Shown: one piece after another, positions 1-40,615 of the stretch
How positions within the stretch are numbered: the first letter of the stretch is position 1
Layout of the letters: the number at the start of each line of letters is the position of its first letter
NCBI GenBank assembly: GCA_020718205.1
Contig: DYSN01000015.1
Span: forward strand, 7,429 to 48,043
Reading direction: 5' to 3'
DNA: 40,615 bases
From: Draconibacterium orientale
GTDB taxonomy: Bacteria > Bacteroidota > Bacteroidia > Bacteroidales > UBA12170
Translations under genes and position numbers: made by a program
Notes under the pieces: generated by a model
Told to the model about the DNA's origin: nothing
Databases searched by the model: none
What the model saw: the letters and a program-made list of their open reading frames with translations, nothing else

Positions 1-1242
1 CACACCTTATTCACTCCCACCGTAGATTTAAATGGCCAGCTCACTGGAACATATTTTACCAAACAAGCCGTGTATCAGGAATGGGAAAACTCATTATCCT
101 TCCAAAACGGAGTGAGCTGTCAGGCCTGCCATTTGCACGAAATCAACGAATCCATCAGCACCATGCCACCCTGGCTCGACGGACAAACGCCCTTTGGAAA
201 ACACGAATTGGTGGGGGGAAATGCCTTTATGCTCAAACTACTCCGCAACAACATCGATGCGCTTCAGTTAACAGCCGAAACTACCGATTTTGATGCCACC
301 ATAGCCCGCACCCTATCCATTCTTCAGGAAAGGAGCATTGCTGTGGATTGTGAAATACAAGAAAGAACCAACGATACCCTGTTCGTGAATATTCAGCTGG
401 GCAATCCGGCAGGACACAAAATTCCAAGTGGTTATCCAAGTCGCCGAGTTATTGTTCAATTGGAAGTAAAAAACGAGCTCGACGAAACCGTGTTTTACAC
501 CGGGGAGTGGAACGAGAATTTTGAGCTTCTTAACGATGATGCTACATTCGAACAGCATCATGCCATCATCAACAGCAAAGAGCAGGTTCAGATATATCAA
601 ATGGTGATGGGAAATGTAAACGGCGATGTAACATCAACCTTGCTTCATGCAGCTTTTCCGCTCAAGGATAACCGATTGCCCCCTGTAGGTTTCAGCACTT
701 CACACCCCAATTATGATACCGTAAAAATAGTGGGTTCCGCCGAAAACGACGCCAATTTTAACTTCAACAATCAAGGGGGCGACATTATAAATTTTCATAT
801 TCCAACTCATCAATATACAGGTTTGCTCACAGCAGAAGTCAGGGTTTTTTACCAAACCATCTCTCCCCGTTGGATCACCGATTTGTTCGCAGAAACCTTT
901 GCGGAAATCGATCTATTCGAAACCCTTTACAATGAAGCAGACAAAAGCCCTGTATTGATGAAATCGGTGCAATTTATCAGCGATGCTGTTCATTCCTCTG
1001 AGCTACAGATAAATCCATTGATGGCTTATCCGAATCCAGGCAGCGATTGGGTTCATTTGAAAAATCTGGAGAATGTAAAATCCATAGCCATTTACAATTC
1101 AACGGGTTCGCTGATAAAAACCTTTAGCAATATTTCAGCCGAAAGCATGAAGATTGACCTACCCCACGAAAATGGAATCTATATTATTGATGCACAATAC
1201 GAAAACGGTGAAAGCCGCGCAATTAAAGTTCTAAACTATTGA
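1..1242 (+). CDS. Multihaem-type cytochrome c family protein with T9SS sorting tail (5' end outside window)
   Basis: The reading frame is open from the first base, so the start lies outside the window; the GTG at 70 is not a credible start. A c-type haem attachment motif CQACH is encoded at 118-132, followed by an HELVGGNAFMLKLL stretch of the kind found in multihaem cytochrome c proteins. The middle resembles a beta-rich domain. The last ~75 residues (PNPGSDWVHL, then IYNSTGSLIKTF, ending GESRAIKVLNY) are a type A T9SS C-terminal sorting domain, so the protein is predicted to be cell-surface attached by the PorU/PorV machinery encoded further right. Only one CxxCH is visible; further haem sites would be upstream. 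Its stop overlaps the convergent HMA gene by 7 nt. Family assignment is by motif; the redox partner and substrate are unknown. Confidence 0.75.
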   Translation, partial: HTLFTPTVDLNGQLTGTYFTKQAVYQEWENSLSFQNGVSCQACHLHEINESISTMPPWLDGQTPFGKHELVGGNAFMLKLLRNNIDALQLTAETTDFDATIARTLSILQERSIAVDCEIQERTNDTLFVNIQLGNPAGHKIPSGYPSRRVIVQLEVKNELDETVFYTGEWNENFELLNDDATFEQHHAIINSKEQVQIYQMVMGNVNGDVTSTLLHAAFPLKDNRLPPVGFSTSHPNYDTVKIVGSAENDANFNFNNQGGDIINFHIPTHQYTGLLTAEVRVFYQTISPRWITDLFAETFAEIDLFETLYNEADKSPVLMKSVQFISDAVHSSELQINPLMAYPNPGSDWVHLKNLENVKSIAIYNSTGSLIKTFSNISAESMKIDLPHENGIYIIDAQYENGESRAIKVLNY

Positions 1243-1550
1243 TGCGGGTCAAAATTTATGGTTGGAATCTCAAATTTAGCCGGTTCACTCATGCGCCCCA
1301 TGGCACAGCTTAAATAGGATTGAGCAGTGGTTTTAAAAGTTTTCTTACCTTTTTCGGGATAACCTTTCCGTCGCAACTTCGACTTCACCTTTAAAAGGGT
1401 TTCTTCGCCCCCTTCATATTCCATTTTCAACAACCCTGTCTCTATGTCAACATCGGCATACTGAACACCCTCCTGCATCTTTAATTCCTTGATAATGGTG
1501 TTTTTACAACCCTGACATTTCACATTCTCTATATAAAAATCGATAAACAT
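1236..1550 (-). CDS. Small heavy-metal-associated (HMA) domain protein
   Basis: A 104-residue protein whose first ~68 residues form an HMA ferredoxin-like fold: metal-binding CQGC at residues 13-16 (VKCQGCKNTI), then a beta strand (VQYADVDIETGLLKMEY), helix and RRKGYP end. Such proteins bind Cu(I) or Zn(II) through the two cysteines and act as cytosolic chaperones or sensors. A C-terminal extension contains a further cysteine in SYLSCAMGRM. The start is ATG at 1550 with a -7 type box about 20 bases upstream. It converges on the cytochrome gene with a 7-nt overlap. No metal ATPase or transporter is adjacent, so the partner cannot be named. Confidence 0.75.
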   Translation of the reverse strand: MFIDFYIENVKCQGCKNTIIKELKMQEGVQYADVDIETGLLKMEYEGGEETLLKVKSKLRRKGYPEKGKKTFKTTAQSYLSCAMGRMSEPAKFEIPTINFDPHQ

Positions 1551-1570
1551 ACACTGTTATTTTAATAACA

Positions 1571-1578
1571 CAAAAGTA
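1571..1578 (-). promoter_or_regulatory. Bacteroidota -7 box for the HMA gene
   Basis: Read on the minus strand this is TACTTTTG, matching TAnnTTTG, 20 bases upstream of the ATG at 1550. No good -33 TTG is visible at the usual spacing. Confidence 0.45.
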
Positions 1579-1690
1579 CAGTCTTTAGAGATAGGCCTCC
1601 GTTAAATAAATGATAAGAAAGGTTATTTAGAATGAAACTCGCTAAGCTGATTTATTCATTTTTAAGCACATTTTTTTAGGAATATATTTC

Positions 1691-1698
1691 TAATTTTG
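1691..1698 (+). promoter_or_regulatory. Bacteroidota -7 box for sucC
   Basis: TAATTTTG matches TAnnTTTG and lies 39 bases before the sucC start, implying a leader of roughly 30 nt. The expected -33 TTG is not clear. Confidence 0.5.
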
Positions 1699-1737
1699 AG
1701 GCTTCATAAATTACAAGCATAACAAAAAACCTAACAA

Positions 1738-2928
1738 ATGAACATACACGAATATCAAGGAAAAAAAATCCTGAAGAGTTATGGCGTTACCATTCAGGAA
1801 GGGATTGTGGTTGCAACCCCCGAAAAAGCTGTGGATGCCGCCAAAGAATTGCAAAAACAAACCGGAACAGGCTGGTGGGTGGTTAAAGCTCAGATTCATG
1901 CCGGTGGCCGTGGTAAAGGTGGAGGCGTTAAACTTGCTAAAACCATTGATGAAGTAAAAGACATCGCCGACAAAATTCTCGGAATGCAGCTGGTAACTCA
2001 TCAAACTGGCCCAAAAGGTAAAAAAGTACTCAAAGTGCTTATTGCTCAGGACGTTTACTATCCAGGCCCCAATAAGACCGAAGAATTTTACATGGGTGTG
2101 TTGCTCAACAGAGCCACCGGCAGAAACATTATCATGTACAGCCCCCAGGGTGGTATGGATATTGAAGCCGTTGCCGAACAAACTCCCCATCTTATTTTTA
2201 AGGAAGAAATTGATCCCAAGGTAGGTCTTCAGGCATTTCAGGCTCGTAAAATTGCTTTCAATCTCGGTCTCGAAGGCGACGCTGTGAAAGAGATGGTGAA
2301 ATTTGTAAACGCCCTATACGCCGCCTATGTGGGAACCGATAGCAGTATGTTCGAAATCAATCCTGTACTTAAAACATCCGACAATAAAATCTTAGCCGTC
2401 GATGCCAAAGTTACCCTCGACGATAACGCGCTGTTCCGTCACTTAGACTTCAAAGAACTCCGCGACACCACCGAAGAAGACCCCATTGAAGTGGAAGCCC
2501 GCCGTTTCGACCTCAACTACGTGAAACTCGATGGCAATGTAGGTTGTATGGTAAATGGTGCCGGACTGGCCATGGCCACCATGGATATGATTAAAATGAG
2601 CGGTGGCGAACCCGCCAACTTCCTCGATGTGGGAGGTACTGCCAATGCCAAGCGTGTGGAAGAAGCATTCCGCATCATCCTTAAAGACTCCAATGTGGAA
2701 TCCATTCTCGTTAATATTTTTGGCGGAATTGTTCGCTGCGACCGCGTGGCCCAGGGGATTGTTGATGCTTATGCCAATATCGGCGATATCAAAGTGCCCA
2801 TCATTGTTCGTTTGCAAGGAACCAATGCTGAAGAAGGCAAAGAACTCATTGATAAATCAGGACTTAAAGTTTTCTCTGCCATAGCGCTCGAAGATGCTGC
2901 CAACCTGGTAAAAGAAGTAGTAGGATAA
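1738..2928 (+). CDS. sucC: Succinyl-CoA synthetase (ADP-forming) beta subunit
   Basis: A 396-residue protein, close to the ~388 residues of E. coli SucC. It begins MNIHEYQGKKILKSYGV, the standard SucC N-terminus. An ATP-grasp domain (about residues 1-230, with the glycine-rich AGGRGKGGGVKLAK loop) is followed by the CoA-ligase domain (NGAGLAMATMD, then NIFGGIVRCDRVAQGIVDA). With SucD it interconverts succinyl-CoA and succinate with ATP/GDP formation in the TCA cycle. sucD is not in this window; the next gene is an unrelated signalling operon, so sucC is monocistronic here, bounded by its own -7 box and terminator. Confidence 0.97.
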   Translation: MNIHEYQGKKILKSYGVTIQEGIVVATPEKAVDAAKELQKQTGTGWWVVKAQIHAGGRGKGGGVKLAKTIDEVKDIADKILGMQLVTHQTGPKGKKVLKVLIAQDVYYPGPNKTEEFYMGVLLNRATGRNIIMYSPQGGMDIEAVAEQTPHLIFKEEIDPKVGLQAFQARKIAFNLGLEGDAVKEMVKFVNALYAAYVGTDSSMFEINPVLKTSDNKILAVDAKVTLDDNALFRHLDFKELRDTTEEDPIEVEARRFDLNYVKLDGNVGCMVNGAGLAMATMDMIKMSGGEPANFLDVGGTANAKRVEEAFRIILKDSNVESILVNIFGGIVRCDRVAQGIVDAYANIGDIKVPIIVRLQGTNAEEGKELIDKSGLKVFSAIALEDAANLVKEVVG

Positions 2929-2949
2929 ATTCCTGCAACCCTACAAAAG

Positions 2950-2980
2950 ACCATCGTTTATAAAACGGTGGTTTTTTTTT
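2950..2980 (+). terminator. Rho-independent terminator after sucC
   Basis: A 10-bp stem (2950-2959 with 2963-2972, one G-T pair, 3-nt loop) is followed directly by a run of T to 2980. It lies 22 bases after the sucC stop. Confidence 0.85.
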
Positions 2981-3158
2981 GCCCACCTGAAAACCGGTGT
3001 TTTGGTATTTATAACAAATAAACCACGATTATTTTTTTTACTGCCTTGAATTCTGATAAATATTTAGCTATATTAGCTTATCAATGTGTATGTTGAATGA
3101 TTGAATTCAAATACCGAATTACAAATGGCAATTATTTAATAACTAAACCCAAAACCCC

Positions 3159-4295
3159 ATGAAATCGCAACAATTCGTCTATTTTTTATCGAATGAAGAA
3201 AAGTACACCATTCAGAAATTCAATTTCGCCCCCGATTTAATTTTAGTTTTCGGACACAGAGAAATGCTCTCCAATTCGCCCATTGTAACCATGCTTCGCC
3301 AAGCATACCCAAAATCCATCATCACAGGCTGCAGCACCAGTGGAGAAATTATAGGTGTGAATGTAAACGACAATAGTATTACCACAACAGGCGTTCTGTT
3401 CGAAAAAACAAAATTGGATTATGCCGAAATCAACATCGAAAATTTTACAAACTCTAAAGAAGCCGCCGAAAATCTGGTTGCAAAATTAGCCCGGGAGAAT
3501 TTGAAACATGTGTTTGTACTGTCCGAAGGATTGATGGTTAACGGAACCGATTTGGTTAAAGGTCTGATAAAAGTACTGCCCGAAGGCGTGAATGCTACCG
3601 GCGGACTGGCCGGCGATGGGGCTCTGTTCGAAAAAACCGTGGTGGTTTCCAATTCCGGAATCACTCAAAGTGGTTTGATTTCGGCCATAGGATTCTATGG
3701 AAACGAGATTCAAATAGGCTATGGAAGCCACGGCGGCTGGGATAGTTTCGGGGTGGAACGCTCTGTAACCAAATCGCGCGGAAATGTGCTGTTCGAAATT
3801 GATAATCAACCTGCACTGGCATTGTACAAATCGTTTCTGGGCGAAAAAGCCAAGGAACTTCCCTCCTCTGGATTATTGTTCCCCTTGAGTATGCGAACCG
3901 TTGCCAACAACGAGCCCGTTGTAAGAACCATTCTGGCCGTTAATGAAGACGAACAAAGCCTCACCTTCGCGGGCGATATTCCGGAAGGATCGTTCATTAA
4001 GCTTATGAAAGCCAACATCGACCGACTTATCAATGGTGCCGAAAGTGCTGCTCAGGTTAGTGTTCAACCACTCTCCAATACCGAGGCTCAGCTGGCCATT
4101 CTCATCAGCTGCGTGGGTAGAAAATTAGTGCTCAAGCAAATGGTTGAAGAAGAAGTAGAAGCCGTAAAAGGCGTTTTGGGCGAAAGTGCCACCATTACCG
4201 GTTTTTATTCCTATGGCGAAATTGCCCCTTTCACCGAAGACTCCCATTGCGAGCTGCACAACCAAACCATGACTGTAACAACTTTTAGCGAATAG
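3159..4295 (+). CDS. FIST domain sensor protein (FIST N + FIST C)
   Basis: A 378-residue protein. The N-terminal half (DLILVFGHREML, CSTSGEI, NATGGLAGDGALF) fits the FIST N domain and the C-terminal half (ending FYSYGEIAP, then HNQTMTVTTFSE) fits FIST_C. FIST proteins are predicted small-ligand sensors attached to signalling modules. It has no signal peptide, membrane segment or output domain of its own, so it must act through a partner, most simply the PAS kinase that starts 21 bases downstream. It opens a four-gene operon (FIST, kinase, regulator, hybrid kinase). Its ligand cannot be deduced from sequence. Confidence 0.88.
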   Translation: MKSQQFVYFLSNEEKYTIQKFNFAPDLILVFGHREMLSNSPIVTMLRQAYPKSIITGCSTSGEIIGVNVNDNSITTTGVLFEKTKLDYAEINIENFTNSKEAAENLVAKLARENLKHVFVLSEGLMVNGTDLVKGLIKVLPEGVNATGGLAGDGALFEKTVVVSNSGITQSGLISAIGFYGNEIQIGYGSHGGWDSFGVERSVTKSRGNVLFEIDNQPALALYKSFLGEKAKELPSSGLLFPLSMRTVANNEPVVRTILAVNEDEQSLTFAGDIPEGSFIKLMKANIDRLINGAESAAQVSVQPLSNTEAQLAILISCVGRKLVLKQMVEEEVEAVKGVLGESATITGFYSYGEIAPFTEDSHCELHNQTMTVTTFSE

Positions 4296-4316
4296 CTTTT
4301 ATACAATACCGGAATT

Positions 4317-5573
4317 ATGCATCGGCTCCTTCAACGACAAATTAAAAAACTTCTCAATCCCGAACTCCTCGAATTACCACAGATAAAGGAATTTATTGGT
4401 ACAGTGAACGAGGCTTACAAGAATTTTAATGCCGATTATGAGCAATTGGAAAGAACCCTGGAAATAAGTGCCAAAGAGTCGTTCAAAGAATTAAACGACT
4501 TAAAAAACGCCATCAGCATAACCTCCATTGTAATGATTACAGATTTCAAATGGAATATCACTTTTGTGAATGATAATTTTCTTCATAATTCCGGTTATCG
4601 GAAAGATGAAGTCATTGGTTATCCGATTATGAAATTCTACAGCACCTACCACAAGCCAAAATTCTATCAGGAAATGCATAAAACCATAGAAAACGGTCAG
4701 GTGTGGAAAGGTGAAATCATGGACAAAACCAAGGATGGAAGCCCCTTTTGGACCGATACCACCATTGTTCCGCTGCTCAACGATATGGGTAAGCCTTTTA
4801 AATACATCACCTTTAAATTCGACATTACCAAAATTAAAAATGCCGAACGCGAAAGTCAGGAGCATGCCAGAAATCTGGAAAAAATTAACCTTGAGCTCGA
4901 TCAGTTCGCCTATGTGGTATCGCACGATTTAAAAGCTCCCCTGAGAGCCATCAATAACCTATCGGAATGGATAGAAGAAGACCTTCAATCGATTATGAAC
5001 GAAGACAACAAAACAAACATGAATTTGCTGCGGGGTCGGGTTAAAAGAATGGAAGGGCTTATTGATGGAATTCTTGAGTATAGCCGCGTTGGCCGGGTGA
5101 AGGCAAAGATTGTAAAAGTCAATTTAAACGAGCTTTTTCAGGAATTGAAAGATGCCAATTACACTAAAAAGAACACCGAAATCACCTTTCCACAAAACCT
5201 TCCGGTTATCCATACCGAAAGGGTGACGCTCTATCAGGTTTTACAAAACCTCATCAGCAACGCCATTAAATACAATAACAGCGAAGTGCCCAGGGTTGAT
5301 GTAAAATTCGAAATTAAACCCCCATTTTTCCATTTCATCATAGCCGATAACGGAATGGGAATTGCACCGGAATATCTAACCAAAATTTTCGTAATTTTCC
5401 AAACCCTTCATGCCCGCGATAAGATGGAAAGCACCGGAGTGGGGCTGGCAATTGTAAAAAAAATAGTGGAAGACAAGGGGGGAAAAATTACGGTGACAAG
5501 CGAAGTTGGCTATGGAAGCACCTTTGCATTCTCCTGGCCCATAATTATTAACAATCAAACAGACGACCTATGA
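4317..5573 (+). CDS. PAS-domain sensor histidine kinase
   Basis: A 418-residue soluble kinase. Residues ~1-65 are helical and coiled-coil-like (KKLLNPELLELPQIKEFIGT, then YEQLERTLEISAKES), a segment I associate with kinases encoded next to FIST proteins. A PAS domain follows (~66-180, ending TFKFDITKIKNAE), then HisKA with phosphoacceptor H203 in VVSHDLKAPLR, and a HATPase with N box NLISNAIKYN, G1 DNGMGI and G2 GVGLAIVKKI. All catalytic boxes look intact. There is no membrane segment, consistent with a cytoplasmic signal supplied by the FIST protein. Its TGA overlaps the ATG of the response regulator (ATGA), so the two are translationally coupled. Confidence 0.93.
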   Translation: MHRLLQRQIKKLLNPELLELPQIKEFIGTVNEAYKNFNADYEQLERTLEISAKESFKELNDLKNAISITSIVMITDFKWNITFVNDNFLHNSGYRKDEVIGYPIMKFYSTYHKPKFYQEMHKTIENGQVWKGEIMDKTKDGSPFWTDTTIVPLLNDMGKPFKYITFKFDITKIKNAERESQEHARNLEKINLELDQFAYVVSHDLKAPLRAINNLSEWIEEDLQSIMNEDNKTNMNLLRGRVKRMEGLIDGILEYSRVGRVKAKIVKVNLNELFQELKDANYTKKNTEITFPQNLPVIHTERVTLYQVLQNLISNAIKYNNSEVPRVDVKFEIKPPFFHFIIADNGMGIAPEYLTKIFVIFQTLHARDKMESTGVGLAIVKKIVEDKGGKITVTSEVGYGSTFAFSWPIIINNQTDDL

Positions 5574-6001
5574 ACGATTCCATGATTAATATTTTGCTGG
5601 TTGAAGACGACGAAGTGGATATTATGAATGTGCAGCGGGCTTTTAAACGCAACCACATCGAAAATCCACTCTATATTGCCCACGATGGCGTTGAAGCTCT
5701 CGAAATGCTTTTGGGCATTGGCGGACGAGCCATCCCGTTTCCGCGAATCATACTGCTCGACATCAACATGCCCCGAATGGGTGGATTGGAGTTTTTGGAG
5801 AATATAAGAAAGAATGAGCTGCTTAAAAATATTTCGGTCTTTATTATGACCACATCGAACGAAGAGAACGACAAACTAAAAGCCTATAACCTGAATGTGG
5901 CCGGATATATTTTAAAACCCCTATCCATGGAAAGCTTTGTGGCTGCTGTAACAACCCTTCAAAGCTACTGGAAACTGTGCGAATTTCCTACAAACCATTA
6001 A
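5570..6001 (+). CDS. Single-domain CheY-like response regulator (Rcp1 type)
   Basis: A 143-residue receiver with no output domain. The acidic pair is in LLVEDDEVDIMNVQRAF, the phosphoacceptor is D64 in IILLDINMPRMGG, the switch Thr/Ser is in FIMTTSN and the conserved lysine is in GYILKPLSM. The VEDDEvDi...rAfkr start and the loop before the phosphoacceptor strand are typical of Rcp1-like regulators paired with PAS or phytochrome kinases. It is coupled to the upstream kinase by ATGA and followed after 3 bases by the hybrid kinase, so it probably carries phosphate between the two. Confidence 0.93.
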   Translation: MNDSMINILLVEDDEVDIMNVQRAFKRNHIENPLYIAHDGVEALEMLLGIGGRAIPFPRIILLDINMPRMGGLEFLENIRKNELLKNISVFIMTTSNEENDKLKAYNLNVAGYILKPLSMESFVAAVTTLQSYWKLCEFPTNH

Positions 6002-6004
6002 ACC

Positions 6005-8026
6005 ATGAACGATTTTGCCAAATTAAATATACTCTTGGTCGACGACGATGAAATAGATATTTTAGCCTTTGAAAGAGCACTCAAAAAGGCCGAAATTCCC
6101 TACAAAATCGAAACATGTACCTATGCCGCCGAAGCATTGCAGCTCCTCGAAGAAACTCAGAATTCGTTCGATGCCATCTTTATCGACTATTTACTGCCCG
6201 ATTTCGATGGTCTGCAATTGCTCAAGGAACTCAAGGCTCGAAAAATTTTAGCCCCCATCAGCGTAATCACTTCCCATGGCGACGAAAAAATTGCAGTGGA
6301 AATCATGAAAGCCGGTGCCTTCGACTATTTCCCCAAATCGGAAGTGAGATCGGAAAAAATGATTAAAAAAGCCCATTCCATCATTCGATACAATCAAATT
6401 CAGAACGATAAAAGAAAAGTGGAGCTGGCCCTCGAAAAACAAAAACATTTTCTCGAAGGCATTACCCAATCTTCAACAAACATTATCTATATTCTTAATA
6501 TTCAAGAGTTTAAATATACCTATTCTAACCGGAATATCCTCGACGATTTGGGTTATAAAATCATTAAAAACAGCTTTAGCGATTATGAGCAAATAAAAAG
6601 CTATATGCATCCCGACGATATAAAAAATTGGGATTATTACATCGAAAACATCCGGAACTCAACGCTTAACAAGGTTTTTGAACGGGAATTCAGGCTCAAA
6701 AGTACCCAAGGTGAATGGATTTGGTTTTTTAACCGCGATACCGTTTACACCCGCTCCGACAACAATAAAGTGGTTGAAATCATAGGAACATCCACCAATA
6801 TCTCCAACCTGAAAAAAGTGGAACAGGAATATGCCAAAGCCAGAGAGATGGCCGAAAAAGCGCTTCAGATTAAAGCTGAATTCCTATCGAATATGAGCCA
6901 CGAAATCCGCACCCCCATGAATGCCATTATCGGGCTCACCGACATAGTGCTTCAGGAATCGTTAAACAACGGTGTGAAAGATAATTTGAAGCTCATCAAG
7001 CAATCGGCCGACAATCTTTTGGTCGTTATAAACGATGTGCTCGATATTTCGAAACTCGAAGCAGGAAAAGTAACCATCGAAACCATTACTTTCAACTTTC
7101 CCTATCAGCTCGACCATATTGCCAAAACAATGGCCTTCAATTCGGCCAATAAAAACCTATATTTCCAGGTGGATATTGACCCCGAGATTCCTCAGTTTCT
7201 TGTTGGCGACCCCTACCGGATCAATCAAATTCTGTTGAATCTGTGCAGCAATGCCATCAAGTTTACCGAAAGTGGCTATGTGAAAGTGTTGGTGAAATTG
7301 GTGAATAGCACCAGCAAAAAAGCCACTGTTTATTTTTGTGTCGAAGATTCGGGTATCGGAATATCGGAGAAAGCACAAAAACAGATTTTCGAGAGTTTTA
7401 CCCAGGCCGATGTCAATATTACCCGTCAATTTGGGGGAACAGGTTTGGGGCTTACCATTTCCAAGCAACTCCTGCAACTAATGGGCGGCGAAATTCAGTT
7501 GGAAAGCGAGCCGGGAAAAGGCTCCAGGTTTTATTTCACCCTCACATTCGATATCGGGAAACCTATGGAAGCCGATAACGAAAGCAAGGTATTTGGCGAA
7601 AAAAGTCTGGCAGGCTTGAAAGTGCTGGTTTTCGAAGACAATATCATCAATCAGAAAGTGATTTCGCAGATTCTCGAAAAATGGTCGGTTAAATTTACCT
7701 TAGCCGCCAATGGTCTTCAGGGGCTCGAAATACTTAAAGACATTGAATTCGATATTGTGCTTATGGATTTGCAAATGCCTGTAATGGATGGATTTACAGC
7801 AACTAAGGAAATCAGAATGGGCAAAGCCGATATCAGAAATATCCGTATTCCCATCATAGCACTCACCGCCGATGCCTTTCCCGAAACGCGCGAAAAAGTG
7901 CTGAACCAGGGAATGAACGACCTGGTGAGTAAACCCTTTAAAAAACAGGATTTAAACCACAAGATTTACAATATTGCCATGAAACATTGCCCCGAGCAAT
8001 TAGCGCTTCGGGCTGACGGTGTCTAA
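6005..8026 (+). CDS. Hybrid histidine kinase (REC-PAS-HisKA-HATPase-REC)
   Basis: A 673-residue protein. The N-terminal receiver (~1-130) has phosphoacceptor D61 (FIDYLLPDFDG). A PAS_3-like domain follows (~150-275; WIWFFNRDTVY, then VVEIIGTSTNISNLKK). HisKA has H299 in LSNMSHEIRTPMNAI, and the HATPase carries NLCSNAIKFT, EDSGIGI and GGTGLGLTISKQL. A C-terminal receiver has D588 in IVLMDLQMPVMDG and ends near SKPFKKQDL. No Hpt domain or membrane segment is visible. Lying 3 bases after the single-domain regulator, it fits a cytoplasmic phosphorelay with the FIST and PAS-kinase genes. Its last 27 bases overlap the convergent dehydratase gene. Confidence 0.94.
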   Translation: MNDFAKLNILLVDDDEIDILAFERALKKAEIPYKIETCTYAAEALQLLEETQNSFDAIFIDYLLPDFDGLQLLKELKARKILAPISVITSHGDEKIAVEIMKAGAFDYFPKSEVRSEKMIKKAHSIIRYNQIQNDKRKVELALEKQKHFLEGITQSSTNIIYILNIQEFKYTYSNRNILDDLGYKIIKNSFSDYEQIKSYMHPDDIKNWDYYIENIRNSTLNKVFEREFRLKSTQGEWIWFFNRDTVYTRSDNNKVVEIIGTSTNISNLKKVEQEYAKAREMAEKALQIKAEFLSNMSHEIRTPMNAIIGLTDIVLQESLNNGVKDNLKLIKQSADNLLVVINDVLDISKLEAGKVTIETITFNFPYQLDHIAKTMAFNSANKNLYFQVDIDPEIPQFLVGDPYRINQILLNLCSNAIKFTESGYVKVLVKLVNSTSKKATVYFCVEDSGIGISEKAQKQIFESFTQADVNITRQFGGTGLGLTISKQLLQLMGGEIQLESEPGKGSRFYFTLTFDIGKPMEADNESKVFGEKSLAGLKVLVFEDNIINQKVISQILEKWSVKFTLAANGLQGLEILKDIEFDIVLMDLQMPVMDGFTATKEIRMGKADIRNIRIPIIALTADAFPETREKVLNQGMNDLVSKPFKKQDLNHKIYNIAMKHCPEQLALRADGV

Positions 8027-9889
8027 GATTGAAAATTCTGAATTCCCGCTTTTGTACTCCGGAATCATCATTTTCAAAAGGCCAACCAATCCAAAAACAT
8101 CCTGCGATGCCAGCAGTTTTTCCATTTGCTCCATTCCCAGGTCTACTTCATTCAACTCAAGTGCCGAAACCTGCGCCTTCAAAATCTTATTGTGATGGGT
8201 GGGTAAGGTAGATTCCTCGCTGGCCAACAGCTCCTCGTAAAGCTTCTCGCCCGGACGAAGGCCCGTAAATTCAATCTCGATATCTTTACCCAGTTGCAAT
8301 CCCGAAAGGCGAATCATTTGTTTGGCCAAATCAACAATTTTAACCGATTGACCCATGTCGAACACAAAAATCTCCCCCCCGTTTCCCATGCTTCCTGCTT
8401 CCAAAACCAGGCGACAAGCTTCGGGAATGGTCATAAAATAACGGGTAATATCGGGATGTGTAACAGTGACAGGACCACCCTTGGCAATTTGCTTTTCAAA
8501 GAGCGGAATCACAGAACCATTGGAGCCCAACACATTGCCAAACCGAGTGGTAATGAACTGTGTCGTGCCCTGATTGCTGCGCGATTGCACATAAATTTCG
8601 GCCATTCGCTTGCTGGCTCCCATCACATTGGTGGGATTCACCGCTTTGTCGGTAGAAATCATTACAAATTTATGTACACCGGTTCTGATGGCCAAATTAG
8701 CCAGATTTCTTGTTCCCAACACATTGACCCACACAGCTTCCAATGGATTTTTTTCCATCATGGGAACATGTTTGTAGGCCGCCGCGTGAAAAACATAATC
8801 GGGTCGAAAACGCTCAAAAATCACATTCATCCGCGCCTGATTGGTCACATCGGCCACAATATAATGGGTATTGAGATGTGGATACCGCCCGTTTTGCTGC
8901 AATTCCAAATGAAATAAAGGCGATTCGGCCTGATCGACCAAAAGCAGCTTTTGCGGCTGAAACCTACTCACCTGATTCACCAATTCGCTTCCGATACTTC
9001 CGGCAGCACCTGTTATAAGTACGGTTTTTCCACGCAAATCTACCTTCACCTGCTCCTCGTTCAACACTATTTCGTTGCGATTCAGCAAATCTTCAATTCT
9101 CACACTTCTTATTTGCTTCACGCTTAGCTCGCCATTAATCCAGGTAGTAACCGGCGGAACACTAAGCACCTCCACATCGGCTTCCATGCATAAATCTATG
9201 AGCTCCTGCTTTCGCTGAACAGGTAAGTTTTGAACTGCTAATATCAACCGTTCCACTTGTTTGTCTTTAAAAATCTGCAGTAAATCGGCCGATGGATAAA
9301 CAAGCAACCCCCCCATCCGTTTATTGGCCTTCTTAGCTGCATCGTCGATAAAACCAATGATTCTCACCTTGGAATGAGTATCGGTTTCAAGGGCTCTTTT
9401 AGTAATATCTCCGGCTTCTCCAGCGCCAAAAATCATGACGTTAACAAACCCGGAATGAGGCTTGGACAGCTCAATATAAGCTATTTTTACAAAAACCCTA
9501 TAACCCACCAAAAACATGAGCGAGGTAATGAACTCAATGATAATGATGCTATAAGGAATCAGAAAGCGCTCAAGCTCTGTTTCATACGATATGATATTCC
9601 CCAGCGAAAAAACGAAGCTTCCACCCAAAACAACCAGAAAAATACGGCTGGCATCGCGGGTGCTTGTGTACTGTATAATCCCCGAATAAAGCCTGAACAA
9701 TAAAAACCCCACGATGCGGGTGAATAAAATAATAACGAACGCCTGCCTGAAAACCTCAGTTTCGCTTTGTGGAATGTGAAAATTGAACCGCAACATATAA
9801 GCCGTAACGATACTAAACACAATAATCATTGTGTCTAAGAGAAAAACGCTCCACCGTGGAACCTGTATGTTTAATATCCGGTCTATCAT
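8000..9889 (-). CDS. CapD/FlaA1-type nucleotide-sugar 4,6-dehydratase (membrane)
   Basis: Four hydrophobic segments lie in the first ~130 residues, then a CoA-binding-like Rossmann domain (IFGAGEAGDITKRAL, ~residue 150) and an extended-SDR domain (VLITGAAGSIGSELV, ~residue 285) with the family signature STDKAVNPTNVMGASKR (~residue 410). This is the large WbpM/PglF/CapD family, which makes UDP-4-keto-6-deoxy-hexosamines for capsule, O-antigen or glycan synthesis; the exact substrate is not visible. The frame extends to a TTG at 9901, but a -7 box sits across that codon, so I choose the ATG at 9889 (MIDRILNIQVPRWSVFLLD). It stands alone, converging on the hybrid kinase with a 27-nt overlap. Confidence 0.92.
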   Translation of the reverse strand: MIDRILNIQVPRWSVFLLDTMIIVFSIVTAYMLRFNFHIPQSETEVFRQAFVIILFTRIVGFLLFRLYSGIIQYTSTRDASRIFLVVLGGSFVFSLGNIISYETELERFLIPYSIIIIEFITSLMFLVGYRVFVKIAYIELSKPHSGFVNVMIFGAGEAGDITKRALETDTHSKVRIIGFIDDAAKKANKRMGGLLVYPSADLLQIFKDKQVERLILAVQNLPVQRKQELIDLCMEADVEVLSVPPVTTWINGELSVKQIRSVRIEDLLNRNEIVLNEEQVKVDLRGKTVLITGAAGSIGSELVNQVSRFQPQKLLLVDQAESPLFHLELQQNGRYPHLNTHYIVADVTNQARMNVIFERFRPDYVFHAAAYKHVPMMEKNPLEAVWVNVLGTRNLANLAIRTGVHKFVMISTDKAVNPTNVMGASKRMAEIYVQSRSNQGTTQFITTRFGNVLGSNGSVIPLFEKQIAKGGPVTVTHPDITRYFMTIPEACRLVLEAGSMGNGGEIFVFDMGQSVKIVDLAKQMIRLSGLQLGKDIEIEFTGLRPGEKLYEELLASEESTLPTHHNKILKAQVSALELNEVDLGMEQMEKLLASQDVFGLVGLLKMMIPEYKSGNSEFSILDTVSPKR

Positions 9890-9898
9890 CTTATCTGG

Positions 9899-9927
9899 CA
9901 AATATAAAATATTTAAGCCAATGCCAA
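9899..9927 (-). promoter_or_regulatory. Promoter of the CapD-like gene
   Basis: On the minus strand a TATATTTG box (9906-9899) is preceded by TTG at 9927-9925, an 18-base spacer, slightly shorter than the usual 19-21. The predicted transcription start falls only a few bases before the ATG at 9889, giving an almost leaderless mRNA. Confidence 0.5.
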
Positions 9928-10108
9928 AAATTACCTATTCATGAAAATAACAACAATAACATGAATCTCTAAAAACCATAAAGCTCTGTTAAATTACTGG
10001 TTTTGAGTCACCGATAAAAAACTCGAAAGGAAAAAGAAAAATGTTCAGGGAATTACTGAACATGACAAAACCCACGCGCTCCGAAGCACTATCAATGCAT
10101 TTAATAAT

Positions 10109-10116
10109 TACCTTTG
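10109..10116 (+). promoter_or_regulatory. Bacteroidota -7 box for gcvT
   Basis: TACCTTTG followed by CAC is a strong TAnnTTTG match. It implies a 5' leader of about 115 nt before the ATG at 10237. No TTG is present at the ideal -33 spacing. Confidence 0.5.
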
Positions 10117-10236
10117 CACCCGAAAAACAGGTCATTTCATCATGCGTGGAATTCAGGAACAACCCATTGCGTTTAAAAGGCTTTCTGCGGAAATTACCCA
10201 AACTAACTGACAATTCCAAAACATAAAAATAAAAAC

Positions 10237-11340
10237 ATGAAAACAACAGCATTCACTTCAATTCATGAGAGCTTAGGCGCCAAAATGGTTGAATTTGCGG
10301 GATATTATATGCCCATTCAATATGAAGGTTTAAATATTGAACACGAAATCGTGAGAAACTCAGTGGGCGTATTTGATGTTTCGCATATGGGTGAATTCTG
10401 GGTTACTGGACCCAATGCACTCCCCTTTCTGCAAAAAATTACTACCAACAATGTGGCCGCTCTTACCGATGGCAAAGTGCAATACAGCTGTTTTCCCAAT
10501 GGTGAAGGCGGTATTGTGGACGATTTGTTGGTTTACCGCTTCAACAACGAAAAATACCTGCTGGTGGTGAATGCCGCCAATATTGACAAAGACTGGAACT
10601 GGTGTGTGAAACAATCAGCTGATTTTGGTTTTACGATAGGTAAAGACCTGATTAACGCTTCTGAAGGTTATGCTCAATTGGCCGTTCAAGGCCCCTTGGC
10701 TCTTAAAGCCATGCAAAAACTCACCTCAGCCAATGTTATTGATATGGAATATTACACCTTTCAGGTGATAGAGTTTGCAGGCCTTTCCGATGTACTTCTC
10801 TCCACCACCGGATATACAGGTGCCGGCGGATGCGAAATATATATTCCAAACAGCCGGGCTGCCCATTTGTGGGAAAAAGTTTTTGAAGCCGGAGAAGAAT
10901 TCGGCATTAAACCCATTGGTCTTGGAGCCCGCGATACCCTGCGTCTGGAAATGGGATTCTGTTTGTATGGCAACGATATCAACGATACCACTTCGCCCAT
11001 TGAAGCCGGCTTGGGCTGGATAACCAAATTTGTCGACGGGAAAGATTTCATCGACCGCCCGCTCATGGAAAAACAAAAAGCCGAGGGAACCACCAGAAAT
11101 TTGCGTGGATTCGAAATGATTGACCGCGGAATTCCCCGTCAGCACTACGAAATATGCGACGAAAACGGAGCCGTAATTGGTGAAGTGACCTCGGGAACCC
11201 AATCGCCCATGATGAAAACAGGCATTGGAATGGGTTATGTGGATGCCGCACACTCTAAAATTAGAAGCGAGATTTATATTCAAATTCGTGGTAAACTTTT
11301 AAAAGCCAAAATTGTAAAACTCCCCATTTACAAGGCTTAG
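10237..11340 (+). CDS. gcvT: Aminomethyltransferase (glycine cleavage system T protein)
   Basis: A 367-residue protein, matching the ~364 residues of E. coli GcvT and collinear throughout: [10 protein letters not shown] near the N-terminus, [60 protein letters not shown] and a C-terminal barrel ([16 protein letters not shown]). GcvT transfers the methylene group from the aminomethyl-lipoyl H protein to tetrahydrofolate and releases ammonia. gcvP and gcvH are not adjacent, so the gene is a stand-alone unit with its own promoter and a shared terminator. Confidence 0.97.
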
Positions 11341-11363
11341 GTAATATCCACTCCCAAAAAAAC

Positions 11364-11400
11364 AAAACCGATTTCCCCACATGAGGAAATCGGTTTTTTT
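11364..11400. terminator. Bidirectional terminator between gcvT and nusB
   Basis: A perfect 13-bp stem (11364-11376 with 11385-11397, 8-nt loop) has a T run on the plus side and an A run on the other, so it can end both the gcvT and the convergent nusB transcripts. Confidence 0.9.
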
Positions 11401-11416
11401 ATGGGCTTCAATGGTA

Positions 11417-12379
11417 TTAGTCGACCAAACCCCTGCCCAATTTGCTTATTTTTCCTTCGGCTTTTAAATCGGCAATGATATGGTCTAAAATTCCGTTGAT
11501 AAACTGCTTGCTTTTGGGGGTGCTGAAATACTTACTCAGGTCGATATATTCGTTCATGGAGACTTTAATGGGAATAATGGGCATTTCGAGCACTTCCGCC
11601 AGGGTCATGTGAATGAGAATTCGGTCAATGGCTGCCAGACGGTCAATTTCCCAATTGGTAATCTTGGGTTTTATAAGCTCGTCGTATTCAGCTCGTTTCG
11701 ACAACACAATTTTATACAAATCGCTTGCAAAGGCTCTGTCCTGGCTGGCTTCGTCGGTTGCATCGTCTTTAAAGAGTGGGGGAAACGGACGATCGGCTTC
11801 CCATTTTTCCTTATAGGAGCTCAAAATCATTAAAACTACTTCGGCCGAGAGATTATAATCGTCGTCCCAATGCAGATTTTTCTCAGCAAATAAGGCATGA
11901 AGGCTCTCATGGGGTAAAATAATATCTTCGAATATGGCAAGAACAAAATCCTTATCTTGTTTATAACTGGCGGTTGTGGCCGACATATACGACTTATAAA
12001 TATCAGAACCGGTAACATTTAGAAATACTTTGCGAATCATATCGGGCTCGGTACTCCAATTGATGGCCAGATTTTTGGCCCGACGCTTATAATCCTTATT
12101 ATTCGCAATTTGATGAAGCAGGGTATTGTCGAGAAAGCGGGTGCTGGGATTCAGATCTTCCACTGTGGGCAAATGTTTCAGCTTGGCTTCTTCAATTCTT
12201 TTCTCCGCAAAATCGCGCAATTCGAGAACAAAGCTAAGCTGATAAATGGCCAAATCGTATATCTTATCAAATTTCTCCATCAACTGCTTCTGACCTTGAT
12301 AAATATCGGTTTGTTCCGATTGAATGGCAGCGTAGAGAGCCTGTAATACTTTGATTCTGATATGTCTTCTGTTAAGCAT
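11417..12379 (-). CDS. nusB: Transcription antitermination factor NusB (long Bacteroidota form)
   Basis: A 320-residue protein starting MLNRRHIRIKVLQALYA. The NusB fold is recognisable in the C-terminal third (WEIDRLAAIDRILIHMTLAE, then PIKVSMNEYIDLSKYFST and KQFINGILDHI). It is about twice the size of the ~140-residue E. coli NusB because of a long N-terminal helical region, which is usual for Bacteroidota. NusB with NusE binds boxA RNA and supports rRNA transcription. It is transcribed alone from a -7 box near 12413 and ends at the bidirectional terminator shared with gcvT. Confidence 0.95.
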   Translation of the reverse strand: MLNRRHIRIKVLQALYAAIQSEQTDIYQGQKQLMEKFDKIYDLAIYQLSFVLELRDFAEKRIEEAKLKHLPTVEDLNPSTRFLDNTLLHQIANNKDYKRRAKNLAINWSTEPDMIRKVFLNVTGSDIYKSYMSATTASYKQDKDFVLAIFEDIILPHESLHALFAEKNLHWDDDYNLSAEVVLMILSSYKEKWEADRPFPPLFKDDATDEASQDRAFASDLYKIVLSKRAEYDELIKPKITNWEIDRLAAIDRILIHMTLAEVLEMPIIPIKVSMNEYIDLSKYFSTPKSKQFINGILDHIIADLKAEGKISKLGRGLVD

Positions 12380-12412
12380 ATATGGTTTCTATGTTAAGAA
12401 CTATTGCGGGTG

Positions 12413-12420
12413 CAAAATTA
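12413..12420 (-). promoter_or_regulatory. Bacteroidota -7 box for nusB
   Basis: TAATTTTG on the minus strand, followed by CACCCGC, 33 bases upstream of the ATG at 12379. The -33 element is not clear. Confidence 0.45.
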
Positions 12421-12527
12421 CCCATTTTTTTCGAAATCCATAGGTTTATTTTATATAGCACCATCAAATTGACTCAAAGCCATGATTCTTAATCGCAGAA
12501 TAGCGGATGGAAGAATTTAGCTTATTT

Positions 12528-13775
12528 CTATTCAAGCAGCCATTTCCAGATGGGTTTTACTTTCAAAACCACACCATCATATACCAATTCACCTTCTTCT
12601 TCTTCAGTGAGTATGAGGCCCGTGGCGAGTTGATGAAATTTCACCGCATCTAAGAGACCACTAACTTCCCGTTCACGGGTTTTCACATTGTCTAAACTTG
12701 TAACTACCTGAATGGCTTCTGTAACCTTCCCTCTTTCGGTAATTAGAAAATCACATTCCTTTTGCTCCTTGTGATAAAAAAGCTCATGCCGCCGCCGTTT
12801 CAACTCAAGAAAAACCGTGTTTTCAAGAAATCTTCCCCTATCCTCCGAAAACCTAAAACTGATATTCTGCGACATAGCGTTATCAATAAAATAGATTCTT
12901 TTAGGATTTACCACCTGCTTCTTTAACGAGTAGTCAAACTTCGAAAGCTGAAAAACCAAATAGGTGTCTTCGAAATAAGAAACATAGTTCTTAACCGTCT
13001 GCCCATGTTTAACATTTAAAATGGCCGCCAGCTTTGAATAGCTGATGGGTTTCCCAACATTCCCCGCCAGATAAAATCCCAATTCACGCAATGCTACATC
13101 GTTTACAATTTTATTTCTGACCACAATATCTCTATATAATATACTGCTATACAACGATTTAAGCTGTTCAGCATTATTGGTTTCAAGATATTCGGGGAAT
13201 CCGCCTTCTGTCAGGAAATTTTGAAACGCCGACTGAAGTTTTGCTTTGCCAAGGGTGGTAAAAAAATCTTCTGAAACATACTCAATTTTTTTGAACGCCA
13301 GATATTCAACAAACGAGAATGGATATAAGGTTGCCTGTATATGTCTGCCCGTAAGATGGGTTCCCGGTTCTTTACTCAATAAATTGGCATTTGAACCCGT
13401 GATGTATATTTTGTTCCCTTCATTGTAAAGCCTTCGCACAAAATTTTCCCAGTTCTTAATGTTTTGAATCTGATCAAAATAGAAGTGATTCTGAACGCCA
13501 TAGAGTTCTACAAACGATTCATAAAGTAACTGAAAATCATCGACAGTAAAATGCAGCAACCTCTCATCATCAAAATTTAAATAGTAGTCATTTTGATTGT
13601 TTATTTGACGTATCTGATCGAGCAATGTCGACTTTCCACATCGCCGGATACCTGACAATACCACAATTTGCGGAAGATGGGATATGAAATCGAAATCAGT
13701 CCTGGGGATTAACCTCGTATTGGGCTTCTGCTTATTTTGCTGAACAATGATTTCTTTTAAAATATGTTTCTGCAT
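12528..13775 (-). CDS. AAA_14/DUF4143 family ATPase with altered Walker B
   Basis: A 415-residue protein. The AAA_14 domain has Walker A GIRRCGKST (residues 42-50), and the sensor-like strand YITGSNANLLSKE is followed by the conserved HLTGRH. The C-terminal DUF4143 region (from ~residue 210) has winged-helix (ISYSKLAAIL) and nuclease-like parts (ENTVFLELKRR, CDFLI, EAIQV). The Walker B motif reads FYFDQIQN (residues 98-105): the usual catalytic glutamate after the aspartate is Gln102 (codon CAG), so hydrolysis may be impaired. The family is widespread and of unknown function. The gene is monocistronic, behind a palindrome, a -7 box and a 33-bp tandem repeat. Confidence 0.9.
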   Translation of the reverse strand: MQKHILKEIIVQQNKQKPNTRLIPRTDFDFISHLPQIVVLSGIRRCGKSTLLDQIRQINNQNDYYLNFDDERLLHFTVDDFQLLYESFVELYGVQNHFYFDQIQNIKNWENFVRRLYNEGNKIYITGSNANLLSKEPGTHLTGRHIQATLYPFSFVEYLAFKKIEYVSEDFFTTLGKAKLQSAFQNFLTEGGFPEYLETNNAEQLKSLYSSILYRDIVVRNKIVNDVALRELGFYLAGNVGKPISYSKLAAILNVKHGQTVKNYVSYFEDTYLVFQLSKFDYSLKKQVVNPKRIYFIDNAMSQNISFRFSEDRGRFLENTVFLELKRRRHELFYHKEQKECDFLITERGKVTEAIQVVTSLDNVKTREREVSGLLDAVKFHQLATGLILTEEEEGELVYDGVVLKVKPIWKWLLE

Positions 13776-13783
13776 TTTTTAAA

Positions 13784-13800
13784 GTGTTGTTTTTCAACAC
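13784..13800. promoter_or_regulatory. Palindrome at the ATPase 5' end (candidate operator)
   Basis: GTGTTG, TTTTT, CAACAC form perfect 6-bp arms around a 5-base loop. It abuts the -7 box (13807-13800) and ends 8 bases before the ATG at 13775, so it covers the predicted transcription start. A role as operator or leader hairpin is inferred from position. Confidence 0.4.
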
Positions 13801-13807
13801 AAAAATA
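13800..13807 (-). promoter_or_regulatory. Bacteroidota -7 box for the ATPase gene
   Basis: TATTTTTG on the minus strand, 24 bases before the ATG at 13775 and touching the palindrome. Confidence 0.4.
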
Positions 13808-13819
13808 TATAAAATATCA

Positions 13820-13918
13820 ATAGTCTTCATTGGCAATGCAGAATTTTATCAAATAGTCTTCATTGGTAATGAATGGTTTTATAAAATAGTCTTCATTGGC
13901 AATGAATGAAATGACTAC
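13820..13918. repeat. 33-bp direct tandem repeat, three units
   Basis: Units start at 13820, 13853 and 13886, exactly 33 bases apart. Each begins with the same 19-base core (ATAGTCTTCATTGG, C or T, AATG), which contains the inverted repeat TTCATT/AATGAA in units 2 and 3. Units 1 and 2 also share the TTTTAT part of the second half; unit 3 diverges after the core. It lies directly upstream of the ATPase promoter. Confidence 0.85.
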
Positions 13919-14121
13919 AAAATAACCGGCAACTCGCATCGTGCAGACAAATCCAGCAACAGAACCACCGTATTTCCATCATTAAAAACTCAAAAAAACA
14001 GAAACCCAAACCCCATAAACATAGATTCAATTAAACGATTCCATCAGTCCCCGCTTTTTAAATCAACTATAAATTATGACTCCCTGAACTGTGAATTCAA
14101 TAACAAAATATAAAAAAGCGG

Positions 14122-14129
14122 TATTTTTG
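14122..14129 (+). promoter_or_regulatory. Bacteroidota -7 box for the hydrogenase-associated cluster
   Basis: TATTTTTG followed by CAC, 20 bases before the ATG at 14150. The promoter appears intact although the genes it serves are damaged. Confidence 0.45.
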
Positions 14130-14149
14130 CACTTCAAACCGACCAAAAA

Positions 14150-14494
14150 ATGTTGACAATAGAAAACCTGCTCTTAAAACTCGATGCCACTCTGTTCACT
14201 TGTGACCCAAAAGCCATCATTCCCTCAGTTGCCTTTGCTTCTGATCTCATGAGCGATGTGCTCACACTCGAAAACCAAACGCCGCTTCTCATCACCGGAC
14301 TGGCCAATGTGCAATGCATCAGAACCGCCGAAATGGCCGACATCAGCATGATAGTGGTGGCTCGTGGCAAACAAATTACCCCCGAAATGACTCATATGGC
14401 CGAATCTTGCGGCATCAACTTGCTGTAATCCCCATTTTCCATTTTCAGAATCTGCGGAATTCTTTAAAACGAAGGAATTAAACCAATATACTAG
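14150..14494 (+). pseudogene. DRTGG-domain protein, first copy (two in-frame stops)
   Basis: The open part (14150-14428, 92 residues) is a DRTGG/HPr-kinase-N-like domain: ASDLMSDVL, then LANVQCIRTAEMADISMIVV and ITPEMTHMAESCGINLL. It stops at TAA 14426-14428, but the same frame continues with SPFSIFRICGIL, a second TAA at 14465-14467, then NEGIKPIY and TAG at 14492. Read through, this is the family C-terminus (F-x-x-CGILY-x-x-G pattern, with the second TAA at the tyrosine position) and gives ~114 residues, the expected length. It is the first gene of the cluster, with a -7 box upstream. A shortened functional protein is possible but less likely given the state of its neighbours. Confidence 0.7.
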
Positions 14495-14497
14495 GCC

Positions 14498-14965
14498 ATG
14501 GAAATGTACTAGCTGAATTATAAAATCATCGATGGCGATTTCAGCAATGCCGGAAATGCCGGCAGCGATATTAAAAAAAACCTGAAAATGCCGGGTTTGG
14601 ACCCTGCATTTATCAAGCGGGTTGTGGTTTCCATTTACGAAGCGGAAGTGAATATGATTGCTCATGCCAACGGGGGGAATATTGTTGTTACAGTGGACGA
14701 AGAAAAAATAGTGGCCGTTTTCAACGATGTGGATCCTGGTATTCCCGATATCAACTTAGCCATGCAGAAGGGTTTCTCAACGGCCTCCGACGAGGTTCGC
14801 CAACCGGGATTTGGAGCCGCAATGGGTCTTCCGAATATTCAAAAAAATTCGGATAAATTATTGATTACCACCGAAGTTGGGAAAGAAACGCAGGTAACCA
14901 TCATCTCTTATTTTACAAACCAAACTGATGAACTATGCCAGCCGACCCCTTTTTTCATGCCATAG
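14498..14965 (+). pseudogene. Anti-sigma-factor-like ATPase (RsbW/SpoIIAB type), in-frame stop and altered glycine boxes
   Basis: From ATG 14498 the frame reads MEMY, TAG (14510-14512), then LNYKIIDGDFSNAGNAGSDI and on into a GHKL ATPase. The family N-terminus (Y-x-I-x-GGDF-x-x-AG) lies after the stop, so translation from the natural start is blocked; the first ATG after it (14588) would remove ~30 residues. The N box is present (YEAEVNMIAHANGG). The G1 box reads DVDPGIPD where the family has D-x-GPGIPD, and the G2 loop reads GFGAAMGLPN where GFGAGMGLPN is usual. Both lost glycines contact nucleotide. The 3' end overlaps the next gene by 31 nt. Confidence 0.75.
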
Positions 14966-16287
14966 CCATTGACGAAGACATTTGTATTGGTTGCTCACAT
15001 TGCGTAAAAGCCTGCCCCACAGAAGCCTTGAGAGTTTGGAACGGGAAAGCCACCCTCGACGAAACCAAATGTGTGGATTGTGGCGATTGCTACAGAGTTT
15101 GTCCGGTAAAAGCCATTTATGTGGCTGAGAAAAAAAAACAAATCATCTCGCCCACCCATTGGAATGTGGCACTGGTTCCCGCTGTTTTTTTCGGTCAATT
15201 TCACTATGGAAAAAGCCGAAACTCCATATGCGATGCTATTTAGAAAGCTGGATTTCAACAAATTGTGGAAGTGGAATAAAGTGTGGAAGCGCTATCATCA
15301 GAAATTGAAATGTACCTGAAGCAGCATCAGGGTCAGAAGAATATTTCGTCGTATTGTCCTGCTGTTATCCGGCTCTTCCAAACCCGCTATCCTGAACTCA
15401 TTCCCACCCTTGTACATCTAAAATCGCCAGTGGAAATTACTGCTCAGGCCATTTGGCGCGATCTTCAGAAAGAAAAAGCACCCATACAGGTGCGGATATT
15501 TTACGTTACTCCCTGCGCCGTAAAATTGGTCGCCATACAAAATCAGACGAAATCTGAGAATTTTCACATTTCGGGAACCATTAACATGAATACTTTCTAC
15601 AACTTAATCAATGGCATTCTAAAGCGCAACGAAGCAAACCCCACTCACAGTTGTGAAGATGGTTTGAGTGCAAAAAGCGTTGGCCGGAGTCTTAGGGGTG
15701 GCGAAGGAAATCACTTGCCATCAACCAGCCTCAGCATCGATGGGATGCAGCATTGTATTGAGTTTCTTGACAATATGGATAAGGAAAATTTCAGAGAAAT
15801 AGATTTTCTCGAAATGAAAGCCTGCGATCAGGGTTGCGCCGGTGGAATTCTCAATCCACAAAACCGCTTTCTAGGTGTCGAAAGTATGAAAAAACGCATA
15901 ATAGCCAATGAGCATCAGAATAAACCGTTTCACGATGTAATCTTTCAAAAAAGCGATTTCGAATGACCCCCAATCCCCGATAAATCGGTGTTAACACTGG
16001 ATAAAAATCCAGCCATATCGCTGAAAATGATGAACAAAACCCAGCGGCTCATGTGCTATTTACCTGGTTTTGATTGTGGTGCCTGCGGTGCTCCAACCTG
16101 CAAATCGCTGGCCGAAGATGTGGCCAAGGGAAATGCCATTTTATCGCATTGCGTTTTTATGCAGCGACAAATGGAAAAACACCACAGCCTGAGTCCGGAA
16201 CATGCGTTCAACTTTATAGAAAGCATTTGGGGGAAAGACAGATTAGATAAAAAATGTGATAAAAAAGGAGCCATAAATGACTATTAA
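14935..16287 (+). pseudogene. [FeFe]-hydrogenase-like iron-sulfur protein (hydrogenase-cluster accessory), three in-frame stops
   Basis: One frame of 451 codons is interrupted by TAG 15241, TAA 15277 and TGA 15964 without net loss of frame. Segment 1 has two 4Fe-4S motifs (CIGCSHCVKACP, CVDCGDCYRVCP) and VALVPAVFFGQF. Segment 2 has the Fe-hydrogenase C-terminal-domain landmarks ISSYCPAVIRLF, YVTPCAVKL and ACDQGCAGGIL. Segment 3 has a closing Fe-S motif LPGFDCGACGAPTCKSLAED. Read through, length and domain order match the accessory protein encoded in [FeFe]-hydrogenase operons of Clostridia and relatives; it is not the catalytic HydA. It overlaps the second DRTGG gene by 11 nt. Separate translation of the pieces is the alternative but would split the domain. 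Confidence 0.85.
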
Positions 16288-16614
16288 TGAACTAGTAAAA
16301 GAGTTAAAGCTGACAGTTTTTGCAGGTGAGCAGGGGCTGAATAAAAATATTTCTTCGGCCTATTGTTCCGACCTTTTGAGCGATGTGATGGTTAATGCTC
16401 AGGAAAACAATATCCGGATTACGCTTCAAACCCACAAAAATGCTGTGGCAGTAGCTGTTCTCAAGGACTTGTCGGGCCAAATACTGGCAACAATCACCAG
16501 CCCAATGCCGACGCCATAGAAGCTGCCAACGAAGAAGGAATTCCCCTCTTAGGCACCGAAAAATCTACCTTCGAAATCTGCGGTATACTCTACCCCTTAC
16601 TGTGGAACAAATAA
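16277..16614 (+). pseudogene. DRTGG-domain protein, second copy (frameshifted)
   Basis: The first ~70 codons encode a DRTGG domain (MTINELVKELKLTVFAGEQG, then YCSDLLSDVMVNAQ and HKNAVAVAVLKDLSGQIL). Near 16481-16492 the family frame moves: the original frame runs to TAG at 16517, while the expected C-terminus (NNHQPNADAIEAANEEGIPL, then LGTEKSTFEICGILY and TAA 16612) is in another frame. Adding one base in the CTGGCAACAATC stretch joins the halves into a 112-residue protein of normal family length. This is a one-base deletion. It overlaps the hydrogenase-like gene upstream and the PHP gene downstream. Confidence 0.8.
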
Positions 16615-17355
16615 AAATATACAAAGCCGGTTTACATATTCACACCGTCCTTTCGCCCTGTGGCGATCCGGACATCAGCCCCATTAAACTCGTTGAACAG
16701 GCCAAAAAAGCGGGATTAGACATCATAGGCATCACCGACCATAATTCTACCAAACATGCCTTGCTGACCCGGAGAATAGCAGCCAGAGAAAATATTTTTG
16801 TTCTTTGTGGTGCCGAAATAACTACCAAAGAAGAGGTTCATGTACTTTGTTTTATGCCCGACAAAAAAAAGTTTGTCACTTCTTCAGGATTATATCGACA
16901 CCTACCTCATAAAAGTAGAAAACAATATAAAACTATTTGGGGAACAGCTCATTGTAAATAAAGACGAAGAAATTCTTGCGAAGGAATATTATCTTCTCAT
17001 CAATGCCATTGACCAGGATATCAATCAAATCAGCGATTTTGTGCACGGTCATCAGGGGATTTTTATTCCGGCTCACATCGACAGACCCGCTTTTAGTCTG
17101 CTAGGTCAGCTGTGTTTTATTCCCCCCGATTTAATTTGCGATGGTTTTGAGCTGTGGAAAACCGATTCTAACGAGATGACAACTCAATTCCCCTACCTGA
17201 AATACAAATCCTTTATTCGCTCTTCCGATGCACATTTCATCAACGATATTGGCACCAAAAGCACTGAATTTCTCCTGAAAGAACCAAGTTTCTACGAGAT
17301 AAAATTAGCATTACACCAGCAAATGGGCCGAAGCTGCAAAATAGCCGAATCATGA
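16602..17355 (+). pseudogene. PHP-domain phosphoesterase (frameshifted in an A8 run)
   Basis: The 5' frame from GTG 16602 gives the PHP N-terminus (GLHIHTVLSPCGDPD, IIGITDHNS, CGAEITTKEEVHVLCFMPD). At AAAAAAAA (16863-16870) the family frame shifts; the rest (SLSLLQDYIDTYLIKVENN, then FIPAHIDRP, RSSDAHF, and the end at 17355) is in a second frame. Seven A instead of eight would give a continuous 250-residue protein. Metal-site histidines and aspartates (HIH, DH, SDAH) are otherwise present. An eight-A run could allow polymerase or ribosome slippage, so partial function is possible. Its end overlaps the next ATG (ATGA). Confidence 0.8.
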
Positions 17356-17897
17356 AAGACCTTTCGCTCCATATTCTCGATATTGCCCACAACAGCATCA
17401 GCGCCAAAGCCACTCTGATTCACATTAAAGTACTGATTAAAAGCAGTTCCGACCAATTAGTTATTTCCATTCAGGACAACGGAAGCGGCATGATTCAAGA
17501 AAAAGTGAGAGCCATCACCGACCCATTCTTTACCACGCGCACCACGCGAAAAGTGGGACCGGGAATTCCATTGCTATTACAAAAAGCCGAGGAATGTGGC
17601 GGAGCTTTGCTGGTGGAATCGGAATTGGGGAAAGGCACTACCATAAAAGCCAATTTTCAGCTCAGCCACATCGATCTTCCGGAATTGGGTAATTTGGCGG
17701 GAGTTATATCGGGACTTTGTTGTTCTTATCATCAAATACAATTTATCTTCGAGTTTGAAGAAGGAGAAAATGAATTTCGCTTCGACAACTCTGAAATTGT
17801 AGATGCTTTGGGGAATGTTCCAATAAATACCCCCGAAGTTGAAATTTTCATCCACGAAATGATTCACAAAAATATGGAAGCGGGAAAAAATGAATAA
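17352..17897 (+). CDS. Histidine-kinase-like ATPase of the hydrogenase cluster (open frame, altered G2 box)
   Basis: A 181-residue GHKL ATPase without a HisKA domain. It starts MKDLSLHILDIAHNSISA (N box) and has IQDNGSGM (G1), DPFFTTRTTRKVGPGIPLL (lid and G2), ELGKGTT and QLSHIDLPELG. Its homologues in [FeFe]-hydrogenase operons read RKVGLGIPLL; here the leucine is proline (CCG at the expected CTG), inside the nucleotide-binding loop. The frame is otherwise complete and is coupled to the PHP gene by ATGA. In related operons nuoE, nuoF and hydA follow; here the next gene is an unrelated glycosyltransferase on the other strand. It may be the last member of the cluster still open by chance. Confidence 0.8.
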   Translation: MKDLSLHILDIAHNSISAKATLIHIKVLIKSSSDQLVISIQDNGSGMIQEKVRAITDPFFTTRTTRKVGPGIPLLLQKAEECGGALLVESELGKGTTIKANFQLSHIDLPELGNLAGVISGLCCSYHQIQFIFEFEEGENEFRFDNSEIVDALGNVPINTPEVEIFIHEMIHKNMEAGKNE

Positions 17898-17942
17898 TCG
17901 TTCGGAATTCGCTCTGAATTACAGAATTTTACAATCCTTCGA

Positions 17943-19037
17943 TTAAGGTTTTCTTTCTGCTATCAATTCCTGGTACACTCCAATCTGGCTTTCAACATTA
18001 TGATCCCAAATGAAGTTCTGCTCAACAAACCGAATGGCATTCTTGGAAAATTTGGAGAGTAACTGAGCATCACGAACAAGTTTTGAAATGGCATCGGCAG
18101 CCATTTGCGGGTTTCCGGGCTCAACCAGAAAACCAGTCGCATTCTCCATAACAACTTCGGGCAAGCCCCCCACACGCGATACCACTGATGGAATTCCACA
18201 TGCTGCAGCTTCGAGCACAGCTACTCCAAAGCTTTCACTAAAGGAAAGCGCCACAAATATATCCATCCGGTTGAAGTAGTCAGGAGTTTCGGAATGGGGA
18301 ACAAATCCGGCAAAATCGACATATTCAGCAATGCCAAGCTCTCTGCTTAAGTCCTGATATTCCTGCATTTGTGACCCGCTACCCACCAATAAAAGCTTCA
18401 AATCTTTTTCGGGGAAACTATCTTTCACTATTTTAAATGCCTTGATTAATACAGAGATTCCATAAATCTCTTTCATCCATTTTACCGTTCCAATAACAAT
18501 GGTTTCCTTGACTGTTTTTTGGGGTTTAAAAAGCGCAGTGTCGATTCCAAAAGGGATAATAACGGATTTGGTATTACTATATTCCTTGATTCTATTGAGA
18601 GTAACTTTTGAAGGACACTGTAAAAGCTGAACTCTCGACAAATTATACTTCAGAATTAATCGGGTAAGGAAGCTGCGCTCAGGAAATTCGAATATATCGC
18701 TTCCCCAAACAGAAATAATGGTTGGATTAAATCTTACCAAAGCAGCTATTAATCCGTAACTACTTGCATAATAGGCATGAACAACATCGGGCTTGAAAGA
18801 TTTAATGGCGGATTTTGCCAAGTGATAGAGCCTTAAATAGTTCATTTTTAGAATGGTTGCAGAAGAGTCCGGCAATATTTTCAAACCTAGCCATTTCACT
18901 GGAATTGTGGCTGGATAATCGCCATCTCGGGGCTGTAATATGCTTACCAAAACAATCTCTACGCCTTTCGCGTGAATTGAATTCACCCAACGTATGGTAT
19001 GCGCGCTGGTGGCATCGGCCAGTATTAAAACTTTCAT
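17943..19037 (-). CDS. Family-4 glycosyltransferase (GT-B fold)
   Basis: A 364-residue protein. An N-terminal Rossmann-like half (MKVLILADATSAHTIRWVNS, KPDVVHAYYASSYG, SVWGSDIFEFP) is followed by a donor-binding half (IVIGTVKWMKEIYGISVLI, LLLVGSG) with the EX7E-type motif in ESFGVAVLEAAACGIPSVVS and GGLPEVV. Retaining GT4 enzymes of this kind add sugars to lipopolysaccharide, capsule or exopolysaccharide; donor and acceptor cannot be told. Its ATG overlaps the ispF stop by 4 bases, so it is coupled to ispF, an unexpected functional pairing. It converges on the decayed cluster with 45 bases between. Confidence 0.92.
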   Translation of the reverse strand: MKVLILADATSAHTIRWVNSIHAKGVEIVLVSILQPRDGDYPATIPVKWLGLKILPDSSATILKMNYLRLYHLAKSAIKSFKPDVVHAYYASSYGLIAALVRFNPTIISVWGSDIFEFPERSFLTRLILKYNLSRVQLLQCPSKVTLNRIKEYSNTKSVIIPFGIDTALFKPQKTVKETIVIGTVKWMKEIYGISVLIKAFKIVKDSFPEKDLKLLLVGSGSQMQEYQDLSRELGIAEYVDFAGFVPHSETPDYFNRMDIFVALSFSESFGVAVLEAAACGIPSVVSRVGGLPEVVMENATGFLVEPGNPQMAADAISKLVRDAQLLSKFSKNAIRFVEQNFIWDHNVESQIGVYQELIAERKP

Positions 19038-19510
19038 TTCTTTTCGTTTAACAAACAGGCAACTTGTGCAGCCACTCCTTCTTCGCGCCCTTCGAAGCCC
19101 AATTTCTCAGTGGTAGTTGCTTTTACAGATATCTGTTCGATTTCTATTTTTAAAATCTTTGCCAGTTCGGCGCGCATCTGTGGAATAAAATCCTTGATTC
19201 TGGGTCGTTGCAAAATCAAGGTAGAATCTATATTCTCAATGTAAAAACCTTCATTTTCAACAATAGTATTCACCCGTTCGAGCAAAATACGGCTATCAAT
19301 GCCTTTGTATTCATCCGAAGTATCGGGAAAATGCTGCCCAATATCGCCCAAAGCGATGGCCCCCAGCAAAGCATCGCAAATGGCATGAATGAGCACATCG
19401 GCATCGGAGTGTCCCAGAAGGCCTTTTTCATGGGGAATGCTGATTCCTCCAAGCCTCAGGGGCAACCCGGGCTCCAGTCGGTGAACATCGTAACCTATTC
19501 CGATTCTCAT
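19034..19510 (-). CDS. ispF: 2-C-methyl-D-erythritol 2,4-cyclodiphosphate synthase
   Basis: A 158-residue protein of standard IspF length. The metal ligands Asp8 and His10 are in GIGYDVHR, and the conserved LGHSDADVLIHAICDALLGA, DIGQHFPDT and C-terminal ATTTEKLGFEGREEGVA are all present. It cyclises CDP-methylerythritol phosphate in the non-mevalonate isoprenoid pathway. It is the first gene of a two-gene unit with the glycosyltransferase; a -7 box lies just upstream. Confidence 0.97.
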   Translation of the reverse strand: MRIGIGYDVHRLEPGLPLRLGGISIPHEKGLLGHSDADVLIHAICDALLGAIALGDIGQHFPDTSDEYKGIDSRILLERVNTIVENEGFYIENIDSTLILQRPRIKDFIPQMRAELAKILKIEIEQISVKATTTEKLGFEGREEGVAAQVACLLNEKK

Positions 19511-19526
19511 GATTCATTATTTCTGA

Positions 19527-19534
19527 CAAATTTA
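19527..19534 (-). promoter_or_regulatory. Bacteroidota -7 box for ispF
   Basis: TAAATTTG on the minus strand, 16 bases before the ATG at 19510, implying a leader of about 10 nt. No -33 TTG at ideal spacing. Confidence 0.45.
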
Positions 19535-19649
19535 ATTTTTTTCCTTTCTCCACCTGAATGCAATCAAAAGGCAATCTATTTTACACAAAGCACTTATAAT
19601 CAGACATACACTCCCCTGATAAGCCCAAAAGATTAAAATCACCTAAAAT

Positions 19650-19682
19650 AAAAAATGCGACTCCGGTTCGAAATCGCATTTT
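19650..19682 (-). terminator. Terminator after porV
   Basis: A 9-bp stem (AAAATGCGA at 19652-19660 with TCGCATTTT at 19674-19682) lies about 20 bases beyond the porV stop and on the minus strand is followed by a T-rich run. It closes the porV transcript. Confidence 0.75.
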
Positions 19683-19702
19683 ATCTTCATATGGAATGGT
19701 TT

Positions 19703-20851
19703 CTATTCCAAATCGTAGGTTAATGTAAACCTAAGAGTATTTTTCAGGGGGTTGGTTGGGTTGGTCGAAATCAAATAAGAGAAATCGAGTCCAAACACGT
19801 TATATCGTAAGCCGGCTCCCAGAGAAAAATACTGTCTGTTTCCTTTTTTTGGTGATTCATAAAAATAACCACCTCTGAGCGCAAACTGCTTGTCGTACCA
19901 GTATTCCATACCCGCAGAAATATTGATTTCCTGCATTTCTTCGCCAAATGGAGCATCGTAGAACGAATGCAACATACCTGTAACCACGCTTACATCATTG
20001 TCCATATAGGGTTCAACCAGAACGTCGTTGGTATCGTAAACAGGGGGTGTTGGAACCAACAACTTATTTAAATCCAGGTTAATAGCAATGAAATTATAAT
20101 CGTCTAAATCCAGGGAGAAAGAAGTACCTACTTTAAGGTTGGTGGGGATAAAATCTTTTTCGGTGGAGCTGGTATAGGAAATTTTATTACCAATATTGTT
20201 GATACTAACCCCCAAAGCCCACAGACCTCTGCGACCCTGAGAGAATCGCAATGGTTTGTTATAGTAAATGGAGATATCAGCAGCAACGCCTGTTCCCGGG
20301 CGCGATTCAATTCCACCCACATCCTGGCCTAAGGTCAGGTTGCTATAGATGAATTTACCAACCACGGCAGCCGAGAAATTTTCGCCCAATTTTCTGGAAT
20401 ATGCCAAATCCACTGCAAATTCATTGGGTTTATAAGTTCCCTGGTCATCGCCACTTTCGTTGGTAAAGGTAATATTACCGAGAGAAAAATATCTTAAAGA
20501 AGCGCCTACTGTTTGTTTATCGCCTATTTTTCCGTAACCAGAAACATAGCCCATTCCAATGTCTTCAACCAATCCTTTGAGCCATGGCACATAAGAAACA
20601 TTCAATCCAAATGATTTTTCTACGAAGGCCAATTTCGATGCGTTCCAATAGATGCTGTTTCCGTCGGGGGCAGTGGCAACTCCCACATCACCCATACCTC
20701 CGGCACGGGCATCGGGACCTATCATTAAAAATGGAACGGCAGTGGTTATAGTACCCCACTCTCTTTTAACTCCGGTATCCTGACCTAAGGTAATTTGATT
20801 AGTACTTACGAGCACTATTGCTAAAAGTAAGATGCTAAGGATTTTCTTCAT
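19703..20851 (-). CDS. porV: T9SS outer-membrane protein PorV (LptO)
   Basis: A 382-residue FadL-like barrel protein with a signal peptide (first ~23 residues, ending TLGQ). The family hallmark FLMIGPDARAGGMGDVGVAT is present, followed by NSIYWNASKLAF and VSYVPWLKGLV. PorV binds the sorting domain of cargo leaving the Sov channel and carries it to PorU for processing. It follows the two porU-like genes on the same strand, as porV follows porU in Flavobacterium johnsoniae. A 70-base gap with its own -7 box suggests it can also be transcribed separately. Confidence 0.95.
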   Translation of the reverse strand: MKKILSILLLAIVLVSTNQITLGQDTGVKREWGTITTAVPFLMIGPDARAGGMGDVGVATAPDGNSIYWNASKLAFVEKSFGLNVSYVPWLKGLVEDIGMGYVSGYGKIGDKQTVGASLRYFSLGNITFTNESGDDQGTYKPNEFAVDLAYSRKLGENFSAAVVGKFIYSNLTLGQDVGGIESRPGTGVAADISIYYNKPLRFSQGRRGLWALGVSINNIGNKISYTSSTEKDFIPTNLKVGTSFSLDLDDYNFIAINLDLNKLLVPTPPVYDTNDVLVEPYMDNDVSVVTGMLHSFYDAPFGEEMQEINISAGMEYWYDKQFALRGGYFYESPKKGNRQYFSLGAGLRYNVFGLDFSYLISTNPTNPLKNTLRFTLTYDLE

Positions 20852-20896
20852 TATCTATTTTATTATCTTGTTTGTATTGTTTCTATTAAAAAGGTG

Positions 20897-20904
20897 CAAA
20901 AGTA
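20897..20904 (-). promoter_or_regulatory. Bacteroidota -7 box for porV
   Basis: TACTTTTG followed by CACC on the minus strand, 46 bases before the porV ATG and in the gap after the porU-like gene. Confidence 0.45.
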
Positions 20905-20921
20905 ACGAATAAAAACGATGT

Positions 20922-23900
20922 TTATTTTATTATCAATAATTTTTGTTGTTCTTTTACTTTTTGACCTTCACTGTTTGTGGCCTCTAAAATGTAGGTATAG
21001 ACCCCCGTGTTTATTTGATTTCCAAACGAATTTCCTTCGGCCATATTGATGGGTTCCACAGTATTACCTATTACGGTTGCTTGTTTTTCAATCTGCCAGA
21101 CCAACTTGCCTATGATATCGTAGATTCTGATTTGTACATTCAAATAATTCTCTTCGGTCTGATTGTGTTCAAACTCAAAACTTGTGGTGGTTTTAAAGGG
21201 ATTTGGTTCGTTTCGCAAATCGAAAATCGAAAAATTCTGTGGAGAAATCACCATAAAACTCACCGTTTTCTCGGTACTGTTATCAAAAACATCCCAGGCT
21301 TTCACCGATATTTCATGATTTCCATAGGTCAAATCTTTCAACTGATAATTTACCTGACCTTTTCGATAATCAGTTAAATCGGGGGTATAATAGTCGTTAA
21401 GAAAGAAAGTAGTTTCTTTGTCGAGGTTCGCTTGTATCTCACGTCCAAAATCGAGCGAAATATTATCGATTCCATTGGCATCGCTCAAATCAACCATCAT
21501 GACTGGGTCGGTGGAAGTAGGGTCGCCGCTATTAAAATTTCTTGTCTCAAGAAACACATGCATTTCAGGCCCTTCCATATCCGCTTCCACAGTTTGGTCA
21601 GTTCCCCCGATTACAAAACCCGGATATCCTCCGTTGGCATCGTAATAGGTTCCGTTGCTCAGGGTATCGGTGGCATAATAGCTTATTTTTCCCTGGCCTA
21701 AGCTGTTAGCCACCACCGATGGAACCACAAAGGTAAACTCAAACTCACCCCGCTGTGCCTTAACAGATCCGTTATATATGACCAAATCAGTTACTTCGAA
21801 TGGAGACTTAAAACTCTTAGGGTCGTTGGCTAATGTGGAATAAACCGATGGCTTTCCGAAAATTTTAACTTCTACCATACCATCAAAATCGGTAAGGGTT
21901 TCATTACTCAATCCTGTTACTTTTCCTTTTAAGGTCACCGTTTGACGGGCTTTCAAGGTATCGCTCGTCATCTGAACCAAAGGCTCGCCATTGATATGGG
22001 TGGTTTCTACATGATATTCGGGATAAGCAATCTTGAGTGCAGGGTCGCCCAGCAGGGAAAAATTCAGATTCCGCTCATCGTTACCACTTTCGTTTTTGGC
22101 ATACTTGATAATTTCGCCCATTCGGTAATGGGAACCATCTTCCTTTCGCGAAAAGGCAATTTCGTGAAATTTTTGATTCAGCCTGAAATTATAGCTGGCA
22201 TAGGCCAAACGGGTGGTTGTAAACAGTGCTGGACCACCGCCATAAGGATTCAAAACCACATGCTCTCCGGCAGAAATATGGTGGGGATTGTCAAAGGGAC
22301 CAAACTCACAACTGGCCACAATCCAAATTACTTGCTTATCAATGTTTTTCCAACCCGTAACGTCTGCTATTTGAAGTATTCTCTCATCGGTAAGCGATAA
22401 ATGCCCGCCGTGACCCGTATAATTAAAAAACAGTACACCCTCATCCACTTTTCTATTGATAGCTGCCGTGACATCGGGATAGCGGTATCCGTTGGAGGTG
22501 CTTTGCTGCACATAGCTGTCTAAAAATATTTTATCCACATTAAATTCAGGATGTGTCAGCAGAAAAGTATCGGCTAAGCGATTGCTGTCGTTAAAGTGCA
22601 GGTTGCTGTCTTCATCGTCGGCGATAAAACAAACCTTATTGCGCCATTCGCCGATATTTTCAATTTGGTTCCGCGCATAGGCGATGGTTTTATCAACCAT
22701 AATTTTAGCGTCTTCCTGATTATTCACCGGGAAGCGACCAATAGCCAGCTGAACTTCACCAAAAGATGAATCTCCATCCAATTGCCCAAAGATTCCAAAA
22801 AAATCGTCGGTATTATAAGTATCGGTGGTCGAGGTGCTTCCAATGGACTGAAAGACGGGAACAATATTGGTATTATCGGGTAAAATGTCTTTATAATCGT
22901 AGCTGGCATCGCCAAACAAAAGCAGATATTTGGGGTAGTTTTCCTGCGATTTATTGTAATGATATCGTAAAAAATTGCGGATAGCTGCAGGGTCTTGTTT
23001 ACCCGATGAAAACTCGTTATAAATCTCTTGCGGTGTTACGATGAGTGTAGTTAACTGATCGTTCTGCGCATGAAAATCGGCCAATCTCTGTGCCTCCGAT
23101 TTAAAATCGTCGATGGTGATAATGGCCAGGTCAAAGGGTTCTGCACTTTTTAAATCCTGATTGGCTACTTGTCCGGCAAACTCGGGTCTTAGAAAACCCT
23201 GTTCGTCAAAAGCAACAAAATAATGTGTTCTGGGGAGCTGAAGGCAAAAAGACAGTATTCCATTATCGAAATCATATCCCGAAATATTCTTCACTTCGTA
23301 GGGATTGGTGACTTCCCAAATACTGAGGTTCTCGTGGGCATCTGAAAGTTGAAATTCAAAGAATTTATCAGTGTCGAGCAATACATCGAAATTAAAAGCC
23401 ATTTGATGACCATTCATCTTAAGATATTGATAAGCATTTACTTCGAAATAATCGAGCCAGGCATTGGAGCTGGCATCGGGTTTGGAATAGGTTAAGTCGA
23501 ACGATACATTGTTGGCATCGGTATAATAAAAAAGTCGGCTTTCGGCTTCTTTGGCATACTGATAATTGCCCTGAATTTTAGTAAGGATGAGCTCCTGGGC
23601 TGTGCTTCCTAAGGGTGTAATTTGAATGATGCTATGCAATGTGCTTCTTCCGGCTGCATAAGTACCAAATTTTACATTTTTCTCATTATTCAGATTTGGA
23701 TAGTCGAAATCGAGATGTAATACGGGGTTTTCATCAAAATTCTCTCCAAACCATTTCCTCCCCGATTTAACAAAATTCACCAAATCCACCTCGTGATACT
23801 GAAAATCGAGAAAATCGGTAACCGTTTTATAAGGTGTTTCTGTGGAACTTACCACATTTTCTATTCGCTTGCCATCGGTTTCGCCCACTGTAATAAAATA

Positions 23901-24329
23901 GTAATTCAAATCGCTGTAGGGATGGCCATTGTAGCGGAATCGTTCAAGTAATCGTTCATACTCCACTTTATTGGGGCCTTTGGCATAAAATGCCACATAA
24001 TCGCCCGGGTCGAAACTCGAATCTTCCTGTCCGTGAACATAAATGGCATTCTCGAGCAAATCATGCGGAACCACAATATTATTGGGCTCTGGCAACACGC
24101 CTTCGATATTTCCATAAACCTGAATCTTTGCGGGGTCGATATTGGTAATATCAAAGCCCATATCTGCAAAATCCTGGTAAGTTAACTGGTAGATTCCATC
24201 ATTCTCAACCGCAACTTTATACCAATGTCCTGATCTTAAAACCGATTGTGAAAAACCAGCAAACGACAAACCCAGACTCAAGGTTAAAATGCTGATAATT
24301 AAAAGCCTGTCTGTAAATAATCTTTTCAT
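20922..24329 (-). CDS. porU: PorU-like C25 gingipain-family sortase, shorter copy
   Basis: A 1135-residue protein with a signal peptide (MKRLFTDRLLIISILTLSLG...). N-terminal beta-rich domains lead to a caspase-like C25 peptidase domain with catalytic His640 (FFNYTGHGGHLS) and Cys674 (IVASCEFGPFD), spaced 34 residues, as in gingipains and PorU. A C-terminal T9SS-type domain follows (NEPNPFKTTTSFEFEHNQ, ending QKLLIIK). PorU removes cargo sorting domains and attaches cargo to A-LPS at the cell surface. It is preceded by a longer paralogue after a 5-base gap and followed by porV, so all three can form one operon. Which copy is the main sortase is not clear from sequence; the catalytic dyad is intact in both. 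Confidence 0.9.
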   Translation of the reverse strand: MKRLFTDRLLIISILTLSLGLSFAGFSQSVLRSGHWYKVAVENDGIYQLTYQDFADMGFDITNIDPAKIQVYGNIEGVLPEPNNIVVPHDLLENAIYVHGQEDSSFDPGDYVAFYAKGPNKVEYERLLERFRYNGHPYSDLNYYFITVGETDGKRIENVVSSTETPYKTVTDFLDFQYHEVDLVNFVKSGRKWFGENFDENPVLHLDFDYPNLNNEKNVKFGTYAAGRSTLHSIIQITPLGSTAQELILTKIQGNYQYAKEAESRLFYYTDANNVSFDLTYSKPDASSNAWLDYFEVNAYQYLKMNGHQMAFNFDVLLDTDKFFEFQLSDAHENLSIWEVTNPYEVKNISGYDFDNGILSFCLQLPRTHYFVAFDEQGFLRPEFAGQVANQDLKSAEPFDLAIITIDDFKSEAQRLADFHAQNDQLTTLIVTPQEIYNEFSSGKQDPAAIRNFLRYHYNKSQENYPKYLLLFGDASYDYKDILPDNTNIVPVFQSIGSTSTTDTYNTDDFFGIFGQLDGDSSFGEVQLAIGRFPVNNQEDAKIMVDKTIAYARNQIENIGEWRNKVCFIADDEDSNLHFNDSNRLADTFLLTHPEFNVDKIFLDSYVQQSTSNGYRYPDVTAAINRKVDEGVLFFNYTGHGGHLSLTDERILQIADVTGWKNIDKQVIWIVASCEFGPFDNPHHISAGEHVVLNPYGGGPALFTTTRLAYASYNFRLNQKFHEIAFSRKEDGSHYRMGEIIKYAKNESGNDERNLNFSLLGDPALKIAYPEYHVETTHINGEPLVQMTSDTLKARQTVTLKGKVTGLSNETLTDFDGMVEVKIFGKPSVYSTLANDPKSFKSPFEVTDLVIYNGSVKAQRGEFEFTFVVPSVVANSLGQGKISYYATDTLSNGTYYDANGGYPGFVIGGTDQTVEADMEGPEMHVFLETRNFNSGDPTSTDPVMMVDLSDANGIDNISLDFGREIQANLDKETTFFLNDYYTPDLTDYRKGQVNYQLKDLTYGNHEISVKAWDVFDNSTEKTVSFMVISPQNFSIFDLRNEPNPFKTTTSFEFEHNQTEENYLNVQIRIYDIIGKLVWQIEKQATVIGNTVEPINMAEGNSFGNQINTGVYTYILEATNSEGQKVKEQQKLLIIK

Positions 24330-24334
24330 AACCC

Positions 24335-27300
24335 TTATTTTATAACAACCATTCTATTTGCTTTATAAGTCTCATTTCCACTTTCGGTTTTTATGGTAAC
24401 CCGATAGATATAAATGCCTTTCATCAGTCGGTTTCCATACTCATCGGTAACCTCCCATCTGATTTCATTACTGCGGTAACTATCCGCCAGAAAACTTTCT
24501 TCCAATCTGGTAACTAATTTACCATCAATGCTATAAATATCTATTGACACATCCATATTTTCCTTAGCCTGATTGTGTTCAAATGAAAAAATAGTGTAAT
24601 CAGTCACAGGGTTGGGATAGTTAAACAGGTTTTCCATGGTCATTTCATCGCCCGACACCACCACAAAATCAATGGAAGCTTTGGATGAATTGTTGTGTAT
24701 GTCCCAAACCTTCAGCTCTATGCTGTGGGCACCGTCTTCCAGATTAAAAAACGGGAATTGAATGGCTCCGCTTTTATAGCTATTGGCATCGGCCACATAA
24801 TAATCGTTGAGAATTTTTACCGAGTTCGGATCACCGTCTAATGTGGCCGATATATCATGCCCAATTCCATTTCCGGTGGTATTTATGCCGTTGTCGTCGG
24901 TAACGTAAGCTAAGAGCACAGGATTTTCGTTTGTAATTCCTCCGTTTATAAAATTAATTTGATTCACATACAAACGAATAGCGGGACCCGATTCGTCGGT
25001 GGTTGAATAATCGTCGTATCCTCCAATAATAATCTCTCTGTCGTATCCTTTGGCATCGGTATGGCCGTTTTCGGCATAAAAACTGATTTTTCCCTTACCA
25101 TAATTATAGGCAATATCCCTGGGAACGATGAAGGTGAACTCAAAATGGCCATTCACTACATCGGCCTTTCCTTTATAAATAATATTTTTCTGAAGCTCAA
25201 AATCAAAAATCTTGCTTGCTGCATCGTTGGCAAGTGTGCTGACGATGGTGGGTTTATCGTAAATGGAAGGATAGACATATCCATTAAACTGCGACATAGG
25301 GTTGTTGTTGGCATCCACAATATCGCCCGAAATAGTAATGTTTGAGAGCGCTTTCAGTGTATCGGTTTCCAATTGGGTCCCATTATTGATTATGGAAGTA
25401 ATTCGAACCTTATTCTCTGGCATATTCATCTTCATGGCGGGGTCGCCCAACAAAACAAACTTCCGCACATTATCGCTTCCGCCGCTGGCTAATTTGGTTT
25501 TTTTCAGCAATTCACCCAAAGTAGGGTATCCATCTTGTTCCCGGGTGAGGGCAATTTTATAAAAATTGGTGGAAACTACCATATTTGATCCGGCATAAGT
25601 GGCTCTTGATGTGGTGAATAAAGCCACTCCCCCACCATCTTCGTTTAAGAAAATCAGCTCTCCGGCACTCACACGATTTGGATCGTCATAGCGGGCAAAC
25701 TCGCAGGTAGCCGTCAAAAATACCGGCAAATGCTTGTAGTTGGTCCAGGACTGAATATCTGGCACATCGAGAAATCGCTCCTGACCCCAGCCAACTTCTC
25801 CACCATGACCGGTATAACTAATTATCAGGGCTCCTCTGTCTATTTTCTCGTTAATGGCTTCGTTGGCCTTTGGATAACGCTGACCAGCGGGAGTTGATTC
25901 CTGCGCATAGGCATCCACATAAATTTTATCGAGATTGGCTGCCGGGTATATACTATCCACCAAAACACTTAATTCGTCGGCATCTGAGATATGCAGATTG
26001 CTGTCTTCGTCATCGGCAATCAAACAAATACTGTTGAGCCAATCGGCTTTTACGCCTTCGGCTGTGCCCTTGTAATGCTTTACTTTATTCACCATTTCCT
26101 GAGCTTCGGCAGCTGTTACCACCGGAAAACGGCCAATACCCAAATCAATCTCGTCGAACGACAAATCACCCTCGTTCTCATCAAGATATCCAAAAAAATC
26201 GTCGGTAGCCAACGAGGTGATGGGGTTGAGACTCTCAACATCTTCCCAGGTGGGAATCATATTGGTGTTGTTTTCCACACGGTTTAGATAATCCATGCTG
26301 GCATCGCCAAAGAGAAGAAGATACTTGAGCTTTTTATTGGAATTTTCCCAGGCGCAACGCATATAATCGCGAATGGCACTCACGTCCTGCCTGCCGCTGC
26401 TGAATTCGTGATAAATGGACTCCAAAGTGGTTACGTACACATCCAAATGACTGGTTTCACTGTGAAAGTCGGCCAATTCGTTGGCTTGCTCCATAAAGTC
26501 CGGATGCGTGATAATGATATAGTCATAGTTGGAATCGCCATGTAAATTCTGATTGCCTATGGTCTTAACAAACTCTGTGCGCAGGGCGTCTGCTTCATCA
26601 AATGCCATGAATTCACGCAATTCGGTTGTGGCCGATTTGAACGAAATCGAATTCCCCTGAACTGAGGTTGATACAAGCACCGGATTGGTAAAATTAGTGA
26701 TGTCCCAAACTTCGGCATTTTGTCCCGATTCGCTTTGCATTACAAACTCTGTAACCCTGCCTTCGGCAACGGTGGCGGGATTCCTGAAAGTCATCTGAGA
26801 ACCATTGAACACCAGATTTCTCAATACAATCACTTCAATATAATCGAGCCAGCCCGCACTACTCGATGTGGGTTGATTATAGTTTATTTTAATATTGAAT
26901 GAAGAAGGCGTGGTAGCTGGTGTAAAGCTATGTTTTATTTCACCATTTATGGCGTAGGATGGATAGCTCCCCGATGGGATAGAACCTATACTTACCGATT
27001 TCGATTCACCGAAAGCTTCGATGGTAAAACGGCTCGAAGTGGTGGAGCGGGCTGCAAATAAGGCGTTAACAAACACATCGGACCCTGTTGCTATATTATC
27101 GAAATTAAAAGGATATTGATATTCGGTGGTAAACTCGTATTTATCACCAAACCAGCGCCTTCCGGAGTTAATCAGATTGTATTTTTCATCTTCCACCACA
27201 TCAAAATCCACAAAGGTATTGGCGGTAAAGTTGGCAGTTTGCGAGTTTGAAATAGTTTGAATTCGTCTTCCGTTTCCTTCGCTGATGACCATATAATAAA

Positions 27301-28138
27301 ACGATTCGCGGCTATACACATTGATGTTGTGCTCGAAAACATGATTGCTTGTTGAATATTTCCAACTATCAGATCCCTGAGCATAAAAAAGAATATAATC
27401 TCCGGCATCAAAACTACCATCTCCGCCATCCATCATTTTTATAGCCACTTCGGGGATATCGGGAAACATCAATTCGTTATTGCTTTCAGGGAGCATCTCT
27501 CCAAATCCATAGACTTTAATCTTTTGTGAAGAAATTCCGCTGAAATTCATTCCGGCAGCTGAGGCCTGGTCATAGGTAATCTTATAAATGCCACTTTCGG
27601 TAAGTTTAAACTGATACCAACTACCAGATTGCAAAGCCGAGTTGGCGGCGAAATGATTGGCATTTAATGACTTTTCAGTGTCAAAATCAGAGTCTTCCAA
27701 GGTATATTCCAAATCGAAGCTCTGCATGCGGTTTATATATCCCGGCAAGGGATTTTGAACGATGCAGGGCACATAAACCTGAGCAAACTTTCTACCATCT
27801 TTTAATTTTACCTGGTAAACCGGCTTGTAATCATCTTTCAAATCGACCAATAAATCATCGTAAACATTTTTGGGGAAGGCAAATGACATCTCCAAAACAT
27901 TCGCAATATGGAGTTCTGCCAGGCTTTGATGGAGTGGCATATCAATTTCGGCATAATAATAAGGAATAAGACCCGTGGATCCGTAATTTCTCATCCCCTC
28001 GAAATACAGAGAAAATAAAGAATCGGATGCCGAAGCGGAACGTTCTATCCATTTAATTTCCGCTTTTTGGGTTGTGGCCTGAGCAAAAATCATGACAGGC
28101 ACAACAATTAACGCTAATAGTAAGTGAAGACTCTTCAT
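24335..28138 (-). CDS. porU: PorU-like C25 gingipain-family sortase, longer copy
   Basis: A 1267-residue protein with a signal peptide (ending MIFAQ). It has the same plan as its downstream neighbour: N-terminal beta domains (GSWYQFKLTESGIYKITYD), a C25 domain with His778 (ISYTGHGGEVGWG) and Cys812 (LTATCEFARYDDPNRVSAGE), and a C-terminal sorting-like domain (NYPNPVTDYTIFSFEHNQ, ending ANRMVVIK). Its length, and motifs such as the GW-x-x-ER after GHGG, are closer to canonical PorU of gliding Bacteroidota. It is first in the minus-strand T9SS operon, with a -7 box about 80 bases upstream, divergent from porP/sprF. The two copies align throughout but are clearly diverged, so the duplication is old. 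Confidence 0.92.
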   Translation of the reverse strand: MKSLHLLLALIVVPVMIFAQATTQKAEIKWIERSASASDSLFSLYFEGMRNYGSTGLIPYYYAEIDMPLHQSLAELHIANVLEMSFAFPKNVYDDLLVDLKDDYKPVYQVKLKDGRKFAQVYVPCIVQNPLPGYINRMQSFDLEYTLEDSDFDTEKSLNANHFAANSALQSGSWYQFKLTESGIYKITYDQASAAGMNFSGISSQKIKVYGFGEMLPESNNELMFPDIPEVAIKMMDGGDGSFDAGDYILFYAQGSDSWKYSTSNHVFEHNINVYSRESFYYMVISEGNGRRIQTISNSQTANFTANTFVDFDVVEDEKYNLINSGRRWFGDKYEFTTEYQYPFNFDNIATGSDVFVNALFAARSTTSSRFTIEAFGESKSVSIGSIPSGSYPSYAINGEIKHSFTPATTPSSFNIKINYNQPTSSSAGWLDYIEVIVLRNLVFNGSQMTFRNPATVAEGRVTEFVMQSESGQNAEVWDITNFTNPVLVSTSVQGNSISFKSATTELREFMAFDEADALRTEFVKTIGNQNLHGDSNYDYIIITHPDFMEQANELADFHSETSHLDVYVTTLESIYHEFSSGRQDVSAIRDYMRCAWENSNKKLKYLLLFGDASMDYLNRVENNTNMIPTWEDVESLNPITSLATDDFFGYLDENEGDLSFDEIDLGIGRFPVVTAAEAQEMVNKVKHYKGTAEGVKADWLNSICLIADDEDSNLHISDADELSVLVDSIYPAANLDKIYVDAYAQESTPAGQRYPKANEAINEKIDRGALIISYTGHGGEVGWGQERFLDVPDIQSWTNYKHLPVFLTATCEFARYDDPNRVSAGELIFLNEDGGGVALFTTSRATYAGSNMVVSTNFYKIALTREQDGYPTLGELLKKTKLASGGSDNVRKFVLLGDPAMKMNMPENKVRITSIINNGTQLETDTLKALSNITISGDIVDANNNPMSQFNGYVYPSIYDKPTIVSTLANDAASKIFDFELQKNIIYKGKADVVNGHFEFTFIVPRDIAYNYGKGKISFYAENGHTDAKGYDREIIIGGYDDYSTTDESGPAIRLYVNQINFINGGITNENPVLLAYVTDDNGINTTGNGIGHDISATLDGDPNSVKILNDYYVADANSYKSGAIQFPFFNLEDGAHSIELKVWDIHNNSSKASIDFVVVSGDEMTMENLFNYPNPVTDYTIFSFEHNQAKENMDVSIDIYSIDGKLVTRLEESFLADSYRSNEIRWEVTDEYGNRLMKGIYIYRVTIKTESGNETYKANRMVVIK

Positions 28139-28220
28139 TGCTTAGAATTTTGTTTTTGGCTACTAAACAGTATTATCGAAATAAATGATATATTTTCGAA
28201 AACTCACTTAAGTAACGGCA

Positions 28221-28228
28221 CAAATTTA
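28221..28228 (-). promoter_or_regulatory. Bacteroidota -7 box for the porU-porV operon
   Basis: TAAATTTG followed by TGCCG on the minus strand, giving a leader of roughly 75 nt to the ATG at 28138. No -33 TTG at 19-21 bases. Confidence 0.45.
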
Positions 28229-28365
28229 AATTTATTATACAAGCTATCATGTCATTTTTAATATCAGACAACCAATCAACTACCAAAGTGGTCGATTATG
28301 AGAAATTTAACTAAACAACAATTTGACCAATGTAAATTCTTTTTGCAAAATGATAATTTTTTACA

Positions 28366-28396
28366 TTGAATACTGTTTTTATTATTGCTAAATTTG
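28366..28396 (+). promoter_or_regulatory. Full Bacteroidota promoter for porP/sprF
   Basis: TTG (28366-28368), a 20-base spacer and TAAATTTG (28389-28396) match the TTG-N19-21-TAnnTTTG consensus exactly. Transcription would begin near 28403, leaving a ~210-nt leader. Confidence 0.65.
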
Positions 28397-28616
28397 ACGG
28401 AGAAGTAAAAAAATTTTAACAATCAGGAAATTGTTTGGGAAAATCAAAATTTAAATTCGTGGAGCCGAAACAAAAATTGTATGATGCAGGTATAACCAGC
28501 AAAATACAATACATTTTGCCAAAGGAAATTGACGAATAAATATTTTTAGTAATCAAAAAAATATTCGTAATATTGTTTTCTTAAACGACAGAACCTGTTC
28601 AAATTTGAATAACCAT

Positions 28617-29627
28617 ATGAACAACAAACTAACGAAAATCATTTTCACCTTGCTGATTGTTAGCTTTTCGGGCTTAACTATGGCGCAAGACCCACATTTT
28701 TCGCAGTTTTACGCAAACCCTTTATACCTGAACCCTGCGCTTGCGGGGTCAGCTTTAACGCCACGACTCACCCTCAATTATAGAAATCAATGGCCTTTGA
28801 TGGAAGCTGATTTTGTAACTTATGGTGCGTCATACGACCAATATCTGCCGGCGATTAACAGTGGTGTGGGTTTATCCTTTATGACCGACAGAGCCGGGCA
28901 GGGGATTTTAGTAAGTGGGGGAATCAGTGCTTTGTACAGTTACAGGTTAAAAATAAACCGCGAAATGTTTGTTAACTTCGGGGTAAAAGCCAGTTTTTTT
29001 CAAGGCAGGTTAGATTGGGGATCACTAACATGGGGCGACCAGTTCGACCCCATCCGTGGATTGGTTTTCGAAACCGAAGAGGTAGCTCCGGCATCTACAA
29101 GCAAAAGCATTGTTGACTTTAGCGCCGGTGCAGTGTATACCTACAAGGATATTTTCTTTGGGGGCGTTTCTGTGGATCACCTCACCCAGCCTTCCAATGG
29201 CTTTTACGATGATAAACTATCTAAACTTCACATGAAAGTTACCTTGCACGGAGGTGCCGTGATCGATTTAAGAAATCGTAAATACCGCGGTGCCCGTTAC
29301 GACCGGATTACCATTTCACCCAATATTATCTATCAGCAACAAGATAATTTTAAACAACTCAATATTGGAGTATACTTTAACAAGAATCCTTTCGTTATTG
29401 GAGCATGGTATCGTCATGATATTACCAATGGCGATGCCATCATAGTTTTACTGGGTTTTGAGTATAAAAATCTCCGGTTTGGATATAGTTACGATGTCAC
29501 TGTTTCCAAATTGCAGAACTCCACAGGTGGTGCTCATGAAGTTTCGCTGGGATACACCTTTGATACAGGTTCTCAGTATCGTTCAAGACGCACCAGATTG
29601 GATGCAATTCCTTCACCCAGTTTTTAA
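28617..29627 (+). CDS. PorP/SprF family T9SS outer-membrane protein
   Basis: The frame opens at TTG 28605, but ATG 28617 gives a clean signal peptide (MNNKLTKIIFTLLIVSFSGL, then TMAQ) and is preferred, giving 336 residues. The mature protein starts DPHFSQFYANPLYLNPALAG, the defining PorP/SprF signature, and continues as a beta-barrel with alternating aromatic strands. In T9SS these proteins sit with PorK/PorL-type components or help surface-localise specific large adhesins such as SprB. There is no adhesin next to it; its neighbour is gldJ, 33 bases downstream. Confidence 0.93.
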   Translation: MNNKLTKIIFTLLIVSFSGLTMAQDPHFSQFYANPLYLNPALAGSALTPRLTLNYRNQWPLMEADFVTYGASYDQYLPAINSGVGLSFMTDRAGQGILVSGGISALYSYRLKINREMFVNFGVKASFFQGRLDWGSLTWGDQFDPIRGLVFETEEVAPASTSKSIVDFSAGAVYTYKDIFFGGVSVDHLTQPSNGFYDDKLSKLHMKVTLHGGAVIDLRNRKYRGARYDRITISPNIIYQQQDNFKQLNIGVYFNKNPFVIGAWYRHDITNGDAIIVLLGFEYKNLRFGYSYDVTVSKLQNSTGGAHEVSLGYTFDTGSQYRSRRTRLDAIPSPSF

Positions 29628-29636
29628 TAAATGTAT

Positions 29637-29644
29637 TAAATTTG
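29637..29644 (+). promoter_or_regulatory. Bacteroidota -7 box for gldJ
   Basis: TAAATTTG in the porP-gldJ gap, 24 bases before the gldJ ATG. It would give gldJ its own start in addition to read-through from porP. Confidence 0.45.
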
Positions 29645-29660
29645 CAAAAAAAATCGATAA

Positions 29661-31157
29661 ATGTATAATTTGAGAAAAACAATAGGATATGTATCAATGG
29701 CGATTATTGCAGTCGCCTTGAGTTCTTGCGGTGGAAAAGATGATTCCCGCACCACCGGATGGTCCTATAACGACCCCGAAACAGGTGGTTTTGAAGTTAA
29801 AGATTATGTTGAACAGGAAACCGGTCCCGGACTTGTACTCATCGAAGGAGGTACCTTTGTTATGGGAACAACGCAGGATCAGGTTGTCTATAATACAAAC
29901 AACTTCCCCCGCCGCGTAACCATGCGATCGTTCTATATGGATCAAACCGAAGTTGCTAATGTGGATTATCTGGAGTTTCTCTATTGGCTCAATCGTGTAT
30001 ATGGAGTTAACTACCCCGAAGTTCACCGTAAAGCTTTACCCGACACATTGGTTTGGAGAAGCCGCTTAGGTTTTAATGAGCCTTTGGTGGATAATTATCT
30101 TCGTCATCCTGCCTACAGAAATTATCCTGTGGTTGGTGTTAACTGGCTTCAGGCCAACGACTACGCCAAATGGCGCACCGACAGGGTGAATGAATGGCGT
30201 TTGGTTGAAAGAAAAGTTTTGGATATTGACCTGGATCAGGCCGACGAGAACAACTTCAACACCACAGCTTATATGGCCGGGCAATACGAAGGTCTCGTTA
30301 ACGAGCCCATTGAAAACCTGAACCCCAACAGCGACGGTACCCGCATTGCCCGCATGGAAGATGGTTATCTTCTTCCCGATTACCGCCTCCCCACCGAAGC
30401 CGAATGGGAATATGCAGCATTGGGTCTGATAGAAAATACTCAGTACGAACGCATTAGTCAGAGAAAAACCTATCCTTGGAATGGTAACTATGTGCGTACC
30501 GACGATAAAAAATACTATGGAAATTTTGTTGCCAACTTCAAAAGAGGACGCGGTGACTATATGGGGGTTGCTGGTGCTTTAAACGATGGTGCCGACATTC
30601 CAACCGAAGTTGGAACCTATTTCCCAAACGATTATGGTTTGTATAATATGGGTGGTAACGTAGCCGAATGGGTACTCGATGTTTACCGTCCTTCTTCTCT
30701 CGACGATTTTGACGATGTGGCTGCTTACAGGGGAAATGTTTTCCAAACAAAAGTTACCGATCAGGATGGCTTCATTGCTCCAAAAGACAGTCTTGGAAGA
30801 ATCAAATACAGAGACATCACCGTTGAAGAAGCAGAAGGCAGAAAAAATTATCGTAAATCTGATAATATTAACCACTTAGATGGCGATTTCACTTCATCCA
30901 TTATTAATGGTGAAGACTGGAAATCTATTCCCGATTCACTTCAAACTGGTACTGCTACCAGCCTGATGTATGAATATGGAAAAACATCTATGATTAATGA
31001 TGATGTGAGAGTATATAAAGGTGGTAGCTGGGCCGACCCTGCTTACTATCTGAGTCCTTCGGTTCGTCGTTTCTTACATCAAACCGAATCAACCAATTTT
31101 ATTGGGTTCAGATGCGCCATGACCCGCGTGGGTAGCCCAATGTCCGGAAGTAAGTAA
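29661..31157 (+). CDS. gldJ: Gliding motility/T9SS lipoprotein GldJ
   Basis: A 498-residue lipoprotein: lipobox LSSC with lipidated Cys23, then a formylglycine-generating-enzyme-like (SUMF1) fold (GLVLIEGGTFVMGTT, SFYMDQTEVANVDYLEFLYW, DYRLPTEAEWEYAALG, YNMGGNVAEWVLDV, VYKGGSWADP, GFRCAM). GldJ resembles GldK/PorK and is needed for gliding and T9SS stability. I choose GldJ over PorK because of the context: in Flavobacterium johnsoniae porV, porU and gldJ are neighbours, and here porV-porU-(porP)-gldJ-murF lie together. It has no PorL/PorM/PorN genes behind it. A strong hairpin terminator separates it from murF. Confidence 0.9.
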   Translation: MYNLRKTIGYVSMAIIAVALSSCGGKDDSRTTGWSYNDPETGGFEVKDYVEQETGPGLVLIEGGTFVMGTTQDQVVYNTNNFPRRVTMRSFYMDQTEVANVDYLEFLYWLNRVYGVNYPEVHRKALPDTLVWRSRLGFNEPLVDNYLRHPAYRNYPVVGVNWLQANDYAKWRTDRVNEWRLVERKVLDIDLDQADENNFNTTAYMAGQYEGLVNEPIENLNPNSDGTRIARMEDGYLLPDYRLPTEAEWEYAALGLIENTQYERISQRKTYPWNGNYVRTDDKKYYGNFVANFKRGRGDYMGVAGALNDGADIPTEVGTYFPNDYGLYNMGGNVAEWVLDVYRPSSLDDFDDVAAYRGNVFQTKVTDQDGFIAPKDSLGRIKYRDITVEEAEGRKNYRKSDNINHLDGDFTSSIINGEDWKSIPDSLQTGTATSLMYEYGKTSMINDDVRVYKGGSWADPAYYLSPSVRRFLHQTESTNFIGFRCAMTRVGSPMSGSK

Positions 31158-31175
31158 TAACTTAAAATATCAATC

Positions 31176-31221
31176 AAGTCATTTTGAGAAGGAGAAATCC
31201 GGTATCAAAATGACTTTTTTT
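31176..31221 (+). terminator. Terminator after gldJ, resembling a REP-type element
   Basis: A perfect 12-bp stem (AAGTCATTTTGA at 31176-31187 with TCAAAATGACTT at 31205-31216, 17-nt loop) is followed by a T run. The loop contains GGAGAAATC, and the GTCATTT...GAGAAATC arrangement resembles intergenic palindromes I recall from Bacteroidota genomes. Confidence 0.8.
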
Positions 31222-31231
31222 ATGCCATAAA

Positions 31232-32515
31232 ATGCTAAACGAAATCTACAAAACCTTCTTCAATTCTACCGGGGTTTCTATTGATACCAGAAATATCGGC
31301 AGTGGAGAATTGTTTTTCTGCCTAAAAGGCGAAAACTTCAATGGCAATTCTTTTGCTCTTAAAGCACTGGAATTGGGTGCAAGCCATGTAATAGTTGATG
31401 ATGCGGAGTTTTATTTGTCCGACAAGAATATGACATTGGTCGACGAAAGCCTGAAAACTCTTCAACAATTGGCAGTATTGCATAGAAATAAATTCCGGAT
31501 TCCTATAATTGGAATTACCGGAACCAATGGCAAAACCACCACCAAAGAACTCGTCTCAACTGTTTTAGGCTCAGAACTCAAAGTGCTGTTTACACTCGGA
31601 AATCTCAATAACCATATCGGCGTTCCCCTGACTTTATTACGTTTAAAACCCGAACATCAAATTGCTGTGATTGAAATGGGTGCCAATCATGTGGGCGAAA
31701 TTGCTGAGCTCTGTGAGTTATCGCAACCCAATTTTGGCATCATTACCAATATTGGAAAGGCCCATTTGGAAGGGTTTGGTTCTTACGAAAATATCATTAA
31801 AACGAAACTGGCTCTTTATGAATCGGTTACCAGGAAAAACGGAACTGTATTTGTGAATGCTGACGATGATTTATTGATGGGAAAAAGCAGCTCCATGTCC
31901 CGAATTTCCTATGGTTCATCAACAATGAGCCAGTTTCAAGTACAGGTTCAGCCATCCGAGCATTTTCTGAAATTTCTTTGGAATAACCGCGTAGTTTCGA
32001 CTCATCTTTTTGGTGAATACAACCTAACCAACGCAGCTTCGGCCATTGCAGTGGGAGCGCATTTTAATATTTCCCCCGAAAACATTGCTCAATCACTGGA
32101 ACAATATAAACCCACCAACAACAGGTCACAAATTGAAAAAGGCTTAAAAAACACCTTGATTCTCGATGCCTATAATGCCAATCCAAGCAGTATGAAACAA
32201 GCCTTAATATCGTTTTCCATGATGGCTAATCAGCAAAAAATGCTTATTCTCGGCGATATGCTGGAGCTTGGCAATTATGAAAATGAAGAGCACACAAACG
32301 TGCTGCAATTTATTCAAAGCCTCGGCTTTACTGATGTTTTCCTTGTAGGGAAAGCATTTTATTGCTTAAAATCGCAATTTGCCGGTTTTAAATTTTTCGA
32401 AAGTAATACCATTGCCCTGGACTATTTTAAGAATAACCCCCCGGAACATAAAACCATTTTACTAAAAGGAAGCCGCGGAATAAAACTCGAAATCCTTAAG
32501 GAAATCCTCATCTGA
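31232..32515 (+). CDS. murF: UDP-N-acetylmuramoyl-tripeptide--D-alanyl-D-alanine ligase
   Basis: A 427-residue Mur ligase. The N-terminal substrate domain (STGVSIDTRNIGSGELFFCL) precedes the ATP-binding GITGTNGKTTTKEL (~residue 95), LGNLNNHIGVPLTLL, EMGANHVGEIAEL, the YNLTNAASAIA segment and the C-terminal LDAYNANPSSM and LGDMLELG. It adds D-Ala-D-Ala to the UDP-muramyl tripeptide in peptidoglycan synthesis. It lies away from the other mur genes and behind gldJ, an arrangement shared with Flavobacterium. Its TGA is one base from the anmK ATG. Confidence 0.96.
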   Translation: MLNEIYKTFFNSTGVSIDTRNIGSGELFFCLKGENFNGNSFALKALELGASHVIVDDAEFYLSDKNMTLVDESLKTLQQLAVLHRNKFRIPIIGITGTNGKTTTKELVSTVLGSELKVLFTLGNLNNHIGVPLTLLRLKPEHQIAVIEMGANHVGEIAELCELSQPNFGIITNIGKAHLEGFGSYENIIKTKLALYESVTRKNGTVFVNADDDLLMGKSSSMSRISYGSSTMSQFQVQVQPSEHFLKFLWNNRVVSTHLFGEYNLTNAASAIAVGAHFNISPENIAQSLEQYKPTNNRSQIEKGLKNTLILDAYNANPSSMKQALISFSMMANQQKMLILGDMLELGNYENEEHTNVLQFIQSLGFTDVFLVGKAFYCLKSQFAGFKFFESNTIALDYFKNNPPEHKTILLKGSRGIKLEILKEILI

Positions 32516-32516
32516 C

Positions 32517-33590
32517 ATGAAAGCATATAAAGCCATTGGAGTAATGTCGGGCACTTCTATCGATGGGATAGATATCGCCTGTGTAGAGTTTTGGAAAAGC
32601 AACGGGAAATGGAATTTCAGGCTCGGACCGTGGAAAAGTATTCCTTATTCGGCTGAGTGGGAAAACCGATTGCACTTTTTACCAGATTCATCTGCTCTGG
32701 ACTTTGTTAAAACCCATGTGGAATATGGCCGGCTCAATGGCGAAATGGTTCATCAGTTTATTTTGGAAAACAACCTGGAAGTAGATGTGGTGGGCTTTCA
32801 TGGACATACCATTTTTCATAACCCGGCATTGGGCTATACAAGTCAGATTGGAGATGGCGCGGCTATGGCAGCAGTTTGTGCACAGCTGGTGGCATGCGAT
32901 TTTCGAAGTATGGATGTGGCTCGTGGTGGCCAGGGAGCTCCTTTGGTTCCTATTGGCGACGATTTACTGTTCTCCGAATACACTGCCTGCGTGAATGTGG
33001 GTGGTTTCGCCAATATTTCCTATAAAAATGCTGATGACCTGGTTGCTTTTGACATTTGCCCGGCCAATATCGTTCTCAATAAACTCGCCAACGAACTCCA
33101 GCTTCCCTACGATGCAGAAGGTAAAATTGCCGAAAGCGGATCCCTAAACCAGCAGTTACTCGAGCAACTCAACAGTTTGGACTACTATCTGCAGTCTCAT
33201 CCCAAATCGCTTGGGAAAGAATGGGTAGATCAATTTGTCGAACCCATTTTATTGCAAAGGGATAGCGCCGAAAATCTACTCCGAACATTTGTGGAACACG
33301 TTGCCATTCAAATATCCGGTACGCTCAATACACTTCCAGCCTATGGGCAGGCATTGTTTTCAGGAGGAGGAGTATTCAACAGTTTTCTGATGAAGCGCAT
33401 TTCTGATTTAACAATACAAAAAATTCATACCCCTGAAAGAGATATAATTGAAATGAAGGAAGCCATCGTTTTTGCATTTCTGGGGGTTTTAAGAATGCTA
33501 AACGAAACCAATATTTACTCCAAAGTTACAGGTGCCACCGATAACAGCATCAGTGGAGCACTATATCAAGGAAAAATTCACAAATCCTAA
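32517..33590 (+). CDS. anmK: Anhydro-N-acetylmuramic acid kinase
   Basis: A 357-residue ASKHA-fold kinase. The N-terminal phosphate loop VMSGTSIDGIDIACV, FHGHTIFH, GDGAAMAAV, the DFRSMDVARGGQGAPLVPIG stretch, NVGGFANISY and FSGGGVFNSFLM mark AnmK. It hydrates and phosphorylates anhydro-MurNAc to MurNAc-6-phosphate in wall recycling. It is tightly coupled to murF (one base between stop and start), joining synthesis and recycling. The length is slightly under the ~369 residues of E. coli AnmK. Confidence 0.95.
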   Translation: MKAYKAIGVMSGTSIDGIDIACVEFWKSNGKWNFRLGPWKSIPYSAEWENRLHFLPDSSALDFVKTHVEYGRLNGEMVHQFILENNLEVDVVGFHGHTIFHNPALGYTSQIGDGAAMAAVCAQLVACDFRSMDVARGGQGAPLVPIGDDLLFSEYTACVNVGGFANISYKNADDLVAFDICPANIVLNKLANELQLPYDAEGKIAESGSLNQQLLEQLNSLDYYLQSHPKSLGKEWVDQFVEPILLQRDSAENLLRTFVEHVAIQISGTLNTLPAYGQALFSGGGVFNSFLMKRISDLTIQKIHTPERDIIEMKEAIVFAFLGVLRMLNETNIYSKVTGATDNSISGALYQGKIHKS

Positions 33591-33743
33591 AGCTTTAATT
33601 GCCTAATATTCTGCATTTTAAAAATTTAAATCACTTCGGTATTCGTTGATTATACACGATTATATTTCCACACAAAACCGGAAATATTATTAGGATGATA
33701 AAAAAATATATACTACTTTCGGGATACCAAAGATTTATAAAAA

Positions 33744-34424
33744 ATGCGAAGTCTTCTTACTTTCTCATTCATCGTTGCCATTGCCCTGACTTCTATGGCG
33801 CAAAAACGGCTGACAGATATGGTTTATCTCAAAAATGGAGATCGCTTTTCGGGATTTATCATCAATGAAATACCAAAAAAATCTATAACCATCCAAAGCG
33901 ATGATTTAGGAGTGATTACCTTCAATTACGAAGATATTCTTATCATCCGCCGAAAGGACATCAATACACGGCATGAAAAATATATCGAATCGGGTAAAAA
34001 TAAATACGTTAGTTTGGGGCTGGGTTATGGGGCAAGCTATGGAGGAGCGGGATTTAGGTTTCAACAGAGAATTGGTCGGATAGCGGGATTTGCCTATCAC
34101 TTTGGGGTTGGTATTAACAGAAATTTTTCCAACCTTGCCGTATATAAAAAGGCATCGATGAAAAATATAGGTATTCTTGTGGGAGGGATGAAATTCTTTT
34201 TTTATAAGTATTTCTACGTCGGCATTTCAGTTGGTTACACATTCATTGAAGGGCCTGAGATTGCCCGGACTGCTTATTCACTGGGCGCCGACTGGGTTTT
34301 TTACAGGAATTTTGGCTTGAATGCAGCCATAGGCACCATGGATAGAAGTGGCAGCGGCTTGGTTGTAGAACCATCGAGCCTGAGTTTTGATATAGGCATA
34401 TTCTATAAATTTGGAAAGGATTAA
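33744..34424 (+). CDS. Predicted outer-membrane protein with one KNGD beta repeat (operon member 1)
   Basis: Not a family I can name. It has 226 residues with a signal peptide (first ~20, ending SMAQ). Residues ~25-69 form a small beta repeat (MVYLKNGDRFSGFIINEI ... FNYEDILIIRR) that recurs in the next two genes. From ~86 on there is a glycine- and aromatic-rich region of short alternating strands (YVSLGLGYGASYGGAGFRFQ, then GFAYHFGVGI and FFYKYFYVGISVGY) ending in FDIGIFYKFGKD, as expected of an 8-strand-type outer-membrane barrel with a terminal aromatic near the C-terminus. The next gene starts 5 bases after its stop. Function unknown. Confidence 0.8.
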   Translation: MRSLLTFSFIVAIALTSMAQKRLTDMVYLKNGDRFSGFIINEIPKKSITIQSDDLGVITFNYEDILIIRRKDINTRHEKYIESGKNKYVSLGLGYGASYGGAGFRFQQRIGRIAGFAYHFGVGINRNFSNLAVYKKASMKNIGILVGGMKFFFYKYFYVGISVGYTFIEGPEIARTAYSLGADWVFYRNFGLNAAIGTMDRSGSGLVVEPSSLSFDIGIFYKFGKD

Positions 34425-34429
34425 ACCAT

Positions 34430-35482
34430 ATGATAAAAAATATTTTCATTCTCCTTTTTGTTTTCACCACTGTTTTCCTGCAAGCTCAAACGCATATGAA
34501 GGCTATAGTGGTGGATAACCGCAAAAGTTTTACAGGGATTATTGAAAAATTGGATTCCAGACAATTTATCGAAATTCATACCAAAGACAGCCTTCGAAGT
34601 ATTCCAGTGAATTCTATTGAGAGAATTATCTTGAAACCAGACATAACCAAGCATTTTAGCGATTATATTTTGATGCTTAATGGCGACCGAATCAGAGGAA
34701 CAATCGACCATAACAACCCCAATGACAGCACGGTTCGAGTATTTACTTTCTACGGCGACAGTTTGATCATCGCAAAAAAGCATATCCTTAGGATAACGGT
34801 GGATCGTAGAAATTTCAAAACCAAACCGAAAGAATTCCCATTGAATGATTTCCATGAAATGATATATCTCAGGAATCGCGACATGATAGTTGGGGAGATT
34901 GTCAGCGATAGTTCAGATAACATAACCCTTCGCCTGCCCAATAAATCAGAAATCGGGATTGCAAGGAAAGATATTGAGCGAATTGCTCCATCGGGCGATA
35001 AATTTTTCCAAAGAAGCCATAACCGCTATACGTCCTTCGGGTTTGGTTTTGGTAATGGCTATGGAGGAATTGGTGTAAAATTTCAGCAACGCCGGGGAGG
35101 AGAAATGGGTTTCGCCTATCATTTGGGTCTGGGTTTACAATTTGATTTATTTATAGGAGAGCCCATAATTCGCTATAATGCCGGGATCAAATGGTATTAT
35201 TACAGAAACCTATATCTCGACCTCGCCTATGGTTTCCTGTACCGAAAGCAAATTCCACGATCAGAAATCGATGTTTATAATTATTATATAAGTCTTGGAA
35301 CCGACCTTTTTATTAAAAGAAATTTTGGATTCAATGTGTCTTTGGGCATTGCACCAGAATATATTCCCAATAATGGTGATTTCGATATTTTCGATGTCGA
35401 TGAAAATGGACTTGTTTTACCAAGATATTTAGTTGTGGAACTTGGAATAATTGTAAAACTTCATAAAAAGTATCAAAAATGA
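34430..35482 (+). CDS. Predicted outer-membrane protein with three KNGD beta repeats (operon member 2)
   Basis: A paralogue of its neighbours, 350 residues, with a signal peptide (first ~20, ending LQAQ). Three copies of the small beta repeat lie at residues ~25-68 (SFTGIIEKLD ... VNSIERIIL), ~79-124 (LMLNGDRIRGTI ... KKHILRITV) and ~143-186 (IYLRNRDMIVGEIVSD ... RKDIERIAP). Then comes the shared C-terminal barrel (~198-350; NRYTSFGFGFGNGYGGIGVK, then GFAYHLGLGL and YYYRNLYLDLAYGF). The repeat expansion is the main difference from genes 1 and 3. Its stop overlaps the next ATG (ATGA), so translation is coupled. Function unknown. Confidence 0.8.
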   Translation: MIKNIFILLFVFTTVFLQAQTHMKAIVVDNRKSFTGIIEKLDSRQFIEIHTKDSLRSIPVNSIERIILKPDITKHFSDYILMLNGDRIRGTIDHNNPNDSTVRVFTFYGDSLIIAKKHILRITVDRRNFKTKPKEFPLNDFHEMIYLRNRDMIVGEIVSDSSDNITLRLPNKSEIGIARKDIERIAPSGDKFFQRSHNRYTSFGFGFGNGYGGIGVKFQQRRGGEMGFAYHLGLGLQFDLFIGEPIIRYNAGIKWYYYRNLYLDLAYGFLYRKQIPRSEIDVYNYYISLGTDLFIKRNFGFNVSLGIAPEYIPNNGDFDIFDVDENGLVLPRYLVVELGIIVKLHKKYQK

Positions 35483-36126
35483 GAACAACAATAACCATCC
35501 TATTGCTTCTGTTCATCCTGGATTCCAGTGCCCAATCAATTCTGGAATCTACAGTTCATCTAAAAAATGGTTCCCGCTTAACCGGCGAAATCGTTGACAT
35601 GAATCCCCAGGAATTCTTGTTAATCAAGCTAAATAGCGGGGATACAGCCCGAATTTATTTCGACGAAGTTAAATTGATTCATTCCAAACCCCTCCGGCAA
35701 TTGTCATATAACCAATACATTTCCATTTCGCCTGGAATTGGAAACAGTTATGGAATGATTGGACTTAGGCTTCAAACCCGAATGGGTAAGAAAATGGGCT
35801 ATGGATTTCACACTGGCTTTGGAGTTTATCCCGATTTTTATGGAACTCATGTAAATCCCTGGTTTAATATTGGGTTTAAATACTTTTTTTACCATTCTTT
35901 CTATTTGGATATTGCTGTTGGAACTATTGAGCAAAATATTATTAATCAGGAGTTTACATTGGAATATGGTCCATCTGTGCTTGTGGGGCTCGATTACTTT
36001 TTTAACAATAGACTTGGAATCAATGCTGCCCTTGGTGGGGCATCGAAGTTTGGAAGACAAGGCATAGGCTTTGACTATTTGGTATTCGATTTAGGATTTA
36101 ATTTAAAGATAAAGCAATGGGATTAA
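35479..36126 (+). CDS. Predicted outer-membrane protein with one KNGD beta repeat (operon member 3)
   Basis: A third paralogue, 215 residues, with a signal peptide (ending SSAQ near residue 19). A single beta repeat lies at ~24-68 (VHLKNGSRLTGEIVDMNPQE ... FDEVKLIHS). The barrel region starts at ~78 (NQYISISPGIGNSYGMIGLR, then MGYGFHTGFGVYPD and FFYHSFYLDIAVG) and ends FDLGFNLKIKQWD. Order and spacing of repeat and barrel match operon member 1. It is coupled to member 2 by ATGA and overlaps the lipoprotein gene by 10 bases. Function unknown. Confidence 0.8.
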   Translation: MRTTITILLLLFILDSSAQSILESTVHLKNGSRLTGEIVDMNPQEFLLIKLNSGDTARIYFDEVKLIHSKPLRQLSYNQYISISPGIGNSYGMIGLRLQTRMGKKMGYGFHTGFGVYPDFYGTHVNPWFNIGFKYFFYHSFYLDIAVGTIEQNIINQEFTLEYGPSVLVGLDYFFNNRLGINAALGGASKFGRQGIGFDYLVFDLGFNLKIKQWD

Positions 36127-36641
36127 AGTTTAAATATCTGTTGGCGGGCCTGTTCATTATCATGACAGCATTTCTTCTAAACTCATGCAGAAAGTATGAA
36201 GAAGGGCCCTTTTTCTCGTTACGAACCGCGAATGAGAGACTTTTGGGCGTGTATAATATTTCAAATTGTTCCAAGGATGGCGAAAACCTGACCAACGCAC
36301 TCAATAACGAATTTGGCTATACCAGGCTATCCATTTATGAATATGATTACAATACCAGGTATACATTTCTAAGAATCGATTATAATAGTCTCTATAACAA
36401 AGATTTAGTATTTGGAAATTATAATTTTGATGATCGGGATATCATTAAATTCAGGCAAAGTTATGATTATAATTACGACTCAACTGCTGATTATAATAAG
36501 GTATTGGAAGCTTTCGTAGCCGGGAAAGTCAATGCAGTTATTAAAAAATTAACTATGAAAGAGTTGATATTTGAATTTGAATATAACCACAAAATCCTTC
36601 GGTTCGAATGTCAAAAGGATATGTCGGATGCTGAGTATTGA
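36117..36641 (+). CDS. Predicted lipoprotein, last gene of the barrel operon
   Basis: A 174-residue lipoprotein with a lipobox (LLNSC, Cys24). The mature part is small, rich in Tyr, Asn and Asp (YEYDYNTRYTF, FDDRDIIKFRQSYDYNYD), and appears to be mainly beta strand, ending KELIFEFEYNHKILRFE, a pattern seen in lipocalin-like lipoproteins; that fold is a guess. It overlaps the upstream barrel gene by 10 bases, so it belongs to the same operon and could be its periplasmic or surface partner. No homologue is recognised. Confidence 0.75.
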   Translation: MGLKFKYLLAGLFIIMTAFLLNSCRKYEEGPFFSLRTANERLLGVYNISNCSKDGENLTNALNNEFGYTRLSIYEYDYNTRYTFLRIDYNSLYNKDLVFGNYNFDDRDIIKFRQSYDYNYDSTADYNKVLEAFVAGKVNAVIKKLTMKELIFEFEYNHKILRFECQKDMSDAEY

Positions 36642-36661
36642 AAGAAAAAAAAGGTATAATT

Positions 36662-36697
36662 AAAAAACCCGAAGTATAATTGTACTCCGGGTTTTTT
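36662..36697. terminator. Bidirectional terminator between the barrel operon and nifJ
   Basis: An A6-CCCG arm (36662-36671) pairs with CGGG-T6 (36688-36697), extended inward by AGTA/TACT across one mismatch, with a 6-nt loop. A and T runs on both sides let it serve both convergent transcripts. Confidence 0.9.
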
Positions 36698-36715
36698 GTT
36701 ATTCAGCATTCATAA

Positions 36716-39700
36716 TTATTTTTTAGTGAAGTCCATGGCCACCATACGTTTATAACTTTCGTGACGTCTTTTGGCATTTTCTTCGGATAATTTGAACAGG
36801 ATATCGGCTTGTTCGGGGAAGGCTTTCATTAAAGAAGTGTACCTTACCTCGTTCTTCAGGAAGCTTTGGAATTTGTTCCAATCAGGCTCTTTAGAGTCTA
36901 ACTGGAATGGATTTTTTCCTACTTCTTCCAATCTGGGGTCGAAGCGATACATGCTCCAGTAACCTGCTTCCACTGCCATTTTCTCTTCATCCTGAGTACC
37001 ACTCATTCCGCCTTTAATACCATGGGCAATACATGGAGAATAGGCAATAATCAAAGATGGGCCTGGATAAGCTTCAGCTTCTTTCATGGCTTTGAAATAC
37101 TGGTTCTGACTGGCACCCATGGCCACCTGAGCCACATAAACATAACCATAAGTCATGGCCATCATACCCAAATCTTTTTTGCGGATTTTCTTTCCGGAAG
37201 CAGCAAATTTAGCAACAGCAGCTGTTGGGGTAGATTTCGACGACTGACCGCCGGTGTTGGAATATACCTCGGTATCGAGAACCAAAACATTCACATCTTC
37301 GCCAGAGGCTAAAACGTGGTCTAAACCGCCATAACCAATATCGTAAGCCCAACCGTCGCCACCAAAAATCCAAACCGAACGTTTGGTGAAATACTGACTC
37401 AGTGCCATCAATTCTTTGGCCAAATCATCTGTTGCATTTTCCAAAACTGCTTTGAGTTTGGTAGAAGCATCTTTAGATAAATCGGCGTTATCTTTGGTTT
37501 CCAACCAGTAAGAAAATGCTTCTTTACGGTCTTCGGTCACGCCGGCAGCCAGCACTTCGGTGAGTTTGCGGGCAATACGTTCGCGTAGTTTTTTCACAGC
37601 AACAGCCATACCATAACCATATTCGGCGTTGTCTTCGAATAATGAGTTGGCCCATGCTGGTCCTTCGCCCTGAGCATTTTTACAATAAGGAGTCGATGGA
37701 GCCGAACCGCCATAGATGCTCGAACAACCGGTAGCGTTGGCCACCATCATTCTGTCGCCATAAAGCTGGGTAATGGTTTTAATATAGGGAGTTTCACCGC
37801 AACCAGCACAAGCTCCGGAGAACTCGAACAATGGTTGAGCAAACTGTGAATTTTTAACCGATTTGGAAGGATCGATTAAGTTGGTTTTGTAAGTTACATT
37901 TTCTGCAAAATAAGTCCAACGGTCGGCTTCGGCCATTTGGGTTTCGGCTGGTTTCATTACCAGCGATTTTTCTTTCGAAGGACAAACTTCGGCGCAGTTA
38001 CCGCAACCTGTGCAATCTAATGCAGAAAGCTGAATGCGGAACTGATATCCTTTGAGTTCCTTGCCTTGAGCATCTAAAGTAACAGTGCCTTCTGGTGCAT
38101 TGGCCACTTCGTTTTCATTCATGATGAAAGGACGGATGGCGGCGTGAGGACAAACATAGGAACATTGGTTACACTGAATACAGTTTTCGGCAATCCACTC
38201 AGGCAATTCCACAGCTATACCACGTTTCTCGTAGGCGGCAGATCCAGCTGGGAAAGTACCATCTTCGCGACCACGGAACACAGAAACAGGTAAATCGTCG
38301 CCTTTAAGAGCATTTACAGGTTCGAGAATACTTCTGATGAATTCAGGAACTGCTTTTGCTGCTTTTTCTTCTTCAGCTTCAACGTTGAGTTTAGCCCATT
38401 CTTTAGGGATTTCAACTTTTACTACATCACCACCACGATCAACGGCAGCATAGTTCATATTGATAATCTCTTCACCTTTTCTTCCGTAGGATTTGATGAT
38501 GAATTCTTTCATTTTTTTAACTGCCAAATCGAAAGGAATCACATTGGCAACCTTAAAGAAAGCAGCTTGCATGATGGTGTTGGTGCGGTTACCCAAACCA
38601 ATTTCCATGGCAATTTGGGTAGCATTAATCATATACATGCTGATGTTCTTCTCGGCCAGAGTTTTTTTCATATTGGCTGGAAGATGCTCGAGAGTTTCTT
38701 TTTCGTCCCAGATACTATTGAGAAGGAACACGCCATTTTCCTTGATTCCGGCCAACATATCATATTTGGTCAGGTAAGAAGGCACGTGACAAGCCACAAA
38801 GTCGGGAGTACCCACCAAATAGGTAGAGCGGATTGGGTTATCGCCAAAACGGAGGTGAGAAGCTGTGAAACCACCAGATTTTTTGGAGTCGTAGGCAAAA
38901 TAGGCCTGAGCATATTTATCGGTATAATCGCCAATGATTTTGATGGAGTTTTTATTGGCACCCACAGTACCATCGGCACCAAGACCATAGAATTTACCTT
39001 CGAAAGTACCGACAGGAACCACTGAAACTTCAGGGCCAACAGGTAATGAAAGGAAGGTAACATCGTCTACAATACCCAGGGTGAATCTATTTTTAGGTTC
39101 TGGCAATTTCAGGTTATCAAAAACTGCTATAATTTGAGCAGGAGTAGTATCCTTGGAGCTCAAGCCGTAGCGACCGCCTACAACCACAGGCGCATTTTCT
39201 TTACCATAGTACAAATCTCTCACGTCTAAATAGAGAGGTTCGCCATTGGCTCCGGGTTCTTTGGTTCTGTCGAGAACTGCAATTCTTTTAACAGACTCGG
39301 GCATCACCCTGAAGAAATATTTGGCGGAGAAAGGACGGTAAAGATGAACAGAAACCAAGCCTATTTTTTCGCCTTTGGCCAATTTATAGTCGATAACTTC
39401 TTTAATGGTTTCGGTTACAGAACCAATGGCAATAATTACGTCGGTAGCATCGGGCGCACCGTAGTAAGTAAATGGGTGATATTCACGGCCAGTGAGTTTG
39501 GTGATTTCATTCATATAGCTTTCTACCATATCGGGCAACGCATCGTAGAATGGATTGGCAGCTTCGCGGGCCTGGAAATAAATATCGGGGTTTTGAGCAG
39601 TACCACGGGTTACGGGGTTTTCGGGGCTCAAGGCGCTATCTCTGAAATCCTGAAGGGCTTTTCTGTCGAGAAGCGGAGCCAAATCGTCTTCGCAAAGAGC

Positions 39701-40258
39701 TTCAACTTTTTGAATTTCGTGAGAGGTGCGGAAACCATCGAAGAAATGCACGAAAGGAATTCTCGATTTGATGGCGGTGAGGTGAGCAACACCCGCTAAA
39801 TCCATCACTTCCTGAACACCACCGGTTGCTAAGAACGCAAAACCAGTTTGACGGGCCGACATCACATCGCTGTGGTCGCCAAAAATTGACAAAGCCTGAG
39901 CGGCTAAACTTCTTGCACTCACATGGAATACACCGGGGAGCAATTCGCCGGCAATTTTGTACATGTTTGGAATCATCAGTAACAAACCCTGGGAAGCGGT
40001 GAATGTGCTGGTAAGAGCACCCGATTGCAAGGAGCCGTGAACGGCACCCGAAGCACCACCTTCCGATTGCATTTCGGTTACGGTAACAGTTTCGCCAAAA
40101 ATATTTTTTCTTCCGTCGACTGCCCACTCATCCACATATTCGGCCATATTCGAAGATGGCGTAATCGGATAAATAGCAGCAACTTCGCTGAACATATAAG
40201 CTATGTGCGAAGCGGCATAATTTCCATCACAAGTGATAAATTTTTTCTTTTTTTCCAT
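36716..40258 (-). CDS. nifJ: Pyruvate:ferredoxin (flavodoxin) oxidoreductase
   Basis: A 1180-residue single-chain PFOR of normal length with all domains: the N-terminal pyruvate-binding domain (ITCDGNYAASHIAYMFSEVA, then YPITPSSNMAEYVDEWA), domain II/III with FGLG-type segments, a two-cluster ferredoxin domain (CIQCNQCSYVCP near 690 and CTGCGNCAEVCPS near 745), proximal cluster cysteines (CAGCGETPY near 815) and the TPP domain (GGDGWAYDIGYGGLDH near 965; NTGGQSSKSTP). It converts pyruvate and CoA to acetyl-CoA, CO2 and reduced ferredoxin, indicating an anaerobic or low-oxygen lifestyle. It is monocistronic, with a -7 box and a perfect palindrome upstream. In other anaerobes its electrons feed [FeFe]-hydrogenase, whose regulatory cluster is decayed here. 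Confidence 0.97.
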   Translation of the reverse strand: MEKKKKFITCDGNYAASHIAYMFSEVAAIYPITPSSNMAEYVDEWAVDGRKNIFGETVTVTEMQSEGGASGAVHGSLQSGALTSTFTASQGLLLMIPNMYKIAGELLPGVFHVSARSLAAQALSIFGDHSDVMSARQTGFAFLATGGVQEVMDLAGVAHLTAIKSRIPFVHFFDGFRTSHEIQKVEALCEDDLAPLLDRKALQDFRDSALSPENPVTRGTAQNPDIYFQAREAANPFYDALPDMVESYMNEITKLTGREYHPFTYYGAPDATDVIIAIGSVTETIKEVIDYKLAKGEKIGLVSVHLYRPFSAKYFFRVMPESVKRIAVLDRTKEPGANGEPLYLDVRDLYYGKENAPVVVGGRYGLSSKDTTPAQIIAVFDNLKLPEPKNRFTLGIVDDVTFLSLPVGPEVSVVPVGTFEGKFYGLGADGTVGANKNSIKIIGDYTDKYAQAYFAYDSKKSGGFTASHLRFGDNPIRSTYLVGTPDFVACHVPSYLTKYDMLAGIKENGVFLLNSIWDEKETLEHLPANMKKTLAEKNISMYMINATQIAMEIGLGNRTNTIMQAAFFKVANVIPFDLAVKKMKEFIIKSYGRKGEEIINMNYAAVDRGGDVVKVEIPKEWAKLNVEAEEEKAAKAVPEFIRSILEPVNALKGDDLPVSVFRGREDGTFPAGSAAYEKRGIAVELPEWIAENCIQCNQCSYVCPHAAIRPFIMNENEVANAPEGTVTLDAQGKELKGYQFRIQLSALDCTGCGNCAEVCPSKEKSLVMKPAETQMAEADRWTYFAENVTYKTNLIDPSKSVKNSQFAQPLFEFSGACAGCGETPYIKTITQLYGDRMMVANATGCSSIYGGSAPSTPYCKNAQGEGPAWANSLFEDNAEYGYGMAVAVKKLRERIARKLTEVLAAGVTEDRKEAFSYWLETKDNADLSKDASTKLKAVLENATDDLAKELMALSQYFTKRSVWIFGGDGWAYDIGYGGLDHVLASGEDVNVLVLDTEVYSNTGGQSSKSTPTAAVAKFAASGKKIRKKDLGMMAMTYGYVYVAQVAMGASQNQYFKAMKEAEAYPGPSLIIAYSPCIAHGIKGGMSGTQDEEKMAVEAGYWSMYRFDPRLEEVGKNPFQLDSKEPDWNKFQSFLKNEVRYTSLMKAFPEQADILFKLSEENAKRRHESYKRMVAMDFTKK

Positions 40259-40320
40259 TGTATAAAAGTATTATAAATATCAGTTTTTTGGTTTCACAAC
40301 TAAGCTTGCAAAACGAGGCG

Positions 40321-40328
40321 CAAAATTA
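40321..40328 (-). promoter_or_regulatory. Bacteroidota -7 box for nifJ
   Basis: TAATTTTG followed by CGCC on the minus strand, giving a leader of about 56 nt. TTG lies 23 bases upstream, slightly too far, inside the palindrome arm. Confidence 0.5.
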
Positions 40329-40339
40329 ATAAAAATAGC

Positions 40340-40361
40340 GGCCTTTTTCCCCAAAAAGGCC
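40340..40361. promoter_or_regulatory. Palindrome over the nifJ -33 region (candidate operator)
   Basis: GGCCTTTTT, CCCC, AAAAAGGCC: perfect 9-bp arms around a 4-base centre. It sits 11 bases upstream of the nifJ -7 box, covering the -33 region. It could instead be a terminator stem for a transcript reaching this point, but neither side shows a clean T run outside the stem. Confidence 0.45.
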
Positions 40362-40538
40362 AATTCGGGCTAAATTTCAACAATTTAGAAAGGTTATAGA
40401 TTAGACTTTTTATTTCAATCGTTTGCATAAAAAATTGCAATTTGGGAGGTTGTTTTTGCTTTACAACCGGCTTTACTTTTATAGAAATGATTTGTTTTAC
40501 AATTTTGAAATTTGCAGATGACAGATGGGAAGGAGACC

Positions 40539-40602
40539 CAATATACTTTTCAACTTCTATTAATTAATGAGTCCGGTCTAAAAAGGTCGTAAAAGTATAT
40601 TG
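40539..40602. repeat. Perfect 12-bp inverted repeat, 40-bp centre
   Basis: CAATATACTTTT (40539-40550) and AAAAGTATATTG (40591-40602) are exact reverse complements. The centre holds the palindrome TTAATTAA and a GTCC/GGTC-rich stretch. The nature is unknown; it could be a small palindromic element or a regulatory site of a gene beyond the window. Confidence 0.6.
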
Positions 40603-40615
40603 AAATTCACAATTC

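Follow-up and report, generated by a model that had tools for sequence, protein, structure and literature searches.

We conclude, with a probability of about 0.9, that positions 14150–17897 of the analysed DNA hold a recently pseudogenised six-gene signalling or accessory module around a group D [FeFe]-hydrogenase homologue, parted by rearrangement from a HydBAC hydrogenase that is itself intact. The window, as we call the whole stretch of 40,615 nucleotides, is part of contig C121 of a 4.1-Mb MAG (G000) of an uncultured Bacteroidales-like bacterium, which comprises 393 contigs and has an estimated contamination of 6.2%. The six genes lie on the forward strand in the order DRTGG, anti-sigma-like ATPase, group D homologue, DRTGG, PHP and GHKL, and of ten genomes from the same genus, G009 and G002 have all six open in the same order and provide the intact references. 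Pfam searches of the frames, with stops read as X, returned HATPase, Fe-hydrogenase C-terminal, ferredoxin, FeS, PHP and GHKL ATPase domains; together with the same-genus orthologues, they bear out the six identities proposed in a preliminary description of this DNA. The DRTGG profile scores weakly for genes 1 and 4 (E-values of 7e-4 and 3e-5 in the intact orthologues, under the gathering score), and these are nevertheless the same genes as the DRTGG-type genes of the relatives.

Measured against the two same-genus species, the cluster is interrupted by six internal stops and by two indels of one base each; in addition, one stop codon and one start codon have been lost. Only gene 6, the GHKL ATPase, is still open. 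Gene 1 (14150–14494, + strand), a DRTGG-type relic, has internal TAA codons at 14426 and 14465; read through both, it is 58.8% identical in amino acids to the full 114 residues of the intact G009 orthologue (tblastn). Gene 2 (14498–14965, +), an RsbW/SpoIIAB-like HATPase relic, is interrupted by TAG 14510 and matches G009 at 69% identity over 139 aa (tblastn; Pfam HATPase_c); it reads DVDPG where relatives have DVGPG, and the intact orthologue matches the SpoIIAB model. DNA alignment reveals a further lesion in gene 2, the loss of its own stop, which extends the frame to 14965, into gene 3. The group D/M2e-like (HydS-type) homologue itself, gene 3 (14935–16287, +), contains TAG 15241, TAA 15277 and TGA 15964, and retains 64% identity over 446 aa (tblastn) with Fe_hyd_lg_C, two [4Fe-4S] and FeS domains. 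Its Fe–S and H-cluster cysteines are still in place, which is compatible with recent decay but does not count as evidence of it. Among the 56 genomes of the order that carry gene 3, G000 alone has each kind of stop inside the match; the few single stops reported in other genomes lie, where checked, at the end of the gene. Gene 4 (16277–16614, +), the second DRTGG-type relic, has a one-base loss at about 16488 and a tblastn match split over two frames (16277–16546 and 16489–16602). Gene 5 (16602–17355, +), a PHP-domain phosphoesterase relic, has a one-base gain at about 16870, has lost its original ATG and is likewise split by tblastn (16620–16871 and 16849–17343).

Genes 1 to 5 are confirmed as recent pseudogenes. 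All six stops listed in the preliminary description are present at the positions it gave, and the one-base loss that it had placed near 16481–16492 and the extra A near 16863–16870 were recovered by DNA alignment with two same-genus genomes. Alignment of the broken frames to intact homologues upheld these lesions and added the stop loss of gene 2 and the ATG loss of gene 5; the preliminary view that five of the six genes are decayed stands against the G009 and G002 orthologues, and neither sister species has any of the stops. Eight lesions in 3.75 kb of the 40.6-kb contig cluster beyond chance ((3748/40615)^8 = 5e-9), and the other long frames of the contig are open. Gene order and overlaps had both been described as still perfect. 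The order is that of G009 and G002, but the overlaps are not perfect: in the relatives 8 bp separate gene 2 from gene 3, whereas the two overlap by 31 bp here because gene 2 lost its own stop, and this overlap is not ancestral.

Selection on the module has relaxed in the G000 lineage. Of 399 module codons for which five order-level outgroups agree, 42 differ in G000 alone and 19 in G009 alone (p 0.004), whereas 818 such codons of HydBAC, taken as a control, gave 15 changes against 15. The module's excess amounts to about 6% of conserved codons, or by hand arithmetic about 2.6% neutral change per site, and six stops arising from random substitutions would need about 4–6% neutral divergence. The two estimates are of the same order and both small, in line with the earlier view that the loss was recent. 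HydA differs between G000 and G009 at 25% of nucleotides; the neutral-change estimates fall far under this value, and the module was therefore constrained during most of the lineage's history. When a codon model gave G000 its own omega, to obtain branch dN/dS, synonymous sites on the branches proved saturated.

The six genes had been said to decay as a unit, and this holds for genes 1 to 5; gene 6 (17352–17897, +) is an open frame of 181 aa with 62.9% identity to G009. The alternative that survives best, although we regard it as unlikely, is that five genes are dead and the GHKL ATPase has been retained on its own as a partner of HydBAC. It is the sole open gene; in about two dozen Clostridia-type loci it is separate from the other five and lies between HydC and HydB; within the order it accompanies this HydA slightly more often than the group D gene does (57/73 against 52/73); and its conserved-site changes (6 against 4–6) reveal no detectable excess. 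On the other side, we estimate a roughly even chance that 175 codons would remain open at about 3–5% neutral divergence, GPG replaces the GLG, GMG or GIG of relatives in the ATP-binding region, and G008, of the same genus, retains HydBAC and has no GHKL orthologue. A partial knock-out of this kind, with the GHKL gene kept for the relocated HydBAC, is in our judgement quite improbable; if true, it would divide the module in two, a sensory part that can be dispensed with and a GHKL part coupled to the hydrogenase.

The neighbourhood points to a rearrangement as the event that separated module and hydrogenase. Directly downstream of HydB–HydA–HydC, G009 and G002 have the six genes, with ispF on the far side and, in G009, PorV and a C25 peptidase gene after it. 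The far flank of the window (17943–40258), containing ispF, PorV, C25 peptidase, 1267-aa, 340-aa, 498-aa, 427-aa, 357-aa and 1180-aa genes, is broadly colinear with G009 contig 5 by synteny and Pfam content, and this colinearity reaches the 1180-aa oxidoreductase gene. On the near side, the place expected for HydBAC is taken by genes for an AAA_14/DUF4143 ATPase (12528–13775, – strand), NusB and GcvT. The ATPase gene adjoins the breakpoint proposed from synteny at 13776–13819, upstream of which the sister species have HydBAC. Three 33-nt tandem repeats with the dyad TTCATT-N3-AATGAA follow at 13819–13917 (+), the only place in G000 where the 33-nt repeat occurs. The spacer between HydC and the module in G002 holds the dyad repeat twice at an equal 33-nt spacing (L048, about 8583–8632); a search upstream of the DRTGG gene in order-level relatives found the dyad only in G002 and the window. 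The repeats mark the old HydC-to-module spacer, and they are a candidate control site; because the repeat is common to this spacer in G002, the break most likely fell between 13776 and 13819. Each end of the break has an AAA_14 ATPase gene nearby (window 12528–13775 and L005 16768–17958). Recombination between the two was considered as a cause of the rearrangement and rejected: they have 24% amino-acid identity over 130 aa, and no common DNA was found.

The preliminary description had noted that no hydrogenase subunit follows the cluster, hinting that hydrogenase function was lost too. This did not hold: G000 has two intact HydBAC sets, on contigs C187 and C140, as well as HydF. The C187 set is orthologous to the module-adjacent set of G009 (HydA 87.5%, HydB 92% and HydC 85% amino-acid identity), and a search of G000 for a second copy of the module found none. 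Absence of a hydrogenase as the cause of decay is rejected, given that intact HydBAC is present. It could be argued that the organism of the window lost HydBAC and that the set on C187 stems from a different species contaminating the bin, a reading for which an estimated contamination of 6.2% leaves room, but we consider this very unlikely. The tetranucleotide profiles of C187 and C140 match that of the window (r 0.98 and 0.96), against about 0.5–0.8 for other species of the genus, which therefore makes contamination unlikely. Trees of C187 proteins (HydA and a 979-aa protein) and of the window's 1180-aa protein agree in placing G000 basal to G009 and G002, with one orthologue each found in G000 for the tree proteins. 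Contig C187, which carries the relocated hydrogenase, also carries a second likely pseudogene, KilA-N-type frames that seem to be disrupted by shifts of frame and by a stop within the frame (L006 13964–15200).

Errors of assembly or sequencing that make an intact cluster look broken are highly improbable, as the preliminary description had also judged. The MAG is fragmented into its 393 contigs and one of the indels adjoins a run of eight A, but six of the eight main lesions are substitutions to stops, in addition to the lost stop and lost start, 37 kb of flanks have no lesion that we could see, and the excess of conserved-residue changes is found in the module and not in HydBAC. Recoding, in which stop readthrough and programmed shifts would still yield the proteins, is scarcely credible: the frames past each stop are still 51–69% identical to relatives, but all three stop codons and both directions of indel are involved, none of them in the sister species, start and stop signals are lost too and constraint is relaxed.

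Gene 3 and its intact orthologues have two N-terminal [4Fe-4S] motifs and an H-domain (a Pfam Fer4 pair and Fe_hyd_lg_C), and a C-terminal Cx2Cx4Cx16C motif that reads CGACGAPTCKSLAEDVAKGNAILSHC in G009, G002 and the relic; no Pfam match to a PAS domain was obtained in gene 3 or the intact orthologues. The H-cluster cysteines are kept and Cys299 is replaced (SSFCP/SSYCP, TPC, KACxxxC). Group D (M2e) enzymes are laid out in this way, with two N-terminal clusters, an H-domain in which C299 is replaced, a C-terminal Cx2Cx4Cx16C and no PAS domain (PMC8163306). By these motifs, gene 3 classifies as a group D (M2e, HydS-like) [FeFe]-hydrogenase homologue. It resembles TamHydS of group D (PMC8163306, PMC13104023) in its two N-terminal [4Fe-4S] motifs, H-domain and C-terminal Cx2Cx4Cx16C, in having no PAS domain and a residue other than Cys at the proton-relay Cys299 position, and in adjoining a histidine kinase-like ATPase gene with a group A hydrogenase nearby. 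Unlike TamHydS, it belongs to a set of six linked genes (with two DRTGG genes, PHP and GHKL besides), has no AraC regulator visible beside it, has T and K as the residues before PC and AC, and is a pseudogene in G000. Group C (M2f) HydS proteins such as TmHydS resemble gene 3 in their Fe–S and H-domain layout and C-terminal FeS motif but have a PAS domain (PMC8163306). The role of group D [FeFe]-hydrogenases in the cell has only been proposed (PMC8163306, PMC13104023). Our text searches of a literature library found no paper describing this six-gene module with its DRTGG and PHP genes, and nothing relevant on DRTGG in connection with hydrogenase.

Across the order (Bacteroidales by named matches), the module flanks HydBAC in many families, and other arrangements occur in Clostridia and a few other groups. 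In a survey of 197 genomes of the order besides G000, this HydA accompanied the group D gene in 52 of 55 genomes and accompanied GHKL in 57 of 61, whereas HydA occurred without the group D gene in 21 of 73 and without GHKL in 16 of 73, counts that are based on E-value cut-offs and uncorrected for shared ancestry. The group D gene is thus nearly always found with HydBAC, and HydBAC often without it, so the module is an optional accessory; this one-way dependence suggests an accessory rather than a maturation role. In the same genus, G008 has HydBAC and no module, a loss that, if not a gap in the MAG, is independent of that in G000, because the tree groups G008 with G009 and G002; G001 and G006 have only distant GHKL proteins (25–27%). 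Several Bacteroidales loci (L052, L122, L130 and L160) have a module of five genes, from which the group D hydrogenase gene is missing. Clostridia-type loci (L134, L139, L144, L149, L164, L171, L188 and others) have GHKL between HydC and HydB, with the remaining five genes elsewhere or on the opposite strand. The relatives of G000 share their neighbourhood with the HydABC-type group A loci of Bacteroidales and Clostridia to which accessory genes are linked; G000 differs in that its accessory genes are dead and its hydrogenase is kept but physically apart.

Under the rearrangement model that we favour, the module would have adjoined HydBAC in the ancestor. A rearrangement in the G000 lineage would have carried HydBAC to a different genomic location, where it is still intact, with the module left next to ispF and PorV; selection on the module would have lapsed, and five of its six genes would have gained stops, indels and losses of start or stop. 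This order of events is one that we infer, and separation followed by lapse or the reverse would both fit. Going by its domains and linkage, the most likely role of the intact module is that of an H2 or redox sensing input that controls HydBAC. Its HydS-like protein would read H2 or electron pressure as the input to a phospho-switch, and the signal would be relayed to HydBAC control through the two ATPases, RsbW-like and GHKL, together with the DRTGG and PHP proteins. The gene decay is of a known, ordinary kind, and its value is the modest one of a natural knock-out in which a module of little-understood function has been lost: this lineage lost the module recently and kept HydBAC while its sisters keep both, which offers a comparison for the module's effect on the hydrogenase. 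HydS-like genes also occur outside the module. In G009, positions 5849–10492 of L099 (contig C28) hold two in tandem, flanking a 404-aa gene, and two lie close together in G002; G000 retains one, longer, separate and intact, on contig C226 beside a Rex-like gene.
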